Positions 1 to 46,532 of a stretch of DNA of 46,532 nt are shown here, piece after piece. The first letter of the stretch is position 1. Each line of letters begins with the position of its first letter. The notes under the pieces are model-generated. The model ran no database searches and was not told the origin of the DNA. It saw only the letters and a program-made list of their open reading frames with translations. The stretch covers positions 1 through 46,532 of the forward strand of contig JAJTYR010000026.1 in the NCBI GenBank assembly GCA_021463505.1. The letters are read 5' to 3'. The stretch is from Burkholderiaceae bacterium. Its GTDB lineage: Bacteria; Pseudomonadota; Gammaproteobacteria; Burkholderiales; Burkholderiaceae_E. A program made the translations under genes and the position numbers.

Positions 1-137
1 GATCGCCCGAAACGTCATCCCCACCCCTGCCTCATGTTCATGCGCGATCAGGCGAGTTTCTCATGCCGCGGGCTCGCGCAAAGCCCGACAGGCTCCTAGC
101 GGCGCCGCGGCGTCGGCTCGGGTCGGGAGCACTCCAG

Positions 138-1571
138 ATGGCCCGTCGACGTGATTCGCCAGCCGGGGCCTCCACCGACGCGTCACGCGTCCACGCGGGC
201 GCCGCACCCGTAACGCAGGCGGCGGCGCGCGTCCCGCAGACTCGTGCCGGGCGTCTTGCGAGCGTCGCACTTGCCGCCGGCGAACTCGCGCTGGGCGGTC
301 TGGCCGAGGGTCTGCGGCGTCTGGTGGCCGACAGGCCCGCGGCCGGCGGCGTGCGCCACGACCTTGCCGGTGCATTCCTGTCGGCCGAAAACGCGCGTCG
401 GCTCGCGGCCCGTCTCGCACGGCTGCGCGGTGGTGCGATGAAGCTCGGCCAGATGCTCTCGCTGCAGGGCGCCGACCTGCTGCCGCCGGAGTTCACCGAG
501 GCGCTGGCGATCCTGCGTGCGCAAGCGGCACCGATGCCGCCAGCGCAGCTGCGCGGGGTGCTCGGTCGCGAGTACGGCAAGGGCTGGCAGCAGGCCTTCG
601 AGTACTTCGACGAGACACCGGTGGCCGCGGCCTCGATCGGCCAGGTGCACCGCGCGCGCACCATCGACGGCCGCGACCTCGCCCTGAAGATCCAGTATCC
701 CGGCGTGGCGCGCTCGATCAGGGGCGACGTGGACAATGTGGCCGCGCTGCTGCGCCTGCTGAAGGTGTTTCCGCGCGACACCGACATTGCGACGATTGCC
801 GCCGAGGCCGCCCGCCAGCTGGCGCAGGAAGCGGATTACCTGGCCGAGGCTGCAGCGCTCGCGCGCTACGTCAGGCTCGTGGCCGACGAGCCGGCGCTTG
901 TCGTGCCGCGCACCCACCCCGACCTGACCACGCGGCGCATCCTGGCGATGGACTTCATGCAAGGCGAGCCGATCGGCACGCTCGCCGCGCGCGACGTTGC
1001 GCAGGCCACGCGCGACGCGGTCGGCACCGTGCTCGAGCGACTGATGTTGCGCGAGTTGTTCGAGTTCCACACGATGCAGACGGACCCGAATTTCGCCAAT
1101 TACCTGTGGCAGCCGGACACCGGCAAGGTCGTGCTGCTCGACTTCGGGGCGACGATGCAGTTCGAAGCCGCGTTCGTCGCCGACTATGCGCAGATCACGC
1201 GCGCGGTCATCGACGGCGATCGCGCCGCGGTCGGCCGCCACGCGGTGGCGATCGGCTATGCGGCACCCGGTGATCCGTCCGGGCTGATCGAAGCCACGAT
1301 CGACCTGATCATGCTGGTCTGCGAGCCGCTGCGTCATCGCGGTCGCTACGATTTCGCGGCCTCCGACTTGCCGGCGCGTTCGCGCGCACTCGGTTTCGAC
1401 CTGGGTTTCCGCCAGGGGTTGCTGCGCGTGCCGCCACCACAGACGATGTTCCTGCACCGCAAGCTGGTCGGTTCGTTCCTCACGCTTGCGCACATCGGCG
1501 CACGCGTCGATGCGCGTGCCCTGGTGCTGCCACTGCTCGCACGCACGGGCGCGACGACGCGCCGCCGATGA
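138..1571 (+). CDS. ABC1/AarF/UbiB-family atypical kinase
   Basis: The protein (about 477 aa) belongs to the ABC1 (UbiB/ADCK) protein-kinase-like family, whose members support quinone biosynthesis or lipid homeostasis by an ATP-dependent activity that is not fully defined. Family marks visible are the KxGQ motif in GAMKLGQMLSLQG, the alanine-type nucleotide loop in ASIGQVHRA, a candidate catalytic lysine in LALKIQYPGV and a metal-binding DFG-type motif in LLDFGATMQF. I chose the ATG at 138 because GGGAG lies upstream at suitable spacing. An in-frame ATG at 63 would add 25 unconserved residues. It is convergent with the next two genes and separated from them by a strong hairpin. It may not be UbiB itself, since no ubi genes adjoin it. 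Confidence 0.85.
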   Translation: MARRRDSPAGASTDASRVHAGAAPVTQAAARVPQTRAGRLASVALAAGELALGGLAEGLRRLVADRPAAGGVRHDLAGAFLSAENARRLAARLARLRGGAMKLGQMLSLQGADLLPPEFTEALAILRAQAAPMPPAQLRGVLGREYGKGWQQAFEYFDETPVAAASIGQVHRARTIDGRDLALKIQYPGVARSIRGDVDNVAALLRLLKVFPRDTDIATIAAEAARQLAQEADYLAEAAALARYVRLVADEPALVVPRTHPDLTTRRILAMDFMQGEPIGTLAARDVAQATRDAVGTVLERLMLRELFEFHTMQTDPNFANYLWQPDTGKVVLLDFGATMQFEAAFVADYAQITRAVIDGDRAAVGRHAVAIGYAAPGDPSGLIEATIDLIMLVCEPLRHRGRYDFAASDLPARSRALGFDLGFRQGLLRVPPPQTMFLHRKLVGSFLTLAHIGARVDARALVLPLLARTGATTRRR

Positions 1572-1600
1572 AGCCCGCGCGCGCCCCGCGCTTCATCGGC
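1564..1600. terminator. Strong hairpin overlapping the ABC1-kinase stop codon
   Basis: A perfect inverted repeat has 11-bp arms (GCCGATGAAGC at 1564-1574, GCTTCATCGGC at 1590-1600) and a 15-nt GC-rich loop. It begins inside the last codons of the kinase gene and lies in the gap between convergent genes, where a bidirectional terminator would be expected. No T-tract follows, so intrinsic termination is plausible but not certain. Confidence 0.5.
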
Positions 1601-1669
1601 AGGTTCCGGCGCGATGCCTCGGGTGCGCTGCAGGGCGCTGGTGCTGTCATCCCGGGAGGGGCAGCCGGC

Positions 1670-2227
1670 TCAACGAGATCCCGATCTCCGGCGAAGCGGC
1701 AGGCGCAAGGTCGTGTCGATCGCCTCGATGTCCGACAGGTCGCCCCCGGGTGACGACGGTCGCACGGCGACGAGCGCATCGAATTCGATGCGCTCGCCCG
1801 CAAGGCGATTCGACTGCGCCAGGCGTTCGCGCGTCTCGACCGGCAGGCCGCCTCGATAGAGCAGGCTGAGGTGGGGGCGCAGCAGGTAGCCTGCGTCGCG
1901 CCCCGGGTCGTCGTGCAGGTGCCGTTGAAGGGCGAACAGACGCGGGTCGTCGAACTCGACGAACAGCGTCCTGAAATGCGCCTCGGAGTGCGCGGTTGCG
2001 CCCGCCACCAGCGTCATCGGCTCGCAGGCGTGCGCGACGCGATCGAGCAACGCCTCGAGCGACAGTCCACCGGGTGCATGGCTCACATGGAGCGTGATGT
2101 GCGGTTCGAACGCCGGACCACCGTGAGCCTTGCCGAGGACGGCGATCAGTTCGGCAAGGGAGGATCGCCGCGGCTCCGCCGGCACCAGCCAGAACGCCAC
2201 GGCATGCGCTTTCGAGGCATCGGCCAT
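1670..2227 (-). CDS. 2H phosphoesterase (2'-5' RNA ligase / cyclic phosphodiesterase-like)
   Basis: A 185-aa protein with the two HxT/Sx motifs that define the 2H phosphoesterase superfamily: HITL at residues 43-46 and HLSL at 119-122. The fold and length fit LigT/cyclic phosphodiesterase-like enzymes acting on 2',3'-cyclic or 2'-5' phosphodiester bonds, but the substrate cannot be read from sequence. The start ATG at 2227 lies four bases after the stop of the upstream nucleotidyltransferase, so the two are probably co-transcribed. Longer in-frame extensions upstream run into that gene and are not coding-like. Confidence 0.8.
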   Translation of the reverse strand: MADASKAHAVAFWLVPAEPRRSSLAELIAVLGKAHGGPAFEPHITLHVSHAPGGLSLEALLDRVAHACEPMTLVAGATAHSEAHFRTLFVEFDDPRLFALQRHLHDDPGRDAGYLLRPHLSLLYRGGLPVETRERLAQSNRLAGERIEFDALVAVRPSSPGGDLSDIEAIDTTLRLPLRRRSGSR

Positions 2228-2231
2228 CGGG

Positions 2232-3056
2232 TCACGCCCGCCCCGACCATACGCCGGGGAATTCGCCGGCTGCCACAAGCCCCTCGGGCGTTCCGATGTC
2301 GAGGAAACGCGCGTCGGACAGGAACACACTGTCGACGTGCAGCCCGGCACGGATCGCCGCGGCGATCACCGCGCCCATCGGCCAGTCCGGCGACGGTCCG
2401 GGTGCGCCCGAGCGCGCGAGTTTCGCCAGGCGACCGGTTTCCTCGACGAGAAAGCGCGTGAACCCCGGGCCCCACACTGCCAGCATGTAGCCGGTGTCCC
2501 CTTCGCGGCGCACGGGCGCCTCCTCCTTGGTCACCAGACGGGTGACGCGACCCTTCGCATCCGTGCCGACCAGGTCCAGCCCGTCGGTCAGTGCTCCGGC
2601 GAACAGGCCCAGCACGATGTCGGCGCCCGTGGCGTGCAGCCGCCCGCGGGCGCGCACGAAGCAGTCATCGGGGTGAATCAGGATGTCCGGGAAGCCGAAC
2701 AGCACGGTGGCATCGTCGACGAACGGAGCCGCCTGGGCGGCGCTGAACGGTGGGCCCCATGGCTCGTTCATCATCAGGTAGGCGATCGACAGGCCCAGGT
2801 GCGAACCATCGCCGTAGTAGTTCGCGATGTCGAACTTGCCGCTGCGCACGACGAAGAAGATGCGGCTTGCGCCGCCCGCGCGCATTCGCTCGAGCAGGTA
2901 CTGCGACACTACCTTGGGCCGGCCGCGAAGTGCGACGGGCTCGCGGTGCACGCCCACCGGCAGCAACTCCTTGCTGCACGGCAGAGGCGCCAGGCGCGTC
3001 GCGCGGCCGGCCGCGGCGATCACGCCGACGATGGCAGGAGCGGTGCCGGGCGACAT
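2232..3056 (-). CDS. Nucleotidyltransferase family protein (glucose-1-phosphate thymidylyltransferase-like)
   Basis: The protein (274 aa) starts VGVIAAAGRATRLAPL, a G-x-G-x-R nucleotide-binding signature of sugar-nucleotidyltransferases, with the KELLPV segment typical of RmlA/GalU-like enzymes. A later Asp pair occurs in VLFGFPDILI. The C-terminal FLDIGTPEGL matches the common end of these domains. It probably transfers a nucleotidyl group to a sugar phosphate or a small alcohol phosphate; the substrate is unknown. The start at 3056 was chosen as the first Met before the conserved strand. It is divergent from the serine hydrolase at 3184 and almost contiguous with the 2H phosphoesterase downstream. 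Confidence 0.82.
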   Translation of the reverse strand: MSPGTAPAIVGVIAAAGRATRLAPLPCSKELLPVGVHREPVALRGRPKVVSQYLLERMRAGGASRIFFVVRSGKFDIANYYGDGSHLGLSIAYLMMNEPWGPPFSAAQAAPFVDDATVLFGFPDILIHPDDCFVRARGRLHATGADIVLGLFAGALTDGLDLVGTDAKGRVTRLVTKEEAPVRREGDTGYMLAVWGPGFTRFLVEETGRLAKLARSGAPGPSPDWPMGAVIAAAIRAGLHVDSVFLSDARFLDIGTPEGLVAAGEFPGVWSGRA

Positions 3057-3183
3057 CGGGTCATCGGAAGTCTTGTCATACGACGGATGATAGCCAGACC
3101 GGCGGGGGTACGGCGTCGGGCCACCTGTCTGCACGCATCGTGTCTAATACCGTTCATCGTCAATCTCACGCTGGAACGTCGCG

Positions 3184-4410
3184 ATGAAACTCGGAAAAAT
3201 CGTTGCGGGATCACTCGCCGTCCTTGCCGTGGCGGGCACCGCAGGCTGGCTCAGCCTCGACAAGGAAACGCGCGGGCTGCTGGCGACGCTGCCGACCAAC
3301 CGCGACATCCTGTTCTGGAGCCAGCCGCAGCGCGACGCGGCGTTTCGCGCGCTCGATCGCCTGCCGGTGCTGGCGAAGGCACGCGTGGTGCCGGCCAGCG
3401 GCGACCCGCTGCCGCTGCCGCCGGGTCCGTCGCTGAAGCTGCCGCTCGACGTCGACGCCTACATGGCCGGCCAGCGCAGTGCGGCGCTGATCGTGCTGCA
3501 CGACGGCAAGTTGCGCCTCGAGCGCTATGGCCTCGACTTCGACGCGCACGGACGCTGGACGAGCTTCTCGGTGGCCAAGTCGATCACCTCGACGCTGGTG
3601 GGCGCCGCCCTTCGCGACGGCTTCATCCGCAGCATGGACGACAAGGTCAGCGACTACATCCCCGACATGAAGGGTTCGGCCTACGACGACGTCAGTATCC
3701 GCCAGTTGCTGACGATGACCTCGGGTGTGCGATGGAACGAGGACTACGCCGACCCGAACTCCGACGTGGCCCGGTTCAACAATCACCAGCCCGAGGAGGG
3801 CGTCGACGCGCTGGTGAGCTACCTGCGCCGGTTGCCGCGCGACGTGCCGGCCGGCACACGCTGGCACTACAGCACCGGGGAGACCAACCTGGTCGGTATC
3901 CTGATCGGCAACGCGACGAAAAGGCCGCTGTCGGAGTACCTGTCCGAGAAGATCTGGAAGCCGGCCGGCATGGAGCAGCAGGCCACCTGGATTCTCAGCC
4001 GCACCGGCAAGGAGATCAGCGGGTGCTGCATCCAGGCCGCGACGCGCGACTTCGCGCGCTTCGGCCTCTTCATCCTGAACGGCGCCCGGGTCGACGGCCA
4101 GAGCATCGTGCCCGAGGGCTGGCTCACCGAAGCCACGACCGAGCGCACCGGCATCGACGTGCCCGATCGGGGCTACGGCTACCAGTGGTGGACCTACGGC
4201 GACGGAAGTTTTTTCGCGCGCGGCATCTTTGGCCAGGGCATCTTCATCGACCCGAAGCGCAGGATCGTGATCGCCTCCAGCGCCAACTGGGGTGGCGGTG
4301 CGCGTGACCCCGTCGCGAGCGAGGCGCGCGAGGCGTTCTACCGGGCCGTGCAGAAGGCGGTGGACGACGAGGCGGCTGTGAGCCGGGAGAACGGCCAGGC
4401 GCGACAATGA
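3184..4410 (+). CDS. Class C beta-lactamase-like serine hydrolase, membrane-anchored
   Basis: A 408-aa serine hydrolase of the beta-lactamase/DD-peptidase/6-aminohexanoate-dimer hydrolase superfamily. The SxxK motif is SVAK at residues 129-132, and a YST motif in HYSTGETN occupies the second active-site position. The C-terminal region GIFGQGIFIDP resembles family members that act as esterases or amidases. The N-terminal segment (residues about 5-22) is hydrophobic and uncleaved-looking, so the enzyme is likely periplasmic and tethered. Substrate is unknown; true antibiotic resistance activity is not implied. The gene stands alone, divergent from the nucleotidyltransferase and about 100 bp before cydP. 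Confidence 0.85.
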   Translation: MKLGKIVAGSLAVLAVAGTAGWLSLDKETRGLLATLPTNRDILFWSQPQRDAAFRALDRLPVLAKARVVPASGDPLPLPPGPSLKLPLDVDAYMAGQRSAALIVLHDGKLRLERYGLDFDAHGRWTSFSVAKSITSTLVGAALRDGFIRSMDDKVSDYIPDMKGSAYDDVSIRQLLTMTSGVRWNEDYADPNSDVARFNNHQPEEGVDALVSYLRRLPRDVPAGTRWHYSTGETNLVGILIGNATKRPLSEYLSEKIWKPAGMEQQATWILSRTGKEISGCCIQAATRDFARFGLFILNGARVDGQSIVPEGWLTEATTERTGIDVPDRGYGYQWWTYGDGSFFARGIFGQGIFIDPKRRIVIASSANWGGGARDPVASEAREAFYRAVQKAVDDEAAVSRENGQARQ

Positions 4411-4510
4411 TCGAACCGCGGTGTCACGCCATCCACTTTGCTGGTCGAGGATACGCGGGCACCCCGAACCGTCGGGCTCGGTAGCGAGGCGCGATAGCGG
4501 ACGACTGGAC

Positions 4511-4687
4511 ATGACACGACAAGACCGGCGACTCGTGCGCCACCTCGCCATCGCCGTGGCATTGAAGCTGGCCGTGCTGGCCGCCCTGTGGTGGGCGTTC
4601 GTCCGCGACGAGCGTGTCAGCGTCGATGCGGCGGCCACCGCCGCCCACCTGGGCGCTCAACCGCCCCGAATCGGAGAAACGCCGTGA
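4511..4687 (+). CDS. cydP: Cytochrome oxidase putative small subunit CydP
   Basis: A 58-aa protein with one transmembrane helix (HLAIAVALKLAVLAALWWAF) followed by a short polar tail, preceded by the MTRQDRRLVR start typical of the CydP family found before cydAB in betaproteobacteria. It is thought to be an accessory subunit or assembly factor of bd-type quinol oxidase. The start at 4511 was preferred over upstream codons because the family begins there. Its TGA overlaps the GTG of cydA in a GTGA motif, so the two are translationally coupled. Confidence 0.85.
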   Translation: MTRQDRRLVRHLAIAVALKLAVLAALWWAFVRDERVSVDAAATAAHLGAQPPRIGETP

Positions 4688-6258
4688 TCCCGGAACACCT
4701 GGTCGACCTGTCACGGCTTCAGTTCGCCGCGACCGCGATGTACCACTTCCTGTTCGTGCCGCTGACCCTCGGGATGGTCTGGCTGCTGGTCATCATGGAA
4801 AGCGTCTACGTGATGACCGGCAAGATCGTCTGGAAGGACATGACCCGCTTCTGGGGCAAGTTGTTCGGGATCAACTTCGCGCTCGGCGTGACCACCGGCA
4901 TCACGCTGGAGTTCCAGTTCGGCACCAATTGGGCGTACTACTCGCACTACGTCGGGGACATCTTCGGCGCGCCACTGGCCATCGAGGGGTTGATGGCCTT
5001 CTTCCTCGAGAGCACCTTCATCGGCCTGTTCTTCTTCGGCTGGGACCGGCTCACGAAGACCCAGCACCTGATGGTGACGACCTTGATGGCCGTCGGCACC
5101 AACCTGAGTGCGCTCTGGATCCTGATCGCCAACGGCTGGATGCAGAACCCGGTCGGCGCCGAATTCAACTGGCAGACGATGCGCATGGAGCTGACGGACT
5201 TCTGGGCCGTGGTCTTCAACCCCGATGCGCAGGCCAAGTTCGTGCACACGGTCTCGGCGGGCTACGTAACCGGCGCGATGTTCGTACTCTCGATCTCCGC
5301 CTGGTACCTGCTGAAGGGACGCGACGTCGAGTTCGCGAAGCGCAGTTTCCGCGTCGCCGCCGCTTTCGGCCTGGCCAGCGTGCTCAGCGTGATCGTGCTC
5401 GGCGACGAGTCGGGGTACACGGTCGGCGAGGCGCAGCAGACGAAGATGGCCGCTCTCGAGGCGATGTGGGAGACCGAGCCCGCGCCGGCCGGCCTGAAGC
5501 TGGTCGCCGGCATCGACGAGGCCAACCAGCGCAATACCTGGGAAGTCGAAATCCCGTGGCTGATGGGGCTGATCGGCACCCGCTCGATCAGCCGGCAGAT
5601 TCCCGGCATCCACGAGATCAAGGCCAGGAACCGCGAGCGGATCGTCAATGGCATCACCGCGGTGGTCGCGCTCGAGGCGCTGCGCAAGCACCCCGAGGAC
5701 CCCGTGGCGCGGCAGACGTTGCGGGCCACGCAGGGCGACCTCGGCTTCGGCCTGCTGCTGAAGAAGTACACCGCCGACGTGCGCCAGGTCACGCCCGAGA
5801 TGATCCGCAAGGCCGTCGACGACACCGTGCCGCGCGTGACGCCGATGTTCTGGACTTTCCGCATCATGGTCGGGCTGGGGTTCGCGATGCTGCTGCTTTT
5901 CGGGCTTGCGTTCTGGAGTACGCTGCGCAGCGACTGCAACGCGCGACCCTGGCTGCTGCGCTGGGCGCTCTGGATGTTGCCGGCCCCGTGGATCGCCTGC
6001 GAGCTCGGCTGGTTCGTCGCCGAGTACGGCCGGCAGCCCTGGACGATCTACGGCGTGCTGCCCACGCACCTGAGCGTCTCGACGCTGAGCGTCGAGAGCC
6101 TGTACGGTTCGCTCGCCGGCTTCGTGGGCTTCTACACGCTGTTGCTGATCGTCGAGATCTACCTGATGGTGAGGTTCGCGCGCCAGGGGCCCGGTAGTCT
6201 GGGCACCGGACGCTACGAGCGCGAAGCCGCGCACCGCGCCGCTGCGGCGCACGCCTGA
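4684..6258 (+). CDS. cydA: Cytochrome bd ubiquinol oxidase subunit I
   Basis: The 524-aa protein carries the haem- and quinol-binding subunit of cytochrome bd. Visible marks are the N-terminal region with the haem b595-type His (MYHFLFVPLTLG), the acidic pair in FFLESTFIGLFFF, HTVSAGYVTGA with the haem b558 His, and the GRQPW motif near the C-terminus. The long Q-loop (LGFGLLLKKYTADV) places it in the E. coli-like L subfamily. It starts with GTG at 4684, overlapping cydP. The enzyme oxidises quinol and reduces O2 with high affinity, so the locus serves low-oxygen or stress respiration. No cydDC genes are in the window. Confidence 0.97.
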   Translation: MIPEHLVDLSRLQFAATAMYHFLFVPLTLGMVWLLVIMESVYVMTGKIVWKDMTRFWGKLFGINFALGVTTGITLEFQFGTNWAYYSHYVGDIFGAPLAIEGLMAFFLESTFIGLFFFGWDRLTKTQHLMVTTLMAVGTNLSALWILIANGWMQNPVGAEFNWQTMRMELTDFWAVVFNPDAQAKFVHTVSAGYVTGAMFVLSISAWYLLKGRDVEFAKRSFRVAAAFGLASVLSVIVLGDESGYTVGEAQQTKMAALEAMWETEPAPAGLKLVAGIDEANQRNTWEVEIPWLMGLIGTRSISRQIPGIHEIKARNRERIVNGITAVVALEALRKHPEDPVARQTLRATQGDLGFGLLLKKYTADVRQVTPEMIRKAVDDTVPRVTPMFWTFRIMVGLGFAMLLLFGLAFWSTLRSDCNARPWLLRWALWMLPAPWIACELGWFVAEYGRQPWTIYGVLPTHLSVSTLSVESLYGSLAGFVGFYTLLLIVEIYLMVRFARQGPGSLGTGRYEREAAHRAAAAHA

Positions 6259-6273
6259 CGGAGGAAGCAGGTC

Positions 6274-7416
6274 ATGATCGACTATCCGACGCTGAAGGTC
6301 ATCTGGTGGCTGCTGGTCGGCGTGCTGCTGGTCGGCTTCGCGATCATGGATGGCCATGACATGGGCGTGGGGACGCTGCTCCCCTTCGTCGGCAGGGGCG
6401 ACGACGAGCGTCGCGTTGTCATCAACACCGTGGGGCCGCACTGGGACGGCAACCAGGTGTGGTTCATCACCGGAGGCGGCGCGATCTTCGCCGCCTGGCC
6501 GCTGGTCTACGCCACTGCCTTCAGCGGCTTCTACTGGGCGATGCTCGCGGTGCTGTGGGCGCTGTTCTTTCGCCCGGTGGGGTTCGACTATCGCAGTAAG
6601 GTCCACGCTCCCGCCTGGCGCAGCGTCTGGGACTGGGGCCTGTTCGTCGGCGGCGCCGTGCCGCCGCTGATCTTCGGCGTCGCCTTCGGCAACCTGCTGC
6701 AGGGCGTGCCCTTCGGCTTCGACGAGTATCTGGTCTCCACTTATACGGGCAGCTTCTGGCAATTGCTGAACCCCTTTGCATTGCTCGCCGGCGTGGTGAG
6801 CAGCGCGATGATCACGATGCACGGCGGCACCTACCTGGCGCACCGCACCGAAGGCGCGATCCAGCAGCGTGCGGCGCGCGGCGCCGTCGGCGCGGCACTG
6901 GTGATGGTGCCGGCCTTCGTCGCTGCCGGCCTCTGGCTGCGATTCGGCGCCATCGAGGGCTACGTCATCACTTCGGTCGTCGATCCGGGTGCGATGGCCG
7001 ATCCGCTGTCCAAGACGGTTGCGCGAAGCGCGGACGCATGGTGGCTGAACTACGGCATGCAGCCGCTGCTGTGGCTGTTGCCGGCGCTGGGCATCGTGGG
7101 AGCGCTGCTGGCCGCGGGACTGGTGAGCACGGGCCGCACGCTGTCGGCCTTCGCCGCGTCGTCGGTGGCGATCGTGGGCGTCATCGGCACGGCCGGGGCC
7201 GCGATGTTTCCGTTCGTGATGCCGTCCTCGACGATGCCCAACGCGGGCCTGACGGTCTGGGACAGCGTCTCCAGCCACCTGACGCTGGGGCTGATGTTCT
7301 GGGCGACGCTGATCTTCATGCCGCTGATCGTCCTCTACACCTCATGGGCCTACCGCGTGATGCGCGGCAAGGTGACTGTCGCGCAGATTCGCGCCAACGA
7401 CCACACCGCCTACTGA
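6274..7416 (+). CDS. cydB: Cytochrome bd ubiquinol oxidase subunit II
   Basis: The 380-aa polytopic membrane protein matches CydB: it opens with IDYPTLKVIWWLLVGVLLVG, followed by the conserved AIMDGHDMGVGTLLPF and WDGNQVWFITGGGAIFAAWP segments, and has several further transmembrane helices. GGAGG lies about ten bases before the ATG. It pairs with CydA to form the integral oxidase. Fifteen bases separate it from cydA and twelve from cydX. Confidence 0.97.
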   Translation: MIDYPTLKVIWWLLVGVLLVGFAIMDGHDMGVGTLLPFVGRGDDERRVVINTVGPHWDGNQVWFITGGGAIFAAWPLVYATAFSGFYWAMLAVLWALFFRPVGFDYRSKVHAPAWRSVWDWGLFVGGAVPPLIFGVAFGNLLQGVPFGFDEYLVSTYTGSFWQLLNPFALLAGVVSSAMITMHGGTYLAHRTEGAIQQRAARGAVGAALVMVPAFVAAGLWLRFGAIEGYVITSVVDPGAMADPLSKTVARSADAWWLNYGMQPLLWLLPALGIVGALLAAGLVSTGRTLSAFAASSVAIVGVIGTAGAAMFPFVMPSSTMPNAGLTVWDSVSSHLTLGLMFWATLIFMPLIVLYTSWAYRVMRGKVTVAQIRANDHTAY

Positions 7417-7428
7417 AGGAGCCCGCCC

Positions 7429-7560
7429 ATGTGGTACTTCGCCTGGATGCTGGGTGTCGGCTTCGCGGTGCTGCTGGCGATCCTCAATGCGATGTGGGGC
7501 GAGAACGAGGCAGCCCGCCGCGAGGCCGTCGAGGGTGGTGACGACGGAGCCCGGCAGTGA
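7429..7560 (+). CDS. cydX: Cytochrome bd-I oxidase small subunit CydX
   Basis: A 43-aa single-helix protein beginning MWYFAWMLGVGFAVLLAILN, the diagnostic CydX/YbgT start, followed by MWGENE and a polar tail. CydX stabilises the haems of CydAB. The start ATG has GAAGGAG upstream. Its TGA overlaps the GTG of the next gene in a GTGA motif. Confidence 0.95.
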   Translation: MWYFAWMLGVGFAVLLAILNAMWGENEAARREAVEGGDDGARQ

Positions 7561-7838
7561 GCACGACGACGCCACCCGCGCCGTCGCGCGTCCAGTTGCC
7601 CAGCCTTGCCGTCGCGCTGGCAATCATGGTCGGCGGCACGGCGTATCCGCCCCTGATGGCCGACAGTGCGGGCCAGGCCGATCACGGCCTGGCGATGGCG
7701 CTGTTCTGGGCGATGAGCGCCGGCTTCGTGCGCGGCGTCGGCTTCGTGCCGCGGACGGTGGCGTGGCGCTGGCTGTTCTCGGGCTGGGCCTGCGCGGCAG
7801 CGCTGGTGCTCGCGGCCGCGTTGATGTGGATGCACTGA
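7557..7838 (+). CDS. ybgE: Cyd operon YbgE-family membrane protein
   Basis: A 93-aa protein with about three hydrophobic helices (residues about 15-35, 43-60 and 68-90), in the position occupied by ybgE/cydE after cydX in many proteobacteria. The motif RGVGFVPRT between helices resembles that family. The function is unknown but linked to the bd oxidase by gene order. It starts with GTG overlapping the cydX stop. Confidence 0.75.
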   Translation: MSTTTPPAPSRVQLPSLAVALAIMVGGTAYPPLMADSAGQADHGLAMALFWAMSAGFVRGVGFVPRTVAWRWLFSGWACAAALVLAAALMWMH

Positions 7839-7861
7839 GGCGGGTGGGTACCGAGGCGAGC

Positions 7862-8320
7862 ATGACGACGTCGCTTTCCCCGACCGAAGTTCGCGCGCTG
7901 GAGGAAGCCCTCGACGACGAGTACCGGGCGTGGTCGACCTACGACCAGGTGATCGCCGATTTCGGCGAGATCCGTCCGTTCGCCAATATCCGGGACGCCG
8001 AGGCGCGGCACATCGGGGCGCTGCTCGCCCTGTTCGAGCGTTACGGGCTGACCGTGCCCGCGAATCCGTGGCCGGGCAAGGTTGCCCGCTACGCCGGCGT
8101 GCGCGACGCCTGCGAGGCCGGGGTCGCCGCCGAGGTTGCCAATGGCGCGCTCTACGAGCGGTTGCTTGCGGCCACGCGCCGGCCCGACATCCTCGCCGTC
8201 TTCCGCAACCTGCAGGAGGCCTCGCAGCAGAGGCACCTTCCGGCCTTCCGGCGCTGCGCCGAACGCGGCGCCAGCGGCGGCGGGTGCGGGCAGCGGCGCC
8301 GCAGAGGCGTGCGCCCGTGA
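7862..8320 (+). CDS. Ferritin-like domain protein (DUF2202-type)
   Basis: A 152-aa mostly helical protein. Acidic and His residues are spaced as in ferritin-like di-iron proteins (LEEALDDEYRAWSTYDQV, then RDAEARHIGALLALFERYGL), resembling the DUF2202/rubrerythrin-like group. Such proteins bind iron or handle peroxide, but function here is not established. The last 15 residues are Arg- and Gly-rich and probably unstructured. The gene begins 23 bp after ybgE and its stop overlaps the GTG of the octaheme cytochrome, so it belongs to that redox module. Confidence 0.75.
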   Translation: MTTSLSPTEVRALEEALDDEYRAWSTYDQVIADFGEIRPFANIRDAEARHIGALLALFERYGLTVPANPWPGKVARYAGVRDACEAGVAAEVANGALYERLLAATRRPDILAVFRNLQEASQQRHLPAFRRCAERGASGGGCGQRRRRGVRP

Positions 8321-9960
8321 TCATGCCGCCTTCGAGAAGCTTCAGCGCGAACCCGAAGGGTTTCCGAGGGGTCGTGCCCGTGGCCGTGATGCTGCTGGGC
8401 GTCGTCGCCGCGTTTCCTGGCGCTCCGATCCTTGCCGCAGCGAGCACCGGCACCGCCGACCACACGAAGTTCAAGGAACTGCAGGGCCCGTTCAGGACTG
8501 GGCAGGACGTCACCCGTGCCTGCCTCGGCTGCCACACCGAGGCCGCGAAGCAGGTGATGCAGACGCGGCACTGGACCTGGGAGTACACGAATCCCGACAC
8601 CGGCCAGAAGCTCGGCAAGAGGTCGATGCTCAACGGCTTCTGCATCGGGGACCGCTCCAACGAACCGTTCTGCCAGTCCTGCCACATCGGCTACGGCTGG
8701 AAGGACGACAAGTTCGACTTCAGCGCGCAGGAGAACGTCGACTGTCTGGCCTGCCACAACACCGGCAACTACGTGAAGCTGTCCGGTTACGCGGGGCATC
8801 CACCCTACGAGCGCACCGAGTTTCCGGCCGGGTCCGGCAAGTACGTCGAAGCGGTGAACCTCGCCGAGGTCGCCAGGCAGATCGGCGCGACCTCGCGCCG
8901 GACCTGCGGCGCCTGCCACTACTACGGCGGCGGCGGTGACGGCGTGAAGCACGGCGACCTCGACTCGTCGCTGAACAAGGCCGACCGGGCGCTCGACGTG
9001 CACATGGCGGTCGACGGCCCGAACTTCAGCTGCTCGACCTGCCACAAGACCGAGCGGCACAAGGTGGCCGGCAGCCGGATCAGCATGACCGGTGCCGACC
9101 CCCATGGCGCGATCGTTCGCGGCGAGAAAACCGACCGCAACCCGGCCACCTGCCAGGCCTGCCACGGCGACACGCCTCACGGGGGCGATCCGCTGCATTC
9201 ATCGCGGCTCGATGCGCACGCCCGGACGCTGGCGTGCCAGAGCTGCCACATCCCGGCGTTCGCGCGTGGCGGCGTGCCCACCAAGATGGGCTGGGACTGG
9301 TCGACCGCGGGCAGGATGAACGCCGAAGGCAAGCCCTACGCGACGAAGGACGACAAGGGCCGCGTGGTCTACGACAGCAGGAAGGGCGACTTCGAGCTCG
9401 GCGACGACGTGGTGCCCGCCTACCGGTGGTTCGACGGCCGGGTCACCTACACGCAGCCCGACACGAAGATCGACCCGTCCTCGCGCGTGCCGATCAACCG
9501 CTTCCACGGCACGCCCGGCGCGCCCGACGCGAGGATCTGGCCGGTCAAGGTCTTCCACGGCCGCCAGCCCTACGACACCGAGCTGATGACGCTGCTGGTT
9601 CCGCACACCGCGACGCCCGACGACACCGCCTTCTGGTTCAACTTCGACTGGGCCAGGGCGCTGAAGGCGGGCGCCGAAGCCACCGGCTTGCCCTACAGCG
9701 GCAAGTTCGGCTTCGTCGACACCTCGATGGTCTGGCCGATCACGCACATGGTGGCGCCAAAGGAACAGGCGCTGCAGTGCGGACAGTGCCACAGCGCTTC
9801 CGGGCGACTCGCCGGCGTCCCCGGCGTCTGGATGCCGGGGCGCGACCGCAACGCCACGCTGGACACGCTGGGCTTCGGGTTGGCCGGCCTGGTGCTCGTC
9901 GGCGTCATCGGGCACGGCGGGTTGCGGATCCTCACCCGCAACAAGCGCAAGGGGCACTGA
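8317..9960 (+). CDS. Octaheme c-type cytochrome, tetrathionate reductase (OTR) family
   Basis: The 547-aa protein has eight CxxCH haem-binding motifs (His at residues about 73, 123, 147, 201, 243, 283, 311 and 492). The long gap before the last motif fits octaheme tetrathionate reductase-like cytochromes. A signal peptide or N-terminal helix (residues about 18-42) and a C-terminal transmembrane helix (about 517-535) place it in the periplasm, anchored to the membrane. Shewanella OTR reduces tetrathionate, nitrite and hydroxylamine; the substrate here is not known. Start is GTG at 8317, overlapping the previous stop, or ATG at 8323. The next gene, a cytochrome b, overlaps by one base and likely feeds it quinol electrons. 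Confidence 0.88.
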   Translation: MIMPPSRSFSANPKGFRGVVPVAVMLLGVVAAFPGAPILAAASTGTADHTKFKELQGPFRTGQDVTRACLGCHTEAAKQVMQTRHWTWEYTNPDTGQKLGKRSMLNGFCIGDRSNEPFCQSCHIGYGWKDDKFDFSAQENVDCLACHNTGNYVKLSGYAGHPPYERTEFPAGSGKYVEAVNLAEVARQIGATSRRTCGACHYYGGGGDGVKHGDLDSSLNKADRALDVHMAVDGPNFSCSTCHKTERHKVAGSRISMTGADPHGAIVRGEKTDRNPATCQACHGDTPHGGDPLHSSRLDAHARTLACQSCHIPAFARGGVPTKMGWDWSTAGRMNAEGKPYATKDDKGRVVYDSRKGDFELGDDVVPAYRWFDGRVTYTQPDTKIDPSSRVPINRFHGTPGAPDARIWPVKVFHGRQPYDTELMTLLVPHTATPDDTAFWFNFDWARALKAGAEATGLPYSGKFGFVDTSMVWPITHMVAPKEQALQCGQCHSASGRLAGVPGVWMPGRDRNATLDTLGFGLAGLVLVGVIGHGGLRILTRNKRKGH

Positions 9961-10556
9961 TGTCGCAGCGGATCTACCTCTTCACGCGCTTCGAGCGCTT
10001 CTGGCACTGGACCCAGGCCGCGCTGATCGTCAGCCTGCTGTTCACGGGTTTCGCGATCCACGGCAGCCATTCGCTGATCGGGTTCCTTACCGCGGTGGAG
10101 ATCCACGAGGTCGCGATCTGGCTGCTGATCGCGCTGTGGGTTCTCGCGATCTTCTGGCACTTCACCACCGGCCAGTGGCGGCACTACATCCCGACCGTGG
10201 AGAACCTGGACCGGATGGTGCGCTACTACGCCTACGGGATCTTCGTCGGGGCGCCGCATCCGTACAAGGTCACCGCCGAGCGCAAGCACAACCCGCTGCA
10301 GCGGATCACTTACCTGGGCGTCAAGCTGCTGATCAACCCGCTGCTGTGGCTGTCGGGGCTCGCCTACCTGTTCCGGGACTCATTGCAGCCCTGGCTGCCG
10401 GCGGCGCTGGGGCTGCAGCAGGTCGCCACGCTGCACACCGCGGGCGCCTTCCTGATGCTGGCTTTCCTGATCGCGCACGTGTACCTGGCGACCGCCGGCG
10501 CGACGCCGACCGCCCACATCCGGGCGATGATCACCGGCTGGGAGGAGCAGCATTGA
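9960..10556 (+). CDS. Cytochrome b561/b6-type membrane subunit, electron donor to the octaheme cytochrome
   Basis: A 198-aa membrane protein with about four transmembrane helices and His residues suited to ligate b haems (FERFWHWTQAALIVSLLFTG, VEIHEVAIWLLIAL, IFWHFTTGQWRHY, LHTAGAFLMLAFLIAHVY). It resembles the cytochrome b subunits of thiosulfate reductase and formate dehydrogenase. The ATG shares one base with the TGA of the octaheme gene, indicating translational coupling. It probably oxidises quinol and passes electrons to the periplasmic octaheme protein. Confidence 0.88.
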   Translation: MSQRIYLFTRFERFWHWTQAALIVSLLFTGFAIHGSHSLIGFLTAVEIHEVAIWLLIALWVLAIFWHFTTGQWRHYIPTVENLDRMVRYYAYGIFVGAPHPYKVTAERKHNPLQRITYLGVKLLINPLLWLSGLAYLFRDSLQPWLPAALGLQQVATLHTAGAFLMLAFLIAHVYLATAGATPTAHIRAMITGWEEQH

Positions 10557-11998
10557 GCGCCTGTCCCGGCGAGCGGGGCGGCTCCGGGGCCAGGGCCGAG
10601 CCGAAGGACCTGCCCGCGGTGGACGAGTTGCTGCGCGCCTCCGGCGTGGCTTCGATGGTGGCCGAGCACGGTCACCGCTTGCTCGCCGCCGAAGTCCGGA
10701 GCCTGCTCGACGCCATGCGCGCGCAGGCGCGCGCCGGCACCCTGGGTGTGCAGGCGCTGCGCCCGGACGCGCTCGAAGCCGCGCTGCGCTCGCGCGTCGA
10801 CGCCCGGCTCGCGCCGCGCATGCGACCGGTGCTGAACCTGACCGGGACCGTGCTGCACACCAACCTGGGCCGCGCGCTGCTTGCCGACGCCGCCGTGCGG
10901 CACGTCGTCGAGACGATGGCCCGTCCCAACAACCTGGAGTACGACCTCGAGACCGGCGGCCGTGGCGACCGCGACGCGATCGTCGAGGAACTGCTCTGCA
11001 CGCTGACCGGTGCGCAGGCCGCTACGGTCGTGAACAACAACGCCGCGGCGGTGCTGTTGACGATCGCGGCGCTCGCGCGCGGAGGCGAGGTGATCGTCTC
11101 GCACGGCGAGCTGGTGGAGATCGGCGGCGCGTTCCGGATGCCCGACGTGATGGTTGCGGCCGGCGCCGAGCTGGTCGAAGTGGGCACGACCAACCGCACG
11201 CATCCGCACGACTACGAACGCGCGATCGGTGAGCGAACCGCGCTGCTGATGAAGGTGCATACGAGCAATTACATGGTGCAGGGCTTCACGTCGTCGGTCG
11301 ACGAGGCCACGCTGGCGCGGATCGCGCATGCGAAGGGGCTGCCGCTGGCGAGCGACCTCGGCGCCGGATCGCTGGTCGACCTTGCGGAGTATGGCCTGCC
11401 GCGCGAGCCGACGCCGCAGGACAAGCTCGCCGCCGGCTGCGACGTCGTCACCTTCAGCGGGGACAAGCTGATGGGCGGCCCGCAGGCCGGACTGGTCGTG
11501 GGCACGCGCGATGCCGTGGCGCGAATCCGCAGGTTCCCGATGAAGCGGGCGCTGCGGATGAGCAAGCTGCCGCTGGCCGCGCTCGAGGCCACGCTGATGC
11601 TCTACCTGCGGCCCGAGCGCCTGGCCCTCGACCTGCCCACGTTGCGGCTGCTGACCCGTCCGGTTCGGGCGATGCGCGAGCTGGCGATCGCGTTGCAGCC
11701 GGCGCTCGCGGCTGTGGTGGCGCCGCGCTTCACGGTCGAGGTGGTCGAGATGCTCGGACAGATCGGCTCAGGATCGCTGCCGGTCGAGCGGCTGCCGTCG
11801 GCGGGCCTGGCGATCGCGCCAGCGCAGCGCAAGGGCGCCGGGCGCGCGCTCGACGAGCTGGCGGGCGCGCTGCGCGCGCTGCCGCTGCCGGTGATCGGCC
11901 GGATCGCCGACGATCGCCTGCTGCTGGACCTGCGTTGCCTGGAGGACACCGCGCCGTTCGCGGCGCAGCTGGGGCACCTGCAGCGGGCCCTGGCCTGA
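10553..11998 (+). CDS. selA: L-seryl-tRNA(Sec) selenium transferase
   Basis: The 481-aa PLP enzyme converts Ser-tRNA(Sec) to Sec-tRNA(Sec) using selenophosphate. Conserved SelA segments are seen: VLNLTGTVLHTNLGRALL, the NNNAAAVLLTI stretch and the PLP-lysine motif TFSGDKLMGGPQAG. The start is TTG at 10553 in a TTGA overlap with the cytochrome b stop; no upstream ATG exists and the N-terminal PAVDELLRA segment is family-like, so TTG is credible. It is followed after 13 bp by selB. selD (selenophosphate synthetase) is not in the window and must lie elsewhere if the system works. Confidence 0.95.
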   Translation: MSACPGERGGSGARAEPKDLPAVDELLRASGVASMVAEHGHRLLAAEVRSLLDAMRAQARAGTLGVQALRPDALEAALRSRVDARLAPRMRPVLNLTGTVLHTNLGRALLADAAVRHVVETMARPNNLEYDLETGGRGDRDAIVEELLCTLTGAQAATVVNNNAAAVLLTIAALARGGEVIVSHGELVEIGGAFRMPDVMVAAGAELVEVGTTNRTHPHDYERAIGERTALLMKVHTSNYMVQGFTSSVDEATLARIAHAKGLPLASDLGAGSLVDLAEYGLPREPTPQDKLAAGCDVVTFSGDKLMGGPQAGLVVGTRDAVARIRRFPMKRALRMSKLPLAALEATLMLYLRPERLALDLPTLRLLTRPVRAMRELAIALQPALAAVVAPRFTVEVVEMLGQIGSGSLPVERLPSAGLAIAPAQRKGAGRALDELAGALRALPLPVIGRIADDRLLLDLRCLEDTAPFAAQLGHLQRALA

Positions 11999-12011
11999 CG
12001 AGGCGGCGACC

Positions 12012-13919
12012 TTGATCGTCGGCACGGCGGGCCACATTGATCACGGCAAGACCACGCTGGTGCGCGCGCTCACCGGCGTCGACACCGATCGCCTGCCCGA
12101 AGAGAAAAAGCGCGGCATCTCGATCGAGCTGGGCTACGCGTTCCTGGACACGCCGGACGGCGATCGCATCGGCTTCGTCGACGTGCCCGGCCACGAGCGG
12201 CTCGTGCACACGATGGTCGCCGGCGCGACCGGGATCGACTTCGCGCTGCTGCTGGTGGCCGCCGACGACGGCGTGATGCCGCAGACCCGCGAGCACCTGG
12301 CCGTGCTGTCGCTGCTCGGCGTCGGGCGTGGCGCCGTGGCGGTGACCAAGGCCGATCGGGTCGGCGACGAGCGGGTTCGCGAGGTGTGTGCCGAGGCGGC
12401 CGCGCTGCTCGGGCACACGCCGCTGGCAGGCGCTCCGGTCATTGCGGTGTCTGCACAACGCGGAGACGGGCTCGATGCGCTGCGCGCGTTGCTGTTCGAC
12501 GCCGCCCGGGTGGCGTCGAGGCCTGAAGACGAAGGCACGGCATTCCGGCTGGCGATCGATCGCGCGTTCTCGCTCGACGGGATCGGCACCGTGGTGACCG
12601 GAACCATGCACGCCGGCACGGTGACGCCGGGCGCGGAGCTGTCGCTCGTGCCGGGCGTCCGCACAATGCGGGTGCGCAGCCTGTACGCGCAGAACCGGCC
12701 GGTGCAGCGCGCGCGCGCGGGGCAACGCTGCGCGCTTGCGCTGGCCGGCGTGGACCGGGAGTCGATCGAACGCGGTCAATGGCTGGTTGCGCCGGCTGCG
12801 GCGCTGTCCACCGATCGCATCGATGTCGCACTCACCTTGTGGCACGCGGAGCCGCGAGCGCTGCGCTCGGGCACGCCGGTGCGTGTCCACCTGGGCGCTG
12901 CCGAAGTGCAGGGCAGCGTGGCGGTGCTCGATCGCGACGCGTTGGCGCCCGGTGAGACCGCGCGGGTGCAGCTGGTGCTTCGGGCGCCGATGGGCGCCTG
13001 GCACGGCGATCGGCTGGTGCTGCGCGATGCGTCGGCGACCCGCACGGTGGCGGGCGGAACGGTGCTCGACCCGTTCGCGCCGGTTCGCTATCGACGAACC
13101 CCGCAGCGCATCGCCGAGCTCGACGCGCTCGCGCATCCCGACATCGGGCAAAGGCTGGCTGCGTTACTGTTGGCTGCTCCGCACGGCGTCGACCTGCGTC
13201 GCTTCGCGGTGGCGCAGGGGCGGGCGCTGCCGCTGGTCGCGCCCGATGTGCTGCGTCAGGCCGACGGCGTGTCCGACTGGGCGTTGGGCGCCGGGCACGC
13301 GCTGGACGCCCGGCGCAGGACGCTCGAAGCGCTGGCAGCGTTCCATGAGCGGCATCCGAGCGAACTCGGCCCGGATTCGGCGCGCCTGCGCCGGCTCGCG
13401 ATGCCGCGGCTGCCGGAACCCTTGTGGCGTGCCCTGCTCGGCGAGCTGCAAGGTTCGGGCGACGTCGCCGTGAGAGGCGCCTTCGTACACCTGCCCGCGC
13501 ACGGCATCCGCCTGTCCGACACCGAGCAGGCGATCGCGAAGAAGATCGTCCCGATGCTGGCCGCGGCAGGCTTCGAAGGCGCCTGGGTGCGTGACCTGGC
13601 GCGCGACAGTGGCGAGTCGGAGCCGCTGATGCGCGTGACGCTTGCGCGCCTCGCGCAGCGTGGGGAACTGCATCAGGTGGTCAGGGATCTGTACTATTCG
13701 CCGGATGCCGTCGAACGGCTCGCGGCCATCGCAAGGGGATTGGCGCGGGACAGCGGCGGAGAGGTGGCTGCGGCGCGCTTCCGGGACGCCACGGGGCTGG
13801 GTCGCAAGCGGGCGATCCAGATCCTCGAGTGTTTCGACCGCGTCGGGCTGACGCGCCGCGTCGGCGACGTGCACCGGATTCGCGGTGACAGCCACCTGTT
13901 TGGCGAGGCGCAGCGATGA
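12012..13919 (+). CDS. selB: Selenocysteine-specific translation elongation factor
   Basis: The 635-aa GTPase delivers Sec-tRNA(Sec) to UGA codons marked by a SECIS hairpin. It has G1 GHIDHGKTTL (residues 7-16), the switch-II DVPGHE and G4 TKAD, then elongation-factor beta-barrels and the C-terminal winged-helix repeats that bind SECIS RNA. One of these contains GLGRKRAIQILECFDRVGLT. The start is TTG at 12012, directly before VGTAGHIDHGK. It is downstream of selA and 22 bp before tRNA-Sec. Confidence 0.96.
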   Translation: MIVGTAGHIDHGKTTLVRALTGVDTDRLPEEKKRGISIELGYAFLDTPDGDRIGFVDVPGHERLVHTMVAGATGIDFALLLVAADDGVMPQTREHLAVLSLLGVGRGAVAVTKADRVGDERVREVCAEAAALLGHTPLAGAPVIAVSAQRGDGLDALRALLFDAARVASRPEDEGTAFRLAIDRAFSLDGIGTVVTGTMHAGTVTPGAELSLVPGVRTMRVRSLYAQNRPVQRARAGQRCALALAGVDRESIERGQWLVAPAAALSTDRIDVALTLWHAEPRALRSGTPVRVHLGAAEVQGSVAVLDRDALAPGETARVQLVLRAPMGAWHGDRLVLRDASATRTVAGGTVLDPFAPVRYRRTPQRIAELDALAHPDIGQRLAALLLAAPHGVDLRRFAVAQGRALPLVAPDVLRQADGVSDWALGAGHALDARRRTLEALAAFHERHPSELGPDSARLRRLAMPRLPEPLWRALLGELQGSGDVAVRGAFVHLPAHGIRLSDTEQAIAKKIVPMLAAAGFEGAWVRDLARDSGESEPLMRVTLARLAQRGELHQVVRDLYYSPDAVERLAAIARGLARDSGGEVAAARFRDATGLGRKRAIQILECFDRVGLTRRVGDVHRIRGDSHLFGEAQR

Positions 13920-13941
13920 ACCGGGCGATTTCGTTCGATGC

Positions 13942-14037
13942 GGAGGGGACACGATCCCGGTGGATCGGCCGGGCTTCAAACCCGGTGGGTGGCGCCATGC
14001 GTTGCCGGGTGGGTTCGACTCCCATTCCCCTCCGCCA
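13942..14037 (+). tRNA. selC: tRNA-Sec (anticodon TCA)
   Basis: A 96-nt tRNA with the special selenocysteine architecture. The 8-bp acceptor stem is GGAGGGGA (13942-13949) with TCCCCTCC (14026-14033), followed by discriminator G and an encoded CCA. The D stem has 6 bp (CGATCC/GGATCG) with a 4-nt loop. The anticodon loop CTTCAAA carries TCA at 13976-13978 on a CCGGG/CCCGG stem. The variable arm is long, and the T arm has 5 bp with loop TTCGACT. It sits just behind selB and ahead of the selenoprotein gene. Confidence 0.97.
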
Positions 14038-14066
14038 CGCTCGACGTGCATGAGCCTTGCGACGGG

Positions 14067-14095
14067 TTGACGCAGATCAGTACTGCGGATAGGGT
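14067..14095 (+). promoter_or_regulatory. Candidate sigma-70 promoter for the selenoprotein gene
   Basis: TTGACG (14067-14072) is followed after 17 bp by TAGGGT (14090-14095). The -35 box matches the consensus at five of six positions, the -10 box only weakly. It lies between tRNA-Sec and the peroxiredoxin start and could give that gene its own expression. Confidence 0.35.
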
Positions 14096-14149
14096 GGCCG
14101 TCAGACTGCGTCGGGGTGAGCTGTGTCTCCCAGGCAGAAAGGAGGTTCC

Positions 14150-14863
14150 ATGGCAGATCAACCGCAGGGGTGCGCGCGGGTAACGGGCTCGGTAGTCGGT
14201 GGCCCGTCCGAGGCGCAACCCCCGTCAACACCCAGTGCACCACAGGAGGCAAGCAGAATGACCGCACGCGTGGGGCAGAAAGCCCCCGACTTCAACGCGC
14301 CGGCCTACTACCGGGGCAGGTTCACCAACGTCAAGTTGTCGGACTTCGCCGGCAAGTGGGTGATGCTGTGCTTCTACCCCGGCGATTTCACGTTCGTCTG
14401 AGCCACTGAAGTGTCCGCGGTCGCGGCCAGGTATCAGACGTTGCAGGATCTCGGCGTGGAAGTGATCTCGGTCAGCGTGGACAGTCACTTCGTCCACAAG
14501 ATGTGGGACGACCACGAACTGAGCAAGATGGTGGACGGTGGGGTGCCCTTCCACATGGCTGCCGACCAGGCAGGAAACGTGGGGCGCGCGTACGGTGTCT
14601 GGGACGAAAGCCAGGGCATCGAGATGCGCGGTCGCTTCATCATCGATCCGGATGGTGTGATCCAGGCGATGGAGGTGCTCACCCCGCCGGTCGGGCGCAA
14701 GTTCGCCGAGACCGTGCGCCAGGTGCAAGCGTTCCAGGTGGTGCGTGCCTCCGGCGGCGCCGAGGCGACTCCCGCGGGCTGGGAGCCCGGCAAGCCGACC
14801 CTCAAGCCGGGCCCCGACCTGGTGGGCAAGGTCTGGGAGGTCTGGAACCCGTCGATGGAGTGA
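14150..14863 (+). CDS. Selenocysteine-containing peroxiredoxin (AhpC/Prx-type), TGA read as Sec
   Basis: Read through one in-frame TGA (14399-14401), this encodes a 237-aa thioredoxin-fold peroxiredoxin. Upstream is [13 protein letters not shown] and FYPGDFTFV; downstream is [12 protein letters not shown]. The TGA therefore falls exactly on the peroxidatic Cys of the FVCPTE motif (Sec84, or Sec48 from the later start). The C-terminal [20 protein letters not shown] matches typical Prx. No Cys follows the Sec, so there is no C-terminal resolving Cys. The enzyme should reduce peroxides in the cytoplasm. Two in-frame starts each have a good ribosome site: ATG 14150 (AAAGGAGG, 4 nt spacing) and ATG 14258 (AGGAGG, 8 nt spacing). 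Proline of CPTE is replaced by Ala. selA, selB and selC lie directly upstream. Confidence 0.93.
14399..14437 (+). promoter_or_regulatory. Bacterial SECIS element
   Basis: Immediately 3' of the in-frame TGA lies a hairpin: CCGC (14415-14418), loop GGTC (14419-14422), GCGG (14423-14426). Below it are TG/CA pairs with a T14414 x C14427 mismatch, an internal loop and a lower CTGA/TCAG stem (14406-14409 with 14434-14437). The GGUC loop and the loop position, 17 nt past the UGA, match the SelB-binding SECIS of E. coli fdhF. It is the expected recoding signal. Confidence 0.85.
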
Positions 14864-14944
14864 GCCGATCGGGGATGTCCAGCCGCGCGCGGATACGATT
14901 CTTACGACACAGGCCGGATTGAACCTGCCGCAGAAGAACTGTTT

Positions 14945-15191
14945 GGCGCGCGAGAACGCGTGCCTGGACCGGCCGGCGCGTCGTGGCTGACCGCAGTGTC
15001 GCCTCGACCACCCGCGGTCCGGCGCTCTTGCCGCCGAATCCGCCGCCGATGCAGGGGGCGATGACGCGGACGTCCTCCTGCTTTGTCCGCAGGCCTTGCG
15101 CAATCAGGTCGCGAGCCGGAGAGGACGTCTGCGTCGAGGCCCGGATGACGTCGAGCGCAACCGGTTGCCCGTTCAAGGTGAAGCGGATCAC
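14945..15191 (-). pseudogene. Xanthine dehydrogenase relic: small-subunit start fused to a large-subunit fragment
   Basis: On the minus strand the reading frame begins IRFTLNGQPVALDV, the typical N-terminus of a CoxS-type 2Fe-2S small subunit. It then jumps directly to ASTQTSSPARDLIAQG and VRVIAPCIGGGFGGK, the molybdopterin-binding core of a CoxL-type large subunit. Neither half is complete, so an internal deletion has joined two neighbouring genes. The frame then runs into antisense of the peroxiredoxin gene. It starts with GTG overlapping the IclR relic stop. Confidence 0.75.
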
Positions 15192-15520
15192 CTGCGCACC
15201 TCCTGCCTGAGGCCGCGTTCCGACGACTGCATGAGAATAGTGCGGCGGTCGTTCGGCGATGGCGAGTGGCCCGTCGTCGCGCTCAGAGCCGGCAGCAGCT
15301 CCTTCACGATCTTCGGGTATGTGTAGGCGGAGGTCGTGAACGAGACCGTCAGCGCGAACTTCTGTCCGCGCGGAGTCACCAGGGGAATCCCGACCGCGCC
15401 GTAGCCGAGGCTGAGCTGGTCTTCGACCACCTCGTAGCCGCGCTCGGCCGCATCGACGATCGCCTTGACGAGGCGCGGGCGGTTGACCAGCGTTTTCGGA
15501 GTGAGCTTCTCGAGAGGCAT
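15188..15520 (-). pseudogene. IclR-family regulator, C-terminal fragment only
   Basis: The frame gives LEKLTPKTLVNRPRLVKAIV, RGYEVVEDQLSLGYGAVGIP and ALTVSFTTSAYTYPKIVKEL, matching the effector-binding C-terminal domain of IclR regulators. The N-terminal winged-helix DNA-binding domain is absent, and the upstream sequence belongs to a different gene fragment on the opposite strand. The product is unlikely to be functional. Confidence 0.7.
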
Positions 15521-15552
15521 CGTCCCAGAACGTCGCAGTGCCCGCGGGTACA

Positions 15553-15796
15553 CCCCCCCGCGATCGTGCAGCGGCTCAACAGGGAAATCGTCAAGTTCAT
15601 CAACACCGACGCGATGCGCAAGCGACTCACGGACATGGGCGCGAACGTCGTCGGCAACACGCCGGAACAGGAAGCGCAGAGGATCAGCGACGAAGTGGCG
15701 CAGTGGGGTGCGGCCGTCGCCGCCGCGGGCGTCAAGCTGGACTACTCGCGGTTGCCGTACCGAAGAATGTGCCGAGCCGCCGTTGCCTTGCCATGA
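15553..15796 (+). pseudogene. TctC/Bug solute-binding receptor, C-terminal fragment
   Basis: The frame encodes PPAIVQRLNREIVKFINTDA, RKRLTDMGANVVGNTPEQ and ISDEVAQWGAAVAAAGVKLD, the conserved C-terminal end of tripartite tricarboxylate transporter receptor (Bug) proteins. More than three quarters of the usual 320-aa protein, including the signal peptide, is missing. Its TGA overlaps the ATG of the following FAD oxidoreductase relic, preserving an original coupled gene pair. Confidence 0.75.
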
Positions 15797-16475
15797 CGCG
15801 AACGATCGTCGAGCCCGAACGACGCACGCCAGTCCTGGGTGAACCGCAAGCCCTGGTCGTGGGTGGCGGCGCGGCGGGAATCGCTGCCGCGTGCGCGGCG
15901 GCCCGCAGCGGGGTCGAGACGCTTCTGATCGAGCGCTTCGGATTCCTTGGCGGTACCCTGACCGTCGTCACGCTGGGCGGTTTCTGCGGCACGCATGCAA
16001 TCGTCGACGACTCGCGACTGGCGCGCGTCGTCGTCGATTCCTCGGGCGACGGCGACGTCGCGGCGTTCGCCGGCGCCGACTACGCGCTCGGCGATGTTGG
16101 ACGAACGCAGACGGGTTCCACGATGTTTCGCCTCGCCGGAGTCGACACGACGATTGCCGGCAGTCCGAGACGCACCAGGGAGGTCGAGGAACGAGCTGGG
16201 AGTTTCTTCCCGACGGGGACTACTACGGCATTCCGTACGGGTGCCTGGTCGTGAGTGGCCTGGAGAACGTCTTCGTTGCAGACAGGAATCTGTCTGCGAC
16301 GCACGCGGCGCAAGCGTCGGCGCGAGTGGCGGGGCCGTGCTTCGCGATGGGCGAGGCGGCGGGCGTTGCGGCGGCCATGGCCGTCCGGGAGAATGTCGCG
16401 AGCAGAGACGTCCCGGTCGACGAACTGCAGTGCGTTCTGGAGCGGCAGGGGGCGATCCTGACCCCAGCGCTATGA
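15793..16475 (+). pseudogene. FAD-dependent oxidoreductase, internally deleted and frameshifted
   Basis: The first frame holds a dinucleotide-binding motif (ALVVGGGAAGIAAACAAARS) and FGFLGGTLTVVTLGGFCGTH, then skips to VDSSGDGDVAAFAGADYALG, implying an internal deletion. Near 16190 homology moves to another frame (EFLPDGDYYGIPYGCLV, GLENVFVADRNLSATHAAQA, GPCFAMGEAAGVAAAM), which ends at 16475. The family is PF12831-like FAD-dependent oxidoreductases. Two independent lesions mark it as dead. Confidence 0.8.
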
Positions 16476-16595
16476 GAGCAATGAACTCGCAGCCGAGCTG
16501 GCACGGCTCGGGCCTGTGACGAGCAGCCTGGCCGAACAGCAGATCAGGCCGCAGGCAGGTGCTCGATGGCCGAACGCGCCCCGCGTTCGTCGACG

Positions 16596-16961
16596 TTACG
16601 CCACGCTCCCGAATCCCGGATCCACCGAACCCGCCGGTGGCTCGAGCCCGGCAAGCCGGCAGCCCTGCGCGATCGGTCCGCCGGGCAGCAGGGTGTAGAG
16701 GTACTTGATGCCGCCCTTATAGTGGAACTTTTCGTCGAGGGCGTCGCTCAGGTCGCGCAGGTGGAGCGGCTCGTCCTCGTGGCGGGCGAAGAACTCCTGA
16801 AGCCCGCGCACGACGGCCCAGTGATCGTCGCCGAGGATCAGGTGCTCCTGTTGGGCGATCTGCTCTGCTCTCGCGCGTGTCCAGTCGGGCGGCGCGTGCG
16901 GAAAGCCCGGCGCGGCGGGCTCTCTCTGGACGGGCTGGAACGCGTCCTGAATGCTCGTCAT
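16596..16961 (-). CDS. DsrC/TusE-family sulfur-carrier-like protein lacking the terminal Cys
   Basis: A 121-aa protein with the DsrC/TusE/DsvC fold signature: ILGDDHWAVVRGLQEFF followed by a C-terminal GGPIAQGCRLAGLEPPAGS. In DsrC two cysteines lie 11 positions apart near the C-terminus. Here the inner one (C101, CysB) is kept, but the position of the outer catalytic one (CysA) is Ser112, and eight residues are added after it. TusE, in contrast, keeps CysA. The protein could be a regulatory or diverged sulfur-relay protein. It is intact amid gene relics. The start ATG at 16961 is the first Met before the conserved part. No dsr or tus partners adjoin it. Confidence 0.8.
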   Translation of the reverse strand: MTSIQDAFQPVQREPAAPGFPHAPPDWTRARAEQIAQQEHLILGDDHWAVVRGLQEFFARHEDEPLHLRDLSDALDEKFHYKGGIKYLYTLLPGGPIAQGCRLAGLEPPAGSVDPGFGSVA

Positions 16962-17104
16962 GATGGTCACCTGCAGAAACGAGCTGTGGAATCGAAAAGT
17001 ATCCTCCTCGATGCAAGACCTGCCAAGCTCCGGTGCAGTGGCACAGAAAAAAAGGAACATGCCTGCGTCCTGCGTGCCGCAACCTGACAGGTAGAGGTGT
17101 ACTG

Positions 17105-17480
17105 ATGCGTCAGACCGAATTGCATCGGACCGGGAGAGATCGCGCGTTGATCGGGCAGGTCCGCAGCAAGGGTGTGCATCACCACCAGGTGGTGAATCGG
17201 GCGCACACGCTGGCTTGCCTGGACCGGGGTTTTCTCCGAAGCGCGGATTCTGGCGTTGCTGGACGTGGCGTGCCCGGGTCGCCCACGCACGTACGACAAA
17301 TGCGGCCGTGGAGGTGCGGGTCGTTGCCCTGGCGTGCTCGGCGCCGCCCGAAGGGGCGCAAGCGCTGGACGATGGTCGAACACGAGCACGCCGCACAGCT
17401 GTGGGCTTCCGCAAGCGGGGTGGCCGATCGTGAGACGGTGCGCCGCAATTCAGGCGGCGCCGTCTCCGGATCGAAGCCGT
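17105..17480 (+). mobile_element. Decayed IS630-family transposase remnant
   Basis: Fragments in three frames match the N-terminal region of IS630-family transposases. These are an opening RQTELHRTGRDRALIGQVRS and VVNRAHTLACLDRGF (frame of 17105), VVALACSAPPEGAQALD in the frame of 17215, and PKGRKRWTMVEHEHAAQLWA with DRETVRRNSGG back in the first frame. No frame is long enough to encode a transposase and the catalytic DDE half is absent. No terminal inverted repeats were recognised. The 16962-17507 interval holds nothing else that I can identify. Confidence 0.65.
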
Positions 17481-17507
17481 AGCTGAAAGCCCGTTGACGA
17501 AGGGACC

Positions 17508-18425
17508 TCAGCGCCCCGGGCCTCCGACCTGAGGCGACGGCGGCACGTGACCCCAGTCGCTGATCTGCGAATACGTCTTGATCTCCCAGGAGTCGTCGTC
17601 GATGACGATGCCGCCCCAGCCGAACTCGAGCCCGAATCCAGAGGGCGTTTGCACGTAGAACGAGAGCATCCGGTCGTTCGGGTGGCGTCCGATACCGTGA
17701 ATGAACGCGACGCCGGCTTTTGCGCAACGATCGTGGGCCAGTCCGACGTCGTCCATGTTCTCGACCTGCACCATGATGTGGTGGATGCGCTTCTCGCTCG
17801 GCATGTATGCGGTCGCCAGCGAATGATGCCGCCCGGTGGCCGCGTGCAGGAACGTCGCGTCGATGACCATACCAGGGGCCATCTCCATGCGGATGTAGTC
17901 GCTGAGTCTCAGCCCGAGCGTGTTCTTGTAGAACTGTACAGTCCGCTGCGCCCCCGGATCACGCGCCACTGCCAGCACATGCCCAACGCCGAGACGGCCG
18001 GTATTGAAGTTGCCGAGGAGCACTTTCGAGCGGAATGCGTCGGACATCGGAGCACGATGGGCGCCCACGTAGAACTCGTGTTTCAGGCCGTTTGGATCTT
18101 CGCAGGCGAACACGCGCTCGACCCGACGGCTGTCTGCGAGCTCGCGGCCCCCATCCGTGACGACGGCGCCCGTCGCCCGCAGTTGCTCGACGTATGCGTC
18201 CAGCTCGTCGTGGGTGTCGAGCTCCCATCCGGCGGCGAGGAAGTCGTCCTCGCCGGTTTTCGTGATGAGAATGCGCTGCTCGTGGTCGTCCATGCGCAGC
18301 GCGAGTGACCTGCCTGGCTCGCGACGTCCTGCCTGAAGTCCGATGACATCGATCGCGAAGCGTTCCCACGCGTCGAGATCGCTCGCACCAATTACGAAGT
18401 ACCCGATGTTGGACAATTCAGCCAC
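17508..18425 (-). CDS. Type I extradiol catechol dioxygenase (BphC/HsaC-like)
   Basis: A 305-aa two-domain VOC-fold enzyme. The C-terminal catalytic domain carries the 2-His-1-carboxylate Fe(II) ligands H149 (GVGHVLAV), H216 (RIHHIMVQV) and E267 (GFGLEFGW). It also has the active-site RHHSLAT and FYVQTPSG segments seen in 2,3-dihydroxybiphenyl 1,2-dioxygenases. It should open a substituted catechol ring adjacent to the hydroxyls. It is last in a leftward operon with the matching hydrolase, hydratase, aldolase and dehydrogenase, separated from the hydrolase gene by 75 bp with an inverted repeat. Confidence 0.92.
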   Translation of the reverse strand: MAELSNIGYFVIGASDLDAWERFAIDVIGLQAGRREPGRSLALRMDDHEQRILITKTGEDDFLAAGWELDTHDELDAYVEQLRATGAVVTDGGRELADSRRVERVFACEDPNGLKHEFYVGAHRAPMSDAFRSKVLLGNFNTGRLGVGHVLAVARDPGAQRTVQFYKNTLGLRLSDYIRMEMAPGMVIDATFLHAATGRHHSLATAYMPSEKRIHHIMVQVENMDDVGLAHDRCAKAGVAFIHGIGRHPNDRMLSFYVQTPSGFGLEFGWGGIVIDDDSWEIKTYSQISDWGHVPPSPQVGGPGR

Positions 18426-18467
18426 GATCTACTCCCAGAGTTGATTGGTAGTGCGTTGTATGCATGC

Positions 18468-18487
18468 CGGCCGTCGATCGTCGGCCG
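18468..18487. repeat. Inverted repeat between hydrolase and dioxygenase genes
   Basis: CGGCCG at 18468-18473 and CGGCCG at 18482-18487 flank an 8-nt loop in the 75-bp intercistronic gap. It could form an mRNA hairpin that adjusts expression of the distal dioxygenase gene. No T-run follows. Confidence 0.3.
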
Positions 18488-18500
18488 CACGTGCGCCAGG

Positions 18501-20418
<1,918 letters not shown>

Positions 20419-20430
20419 GTCCTCTCCTGA

Positions 20431-21345
20431 TCAGGCCACGACGGGTTCGAGGGTCAACCTTCCGCCGAGAATCTCCTCGGCGAACATTTCTGCGGTGCGC
20501 GCGGCAGCCGCGGTCATGATGTCGAGGTTGCCGGCATACGTGGGCAGGTGATCGCCCAGCCCTTCGACTTCCAGATAGATCGAGACGCGATCGCCGTCGA
20601 TCACCGGGCCGTTGACGAGCCGGTAGCCGGGAACGTATTTCTGTACGTCGGCGATCATCGCGTGGACCGATTCCTCGATCGACGCCGCTCGCGGCTTGCC
20701 ATGCACGAGGCAGTGGACAGTGTCGCGCATGATCATCGGCGGTTCCGCGGGATTGATGATGATGATCGCCTTGCCCTTTCCGGCGCCGCCGACATGCTCG
20801 ATTGCGGTCGCGGTCGTGCGGGTGAATTCGTCGATGTTCCTGCGTGTGCCGGGTCCCGCGGAACGCGAGGAGACGGTGGCGACGATTTCGGCGTAATGAA
20901 CCGGCTGCACGCGACTGATGGCGTGAACGATCGGGATCGTCGCCTGTCCGCCGCAGGTGACCATGTTCACGTTCATCTCACGATTGCCGAGGTGCTCGGC
21001 CAGGTTCACCGGCGGTACGCAGTACGGACCGATAGCCGCCGGCGTCAGGTCGATCATCAGGACGCCAGCGGCGTTGAGCTTGCGGCTGTTCTCCGCATGC
21101 ACGTAGGCGCTGGTCGCGTCGAACGCGATCTGGACGCCGTCGGCCGCAATGTGCGGCAGCAGTCCGTCGACGCCGTCCGCGGTGGTCGCGAGTCCCAGTT
21201 TCCGCGCCTTCACGAGACCGTCGGAGTCCGGATCGATGCCGACCATCCAGATGGGTTCGAGCACCTGGCTGCGCCGCAGCTTGGCAAGCAGATCGGTACC
21301 GATGTTCCCGGGGCCGATCAGCGCGCACCTGACCTTCTTCATCAC
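20431..21345 (-). CDS. Acetaldehyde dehydrogenase, acylating (MhpF/BphJ/HsaG family)
   Basis: A 304-aa NAD-dependent, CoA-acylating aldehyde dehydrogenase. It has a nucleotide-binding [10 protein letters not shown] near the N-terminus and the catalytic cysteine C131 in [13 protein letters not shown]. It converts the aldehyde released by the aldolase into acyl-CoA, with which it forms a complex. Two adjacent Met codons (21345, 21342) make the exact start ambiguous by one residue. Twelve bases separate it from the aldolase. Confidence 0.95.
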
Positions 21346-21358
21346 CCGAGCTCGCCGT

Positions 21359-22144
21359 TCAGCCGAAACACACCGAGCAGCGGCCCAGCCCGCCGATCTC
21401 CATCTGCAGAAAGTCGCCTTTCTGCACGTTCACCATTCCCGACAGGGCGCCTGAGAGAATGATCTCGCCGGACTCCAGCGGCACGCCGAAACGGCCGAGC
21501 GTATTGGCGAGCCAGGCGACCGCATTGACAGGGCTGCCCATGCTTGCCGCACCCGCGCCAAGCCCGACGATCTGCCCGTTGCGTTCCATCACCACTCCGC
21601 AGCTGTAGAAGTCGAATTCGTGCGGCGCGACCATGCGGTCGCCAAGCACGAACACGCCGCAACTGGCGTTATCTGCGACAGTGTCCTGGATCCGGATCTT
21701 CCAGTCGCGAATGCGCGAATCGACGATCTCGAAGCAGGGCAGCACGCCTTCGGTGGCCGCAAGCACCTCGGCGGCCGTGACGCCCGGACCACGCAGCGTC
21801 CGCTTGAGCACGAAGGCGATCTCGGCCTCCGCCTTCGGCTGGATGAGGCGGTCGACCGCGATGACGCTGCCGCGCCCGTAGGCCATGTCGTCGAGCAGGA
21901 TGCCGAAGTCGGGCTGCTCGACGCCGAGCATCGTCATCACGGCGTGACTGGTCACGCCGATCTTCCTGCCGATCACCCGGCTGCCGTGGTCGCACTGCAA
22001 CTCGATCAGTCGGCGCTGTACACGATAGGCATCCTCGATCGTGAGATCCTGGTTCCGTTCCGTCAACGGTTCGAGGGTTCGACGCTGCATGAGCGCGTCG
22101 AACAACTCCCGACTGTGCGCGAGGATGGCGTCGTCCATCATCAT
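21359..22144 (-). CDS. 2-keto-4-pentenoate hydratase (MhpD/BphH/HsaE family)
   Basis: A 261-aa fumarylacetoacetate-hydrolase-fold hydratase. Family segments include [49 protein letters not shown] and [12 protein letters not shown]. It adds water to 2-hydroxypenta-2,4-dienoate-type products to give the aldolase substrate. Three consecutive Met codons (22144, 22141, 22138) open the gene and no clear ribosome site distinguishes them. It lies 19 bp after the monooxygenase gene. Confidence 0.93.
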
Positions 22145-22163
22145 CGATTGTCGGCCGGTCGAA

Positions 22164-23387
22164 TCAGTCCGGGTAGCGCGGCAGTTCGTACATGCCGGGA
22201 GGCATTCCCTGTCCGAGGTGGAATCCGCCGAGCATGCCGGCGAAGTCATCCGCGTTCTGCGTGGTGTGATTGGCCGCGACGAGCATGTCGCGCAGAACGC
22301 GTTGCATCGGATTGCTGCGATAGATGCCGCGCGCCGAGTTCGCTTTGTGCAGCAGCAGCACCGCCTGTTCGCACTCGCGGCCGACGCGTGCGATGTCAAG
22401 GATGTGCTCGATGCGCAACGTTTCCGGCACCTTCTCGCGGCGCTCGACGATGGGCCTGGTCTCCGCCATGATCTGCAGCAACCGGGCGCGTGACGACCTG
22501 ACCAGCGCGATCGCGTTGCCCAGGCGGTCCTTGACATACGGGCTGAGCGCGACCGACCCGGGAACCATGATTCCCTGCCGCTTCCGGGTGTGCTCGATGA
22601 AGTGGTCGATCATCGCCTGCGCGAAGCCGATGATCGCCGACGACACCGATGCGAAGAACACCTGGTTGAACGGATACCAGTACTCGACCGCCATGTCCGG
22701 CCGGGGCTCGTACTCGACGATGCTGTGGGAGCGATAGTCCGGGACGAAGGTGTCGGGCTTGAGCTTCACGCTCTTGCTGCCCGTGCCGCACAGGCCCATC
22801 GTGAACCAGTCGTCGATCTGCTCGTAGTCGTTGCGCGAAACGAGGAATGAACGATGGTCGACGAAGCGGGTTTTCTCGTCGAAGACGCGCGCGCCGATGT
22901 ACGCCCCGCCCTTTGCGTGGTCGGTGCCGCTGGAGGTGCCCCATGTGCCGTTGAGGACCCAGCCGCCGTCGACCTTCCTGCAGGTGCCGAACGGCGCATA
23001 CGACGAGGCGACCAGTGTCTCGCTGTCGCGCGACCAGATGTCGGCGCAGGCGCGCTCCGGCATTTGCCCGAACTCCCACTGGTGCACGCCGAGAATCATC
23101 AGGTTCCAGCCGCTCGAACAGCATCCGCGGCCGACTTCCATCAGCACGCGCATGAACACGACCGGATCCATCTGGTAGCCGCCCCATTTGCGCGGCTGCA
23201 TGATCCGGAAGAACCCGGCTTTCCTGAAGGCGTCGATGACCTCGTCGTCCACGCGCCGGGCCTGTTCGATCGCATCGGCGCGTTCGCGAAGCATCGGCAC
23301 CAGAGCGCGCGCGCGCGCGACGAGTTCATCTGCGGAGGGAATCTCCGCGTTTGCGGCAGCAGCCGCCCGGGTATCAATAGTCTCCAT
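22164..23387 (-). CDS. Two-component flavin monooxygenase, oxygenase subunit (HsaA/C2-HPAH-like, acyl-CoA dehydrogenase fold)
   Basis: A 407-aa group D flavin monooxygenase with the acyl-CoA dehydrogenase fold. Segments resemble HsaA/TesA2 (FFRIMQPRKWGGYQMDP, GRGCCSSGWNLMILGVHQWE, YAPFGTCRKVDGGWVLNGTW, SSGTDHAKGGAYIGARV). It should ortho-hydroxylate a phenolic ring to a catechol, using reduced flavin from the reductase encoded 93 bp upstream in the operon. HsaA acts on steroid-derived rings, but no steroid genes are nearby and the regulator looks phenol-responsive, so a substituted phenol is my preferred substrate. Confidence 0.88.
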   Translation of the reverse strand: METIDTRAAAAANAEIPSADELVARARALVPMLRERADAIEQARRVDDEVIDAFRKAGFFRIMQPRKWGGYQMDPVVFMRVLMEVGRGCCSSGWNLMILGVHQWEFGQMPERACADIWSRDSETLVASSYAPFGTCRKVDGGWVLNGTWGTSSGTDHAKGGAYIGARVFDEKTRFVDHRSFLVSRNDYEQIDDWFTMGLCGTGSKSVKLKPDTFVPDYRSHSIVEYEPRPDMAVEYWYPFNQVFFASVSSAIIGFAQAMIDHFIEHTRKRQGIMVPGSVALSPYVKDRLGNAIALVRSSRARLLQIMAETRPIVERREKVPETLRIEHILDIARVGRECEQAVLLLHKANSARGIYRSNPMQRVLRDMLVAANHTTQNADDFAGMLGGFHLGQGMPPGMYELPRYPD

Positions 23388-23480
23388 CTGATCTTCCTCC
23401 CACTGTCTGCAACTTCATGTTCGAAACGAGACAACCTGTCGCGCAGGTCGTGCTCGCGTACGAGGCGCCCACCCGGTGCC

Positions 23481-24062
23481 TCACCAGATCCACTCGATCG
23501 GTTGCGGCGCGCTGCACGTCAACGGAGCAAGCTGACGGAAGCATCCGTCGAGATAGATGAGCCCTTCGCAGGCGCCACCACCGGAGGCATCGGCGGCACG
23601 ATGAGCCGCGATGACGTCGCCGAGGAACATCGAATGCGTGCTGGCAGGAATCGTCTCCGTTACGTCACACACCAGTGTCACGCACGCGCCCTCGAGAGCA
23701 GGTGCCTCCGCGAAGGTCGACCAGCGACCCTCTGCGAAGCGCGTTTCGCCCATCACGCCCGGCTCCATGCCGGCAAAACGTCTGGCGAGTCCGATCGCTT
23801 CGCCGGGCAACACATTGACGCTCAGCCGACGGCTGGCAACGATCGCGTCGTGCGTGCCGGTCTTCCGGTTCAGGCAGACGAGCAAGCGTGGTGGATCGGC
23901 CGTGATCGAGCAGACCGCGGTCGCGGTCAGGCCAAAACGCCTGCCGGGCGTCCCGGTGGCCACGATGCAGACCGCGCCCGCAAGCGACCTCATCGCAGTG
24001 CGAAACGTGCTCGCATCAACCGGCGTTGCCTTCGCTGCGGTGACTGCCGTGATCGTTTCCAT
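23481..24062 (-). CDS. Flavin reductase (HsaB/HpaC-like), reductase partner of the monooxygenase
   Basis: A 193-aa FMN-binding split-barrel protein. It has FRTAMRSLAGAVCIVATG and FGLTATAVCSITADPPRLLV near the N-terminus, the standard signature of NAD(P)H:flavin oxidoreductases serving two-component monooxygenases, and ends in a GLIYLDGCFRQL-type tail. It supplies FMNH2 or FADH2 to the oxygenase. It is first in the operon: the ATG at 24062 is about 20 nt below the predicted sigma-54 transcription start. Confidence 0.9.
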   Translation of the reverse strand: METITAVTAAKATPVDASTFRTAMRSLAGAVCIVATGTPGRRFGLTATAVCSITADPPRLLVCLNRKTGTHDAIVASRRLSVNVLPGEAIGLARRFAGMEPGVMGETRFAEGRWSTFAEAPALEGACVTLVCDVTETIPASTHSMFLGDVIAAHRAADASGGGACEGLIYLDGCFRQLAPLTCSAPQPIEWIW

Positions 24063-24092
24063 GTGCTCTTTGCTCTCCACCCAAAGGGCTAA

Positions 24093-24108
24093 AGCAAGTC
24101 GTATGCCA
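24093..24108 (-). promoter_or_regulatory. Sigma-54 (-24/-12) promoter of the meta-cleavage operon
   Basis: On the minus strand TGGCAT (24108-24103), five bases, then TTGCT (24097-24093) matches TGGCAC-N5-TTGCW with one mismatch. The invariant GG and GC are separated by exactly ten bases. Transcription would start near 24083, some 20 nt before the flavin-reductase ATG. The divergent gene encodes a sigma-54 activator, which agrees. Confidence 0.8.
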
Positions 24109-24149
24109 GATGAATTTCGCAACTTCGCGGGCCGCTGCCCGCGCGTCAC

Positions 24150-24210
24150 TTGCTGCGACGCAACCTAGGGTCTGAGAGACGAGAAACAGAGAGACATTGC
24201 TGCGATTGCA
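24150..24210. promoter_or_regulatory. Candidate upstream activator sites, two direct repeats
   Basis: TTGCTGCGACGCAA (24150-24163) and TTGCTGCGATTGCA (24197-24210) share the first nine bases, a GCA further on, and a trailing TAGGG (24166-24170 and 24211-24215). Start-to-start spacing is 47 bp. They lie roughly 70 and 120 bp upstream of the predicted sigma-54 start, where enhancer sites for an NtrC-type activator are expected. Assignment as binding sites is inference. Confidence 0.4.
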
Positions 24211-24314
24211 TAGGGCATCCGGGCGGGGGATGGAAATCCGGCGACGGCGTTCTGCAGCCCTTGCGGGTCAAGAAAAATATTCTTACTGTCTCGAAAAATC
24301 CTTATGGTGAGGCG

Positions 24315-26156
24315 ATGAGCAATACCGCGATCGAGATCACTCAGTCCGCCGAAGCCAGGCGGCCAGGTCATGCCGACCGGGCGGCGTCGCTTGCGTTCAG
24401 CGATCTGGACCCCCGGGCCCTGACCGAACGGTTCCACTTCGACCTCAAGGCCGGTTGCATCTGGCTGGATACCCAGCGAGTGCTGATCCTGCAGGCCGAG
24501 TGGTTCGTCGAACTTCGGCGCGAACTGGTGGCGACGCTGGGGGTCCGGAAGGCGCGTGGACTGATCACCCGGCTGGGTTACGCCGCGGGCTGCCGTGACG
24601 GGCAACTCGCGATCAAACTGCATGGGAGCCGTCCGCTGCGTGAGATCGTCGACTCCGGGACCCTGCTGCATGCGTTGCAGGGAACGGTCGCCGTGGTGCC
24701 GCTCGTCTACGAACTCGACCTGGACGCGCATCACTGTCACATGGAGTTCGCCTGGAAGAACTCGATCGAGGATCACGCCCAGCTGAGGACCGCGAAACAG
24801 ACGGGCGAACCGACCTGCTGGATGGAGATCGGGTATGCGTCAGGCTTCCTGACCACGTGCCTCGGATCGTCGGTCGTCGTGCGCGAGACTGAATGCGCCG
24901 CACTGGGCCACTCAGGCTGCCGATGCGTTGCCAGGTTCGAAGACGAATGGGATGATCCGTCCGGGGACGTCGAGTATCTTCAGGCATGGTCGGCGGCGCC
25001 ATCGGAGGTCGCCGTTGCAGGGCAGCCCGACACAAGCGTCCGCGATGAGGGACCCGCCTGCGCTGAAGCACCCGGAAGCGGGCCGGCATCCGCGGAGCCG
25101 AGTGTGCTGGGCCGCTCGGCTGCGTTCAATGGCGTTGCGCAGAAGATCGAGCGGGTGGCAGGCACAGACGCCACCGTGCTGTTGCTCGGCGAGAGCGGGG
25201 TTGGCAAGAGCTTGTTCGCGCGCGAGATCCATCGGCGCGGCAAGCGGGCCGACGGTCCCTTCATCGAGCTGAATTGCGCATCGCTCCCCGAGACGCTGCT
25301 CGAGTCCGAGTTGTTCGGCGTCGAGCGTGGCGCCTACACCGGCGCGAACGCGAGTCGTGCCGGGCGCTTCGAACGTGCGGCTGGCGGAACGCTGTTTCTC
25401 GACGAGATCGGCACGCTAGGTTTCACCGCGCAGGGCAAGCTGCTGCGGGTATTGCAATCGGGTGAATTCGAGCGCCTGGGTGGCGGCAAGACATTGCACG
25501 GCGACGTGCGACTGGTCGCCGCGACCAACGAGGACCTGCGCAGATCGGTCAACGAAGGACGCTTCCGTCTGGACCTCTTCTATCGACTGAACCTCTTTCC
25601 GATCGAAGTACCTCCGCTGCGCGATCGGCGCGATGACCTGCCTTTGCTCATCGATCACTTCCTCGAGCGCTACCGGGAGCGATATGGCAGGCGCCATCGG
25701 ATGTCCATCAGCCCGCGTGCCTATCGCACCCTGCTCTCGCATTCGTGGCCCGGCAACGTGCGGGAACTCGAAAATGTGCTCGAGCGCGCGGTGATCCTGT
25801 TGAACGATGGCGAAACCCTCGATCTGCATCATCTGTTCACGGACCCGACCGAGTTTCCCGCTGATGAGGGATTGCTGATCGACGACACAGGCCGTCTTGT
25901 GGGGACGCGCCAGAGCTCTCGCGCTGATGCGGACAACGCGGAGGACACGGTTGCCGGTGCCGCATCCGTTCAGGACTGGGCGCGGCGTGCGCTGGACGAC
26001 TGCGACGCCCTGGGTCTGTCGGGGTTGGAGCGCAAACTCGTGATGGCCGCGTTGCGCGAGGCTGGAGGAGACGTCCGGATGGCCGCACGCAAACTCGGCC
26101 TGACCCGCGCCCAGATCGACTACCGATTGAAGAAGTGGGGCGAGACGCCCGCCTGA
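24315..26156 (+). CDS. Sigma-54-dependent activator of the XylR/DmpR/MopR type, phenol-sensor-like
   Basis: A 613-aa regulator with an XylR_N/V4R sensor (residues about 30-210), a linker, an AAA+ sigma-54 domain (about 265-500) and a Fis-type helix-turn-helix (about 570-608). Walker A is GESGVGKS (292-299), the sigma-54 loop is GAYTGA (339-344, variant of GAFTGA) and Walker B is [10 protein letters not shown]. The sensor has C168, E191, C194 and C202, spaced exactly as the MopR zinc ligands C155/E178/C181/C189. H119 and W147 match the MopR phenol-binding H106 and W134 at the same +13 offset. It is divergent from the meta-cleavage operon and should activate its sigma-54 promoter on binding a phenol. 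Confidence 0.92.
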
Positions 26157-26329
26157 TGCCGCATCGACGCCCGTGAGCCGGCTCCTGGCCGGTTCATGAG
26201 CCAGGTCGATTCCGGATAGATCCCCGGGTTGGTTTTCTGGATCCGACGGGAGCGGGGAACGGCCGCGGAAGTTGTCCGCGAACACCTCGCGATCAGGGTT
26301 TCCACCTATATGCAGCCTCCTGTTTGACT

Positions 26330-26345
26330 TATAAGGTTCCTTATA
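26330..26345. promoter_or_regulatory. Operator-like palindrome of the WAGGNNCCTW motif
   Basis: TATAAGG (26330-26336), TT, CCTTATA (26339-26345) is a perfect inverted repeat upstream of the first marR gene. Its core AAGGTTCCTT fits the WAGGNNCCTW pattern that also occurs in the promoter regions near 35226, 35251 and 39923. TTGACT (about 26324-26329) abuts it, so a bound repressor would block a promoter here. The rest of 26157-26386 shows no gene. Confidence 0.5.
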
Positions 26346-26349
26346 TAAC

Positions 26350-26372
26350 ACTATGCTGACGATCAGCATAGT
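26350..26372. promoter_or_regulatory. Perfect 10-bp-arm palindrome before marR, candidate autoregulatory operator
   Basis: Left arm ACTATGCTGA (26350-26359), spacer CGA, right arm TCAGCATAGT (26363-26372) is an exact inverted repeat just 14 bp before the marR ATG. Length and symmetry fit a MarR-dimer operator. It differs in sequence from the neighbouring WAGGNNCCTW site, so two regulators may act on this promoter. Confidence 0.6.
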
Positions 26373-26386
26373 ATGTAAAGGACTCG

Positions 26387-26875
26387 ATGGCCACCGTGTT
26401 CAATCCGCTGTCCAAGCCCGGTTTGTTGGTACGGAGGCTGCACCAGATATCGGTGCGGCTGTTCGAGTCGTTCACCGTTGACCTGGCGATGTCGCCGGTC
26501 CAGTACGGCGTGTTGCAGGCTGTCGTAGACAACCCGGGCATCGACCAGGCGTCGCTGACGCAGATCGCCGATGTCGACCGCACCTCGGGGGTTCGTCTGG
26601 TCGATCGTCTGGAAGATCTCGGCCTGGTCAGGCGCAAAGTGTGCTCCGACGATCGAAGGGTTCGCCGCCTGTATGCAACGCCGTTGGCCGAGCCCCTGAT
26701 CCGCAAGGCTGACGCAGGCGCCGAGGCTTCGCAACGCGCACTCCTTTCTCCTCTGAATGCGGCTGAACGCGAGGAGTTCATGCGCATGCTGCGGGTACTG
26801 GTTTCGGTTCACGCCGCGGAGGGCTATGCCCTGCACGAAGGCGCGAATCAGGCAGTCAACGAGCCACGCCCATGA
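26387..26875 (+). CDS. MarR-family transcriptional regulator
   Basis: A 162-aa winged-helix regulator. It has SPVQYGVLQAVVDNPGIDQA then LTQIADVDRTSGVRLVDRLE as the recognition-helix region, followed by the wing LGLVRRKVCSDDRRVRRLYA, all typical of MarR. It leads a nine-gene rightward catabolic operon and its stop overlaps the next gene start (ATGA). It probably represses the operon until an aromatic ligand binds; the adjacent palindrome is the likely operator. Confidence 0.9.
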   Translation: MATVFNPLSKPGLLVRRLHQISVRLFESFTVDLAMSPVQYGVLQAVVDNPGIDQASLTQIADVDRTSGVRLVDRLEDLGLVRRKVCSDDRRVRRLYATPLAEPLIRKADAGAEASQRALLSPLNAAEREEFMRMLRVLVSVHAAEGYALHEGANQAVNEPRP

Positions 26876-27864
26876 ATGCCCTGCGCCTGACGGTTGCCTG
26901 CTGGGACTACGACCGCGTGCGCCCCTTGATGGATGGGCGCTTGAGGGTGGACGGCGCGCGCCTGAATTTCCTGCCACTGACTCCTGAGGAGACCTTCTTT
27001 CGCGCGTTCCGCAACGCCGAGTTCGAGGTGAGCGAGCTTTCCCTCTCCTCGACGCTGATGATGATCTCGCGCGGTGAATGCGCTTACACACCGATTCCGG
27101 TCTTCCCATCACGCTCCTTCCGTCATTCCTGCATCTACGTACGCCAGGGCAGTGGTATCGAGCGGCCCGATCAGCTCAGAGGTCGCCGTGTGGCGATTCC
27201 CGAGTACCAGGTGACGGCGGCCATGGTGGCGCGAGGCCTGCTGGCTGATGAGTACGCCGTTCGGCCGAGTGATCTGAAATGGGTGCAGGCGGGGTTGGAG
27301 CAGGTCGGCCGGGAGGACAAGGTCCACTTCGAGCCGCCCGCGGGCGTCTGCATCGAAATGGTACGCGACCGGACCATTGTCGAGTTGTTCGAGCGCGGCG
27401 AGGTCGACGCGATGATCAGTCCGCGCGCACCGCGCAGCTTCGATCCTGCCGGTGGCGGCGCGATCCGGCGGCTGTTCCCGGAGCCAGGGCTGGTCGAAGC
27501 GGCCTACTACCGAAACACCGGGATCTTCCCGATCATGCATGTGCTCGGCATCCGCAACGACATCCTGGCCGCGAATCCATGGCTGCCGGGAAGTCTGGTC
27601 AAGGCCTTTACGCTGGCAAAGAACATGGCGCTGGCCGAACTGGCAGACGCCACTGCGCTCAAGGTGGCGCTGCCCTTCCTGCCCACGCACGTGACCGAGG
27701 CCCATCGACTGTTCGGACCCGACTTCTGGGCCTATGGTCTGGAGGCCAACCGCAAATCCCTGGAAGCCGCTGTCCGCTGGTCGCACGAGCAGGGGTTGTC
27801 CGTGAGGCGCCTGGGCATCGAAGAACTGTTTGCCCCGCAGTCACTTGCGAGCTACAAGGTCTAG
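26872..27864 (+). CDS. 4,5-dihydroxyphthalate decarboxylase-like protein (periplasmic-binding fold, no signal peptide)
   Basis: A 330-aa protein resembling 4,5-dihydroxyphthalate decarboxylase (Pht5) and related proteins that share the fold of ABC substrate-binding proteins. Seen are an N-terminal LTVACWDYDRVRPLMDGRL, VSELSLSSTLMMISRGE, IPVFPSRSFRHSCIYVR and GRRVAIPEYQVTAAMVARGL. It lacks a signal peptide, favouring a cytoplasmic enzyme. It could decarboxylate a hydroxylated aromatic acid in this pathway, but sequence alone cannot exclude another lyase activity. It overlaps marR by four bases and precedes the ferredoxin reductase by six. Confidence 0.75.
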   Translation: MNALRLTVACWDYDRVRPLMDGRLRVDGARLNFLPLTPEETFFRAFRNAEFEVSELSLSSTLMMISRGECAYTPIPVFPSRSFRHSCIYVRQGSGIERPDQLRGRRVAIPEYQVTAAMVARGLLADEYAVRPSDLKWVQAGLEQVGREDKVHFEPPAGVCIEMVRDRTIVELFERGEVDAMISPRAPRSFDPAGGGAIRRLFPEPGLVEAAYYRNTGIFPIMHVLGIRNDILAANPWLPGSLVKAFTLAKNMALAELADATALKVALPFLPTHVTEAHRLFGPDFWAYGLEANRKSLEAAVRWSHEQGLSVRRLGIEELFAPQSLASYKV

Positions 27865-27870
27865 CAAGCG

Positions 27871-29091
27871 ATGGCCGATCAGCGCACCGTGATCATTGGT
27901 GGCGGACAGGCGGGGGGCATGGTGGCCGCCACCTTGAGGCACCTTGGCCACCCGGGTTCGATCATCGTGGTCGGCGGCGAACGCTGGCTGCCTTACGAGC
28001 GACCGCCACTCTCGAAGGCGCTTCTTCGAGGTTCGCTCGAGATCGACCGGATCTTTCTGCGGCCTGCAGCCTTCTATGCCGAACACGGGATCAGGCTCCT
28101 GACGGGGCGGCGCGTCTACGCCATCGACCGTACGCAGTGCCTGCTGCAGCTGGATGACGGCGACGCTCTGGGATACGACCGACTGGTGATCGCCACCGGC
28201 GCGCGAGCCCGTCGCCTGAGCGTTCCGGGTGCCGAATGCCCGGAAATCCACGTGCTGCGCAGCATCGACGACGCGCTCGCGCTGCGCGAGACGCTGCTGC
28301 CATCGGCCCGGGTGCTGATCGTCGGCGGTGGTTTCATTGGAATGGAGATCGCGGCCGTTGTGCGCTCGCTTGGCCTGTCGGTCACGGTGATCGAAGCGGC
28401 GCCGACTCTGATGGCGCGCGCTTTGCCCCCGGAAGTTGCCGCGTTTCTGGCGGGTGTGCACGTCGACCGAGGCGTGGTGATTCACACCGGTGTTGCGGTA
28501 CGGGGTTTCTCGCCGCGTCCGGGTGGCGGCGTCGTCGCGCAGACGAGCATGGGGCCCGTCGAGGCCGATGTGGTGGTCGCCGGTATCGGCGCGATCCCGG
28601 ACACCGAGCTTGCAGAAGCGGCGGGCCTGGCCGTCGACGACGGCGTGCTGGTCGACGAGTTCGGGCGCACCGACGATCGACGTATATGGGCTGCCGGGGA
28701 CGTGACGCGCCACTTCAATCCGTTGCTCGGCCGCCGCGTTCGCCTGGAGTCGTGGAAAAACGCGCAGAACCAGGCCATTGCGGTGGCGAAGGCCATTGCA
28801 GGGCAACCGACGCCGTATGCCGAGCTGCCATGGCTCTGGAGTGACCAATACGACCTCAATCTGCAACTGGCCGGTGTGCCCCTGGGCAACGAGCAACTCG
28901 TCTGGCGTGGCACTCCGGATGACGGGCGCTTCACGGTATTGGGTCTGAGCGGCGGGACGCCGACTCTTGCGATCACCGTGAACCAGGGTCGCGAAATGCG
29001 ATTCGCCCAGCAGTTGATCACACGCGGCGCCGCTGTCGATCCGTTGAAGCTCGCGGATGTCCGCATCCCGCTGCAATCCATGGCCGCCTGA
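27871..29091 (+). CDS. NAD(P)H:ferredoxin reductase (BphA4/NagAa-like function, FAD/NAD fold)
   Basis: A 406-aa flavoprotein with FAD-binding GGGQAGGMVAATLRHLG at the N-terminus, the PYERPPLSKALLRG motif of the BphA4/putidaredoxin-reductase family, NAD-binding IVGGGFIGMEIAAVVRSLG and the second FAD motif RIWAAGDVTRHF. It should pass electrons from NADH to the Rieske ferredoxin at 33501 for the oxygenase encoded downstream. The gene sits between the decarboxylase-like gene and the aldehyde dehydrogenase. Confidence 0.93.
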   Translation: MADQRTVIIGGGQAGGMVAATLRHLGHPGSIIVVGGERWLPYERPPLSKALLRGSLEIDRIFLRPAAFYAEHGIRLLTGRRVYAIDRTQCLLQLDDGDALGYDRLVIATGARARRLSVPGAECPEIHVLRSIDDALALRETLLPSARVLIVGGGFIGMEIAAVVRSLGLSVTVIEAAPTLMARALPPEVAAFLAGVHVDRGVVIHTGVAVRGFSPRPGGGVVAQTSMGPVEADVVVAGIGAIPDTELAEAAGLAVDDGVLVDEFGRTDDRRIWAAGDVTRHFNPLLGRRVRLESWKNAQNQAIAVAKAIAGQPTPYAELPWLWSDQYDLNLQLAGVPLGNEQLVWRGTPDDGRFTVLGLSGGTPTLAITVNQGREMRFAQQLITRGAAVDPLKLADVRIPLQSMAA

Positions 29092-29104
29092 CCGGACTCC
29101 ATTC

Positions 29105-30565
29105 ATGAGACCGGTCGAACATCGACTGCCCGTCTGCCGCGATCTCTTCTACGGCGGGCAGTGGCACGTGCCACAGGGCGGCTATGCCCGAACCGTCGAC
29201 CCGGCCACGCAAGCCGATCTCGGCCCCGTGGCCGAAGCCAATGCAGCAGACGTGGATGCAGCCGTGCGTGCCGCTTACGAGGCATTTCCGGCCTGGCGAA
29301 GTCTGGCCCCCGCAGAACGTGGAGCGCTGCTGCGACGACTGGCGGAACGTGTGCGCGCCTGCGCCGACGAGTTTGCCTTCCTCGACGCGATCAACTGCGG
29401 CAATCCGATACGCGAGATGGGCCGTGATGCCAATGCTGCAGCCGCACAGCTGGATTACTACGGTGGTCTCGTGCGCGAGATCAAGGGTGAAACGCTTCCG
29501 GTGGGCGATCGCGCCATCAATTACTCCGTTCGTGAGCCATGGGGTGTCGTGGCCCGCATCGTCGCCTACAACCATCCCCTGATGTTTCTGGCCGGCAAGC
29601 TGGCGCCGGCGCTGGCCGCCGGCAATACCGTCATCCTGAAGCCGCCCGCGCAGGCCCCGCTGTCGGCATACCGTCTGGCCGAACTGGTTGCCGAGGTCAT
29701 GCCTGCAGGAGTCGTCGGCGTTCTCAGCGGCGACCGCGAATGCGGTCAGGCACTGGTGTCGCATCCACGGGTGCGAAGGGTCGCGTTGATCGGTTCGACT
29801 GCGACCGGCACGGCGGTTCTCCGAGGCGCAGCCGACAAGATCATGCCGGCGCAACTGGAACTCGGCGGAAAGAATCCGCTGATCATCTGCCCGGATGCCG
29901 ACCTGGAGCGCGCCCTCGATGGAGCCGTTTCCGGCATGAATTTCACCTGGGCAGGGCAGAGCTGCGGCTCGACGTCCCGTTGCTTCGTGCATCGATCGAT
30001 TTACGAGGTGGCGATCGAAGGTATTCGCCAGCGAGTGATCGAGCGCCACCGTTGTGGCCTGCCCACCGATCCCGCCACGACGATGGGTTGTCTGATCTCC
30101 AGGGCGCAATTCGACAAGACGATGGGTTTCATCGAGTCGGCCCATGCCGAGGGCGCGCGGCTCGTGTGCGGCGGCGGTCGTCCCGCCGACCCGGCGCTGT
30201 CCCGAGGCTGGTTCATCGAGGCCACGGTATTCGCCGATGTGACTCCGTCCATGCGCCTCTTTCGGGAAGAGGTCTTCGGTCCCGTGCTCGCGATGACCCC
30301 CTGGGATAGCGAAGACGAGCTCGTCGAGCAGGTGAACGCGCCTGAATACGGCTTGACGGCGTCCATCTGGACCCGCGACCTGGCGCGCGCCCACAAGCTA
30401 GCAGCTCGCGTCGAATCCGGCTACGTCTGGATCAATCACTCCAGCTCGCACCTGCTGGGTGCCGACTTCGGTGGCTACAAGCGTTCCGGACTCGGACGCG
30501 AGGAAGGGCTGTCGGAGCTGCTTGCATGGACGCAGTCGAAGAACATCTTTGTCTCGCTCGGCTGA
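29105..30565 (+). CDS. Aldehyde dehydrogenase (salicylaldehyde/carboxybenzaldehyde-type candidate)
   Basis: A 486-aa NAD(P)-dependent aldehyde dehydrogenase with the active-site triad N156 (VAYNHPLM), E252 (QLELGGKNP) and catalytic C287 (WAGQSCGST). Its neighbours suggest it oxidises an aromatic aldehyde produced by the NahE/PhdJ-like aldolase at 39943, as NahF/NagF or PhdK do. That substrate is inference. The start ATG at 29105 follows the reductase stop by 13 bp. Confidence 0.92.
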   Translation: MRPVEHRLPVCRDLFYGGQWHVPQGGYARTVDPATQADLGPVAEANAADVDAAVRAAYEAFPAWRSLAPAERGALLRRLAERVRACADEFAFLDAINCGNPIREMGRDANAAAAQLDYYGGLVREIKGETLPVGDRAINYSVREPWGVVARIVAYNHPLMFLAGKLAPALAAGNTVILKPPAQAPLSAYRLAELVAEVMPAGVVGVLSGDRECGQALVSHPRVRRVALIGSTATGTAVLRGAADKIMPAQLELGGKNPLIICPDADLERALDGAVSGMNFTWAGQSCGSTSRCFVHRSIYEVAIEGIRQRVIERHRCGLPTDPATTMGCLISRAQFDKTMGFIESAHAEGARLVCGGGRPADPALSRGWFIEATVFADVTPSMRLFREEVFGPVLAMTPWDSEDELVEQVNAPEYGLTASIWTRDLARAHKLAARVESGYVWINHSSSHLLGADFGGYKRSGLGREEGLSELLAWTQSKNIFVSLG

Positions 30566-30589
30566 GCCGGGCACTCGAGGAGTCAATCG

Positions 30590-31705
30590 GTGAACGCAAC
30601 GATCCCAAAGCCACCTTTCGAGACGACCGCGAATGCGCTGGAGGCCTTCACCAGCGAACTGAACACGCGCTACCACATGATGGGGCAATGGCAGGACGAA
30701 GGCTTGCTCAAGAGCATGATGGGTGGCGCAAAACCCGTCGGTGAGCCCACTGTCTGGCCTTGGGCGATCACCGAGTCAAAGCTGCTCGAGGCGTGCGACG
30801 TGCTCCCCGAAAGCATGGGAGCGCGACGCAGCCTGCTGATGCTCAACCCGGGCATCACGGGCAAGAACGGCACCACCAACAATCTGCTGATGGGCGTACA
30901 GCTGGTCAAGCCAGGGGAGGTCGCCTGGGCCCATCGCCATTCGATCTCCGCACTGCGCTTCGCGATCGAGGGCTCTCGGGATCTGTACAGCGTCGTCGAC
31001 GGTGAGCGGCTTGCGCTCGAGACGAACGACCTGGTCCTGACGCCGAGCTGGACTTGGCATGACCACCACAACGAGGGCGATCGCCGCGGGCTGTGGATCG
31101 ACGTCCTTGACGTGCCACTGCTGGTAAGTCTCGGCCAGGTCCGCTTCGAACCTTACGGTCACGCGGAGCAAACGCTGCAGAGGAACGGCGACTACATCAG
31201 CGCACGCGCCGGAATCGTCCGTCCGACCTGGGAGCAGCGGCCGGTGCGCAACTACCCCATCCGTTATGCATGGTCGGCGGTCAGCAAGGAGCTGGAACGT
31301 CTGCACGATGCGGCGGGATGTCCCTTCGACGACGTCAATCTGGAGTACGTGAACCCCATGACGGGCGGTCCTGCGTTGCCGACGATGCGCTGCTGTGTCC
31401 AGTTGCTGCGCCCCGGGTTCGAAGGACGCGCGCAGCGCCGCACCTCGAGCACCGCGTATTTCGTCATCGAGGGCGAGGGCACCACTGTGGTCGACGGCAA
31501 GGAGCTGCGTTGGGGGCCGCGAGATGTCATCGCCGTACCGAACGCCTGTACCCGCCAGCATTTCAATCGATCGACGCGCGATCGGGCCGTGCTGTTCTCG
31601 GTCAGCGACGCGCCGCTGCTCGAGGCGATCGGTCTTTATTGCGAAGACCCAGCCCTGCCGTTGGCCGCTCTACCCACTGTGCCCGCGCGCCCCGTACGGG
31701 CGTGA
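30590..31705 (+). CDS. Cupin ring-cleavage dioxygenase (gentisate / 1-hydroxy-2-naphthoate dioxygenase family)
   Basis: A 371-aa bicupin of the gentisate 1,2-dioxygenase family. The N-terminal cupin has VKPGEVAWAHRHSISALRF, with Fe(II) ligands H115 and H117, and LTPSWTWHDHHNEG, with the third ligand at or near H157. Homologues cleave gentisate, salicylate or 1-hydroxy-2-naphthoate. With a NagG-like hydroxylase in the operon, gentisate is the simplest substrate; with the aldolase and decarboxylase-like genes, 1-hydroxy-2-naphthoate is an alternative. The start is GTG at 30590. Confidence 0.88.
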   Translation: MNATIPKPPFETTANALEAFTSELNTRYHMMGQWQDEGLLKSMMGGAKPVGEPTVWPWAITESKLLEACDVLPESMGARRSLLMLNPGITGKNGTTNNLLMGVQLVKPGEVAWAHRHSISALRFAIEGSRDLYSVVDGERLALETNDLVLTPSWTWHDHHNEGDRRGLWIDVLDVPLLVSLGQVRFEPYGHAEQTLQRNGDYISARAGIVRPTWEQRPVRNYPIRYAWSAVSKELERLHDAAGCPFDDVNLEYVNPMTGGPALPTMRCCVQLLRPGFEGRAQRRTSSTAYFVIEGEGTTVVDGKELRWGPRDVIAVPNACTRQHFNRSTRDRAVLFSVSDAPLLEAIGLYCEDPALPLAALPTVPARPVRA

Positions 31706-31728
31706 ATCTTCCCAGGAGGCCGTCCGAT

Positions 31729-32202
31729 ATGGATTTCCAGCTACACCTGCGCGTGGCCGAACTCTACACGCGTCATTCCGAGATCATCAGTGACAATCAG
31801 CTCGAGCAATGGCCAGACCTCTACACCGATGACTGCCTCTACAAGCTCATTTCGCGCGCCAACTTCGACCGCCAGCTCCCCCTGGGAACGATCCTGTGCG
31901 AAAGCCGTGGCGCCCTGATCGATCGCGTGACCGCAATTCGCAACACCATGGTCTACGCGCCGCGAAGCATCATCCACGCCGTGAGCAATGTGCGCCTGAC
32001 CAAAGTGGCGGCCGACGGCACGCTATCGGCGCGCAGCATGTTCTGCGTCTGGCAGACCCTCCCGGACGGCCAGAGCCACATGCAACTGGTTGGGCGAAGC
32101 TTCGATCGCGTTGCCGTCAACAGCGCAGAACTGCGATTCCGGGAGCGTATCGCCGTCTTCGACTCGGAGCTCGTGCCTGGCTCCATCGTCTACCCCATCT
32201 GA
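31729..32202 (+). CDS. Aromatic-ring-hydroxylating oxygenase beta subunit (NagH-like)
   Basis: A 157-aa small subunit of a Rieske non-haem iron oxygenase, of the SnoaL-like cone fold (LYTRHSEIISDNQLEQWPDL, YAPRSIIHAVSNVRLTKV, FRERIAVFDSELVPGSIVYP). It has a structural role in the alpha-beta hexamer. The ATG follows CCCAGGAGG by nine bases. It precedes the alpha-subunit gene by 23 bp, the reverse of the usual alpha-then-beta order in many operons. Confidence 0.9.
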   Translation: MDFQLHLRVAELYTRHSEIISDNQLEQWPDLYTDDCLYKLISRANFDRQLPLGTILCESRGALIDRVTAIRNTMVYAPRSIIHAVSNVRLTKVAADGTLSARSMFCVWQTLPDGQSHMQLVGRSFDRVAVNSAELRFRERIAVFDSELVPGSIVYPI

Positions 32203-32225
32203 AAGCAAGCGCAGGAGACCGAAGC

Positions 32226-33491
32226 ATGGACACCGACTCTAAAGCAGCATTCGCGCCACGGGCGCCGCGCGCCTGGCCTACGGAAGACTGCTCCCGCATT
32301 CCGAACTGGATCTACTCTGATCCGGATCACTATCAGGCCGAACTGGACCGCATCTTCTACGGACCGTTCTGGACCTTCGTCGGACTCGAGTGCGAGGTGC
32401 CCAATCACGGAGACTGGAAGCAGGCTGTCGTGGGCGAACGCGCAGTGATCCTGACTCGCGCCAGGGACGGTCAGGTGCACGTGGTGCTCAACAGCTGCGC
32501 GCACCGGGGGGCACAGATCTGCAACAAGGCGTTCGGCCACGACAAGGAACTGATGTGCCCCTACCATCAGTGGACTTTCGACCTGAACGGCGACCTGTTG
32601 GGCGTGCCGTTCCGTCGGGGTGTCAAAGGCAAGGGCGGCTATCCGTCGGACTTCGACCCCAGGAAGCATCCGCTGCGCAAACTCAGGGTGGAATGCGTCA
32701 ACGGTGCAGTCTTCGCGAGTTTCGACGAGCGCACCCTGCCGATGAAGGACTACCTCGGCGACGAACTCTACAAGCGCCTGACGCGCGTTTTCGACGGCCG
32801 CGGACTCAGGCTCCTGGGCCACCAGCGACAGAGGATCAAGGGCAACTGGAAGCTCTATCCGGAGAACATGAAGGATTCGTACCACGCCACGTTGCTGCAC
32901 GTCTTCCTGATCAGTTTCGGCCTGTATCGAATCGATCAGAAGGGCGAATTGCTGCAGGATTCACGCACGCTCGCACACAACGTCGTGAGCTCGCGCGCTA
33001 ACAGCAGCGAGACGAAGGAGGCCAGGGAGATGAGGTCGCTCAAGGCGGATTTCCAGCTCAACGACATGCGGATCGTGACGCCGGTCCAGGAATACGATGA
33101 CGACGTCACGATCCAGAACGTGACCATGTTTCCCGGCCTAACGGTGCAGCAACAGCAGAACCTGCTGCAGTGCCGCAACGTGATCCCGCGGGGGCCCAAC
33201 GAATTCGAGTTGTCATGGACGTACTTCGGCTACGCCGACGACACCGAGGAGATGACGCAGCGCCGCCTGCGTCTGGCGAACCTCACTGGCGCCGCTGGTC
33301 TGATCTCGGTGGACGATACCGAGGTGTTCGAGTTCTCCGGCGCCGGCATGCGCCCCAATGCGGATCGTGACTGCGTGGTCGAGCTTGCCGGCCGTTCGCC
33401 CGAACCTCCCAGGGAGTTCGGTGACATGGTTTCGGAAGGCCCGATCAGGGGTTTCTACGATTTCTACAGACGCATCATGTTCAACGATTGA
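32226..33491 (+). CDS. Rieske non-haem iron oxygenase alpha subunit (salicylate 5-hydroxylase NagG-like)
   Basis: A 421-aa terminal oxygenase. The Rieske cluster ligands are C91 and H93 (SCAHRGAQIC) and C111 and H114 (CPYHQWTF). The mononuclear iron His pair is H220 and H225 in ENMKDSYHATLLHVF, with D217 as the bridging Asp. The C-terminal segments DDTEEMTQRRLRLANL and SVDDTEVFEFS closely resemble salicylate 5-hydroxylase NagG and anthranilate-type oxygenases. It probably hydroxylates a hydroxy- or amino-benzoate-like acid. Electrons come from the Rieske ferredoxin and the reductase in the same operon. Confidence 0.93.
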   Translation: MDTDSKAAFAPRAPRAWPTEDCSRIPNWIYSDPDHYQAELDRIFYGPFWTFVGLECEVPNHGDWKQAVVGERAVILTRARDGQVHVVLNSCAHRGAQICNKAFGHDKELMCPYHQWTFDLNGDLLGVPFRRGVKGKGGYPSDFDPRKHPLRKLRVECVNGAVFASFDERTLPMKDYLGDELYKRLTRVFDGRGLRLLGHQRQRIKGNWKLYPENMKDSYHATLLHVFLISFGLYRIDQKGELLQDSRTLAHNVVSSRANSSETKEAREMRSLKADFQLNDMRIVTPVQEYDDDVTIQNVTMFPGLTVQQQQNLLQCRNVIPRGPNEFELSWTYFGYADDTEEMTQRRLRLANLTGAAGLISVDDTEVFEFSGAGMRPNADRDCVVELAGRSPEPPREFGDMVSEGPIRGFYDFYRRIMFND

Positions 33492-33500
33492 GGTCACGCC

Positions 33501-33821
33501 ATGTCCGGGATTCGCTTCGAATCGGTTGCGAACGTCGACGACATCGAGCCAGGCTCGGGCCTGCGATGCATCGTAGGCGGTCGGGCCATTGCGCTGTTCA
33601 ATGTCGATGGTCGATTCCATGCGATCGACGACCGCTGTTCTCACGACGACGCGTCGCTCGCGGAAGGCTGGCTGGAGGGCTGCGAAATCGAGTGCCCGTT
33701 GCATCAGGGGCGCTTCGACGTCACCAGCGGCAAGGCAACGGCTGCGCCCTGTGTCGTGGATGTCTCAACCTACCCGATACGCATCGAGGATGGGCGCATC
33801 TCGGTCGCCGTCCCGATCTGA
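33501..33821 (+). CDS. Rieske [2Fe-2S] ferredoxin component
   Basis: A 106-aa Rieske ferredoxin with cluster ligands C46 and H48 (CSH) and C65 and H68 (CPLH). Length and spacing match BphA3/NagAb/NahAb-type ferredoxins. It shuttles electrons between the reductase (27871) and the oxygenase alpha subunit that ends nine bases upstream. Confidence 0.93.
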   Translation: MSGIRFESVANVDDIEPGSGLRCIVGGRAIALFNVDGRFHAIDDRCSHDDASLAEGWLEGCEIECPLHQGRFDVTSGKATAAPCVVDVSTYPIRIEDGRISVAVPI

Positions 33822-33883
33822 TCCGCTCTGATGGCGCCGTCTCCCGAAGGCAGGGGCGGTGCCTCGCGCGACCGAAGGAAACC

Positions 33884-34468
33884 ATGAAGCGTCGCAGCCT
33901 CAAGATCATCCACGACGAGCACGCGTCGCTGGCCGCCATGCTGCAATCGGCGCGCATGATGGTGGATCGCGGGCCGACCGGCGATCACAGGAGCTTCTTC
34001 GAGACGCTGCGGGCCATGCTGTTCTACATCGACGAGTTTCCCGAGCGTCTCCACCATCCGAAGGAAACCAGGCTTCTGTTTCCGCGCGTGGTTCAGTCGG
34101 TGCCCGGGTTGAGCGCGACGGTGGCGCAGCTGAACCGCGACCACGACTACACCGAGACGGCGGTGCGCGACCTGGAGCATTTGCTTCTGGCCTGGGAGTT
34201 GCTCGGCGATGTGCGCAAGACTGCTTTCATTGAGGGCTTTACGCGCTACATCGAACGGTATCTCGCGCACATGCAACTCGAGGAGCGCGAGATCCTTCCC
34301 GCTGCCGAGAAGCATCTTGGTGAGGCTGACTGGCAGATACTGGATGCCGCGTTCGAGCAGAACCGTGATCCGCTGACCGGCAGCCACAAGCCCGCTCCGG
34401 AGTTCGCGGAGCTCTTCTCGCGCATTCTGCGCGAGGCGCCAGCACCGATCGGGCTCGGGAGCCGCTGA
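33884..34468 (+). CDS. Hemerythrin HHE-domain protein
   Basis: A 194-aa helical protein with His/Glu positions of the hemerythrin HHE cation-binding domain (IIHDEHASLAAML, ERLHHPKETRLLF, NRDHDYTETA, YLAHMQLEEREILP), expected to hold a di-iron site. Such proteins bind O2 or NO, or sense iron and redox state. It is last in the Rieske-oxygenase operon, 62 bp after the ferredoxin, and could buffer oxygen or iron for the two iron-dependent oxygenases; this role is inference. It ends convergent to the second marR gene. Confidence 0.88.
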   Translation: MKRRSLKIIHDEHASLAAMLQSARMMVDRGPTGDHRSFFETLRAMLFYIDEFPERLHHPKETRLLFPRVVQSVPGLSATVAQLNRDHDYTETAVRDLEHLLLAWELLGDVRKTAFIEGFTRYIERYLAHMQLEEREILPAAEKHLGEADWQILDAAFEQNRDPLTGSHKPAPEFAELFSRILREAPAPIGLGSR

Positions 34469-34526
34469 CCCTGCAGCGGCGGGTGCGATGTGCGCCGGCA
34501 ACGAGGGATCCGGCACTCGCCGATGC

Positions 34527-35132
34527 TCAGGCGCCCCGGGAACGCTTCTGCGCAGGCCTGCCTGCGACTGCGTGCGCACCCGGCACGAGTTCATCGGACA
34601 GTGTCGCGTTGAAGGCCTCTGCATCGGCGGCCAGTGTTGCGCGCACCTTGCGCAACAACAGCTTGAGCAGTGTTTCTTCGGCGGCACCGAGATCGCTGAG
34701 CATCAATGAATTGACGTCCCTGGCAATGCCCATCAATTCGTGCTCGAGCCCTCGCGCACGTTCGGTCAGCCGGATGCGCATCTTGCGACGGTCGTGCTTG
34801 TCGCGCTGGCGCGTGACGAGCCCGTCGCGCTCCATCGCGCGCAGCATCTCCTGCACCGAAGGTTCCATCAAACCCAGACTCTGTGCGAGTTCGCGCTGCG
34901 TTACGTCGTCGCGCTGCCACAGGACGCGCAGCATGAACCAGGCACCTCCACGGATGCCGTGCCGTGCGATGCGCGCGTAAAGGGATCGCCTGACGAAGCG
35001 GCCGCTGTCGGCGATCAGGAATCCGAGACTGTCATCGAGGCTCTCCGGGAGATGCCGGTCCTGGGGTTCATCCACCCGTCCCGAGGCCATGGCCTCGTCG
35101 GGCTCTCGCGAAGGCTGGCGACGATTTCTCAT
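34527..35132 (-). CDS. Second MarR-family transcriptional regulator
   Basis: A 201-aa winged-helix regulator: GGAWFMLRVLWQRDDVTQRE, LAQSLGLMEPSVQEMLRAME, then wing DGLVTRQRDKHDRRKMRIRL. The first 30 or so residues and the last 25 are polar tails longer than usual for MarR. In-frame Met codons at 35132 and 35090 both could start the protein. It is divergent from the ABC importer operon. The shared gap holds two inverted copies of the WAGGNNCCTW motif, so it is the best candidate for the regulator of that motif. Confidence 0.88.
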   Translation of the reverse strand: MRNRRQPSREPDEAMASGRVDEPQDRHLPESLDDSLGFLIADSGRFVRRSLYARIARHGIRGGAWFMLRVLWQRDDVTQRELAQSLGLMEPSVQEMLRAMERDGLVTRQRDKHDRRKMRIRLTERARGLEHELMGIARDVNSLMLSDLGAAEETLLKLLLRKVRATLAADAEAFNATLSDELVPGAHAVAGRPAQKRSRGA

Positions 35133-35212
35133 ACAGAAAGGATGCTAAGTGTTTTTGCGGTCCTTGGAAGCGGGTGCCTGCGTGGAAGGATCGGGTTTTC
35201 CCTGATTCTCTA

Positions 35213-35259
35213 CCTATACAACAAATTAGGAACCTTCGTATTATACTCATGGTTCCTAA
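35213..35259. promoter_or_regulatory. Divergent promoter/operator region with paired WAGGNNCCTW sites
   Basis: TTAGGAACC (35226-35234) and GGTTCCTAA (35251-35259) form a 9-bp inverted repeat with a 16-bp spacer. Each half contains the AGGNNCC core. Between them ATTATA (35240-35245) reads TATAAT on the minus strand, a perfect -10 for marR2. TATACT/TATTAT there, or TATACA at 35215, could serve the importer. CCTATACA (35213-35220) recurs at 39915-39922. A bound dimer pair would block both directions. Confidence 0.55.
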
Positions 35260-35306
35260 GTATTTTGCTCGTTGTCCCTACGATCTCCCAAACGAGAGGC
35301 GCCGCC

Positions 35307-36491
35307 ATGATGCGTTTTCCATCCGTGTTCCTCCGGGCACTTCTGGTCACCGTTGCGAGCGCCCTGATGGGTGCGCCAGCACTTGCGCAGTCGCCCCTGA
35401 AGATCGGCTTCGTCGCCGAGCTGTCGGGTCCGCAGGCCGCGCTCGGACAGGATCAGTACGACGGTTTCATGCTGTACCTGGAGCAGCACGGTGGGCGCCT
35501 GGGGAACCTGCCGGTTCAGGTCCTTCGGGAAGACACGCAGCTTCGGCCGGAAGTCGCCGTCCAGATCGTTCAGAGACTGATCGAACGCGACGGGGTCCCG
35601 ATCATCACGGGCGTGACTTTCTCCAACGTCATGATGGCGATTCACAAGCCTGTCACAGAGCGCAGAGTATTCCTGATCAGTTCGCTGGCCGGTCCTTCGC
35701 CGATCGCGGGCGCGCAATGCTCGCCGTACCAGTTCATTACCTCGTTCCAGCTCGACGTCGCTGCCGAGGCGCACGCGCACTACGCCAACGAGAAGGGCTT
35801 CAAGCGCATCTTTCTGTTGGCGCCCAACTACCAGGCCGGAAAGGATTTTCTGGCTGGCTTCAGAAGGGTGTTCAAGGGCGAGGTGGTCGACGAGGTCTAC
35901 ACGGCGATGAATGCCCCCGATTTCTCCGCCGAACTGACGCAGGTCGCTGCGGCCCGCCCGGACGCCGTCTTCGCTTTCTATCCGGGCGCGCTAGGCATCA
36001 ACTTCGTGCGTCAGTACAGCCAGATGGGTCTGCTCAAGACCACGCCTCTCCTTTCCCAGGGCGCGGTCGATGGCTCCACGCTGCCGGCGCTTGGCGACGC
36101 CGCGCTGGGCGCTCTCAATGGCGCACCCTGGGGGCCGGATCTGGAGAACGCGGCCAATCGGAACTTCGTGCAGGCGTTCGAGGAGAAGTACAAGCGTATC
36201 CCGACCTTGTTCGCCGCCCAGAGCTATGACGCGGCACAGTTGCTGGACTCCGCGCTGCGTCGCGTCAAGGGCAATGTGGAGGACAAGGAAGCCCTGCGCC
36301 TGGCGCTCAAGGCGGCGGACTTCCCATCGGTGCGCGGCAATTTCCGCTTTGGCAACAACCAGTTCCCGATTCAGGACTACTTCATTCAGCAGGTGGAGAA
36401 GGATGCCAGAGGTCGCGTCACCCTCAGGACGGTGGCAACGCCGCTGAAGAATCACGCGGATTCGTACGCGGCACGCTGCCCCATGAAGTGA
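35307..36491 (+). CDS. ABC importer substrate-binding protein (branched-chain amino acid/aromatic acid type)
   Basis: A 394-aa periplasmic binding protein with a signal peptide ending at ...GAPALAQ and mature start SPLKIGFVAELSGPQAALGQ, typical of the LivK/Peripla_BP_6 family, which includes aromatic-acid receptors. It is followed by two permeases and two ATPases with overlaps or short gaps. Because the importer is flanked by aromatic catabolic genes and shares their operator motif, the ligand is probably the aromatic substrate of this pathway. Confidence 0.92.
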   Translation: MMRFPSVFLRALLVTVASALMGAPALAQSPLKIGFVAELSGPQAALGQDQYDGFMLYLEQHGGRLGNLPVQVLREDTQLRPEVAVQIVQRLIERDGVPIITGVTFSNVMMAIHKPVTERRVFLISSLAGPSPIAGAQCSPYQFITSFQLDVAAEAHAHYANEKGFKRIFLLAPNYQAGKDFLAGFRRVFKGEVVDEVYTAMNAPDFSAELTQVAAARPDAVFAFYPGALGINFVRQYSQMGLLKTTPLLSQGAVDGSTLPALGDAALGALNGAPWGPDLENAANRNFVQAFEEKYKRIPTLFAAQSYDAAQLLDSALRRVKGNVEDKEALRLALKAADFPSVRGNFRFGNNQFPIQDYFIQQVEKDARGRVTLRTVATPLKNHADSYAARCPMK

Positions 36492-36522
36492 ACCGCAACG
36501 CGGCCACCAGGGACGCCGGACC

Positions 36523-37443
36523 ATGACCCTTTCGGTCTTCCTTGTCCAACTGCTCAACGGCGTGCAGTTCGGTGTCCTGCTGTTCCTGCTGTCCGCGGGC
36601 TTGACTCTTGTGCTCGGCATCATGGGATTCGTCAACCTGATGCATGGATCGCTGTTCATGCTGGGGGCGTACTTCTCGGTGACCCTGTACGGCCTGTCCG
36701 GCTCGTTCATGCTGGCCGGCGCGGGCGCAGTTCTCGCGACGGCTTCGGCGGGATTGCTGCTGGAACGTCTGGTACTGCGCAAGCTCTATGCGCGCAGCCA
36801 CCTCGATCAGGTGCTCGCGACTTTTGGTCTGATCCTGATATCCAACGAGGTGGTGCGTGCAGTCTGGGGACCGGCAGCCCGGTCCATGGACGTGCCCGCA
36901 GCTCTGTCGCACACGGTGAGCCTGTTCGGATTGCCTTACCCGACCTACCGCTTTGCCGTCATTGGCGTGGGGCTGGCTATCGCGATCGGCATGTACGTGC
37001 TGATTCACCGGACCCGGTTGGGCATCTGGATTCGCGCTGCAGCGTCGAATGCGCCGATGTCCGGAGCCATGGGCATCAACGTCCAGCTGCTCAACATGGC
37101 GATGATCGGCCTGGGGGCCGCACTGGCTGCACTGGCGGGTCTGATGGCTGCGCCACTGTCCTCGGTGCAGGCGGGAATGGGCGAACCCATCCTGATCATG
37201 ACGCTGGTGGTCATCGTCACCGGCGGCATTGGCTCGGTCCGCGGTGCCTTTTACGGTGCGTTGATCGTCGGTGTCATCGAAACGCTGGGACGCACTCTGT
37301 TGCCGTTACTGCTGCGCGAACTGGTGGAGCGCTCGACCGCCCAGGCCATCGGCCCGGCCATTGCTTCGATGTTGATCTACCTCGTGATGGCTGCAGTGCT
37401 CGTCTACCGTCCGCAAGGCCTGTTTGCGGTGAAGCATGCCTGA
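36523..37443 (+). CDS. ABC importer permease, LivH type
   Basis: A 306-aa inner-membrane permease with about eight hydrophobic segments and the LivH signature GLTLVLGIMGFVNLMHGSLF near the N-terminus, plus VIVTGGIGSVRGAFYGALIV toward the C-terminus. It pairs with the LivM-type permease, whose ATG lies 8 bp inside its end. Confidence 0.93.
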   Translation: MTLSVFLVQLLNGVQFGVLLFLLSAGLTLVLGIMGFVNLMHGSLFMLGAYFSVTLYGLSGSFMLAGAGAVLATASAGLLLERLVLRKLYARSHLDQVLATFGLILISNEVVRAVWGPAARSMDVPAALSHTVSLFGLPYPTYRFAVIGVGLAIAIGMYVLIHRTRLGIWIRAAASNAPMSGAMGINVQLLNMAMIGLGAALAALAGLMAAPLSSVQAGMGEPILIMTLVVIVTGGIGSVRGAFYGALIVGVIETLGRTLLPLLLRELVERSTAQAIGPAIASMLIYLVMAAVLVYRPQGLFAVKHA

Positions 37444-38428
37444 CTTCGGGAAATATGGCCCACGTGAATGGGTCGGTCTGCTGATGCTGGCGCTCCTGGC
37501 CATTCTGGTCCCGGCAGCATATCTCTGGTCGGGGCAGGCCTACTACCTGATCCTGGCGACTCGCATCGTCATCTTCGCGCTGGCTGCCGTGGGCCTGAAC
37601 CTCGCGCTGGGCCTTGGCGGCATGGTCAGCCTGGGGCACGCGATGTATCTGGGTATCGGTGCCTACTCGGTGGGAATTCTGTCCGAGTTGGGGATTCCAC
37701 AGGGATACGTGCACCTCGCGGTCGCTGTCGGCGTGGGAGCGTTGGTGGCGTTTCCAGTGGGCATGGTCTGTCTGCGCACCAGCGGGATGGCATTCATCAT
37801 GATCACGCTGGCGTTTGCGCAGATGGCCTATTTCGTCGCTGTCGGTCTCAAACGCTTTGGAGGCGAAGACGGTCTGCCAGTGGCCGCGCGCAGTCAGGTA
37901 GCCGCACTGGATCTGTCCGACGGCCTGATGTTCTACCTGCTCGCGCTGGCAATTCTCGGATTGGTGCTCCTGGGGTTGCAGCGTTTGATCCACTCGCGTT
38001 TCGGCATGGCGCTGCAAGGATCGCGGATCAACGAGCGGCGCATGTCTGCGATGGGCTTTCCGGTACTCCGCTGCCGGTTGCTGGCCTACGTCCTTTCCGC
38101 CGAGATCTGCGTGGTCGCGGGCATCCTGCTCGCCAACTTCACGCGATTCGTTTCGCCGTCCTACATGCAGTGGTCGATGTCCGGGGAGTTGATCGTCATG
38201 GTGGTGCTGGGGGGAATGGGTACGCTCCTTGGGCCTGTTATCGGGGCAGCGAGCCTGGTGTCGCTCGAAGAGCTTCTGACCGGCCTCCATCTGGAATCGC
38301 TGCCGACATTGAGCCGTCTTCTCGGAGATCACTCCCTCGCACTCGTCGGCCTGTTCGTGATCCTGGTTACGCTCGAGCTGCATCGGGGTCTACTGGGGTC
38401 GCTGCGCTCGTCCGGAGATCCGTCGTGA
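37436..38428 (+). CDS. ABC importer permease, LivM type
   Basis: A 330-aa inner-membrane permease with NLALGLGGMVSLGHAMYLGI, a central hydrophobic core and VVLGGMGTLLGPVIGAASLV, all LivM features. It overlaps the livH-like gene by 8 bp and the ATPase gene by four (GTGA). Confidence 0.93.
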   Translation: MPDFGKYGPREWVGLLMLALLAILVPAAYLWSGQAYYLILATRIVIFALAAVGLNLALGLGGMVSLGHAMYLGIGAYSVGILSELGIPQGYVHLAVAVGVGALVAFPVGMVCLRTSGMAFIMITLAFAQMAYFVAVGLKRFGGEDGLPVAARSQVAALDLSDGLMFYLLALAILGLVLLGLQRLIHSRFGMALQGSRINERRMSAMGFPVLRCRLLAYVLSAEICVVAGILLANFTRFVSPSYMQWSMSGELIVMVVLGGMGTLLGPVIGAASLVSLEELLTGLHLESLPTLSRLLGDHSLALVGLFVILVTLELHRGLLGSLRSSGDPS

Positions 38429-39180
38429 GGGTTCTGCTGCGAGTCGAGCACCTGACCAGGCGTTTCCGCGGGCTGACTGCCACGGACGACGTCAGCATGG
38501 ACGTGATCGAGGGCGAGCTGCACGCTCTGATCGGTCCCAATGGCGCGGGCAAGACCACACTGATCAATCTGCTGTCGGGCGAGCTTCGGCCCGATGCGGG
38601 AACCATCGTCTTCGACGGATGCGATGTGACGCGCACCTCGATCCAGGAGCGGGCGCTGAAGGGACTTGCGCGTTCATTCCAGATCACGTCGGTGTTTCCG
38701 GAACTGACCGTGCGACAGAACGTCATGTTGGCCGTCCAGGCTGTCTCGGGACACACCTTCCGGTTCATTCGGGACGTGCGCACGGATTCCCGGTTGATTG
38801 CTCCGGCGGGTGAGGCGCTGCACGTGGTCGGGTTGGAGGAGAGCGCCGATCGTCTGGTCGCCGACCTCGCGCACGGCGCGAGACGCCAACTGGACATGGC
38901 CATGGTGCTGGCGTTGAGACCGCGGCTGATGCTGCTCGACGAACCGCTGGCAGGCATGAGCGGCGCCGAGGCCGAAAGCATGGTGGATCTGCTTGGCCGC
39001 CTCAAGTCCAGTTGCACCGTCGTGCTGGTGGAACACGACATGGATGCCGTGTTCTCGTTGGCGGACCGTCTGACGGTGCTGGCTGCAGGCCGCCCGGTCG
39101 CAACGGGCACGCCGGAGGAGATCCGCAACGACCCCGTGGTGCGCGATGCGTACCTGGGCGAGGAAGACATGTGCGCATGA
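38425..39180 (+). CDS. ABC importer ATPase, LivG type
   Basis: A 251-aa ATPase with Walker A GPNGAGKTT, the LivG segment LARSFQITSVFPELTVRQNV and Walker B LMLLDEPLAG. The signature region reads LAHGARRQLDMA rather than the usual LSxGxQ form, a departure also seen in some LivG proteins. The start is GTG overlapping the livM-like stop; its TGA overlaps the ATG of the next ATPase (ATGA). Confidence 0.92.
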   Translation: MRVLLRVEHLTRRFRGLTATDDVSMDVIEGELHALIGPNGAGKTTLINLLSGELRPDAGTIVFDGCDVTRTSIQERALKGLARSFQITSVFPELTVRQNVMLAVQAVSGHTFRFIRDVRTDSRLIAPAGEALHVVGLEESADRLVADLAHGARRQLDMAMVLALRPRLMLLDEPLAGMSGAEAESMVDLLGRLKSSCTVVLVEHDMDAVFSLADRLTVLAAGRPVATGTPEEIRNDPVVRDAYLGEEDMCA

Positions 39181-39890
39181 CCGACGTCCTGTTGCAGATC
39201 GACGGCCTGCACTCGGGCTATGGCCAGATACCCGTGCTGCACGATGTCTCGATCCAGATCCCGCGCGGGACGGTCACGACGCTGATCGGTCGCAATGGCA
39301 TGGGGAAGACGACGACCGTCAGGGCCATCATGGGACAGTTGCCTGCACATCGGGGGAGCCTGCGCTTTGTCGACAAGGACATCACCGGGATTCCCGACTG
39401 GCGCGTTGCCCGTTGCGGCATCGGTCTGGTTCCGGAGGGACGGGCCATTTTCCCGAACCTGAGCGTGCGGGAAAACCTGGTCTGCGGCGCCGCCAATCGT
39501 CATCGGTCGTCCAGCCCCTGGACTCTGGAACGCGTTTATGCGGTATTCCCGCGCCTGAAGGAACGGGAGACGAACCTCGGTACCAGTCTGTCGGGTGGTG
39601 AACAGCAGATGCTGGCGATCGGACGAGCGCTGTTGACCAATCCGCTGTTGCTCATCCTGGACGAGGCAACCGAGGGGCTGGCGCCCTTGATCCGCAGGGA
39701 AATCTGGAATTGCCTCGACGAACTCAAGCAGGCCGGGCAGTCCATGCTGGTCATCGACAAGAACCTGAAGGCCCTTTGCCAGATCGCCGACTATCACTAT
39801 GTGCTCGACAAGGGGCGCGTCGCCTGGCAAGGCAGTACCGATGCTCTGCGGGCCGATTGGGCCAAGGTGCAGACCCGCTTGGCCATCTGA
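39177..39890 (+). CDS. ABC importer ATPase, LivF type
   Basis: A 237-aa ATPase with Walker A GRNGMGKTT, signature LSGGEQQMLAIGRAL and Walker B LLILDEATEGLAP, all LivF-type. It completes a five-gene high-affinity importer. Its end is followed by a 52-bp gap holding an operator-like palindrome before the aldolase gene. Confidence 0.93.
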   Translation: MTDVLLQIDGLHSGYGQIPVLHDVSIQIPRGTVTTLIGRNGMGKTTTVRAIMGQLPAHRGSLRFVDKDITGIPDWRVARCGIGLVPEGRAIFPNLSVRENLVCGAANRHRSSSPWTLERVYAVFPRLKERETNLGTSLSGGEQQMLAIGRALLTNPLLLILDEATEGLAPLIRREIWNCLDELKQAGQSMLVIDKNLKALCQIADYHYVLDKGRVAWQGSTDALRADWAKVQTRLAI

Positions 39891-39913
39891 GCCCATTCAG
39901 CCATTTTTTTGAA

Positions 39914-39935
39914 TCCTATACATAGGACCCTAAGG
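39914..39935. promoter_or_regulatory. Operator-like sites before the hydratase-aldolase gene
   Basis: TCCTATACATAGGA (39914-39927) is a perfect palindrome (TCCTAT, AC, ATAGGA). Its right half continues into TAGGACCCTA (39923-39932), another copy of WAGGNNCCTW. CCTATACA recurs in the importer promoter at 35213. TATACA could act as a -10 box. The site ends only seven bases before the ATG, so binding would block transcription or initiation. Confidence 0.5.
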
Positions 39936-39942
39936 ACTCTGC

Positions 39943-40905
39943 ATGAACATCACTCGCGATGACTTCGTCGGTGTGGCCGGCATCGTGCCAACTCCGGCAA
40001 CACCGGATGCCGGGGAATGGCATACCACGCAGACCATTGCCTACGACGAGGCCGCAAGGATGATCGACCTCGTCATCGGAGCGGGCGTGGACATCGTGAT
40101 GACGACGGGCACATTCGGGGAGTGTGCAACGTTGACCTGGCCGGAGTTGCAGGGCTTCGTGGAATGCGTGGTTCAGGCCACGGCACGTCGCGCTCCGGTG
40201 TTTGCGGGTGTCACGACGCTCAATACACGCGACACCATCGAGCGTGCCCGCGTATTGCTGAAGTTGGGAGCCGATGGCGTCTTTGTCGGTCGTCCGATGT
40301 GGCTGGCGATGGATGACGCGGCCATCGTGCGCTACTACAGAGACCTTGCACAGGCACTGCCGCGCGTGCCTCTGGTGATCTACGACAACCACATCGCGTT
40401 CAAGGGCAAGATCTCGACGGCCGTGTATCGTGAATTGGCAAGGATTCCCGAGATCATCGCCACCAAACACATGGGTGGCTCCGCTCTGGAAGGCGACATG
40501 CTTGCAGTCGGGCACGCCATGCGCGTGCTTCCGCTCGCGCCCGAGTGGGGACCCGTCGCCGAGCGCCATCCGGAGTTGGCCCGTGCGTGCTGGTCAGGCG
40601 GAGTGGCTTGCGCCCCTGCGCCCATTGTCGCGGTCGCGCGGGCCATTGCGGCGCGCGACTGGTCGCGGGCACGGGAGATTACGGAAAAACTGAAATGGGC
40701 CGAGGCACCCATGTTTCCCAGCGGTGAACTGGGGCGCTTCATGGACTACAGCATCCAGATCGCACACATTCGTTTCAAGGCAGCGGGACTGATTGACCCC
40801 GGGCCGCCGCGACCGCCGTATCTGGATCTGCCCGCCCAATACGCGCTCGGCGCAGAAGAGTGTGGACGGCGATGGACGCAATTACAGCGCGAGTTCGCCG
40901 CCTGA
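39943..40905 (+). CDS. Hydratase-aldolase of the NahE/PhdJ type (DapA superfamily)
   Basis: A 320-aa TIM-barrel lyase of the dihydrodipicolinate synthase superfamily. It resembles trans-o-hydroxybenzylidenepyruvate and trans-2'-carboxybenzalpyruvate hydratase-aldolases: IVPTPATPDAGEWHTTQTI, TTGTFGECATLTWPE, VTTLNTRDTIERAR, Schiff-base lysine K175 (IIATKHMG) and Y147 (VIYDNH) at the family spacing. It should release pyruvate and an aromatic aldehyde, which the aldehyde dehydrogenase at 29105 could oxidise. Its own operator-like sites tie it to the importer and Rieske operon. Confidence 0.88.
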   Translation: MNITRDDFVGVAGIVPTPATPDAGEWHTTQTIAYDEAARMIDLVIGAGVDIVMTTGTFGECATLTWPELQGFVECVVQATARRAPVFAGVTTLNTRDTIERARVLLKLGADGVFVGRPMWLAMDDAAIVRYYRDLAQALPRVPLVIYDNHIAFKGKISTAVYRELARIPEIIATKHMGGSALEGDMLAVGHAMRVLPLAPEWGPVAERHPELARACWSGGVACAPAPIVAVARAIAARDWSRAREITEKLKWAEAPMFPSGELGRFMDYSIQIAHIRFKAAGLIDPGPPRPPYLDLPAQYALGAEECGRRWTQLQREFAA

Positions 40906-41017
40906 CCGGATCGGGCGACGCTGCAGAGCGGACAGCGGGCGTGCTGGTGACTACGGGCTCCAGAGCGCAGATGGGATAGCCGGATCGACGCCGGCAACGA
41001 AATGGAGGAGCGGATTC

Positions 41018-42940
41018 ATGCAGTTCTACCTGGACGGCCTGCGGGGGCGCGACCCGTACCTTGCCGAGGCGTCCGACTACGCCAGAGCGCACCCGCACGG
41101 CGACGCCGTACCCGCGGAGCTCGACGTGCTGATCGTGGGCTGCGGCCCCGCGGGCCTGACGCTGGCGGCACAACTCGCGGTGTTTGCCGACATCCGCACG
41201 GCGATCGTCGAGCAGAAGGACGCGCCGCTGCACCTGGGCCAGGCCGACGGCATTGCCTGCCGCACGATGGAGATGTTCCAGGCATTCGGCTTTGCCGACA
41301 AGGTGCAGAGGGAGGCCTGCTGGATCAACGAAGTCACGTTCTGGAAGCCCGACGAACAGCGGCCCACCGAGATCGTGCGCCACGGCCGCGTGCAGGACAC
41401 CGAAGACGGCCTGTCGGAATTTCCGCACGTGGTGCTGAACCAGGCGCGCGTGCACGACTTCTATCTGCAGCTGATGCGCGATTCGCCCAGCCGGCTCGAG
41501 CCGCACTATTCGCGCCGCTTGCTCGACGTGACGATCGATCCGTCGGCAACCGACTATCCGGTGACGGCGCGCATCGAGCGCATCGATGCGACGCACGCCG
41601 GGCAGGTGGAGACGGTTCGCGCACGCTACGTGGTGGGCTGCGACGGCGCCCGCAGCACGGTGCGCAAGTCGATCGGCCGCGAACTGGTGGGCGACGTGGC
41701 CAACCAGGCCTGGGGCGTGATGGACGTGCTGGCGGTGACGGACTTCCCGGACATCCGCCACAAGGCAGCGATCCAGTCCGCCAACGGCGGCAACCTGTTG
41801 CTGATTCCGCGCGAAGGCGGCTACCTGGTTCGCCTGTACGTGGAGATGGACAAACTGGGCGCCGACGAGCGCGTGGCCCAACGCAACATCACGCAGCAGC
41901 AGATCATCACCGCGGCCCGGCGCATCCTGCATCCGTACCGGCTGGACGTGAAGGAAGTTGCCTGGTGGTCGGTCTACGAGATCGGCCATCGCATCTGCGA
42001 GCGCTACGACGACGTGCCTGATGGCGCGGCGCCCGGGCGCCTGCCGCGGGTGTTCATCGCGGGCGATGCCTGTCACACGCACAGCCCCAAGGCGGGGCAG
42101 GGTATGAACTTCTCGATGCAGGACACCTTCAACCTGGGCTGGAAGCTCGCTGCCGTGCTGCGCGGCCAGTGCGCGCCGCAACTGCTGCACAGCTATTCGG
42201 CCGAACGTCAGTCGGTGGGGCACGCGCTGATCACCTTCGATCGCGAGTGGGCGAAGTTGATCAGCGACAAGCCGGCCGATGGACGCGCGGGCGGCGTGAA
42301 CCCGAAGGAGTTCCAGAAGTACTTCGAGCAGCACCTGCGGTTCACCGCGGGGATGGGCACGCGGTACCGGGCCTCGGTCATTCGTGGCGAAGCCACGCAC
42401 CAGGGGCTGGCCACGGGGTTCGAGCTGGGCACGCGCTTTCACTCCGCGCCCGTGGTGCGGCTCGCCGACGCCAGGCCCATGCACCTGGGCCACGTGCACC
42501 AGGCCGACGGCCGCTGGCGCCTGTACGCCTTTGCCGGCGTCAACGATCTCGCAGATCCGGACGGGGGTTTGCTCGCGCTGTGCCGGTTTCTGCAGGGCTC
42601 ACCCGATTCGCCGATCCGCCGGTTCACGCGTCCCGGCGAGGATGTCGATGCGGTCTTCGACCTGCGCGCCATCTTCCAGCAGCGCCACCGCGAGATCGCC
42701 ATCGGGACGCTGCCCGCCATCCTTCTGCCGCAAAAGGGCCGCTACGGCCTGCGCGACTACGAGAAGCTCTACACCGCCGACCACGAGCGCGGCCCGGACA
42801 TCTTCGAGATGCGCGGCGTGAATCGCGAGCAAGGTGCGCTGGTGGTCGTGCGGCCCGACCAGTACATCGGCCACGTGCTGCCGCTGAACGCGCACGGGGA
42901 ACTGACGACCTTCTTCGCGGGTTTCATGCTGCCGAACTGA
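41018..42940 (+). CDS. mobA: 3-hydroxybenzoate 4-monooxygenase (MobA-like FAD hydroxylase)
   Basis: A 640-aa class A flavoprotein monooxygenase of the phenol hydroxylase family. FAD motifs are VLIVGCGPAGLTLAAQLA, the DG motif YVVGCDGARSTVR and FIAGDACHTHSPKAGQGMN. The thioredoxin-like C-terminal domain typical of phenol hydroxylases follows. Sequence along its whole length, including the start MQFYLDGLRGRDP and QADGIACRTMEMFQAFGFAD, strongly resembles Comamonas testosteroni MobA. That enzyme converts 3-hydroxybenzoate to protocatechuate with NADPH and O2. ATGGAGGAG supplies the ribosome site. Confidence 0.9.
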   Translation: MQFYLDGLRGRDPYLAEASDYARAHPHGDAVPAELDVLIVGCGPAGLTLAAQLAVFADIRTAIVEQKDAPLHLGQADGIACRTMEMFQAFGFADKVQREACWINEVTFWKPDEQRPTEIVRHGRVQDTEDGLSEFPHVVLNQARVHDFYLQLMRDSPSRLEPHYSRRLLDVTIDPSATDYPVTARIERIDATHAGQVETVRARYVVGCDGARSTVRKSIGRELVGDVANQAWGVMDVLAVTDFPDIRHKAAIQSANGGNLLLIPREGGYLVRLYVEMDKLGADERVAQRNITQQQIITAARRILHPYRLDVKEVAWWSVYEIGHRICERYDDVPDGAAPGRLPRVFIAGDACHTHSPKAGQGMNFSMQDTFNLGWKLAAVLRGQCAPQLLHSYSAERQSVGHALITFDREWAKLISDKPADGRAGGVNPKEFQKYFEQHLRFTAGMGTRYRASVIRGEATHQGLATGFELGTRFHSAPVVRLADARPMHLGHVHQADGRWRLYAFAGVNDLADPDGGLLALCRFLQGSPDSPIRRFTRPGEDVDAVFDLRAIFQQRHREIAIGTLPAILLPQKGRYGLRDYEKLYTADHERGPDIFEMRGVNREQGALVVVRPDQYIGHVLPLNAHGELTTFFAGFMLPN

Positions 42941-42978
42941 GGCACGGGCCGATCAGGGGAACCCCGGGAAGGCGTGCC
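42941..42978. terminator. Nested hairpin between mobA and the convergent TRAP operon
   Basis: GGCACG (42941-42946) pairs with CGTGCC (42973-42978), and inside it GGGG (42956-42959) pairs with CCCC (42962-42965). It lies directly after the mobA stop in the gap between convergent genes. There is no T-tract, so termination is only plausible. Confidence 0.35.
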
Positions 42979-43005
42979 ACGGCGGCGACCCCGGGCAGGC
43001 CCCGC

Positions 43006-44310
43006 CTACCGATAGATCAGCGAGGGCAGCCAGGTGGTGAGCGGCGGCCAGTAGCTCGCCACCATCAGCGCCGCCACCGCTGCCGCCACGAAAGGCATGA
43101 TTGCACGGCCCACCTGGCCGAGTGACAGCCCGGCGATGCCGCAGCTCACGAACAGGCAGATGCCCACCGGCGGAGTGAGCATGCCGATGGCGAGGTTCAC
43201 CACCATCAGCACGCCGAAGTGCATCGGGTCGACGCCCATGTGCACGGTGAGCGGCGCGAGCACCGGCACGAGCAGGATCAGCGCGGCGGTGGTCTCCATC
43301 ACGCAGCCGATGATCAGTAGGCCCGCCATCACCAGCAGCAGCAGGCCCCAGGGCGGCAGCGCCATCGCGGCGATCGCGCTCTGCAGCATCGCGGGCGTCT
43401 GCTGCATGGCCACCAGCCAGGTGAACACTTTCGCCATCGCGATGATGAACAGGATGGTCGCCGCGATCACCTGCGACTCCACCAGCAGTGCGGGCATGTC
43501 GCGCCAGACGAGTTGCCGGTTGACCCACATCGCGACCAGCAGCGCATAGAAGACGGCCAGCGCCGCCGCCTCGGTCACCGTGACGATGCCGCTGAGGATG
43601 CCGCCCAGCACGATGACCGGCGCCCCGAGCGACCACAGGGCCTTCCTGAACGAGGCGTAGACGAAGCGCAGCGAGAACGGGCGGCGCGTGCCGTAGCCGT
43701 GGCGCAGCGCCTTCCAGATCGCCACGCCCATGAACGACAGCCCGAACAGCACGCCGACGAACAGGCCGCCGGCGAACAGTTCGGCGATCGAGACGTTGGT
43801 AAGGAAGCCGAAGATCACCATCGGGATCGACGGCGGGATGATCACGCCGATCGCGCCGCCCGCGGCCACCAGCGCCGCCGAAAAGGCTGGCGGGTAACCC
43901 TGGCGGATCATCGCCGGGATCGCCACTGCGCCGAGCGCCGCGGTGTCGGCCGCGGCCGACCCCGAAATGCCCGCGAAGAACATCGAGGCCACGATCACCG
44001 CGCAGGCGAGCCCGCCTGGCGCCCAGCCCACCAGCGAGTCGGAGAAGTCGATCAGCTGCTGCGAGATGCCGCCGCGCTCCATGATCGAGCCGGCCAGCAT
44101 GAAGAGGGGCACGGCGAGAAGGTCGAACGAGTCGACGCCCGCGAAGAGCAGCTGGATGATCGTCTGGCCCAGCCCCGCCGTATCGACTTCGGGCGGAAAG
44201 ACGCCTGGCGCGAGGATGAAGCCGATGGCCGGCAGGCCGATCGACAGCGCGATCGGCAGCCCCAGCGCGATCAGCAGGAACAACCCCCCGAACAGCAGCG
44301 CGACGATCAT
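43006..44310 (-). CDS. TRAP transporter large permease (DctM-like)
   Basis: A 434-aa membrane protein with about twelve hydrophobic segments and the DctM family features FDLLAVPLFMLAGSIMERGG, FFAGISGSAAADTAALGAVA, IGVIIPPSIPMVIFGFLT and IGMLTPPVGICLFV. It forms the transport channel of a tripartite ATP-independent periplasmic transporter. The ATG overlaps the small-permease stop by four bases. Confidence 0.94.
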   Translation of the reverse strand: MIVALLFGGLFLLIALGLPIALSIGLPAIGFILAPGVFPPEVDTAGLGQTIIQLLFAGVDSFDLLAVPLFMLAGSIMERGGISQQLIDFSDSLVGWAPGGLACAVIVASMFFAGISGSAAADTAALGAVAIPAMIRQGYPPAFSAALVAAGGAIGVIIPPSIPMVIFGFLTNVSIAELFAGGLFVGVLFGLSFMGVAIWKALRHGYGTRRPFSLRFVYASFRKALWSLGAPVIVLGGILSGIVTVTEAAALAVFYALLVAMWVNRQLVWRDMPALLVESQVIAATILFIIAMAKVFTWLVAMQQTPAMLQSAIAAMALPPWGLLLLVMAGLLIIGCVMETTAALILLVPVLAPLTVHMGVDPMHFGVLMVVNLAIGMLTPPVGICLFVSCGIAGLSLGQVGRAIMPFVAAAVAALMVASYWPPLTTWLPSLIYR

Positions 44311-44783
44311 CGGGAACGCGGCTCACGCGTGGCGGTCATGTCGGCCAGCACGTGCACGATGAAGACGATTGCCGCGGCCGGAATCACCGCGTAGGGAATC
44401 GACATCGGGATCTGCAGCGAGGCCGACGTGTGTTCGGCGGCCTTGATCGTGTAGGCGGCGCCAAACCAGGCGATCAGCGCGAAGCATGCGAGCGTGAGCC
44501 ACTGCAGCGCGAGCACCACCGTGCGCTGGAAGGCGGGGCCGAGGCGGTGGCCGATGCCCTGCAGGCCGATGAAGCTCGCGCGCTTGTAGGCGACCGTGCC
44601 GCCCAGGAAAGTGATCGCCACCAGCAGGTGGCGGCTCACCTCTTCCGACCAGCCGAGCGAGTCGCCTGCGTAGCGGAACACCACCTGCGCGAACAGGATC
44701 ACGCAGATGGCCGCGCCGATCGCCATCAGCAGTTTTTCCACTGCGGCGTTCAGCGCGCGGCTGAGCCGCTGCAGGGCCTGCAT
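44307..44783 (-). CDS. TRAP transporter small permease (DctQ-like)
   Basis: A 158-aa protein with four transmembrane helices and the DctQ features GWSEEVSRHLLVAITFLGGT and YAVIPAAAIVFIVHVLAD. It joins the large permease and the receptor. The start ATG 44783 or GTG 44789 both fit. It lies 26 bp after the receptor gene. Confidence 0.9.
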   Translation of the reverse strand: MQALQRLSRALNAAVEKLLMAIGAAICVILFAQVVFRYAGDSLGWSEEVSRHLLVAITFLGGTVAYKRASFIGLQGIGHRLGPAFQRTVVLALQWLTLACFALIAWFGAAYTIKAAEHTSASLQIPMSIPYAVIPAAAIVFIVHVLADMTATREPRSR

Positions 44784-44809
44784 CGGCACGTGCCTGGCGG
44801 GCGCGAGCG

Positions 44810-45775
44810 CTATTTCACCTCTGCCCGGATCTGCTCGACGAGCTTCTTCGTGTCGCCCGACAGCGAATCGATCACCGGCTGGGTGGCCTTGCGAAACGCC
44901 GCGAGATCCGGGTTCTCGTCGACCTGCATGCCGGCGGCCTTCAGCTCGGCCAGTTGCTGGCGCTCGTTGTCGCGAATGTAGCGCCGGCCCGCGAGCGCCG
45001 CGGTCTGGGCGCACTCGCCGACCGCCTTGCGCTCGGCAGCGGGCAGGTTGTCGACGAAGCGCTTGTTGGCCACGAACACCAGCGCTGAGTACACGTGTCG
45101 CGTGAGCGAGAGGTACTTCTGCCCGGCCTCGGGCAGCTTGGCGGCGTGGATGACGGCGATCGGGTTCTCCTGGCCGTCGATCACCCCCTGCTGCAGCTGG
45201 GTGAAGATCGGCCACGCCATCGGCGTGGGGTTGGCGCCGAGCGCGCGCCAGATCGCCAGGTGAGTCGGCGCCTCCATCGTGCGGATCTTCAGCCCCTTGA
45301 GGTCGGAGGGCTCCTTCACGTCACGTTTGGAGTTGGTGACGTTGCGAAAGCCGTTGTCGAGGAAGGCGAGCGCCACGAAGCCGGCTTTCTCGAAGCGGCG
45401 ACGCAGATCCTGGCCGACCGGGCCGTCGAGCACCTTGTCGGCGGCTTCGTACGACGGAAACAGGAACGGCATCTCGAGCGCCTTGATCTCGGGCACGAAG
45501 GCCTCCACCGGACCGGTCGTGCTCACCGACATCTGCGTCGTGCCGAGCTGGATCTGCTGCAGCACCTGCGTCTCGCTGCCGAGCACCGCGGAGTGGTGAA
45601 CGACCACGTCGAGCTTGCCGGGCACCTGCTTGTCCAGGCACTCCTTGAACCAGGTGGCGGCGCGCGCGTGCACGAAGGTCGGATTGACGACAATGCCGAT
45701 GTTGATCTTCGTCTGGGCACTGGCCGCGCTCGCCGCGGCCAGGCACAGCGCAGCGACCGCGAACGGTGGGCGCAT
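44810..45775 (-). CDS. TRAP transporter solute receptor (DctP-like)
   Basis: A 321-aa periplasmic receptor with a signal peptide (FAVAALCLAAASAASAQ), and the DctP segments LKGLKIRTMEAPTHLAIWRA and GVIDGQENPIAVIHAAKLPE, the latter being the usual carboxylate-binding region. It likely binds an organic acid. Proximity to mobA suggests an aromatic or aliphatic carboxylate, but this is inference. The ATG at 45775 follows AGGAG. Confidence 0.9.
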   Translation of the reverse strand: MRPPFAVAALCLAAASAASAQTKINIGIVVNPTFVHARAATWFKECLDKQVPGKLDVVVHHSAVLGSETQVLQQIQLGTTQMSVSTTGPVEAFVPEIKALEMPFLFPSYEAADKVLDGPVGQDLRRRFEKAGFVALAFLDNGFRNVTNSKRDVKEPSDLKGLKIRTMEAPTHLAIWRALGANPTPMAWPIFTQLQQGVIDGQENPIAVIHAAKLPEAGQKYLSLTRHVYSALVFVANKRFVDNLPAAERKAVGECAQTAALAGRRYIRDNERQQLAELKAAGMQVDENPDLAAFRKATQPVIDSLSGDTKKLVEQIRAEVK

Positions 45776-45874
45776 GCTGGGGCTCCTGGAGGAAGATGGC
45801 GGGGAACCAAGCATCACGGAAAACGCCGGACCTGTCAAAGAATCCCCGCTGGAAGCGTTGATCCGAAGGCCTGG

Positions 45875-46532
45875 TCATGGCTCACCCGGTCGCTGCGCGG
45901 TCACCAGCAGCACCGGATACTCGCGCGTCGATCCATCCGCGCGCGATCTTTTCATCCGGTGCGCGATGCGCACCCGGATATCCGCGAAGCCGGCGGCTTC
46001 GAGCCAGCGCGTGAGCTCGGCAGGTTCGAACCCGTGATGCATGACGCCGGGCACGTCCGGCCCGTGAAAGCTGCCGTCCTCCTTCGCGAGATCGGCGAAG
46101 GCGACCCGGCCGCCGGGGGCGAGCGCACCGTGCACGCGCGCGAGGAGGCCCGCGACGTCCTCGATGTGATGCAAAGTCATGCTGCTGAACACGAAATCGA
46201 AGGGCCCGGTGGGCAGCTGCAGCGCCAGATCCGCTTGCATGGGTTCGACATTGTGGATGTCGAGTTCGCGCAACCTGCGGCGCAGCACGTCGAGCATGCC
46301 TGTCGAGTTGTCGGCGGCGAGCAGGTGCCCGACGCTGCGTGCGAGCAATCCGGTGACCAGTCCGGTTCCGCAGCCGAACTCCATCGCCTGCTCGGTGCCC
46401 ACGAGAGGGACGGCCTCGAGGATCTCATTCGCGACGGCGCGAGCCAGCGCCGTGTGCCCCGGATCTGCCTCCCAGGTCGAGGCAACGGCATCGAAATGCG
46501 CCGCGCTGGCGCGACTCGTGGCGTGCGGCTCG
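45875..46532 (-). CDS. Class I SAM-dependent methyltransferase (partial, start beyond window)
   Basis: The frame stays open to the window edge and ends at 45875, so the gene is 5'-truncated here (at least 218 residues). It has the SAM-binding motif MEFGCGTGLVTGLLA, a following AADNSTGMLDVLRRR acidic loop, DFVFSSMTLHHIED and LAPGGRVAFADL, typical of methyltransferase domains. A GTG at 46402 could be misread as the start, but the upstream residues (AHFDAVASTWEADP) look family-like. The substrate is unknown. It lies 99 bp upstream of the TRAP receptor on the same strand. Confidence 0.85.
   Translation of the reverse strand, partial: EPHATSRASAAHFDAVASTWEADPGHTALARAVANEILEAVPLVGTEQAMEFGCGTGLVTGLLARSVGHLLAADNSTGMLDVLRRRLRELDIHNVEPMQADLALQLPTGPFDFVFSSMTLHHIEDVAGLLARVHGALAPGGRVAFADLAKEDGSFHGPDVPGVMHHGFEPAELTRWLEAAGFADIRVRIAHRMKRSRADGSTREYPVLLVTAQRPGEP

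Follow-up and report, generated by a model that had tools for sequence, protein, structure and literature searches.

Comparative analysis of a PrxU selenoprotein peroxiredoxin gene with two conserved in-frame start codons suggests a long form with a cysteine-bearing arm and a short, arm-less form

Comparative sequence analysis concluded that the prxU gene of a Burkholderiaceae bacterium, located in the 46,532-nucleotide stretch of DNA analysed here (the window), is a regular selenoprotein member of the known PrxU family of peroxiredoxins, and suggested that this gene and its relatives use two start codons in one frame, which would yield a long and a short form of the protein from a single gene. 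The selenoprotein family itself was already known; what appears to be new is the pair of conserved in-frame starts together with a cysteine-tipped arm on one of the two predicted products. We consider it quite probable that the gene encodes a PrxU selenoprotein whose UGA codon is read by SelB, that it is translated from both starts, and that the arm cysteine is the residue most likely to resolve the selenocysteine (Sec) at position 84.

The frame from ATG 14150 to the stop codon at 14861–14863 on the forward strand is open except for one TGA (14399–14401), which is codon 84. Translated through this TGA, the long form (14150–14863) has 237 residues and a computed mass of 25.7 kDa, and it matched the NCBIfam model NF040737 (PrxU, thioredoxin-dependent peroxiredoxin by model name) over residues 6–235, model positions 2–232 of 233, with 388.9 bits against a cut-off of 270. 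In phmmer alignments with AhpC and Prx2 structures, the U of FTFV-U-ATE fell in the column of their peroxidatic Cys. The initial annotation had placed an in-frame TGA at the peroxidatic position of a single peroxiredoxin; its coordinates proved exact, and both the family match and the U/C alignment it had looked to were obtained. The motif PxxxTxxU was also present (P77-T81-U84). This motif is given for Sec peroxiredoxins in a part of PMC13188914, and peroxiredoxins with TxxU are presented as an established selenoprotein family in portions of PMC13188914, PMC9312934 and PMC1088965. Among peroxiredoxins, five conversions of Cys to Sec are tabulated in PMC1794560, and a section of PMC7409299 describes raised PrxU in Sulfobacillus on ore concentrate.

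The expectation that automated gene calling would split the gene held in part: counted from ATG 14258, the TGA is preceded by 47 residues, and a GTG-started ORF of 150 aa (14411–14863) was in the ORF list, but the corresponding gene of Peptoclostridium (Eubacterium) acidaminophilum is annotated as one coding sequence.

The genes for Sec incorporation adjoin prxU directly on its 5' side, as had been proposed; they are on the same strand, in the order selA-selB-selC-prxU. They are selA (10553–11998, TTG start; TIGR00474, 563 bits), selB (12012–13919, TTG start; TIGR00475, 457 bits) and the tRNA-Sec gene selC (13941–14037 by ARAGORN; Rfam RF01852, 77.1 bits at 13942–14033). The selD gene, whose absence from the genome the initial annotation had named as counting against its reading, was found on another contig (G000:C13:20056-20985) with 429 bits against a cut-off of 125. 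The genome (3.58 Mb, 97.7% complete) thus has the full set looked for alongside bacterial selenoprotein genes, three of the four, selA, selB and selC, being in the window. Immediately 5' of selA, at 7930–10556, are an octaheme cytochrome of the tetrathionate reductase family and a cytochrome b. Two genomes of the same genus (G007 and G012) each contained two selB matches above the cut-off. A search of the genome for a Sec formate dehydrogenase gave nine Molybdopterin-domain matches, none of them (0/9) with an internal stop, and a promoter and terminator scan of positions 13900–14900 found none.

Sec decoding at TGA 14399–14401 is well supported by comparison with homologues. Among 84,980 species genomes scanned, 525 encoding relatives were found, of which the best 80 were retained, and in all 80 of these the TGA is present at the Sec codon with the frame continuing beyond it; the homologues therefore do not end at this position, an outcome that the initial annotation had named as one that would count against its reading. 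A hairpin, CCGC-GGUC-GCGG at 14415–14426, follows, with its GGTC loop starting 17 nt past the TGA, as had been described. With the T of the TGA numbered 1, pair 18-27 was G-C in 60, C-G in 12, A-T in 5 and T-A in 4 of 81 genes. In a larger set of 130 Sec genes (the 126 of the main set described below plus L204, L205, L210 and L211), the same pair was G-C in 95, C-G in 14, A-T in 11, T-A in 8, and G-T and G-G in one each, so that it is paired in 129/130 with all four Watson-Crick types; pair 17-28 was likewise formed in 129/130, and pairs 19-26 and 20-25 were invariant. The lower stem was looser (16-29 paired in 96/130 and 15-30 in 100/130).

The GU of the apical loop was present in 130/130 Sec genes, which agrees with the stem-loop bearing a G that is sought in bacterial selenoprotein genes. 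The first and last bases of the tetraloop (pair 21-24; 14419–14422 in the window) also covaried, being G..C in 107, A..U in 21 and other in 2 of the 130, as if the apical loop had perhaps just two free bases around the invariant GU. Hairpin positions 18, 21, 24 and 27 each fall on the third base of a codon, and therefore the covariation points to selection on the RNA. The support for this SECIS element is the covariation: taken by itself, the 45-nt stretch had an unremarkable fold energy (z = 0.27), a measure that was set aside as uninformative on its own.

These observations also bear on whether the TGA is a true stop in a split or decaying gene. Just 3' of prxU, at 14802–16475, pieces of a molybdopterin cofactor-binding domain, an IclR C-terminal domain and an FAD oxidoreductase are found in different frames; we read them as decayed genes, and an eroding neighbourhood would fit such a stop. 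That reading is ruled out by the comparative data and is given next to no probability, since the TGA is common to 80/80 homologues, the SECIS element covaries, and the sel genes, selD included, are above their cut-offs. The same evidence upholds the earlier claim of a functional selenoprotein. Elsewhere in the family, one prxU (L092, duplicate L153), regular in other respects, has an in-frame TAA within its core.

A close match to the window protein was found in 1/18 genomes of the genus, namely the window's own, the best among the other 17 being 42% identical, and selB exceeded the cut-off in 6/18, the window's genome included. PrxU above the cut-off was found in 2/369 genomes of the window's class, in 14/400 genomes of the phylum of a Chloroflexota-labelled locus, and in 15/396 and 26/296 genomes surveyed around Actinomycetes- and Spirochaetota-labelled loci, respectively, the central genome being included in each count. 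The best 80 of the 525 relatives are 73–84% identical and come mostly from metagenome-assembled genomes, with records labelled Thiobacillus, Thauera, Anaerolineae, Acidobacteria and others. Such high identity across distant taxon labels suggests transfer between lineages.

The initial annotation had treated two start codons, ATG 14150 and ATG 14258, as alternatives; the comparative evidence suggests instead that both are used. The upstream start is preceded by a Shine-Dalgarno (SD) sequence, AAAGGAGGTT (14138–14147), and the internal start by AGGAGG (14244–14249), 8 nt 5' of ATG 14258, both of which are kept in relatives. Translation from ATG 14258 would give a predicted short form (14258–14863) of 201 residues and 22.1 kDa, in which the Sec is residue 48.

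Conservation of the internal start is well supported by the codon statistics of the relatives. In the window gene and 79 relatives, with the second-start position fixed without regard to the SD, the codon was ATG in 72 and GTG in 8, and an SD match of at least 6 bases preceded it in 64/80, vs 7/1148 for the other in-frame ATG or GTG codons that these genes contain. The Glu codon that forms part of the SD was GAG in 76/79 (35 expected) and the Lys codon AAG in 57/57 (35.8 expected). Where two Lys residues precede the Glu (20 stretches), AAA encodes the first in 18 and AAG the second in all 20.

The main set combined the earlier genes with those of the class survey and of the Chloroflexota-, Actinomycetes- and Spirochaetota-labelled surveys. 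After removal of ten duplicates and one unparsed gene (L191) from 138 considered, it comprised 127 unique genes including that of the window, 126 with Sec and one Cys form (L159). In this set the internal start was ATG in 110 and GTG in 17, and an internal SD of at least 6 bases was found in 105/127, whereas 2000 synonymous redraws gave 34.6 on average and at most 51; the start was taken as the ATG or GTG with the best SD in a six-codon stretch, which somewhat inflates this count. The SD occurs in two codon registers, a Lys/Gln-Glu type (100 genes) and a Gly-Gly type (13 genes), so that the nucleotides are kept while the residues change. The genes are related by descent, so the counts are not independent events. 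When the set was thinned at 90, 80 and 70% identity, an SD of at least 6 bases was kept in 57/68, 12/13 and 4/5 representatives.

Internal SD-like sequences have been proposed to slow ribosomes, and the one in prxU might do so, for example before the Sec codon, with no initiation, the long form being the only product. The long form is also the one found in the NCBIfam model and in the P. acidaminophilum record. We nevertheless regard this as quite improbable, because the codon after the internal SD is just ATG or GTG, because Val at this position is encoded by GTG in 17/17 cases vs 157/405 for Val elsewhere in those genes, and because the SD-to-start spacing clusters across the 127 genes; the length reportedly published for the P. 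acidaminophilum protein is also that of the internal-start translation.

That gene, prxU of P. acidaminophilum DSM 3953, was found by tblastn of plasmid records (NZ_CP007453.1, WP_084481301.1) and is 60% identical to the window gene product over residues 7–233. It is annotated as a 723-base coding sequence of 240 residues, the long form. Translation from an internal ATG after AAAAAGGAGGAGATGTCT would give 203 residues, 22.4 kDa and Sec47. The 2001 description of PrxU in this organism reportedly gave 203 residues, Sec47 and a 22-kDa protein labelled with 75Se, so that, if this was the protein described, the biochemists had the short form in hand and the databases hold the long one. Two starts could explain both lengths in the type member, and published PrxU work may in that case cover the arm-less form only.

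The exact fit of the internal start to the 203 aa, Sec47 and 22 kDa reportedly published would also be expected if the short form alone were made in quantity, with the upstream start minor or regulatory. This, too, seems improbable to us. The upstream SD is strong, with at least 6 matching bases in 106/127 genes (a count somewhat inflated, the start having been picked by its SD), and among 126 genes examined an upstream ATG was present in 122, the best one being in frame in 113. Furthermore, the conserved Cys and Arg of the arm are encoded by different codons from gene to gene, and therefore the arm appears to be translated: the arm Cys codon was TGC in 81 and TGT in 45 of the 126 Sec genes, and an Arg two residues past it was present in 111/126 with all six codons used. 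Use of both starts, in the window gene and its relatives, remains the preferred reading.

The arm comprises residues 1–36 (14150–14257) and is predicted to be mostly disordered, with pLDDT <50 at residues 1–11 and 17–35. Met1, Cys8 and Arg10 are invariant in a 78-row alignment, the arm sequence being otherwise variable, and there is one Cys per arm in 126/126 Sec genes. In one gene (L157) the arm appeared to contain a TGA, the start picker having reached too far upstream. The initial annotation had stated that no Cys follows the Sec and that resolution must use another thiol; the first part stood, and what it had overlooked were two cysteines upstream in the same chain, Cys8 (TGC, 14171–14173) in the arm and Cys74 (14369–14371), ten residues before the Sec, both of which are invariant in the 78-row alignment. 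The 1-Cys peroxiredoxins (Prx6) have no resolving Cys in the chain; here Cys8 and Cys74 are present as candidates for that role.

The window protein lacks the C-terminal resolving Cys by which typical 2-Cys peroxiredoxins are recognised and has Thr in its place (EATPAGW for EVCPAxW). Among the 126 Sec genes this column was Thr in 100, Met in 18, Ala in 3, Leu in 1 and Cys in 3, with one cut off, so that the resolving Cys is absent in 122/125 readable genes. The Cys-type relatives retained it in 38/38 of those parsed out of 39 (37 by pattern, L121 by eye), and the 28 of these that came from the class survey aligned to the family model only from position 16 or beyond, past the arm Cys; the upstream regions of the Cys-type relatives were read by eye. 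The arm Cys is proposed as the resolver because it is present where the C-terminal resolving Cys has been lost, which suggests that it does the work of the lost residue.

An alternative is that both forms are made and the arm Cys links subunits or binds a partner, the Sec being resolved by Cys74 or an outside thiol. In its favour, human Prx4 is among the closest folds (3tjf, a C51A mutant in the PDB), Cys74 has an equivalent in 126/126 Sec genes and in two exported Sec forms (L204 and L205), compared with just 2/38 Cys-type relatives, and three Sec genes with a C-terminal Cys (L035, L073 and L083) retain the arm Cys. Against these points stand the presence of the arm Cys where the C-terminal Cys is lost, the failure to align an arm Cys in the 28 class relatives that keep the C-terminal one, and the exported L204 and L205, which pair an N-terminal Cys with the absence of a C-terminal one. 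On balance this alternative is considered unlikely, although it is the one that we take most seriously. No sign of arm docking at the Sec was seen in the AlphaFold model, in which most of the arm has pLDDT <50.

The exported forms L204 (1318–2055) and L205 are Sec peroxiredoxins below the PrxU cut-off with a signal-peptide-like N-terminus (by eye), behind which the Cys is located; neither has a Met before the core at the internal-start position. The Cys form L159 (306.5 bits; also L206), a Cys-for-Sec relative whose genome (G484) also encodes a Sec form, was considered as an armed Cys member and rejected, since its upstream SD match is 3 bases and its supposed arm is promoter-like. The sequence upstream of its start is TTGACA-17-TAATAT, which we read as a promoter.

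In the mechanism that we favour, in which the arm Cys resolves Sec84, SelB and Sec-tRNA would read UGA 14399–14401 as Sec under the direction of the hairpin just 3' of it, and Sec84 would be the peroxidatic residue. One mRNA would carry two in-frame starts, each with its own SD; ATG 14150 would yield the long chain with a flexible one-Cys arm, and ATG 14258 the short chain without it. Peroxide would oxidise Sec84 to a selenenic acid, which the arm Cys would attack to form a selenenylsulfide that thioredoxin could reduce. Short chains would depend on the arm of a neighbour, on Cys74 or on a thiol outside the protein. We infer that both starts are translated, that the arm acts in resolution and that mixed oligomers occur. 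The proposed role of the arm Cys can be tested, and it would explain how a peroxiredoxin lacking the C-terminal resolving Cys completes its cycle.

A broader and more tentative proposal, to which we give somewhat less than an even chance, is that the whole PrxU family consists of dual-start genes whose products may form mixed oligomers of self-resolving Sec subunits, with the Cys at the arm tip, and arm-less ones. What the family-wide comparison adds is a second-start signal at the nucleotide level that outlasts changes of amino acid and codon register among relatives labelled as several phyla. If true, the resolving Cys would occupy a position new to the AhpC/Prx1 class, and PrxU would be, within the literature searched, the first selenoprotein family known with two conserved translation starts. 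A search of titles and abstract beginnings found none that describes PrxU as having a second start or a Cys in its arm, an absence of little weight as the original PrxU description was outside its scope.

Several known systems resemble the window gene in part. P. acidaminophilum PrxU shares the peroxidatic Sec, the SECIS element, the one-Cys N-terminal arm, Cys74, the absence of a C-terminal resolving Cys (EVAPSGW) and an internal ATG, there after AAGGAGG. The setting differs: the window gene follows selA-selB-selC, whereas that of P. acidaminophilum is located on an 809-kb plasmid between trp genes and an Mrp/NBP35 gene. AhpC and the typical 2-Cys Prx1 proteins (TIGR03137; 1we0 and human Prx2) share the fold and the active-site motif; in a Foldseek comparison, typical 2-Cys Prx1 proteins came nearest to the predicted structure (best E 6e-21, 40–44% identity in the top five rows). 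The window protein differs from them in having Sec for Cys, Thr for the C-terminal resolving Cys and an added Cys-bearing arm, and the AhpC model scored below its own cut-off on it (195.6 vs 272). Human Prx4 (3tjf, 3tkp) also has the Prx1 fold, and its N-terminal extension bears Cys51, which links subunits; unlike the window protein it is eukaryotic, exported and without Sec, and it retains the C-terminal resolving Cys. Bacterial two-start genes such as spaO, whose product SpaO occurs as two proteoforms with a common stop codon, resemble the arrangement proposed for prxU; the literature found on such genes included none on a peroxiredoxin or selenoprotein, judged by title and abstract beginning.

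The flanks of the 80 prxU loci (L032-L111), which are of unequal length, held no generally conserved partner gene; selA-like genes were found at 10 loci, selB-like at 10, a KatG cluster at 7 and a LysR-type cluster at 6, the identities of the selA, KatG and LysR clusters having been tested on one example each. The LysR-type regulator (6 loci) scored best against CidR and OxyR, both below cut-off. Two further clusters recurring near prxU did not match NCBIfam at E 1e-30, and we read them as an Mrp-like ATPase (8 loci) and a NifX-like protein (7 loci). In P. acidaminophilum, too, prxU has an Mrp/NBP35 gene behind it, and on a Chloroflexota plasmid NifB/NifX-like and ATP-binding genes come before prxU. 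Of the 60 loci scanned from the set of 80, 8 had a tRNA-Sec gene in the same orientation as prxU, about 3.5–4.7 kb 3' of it.
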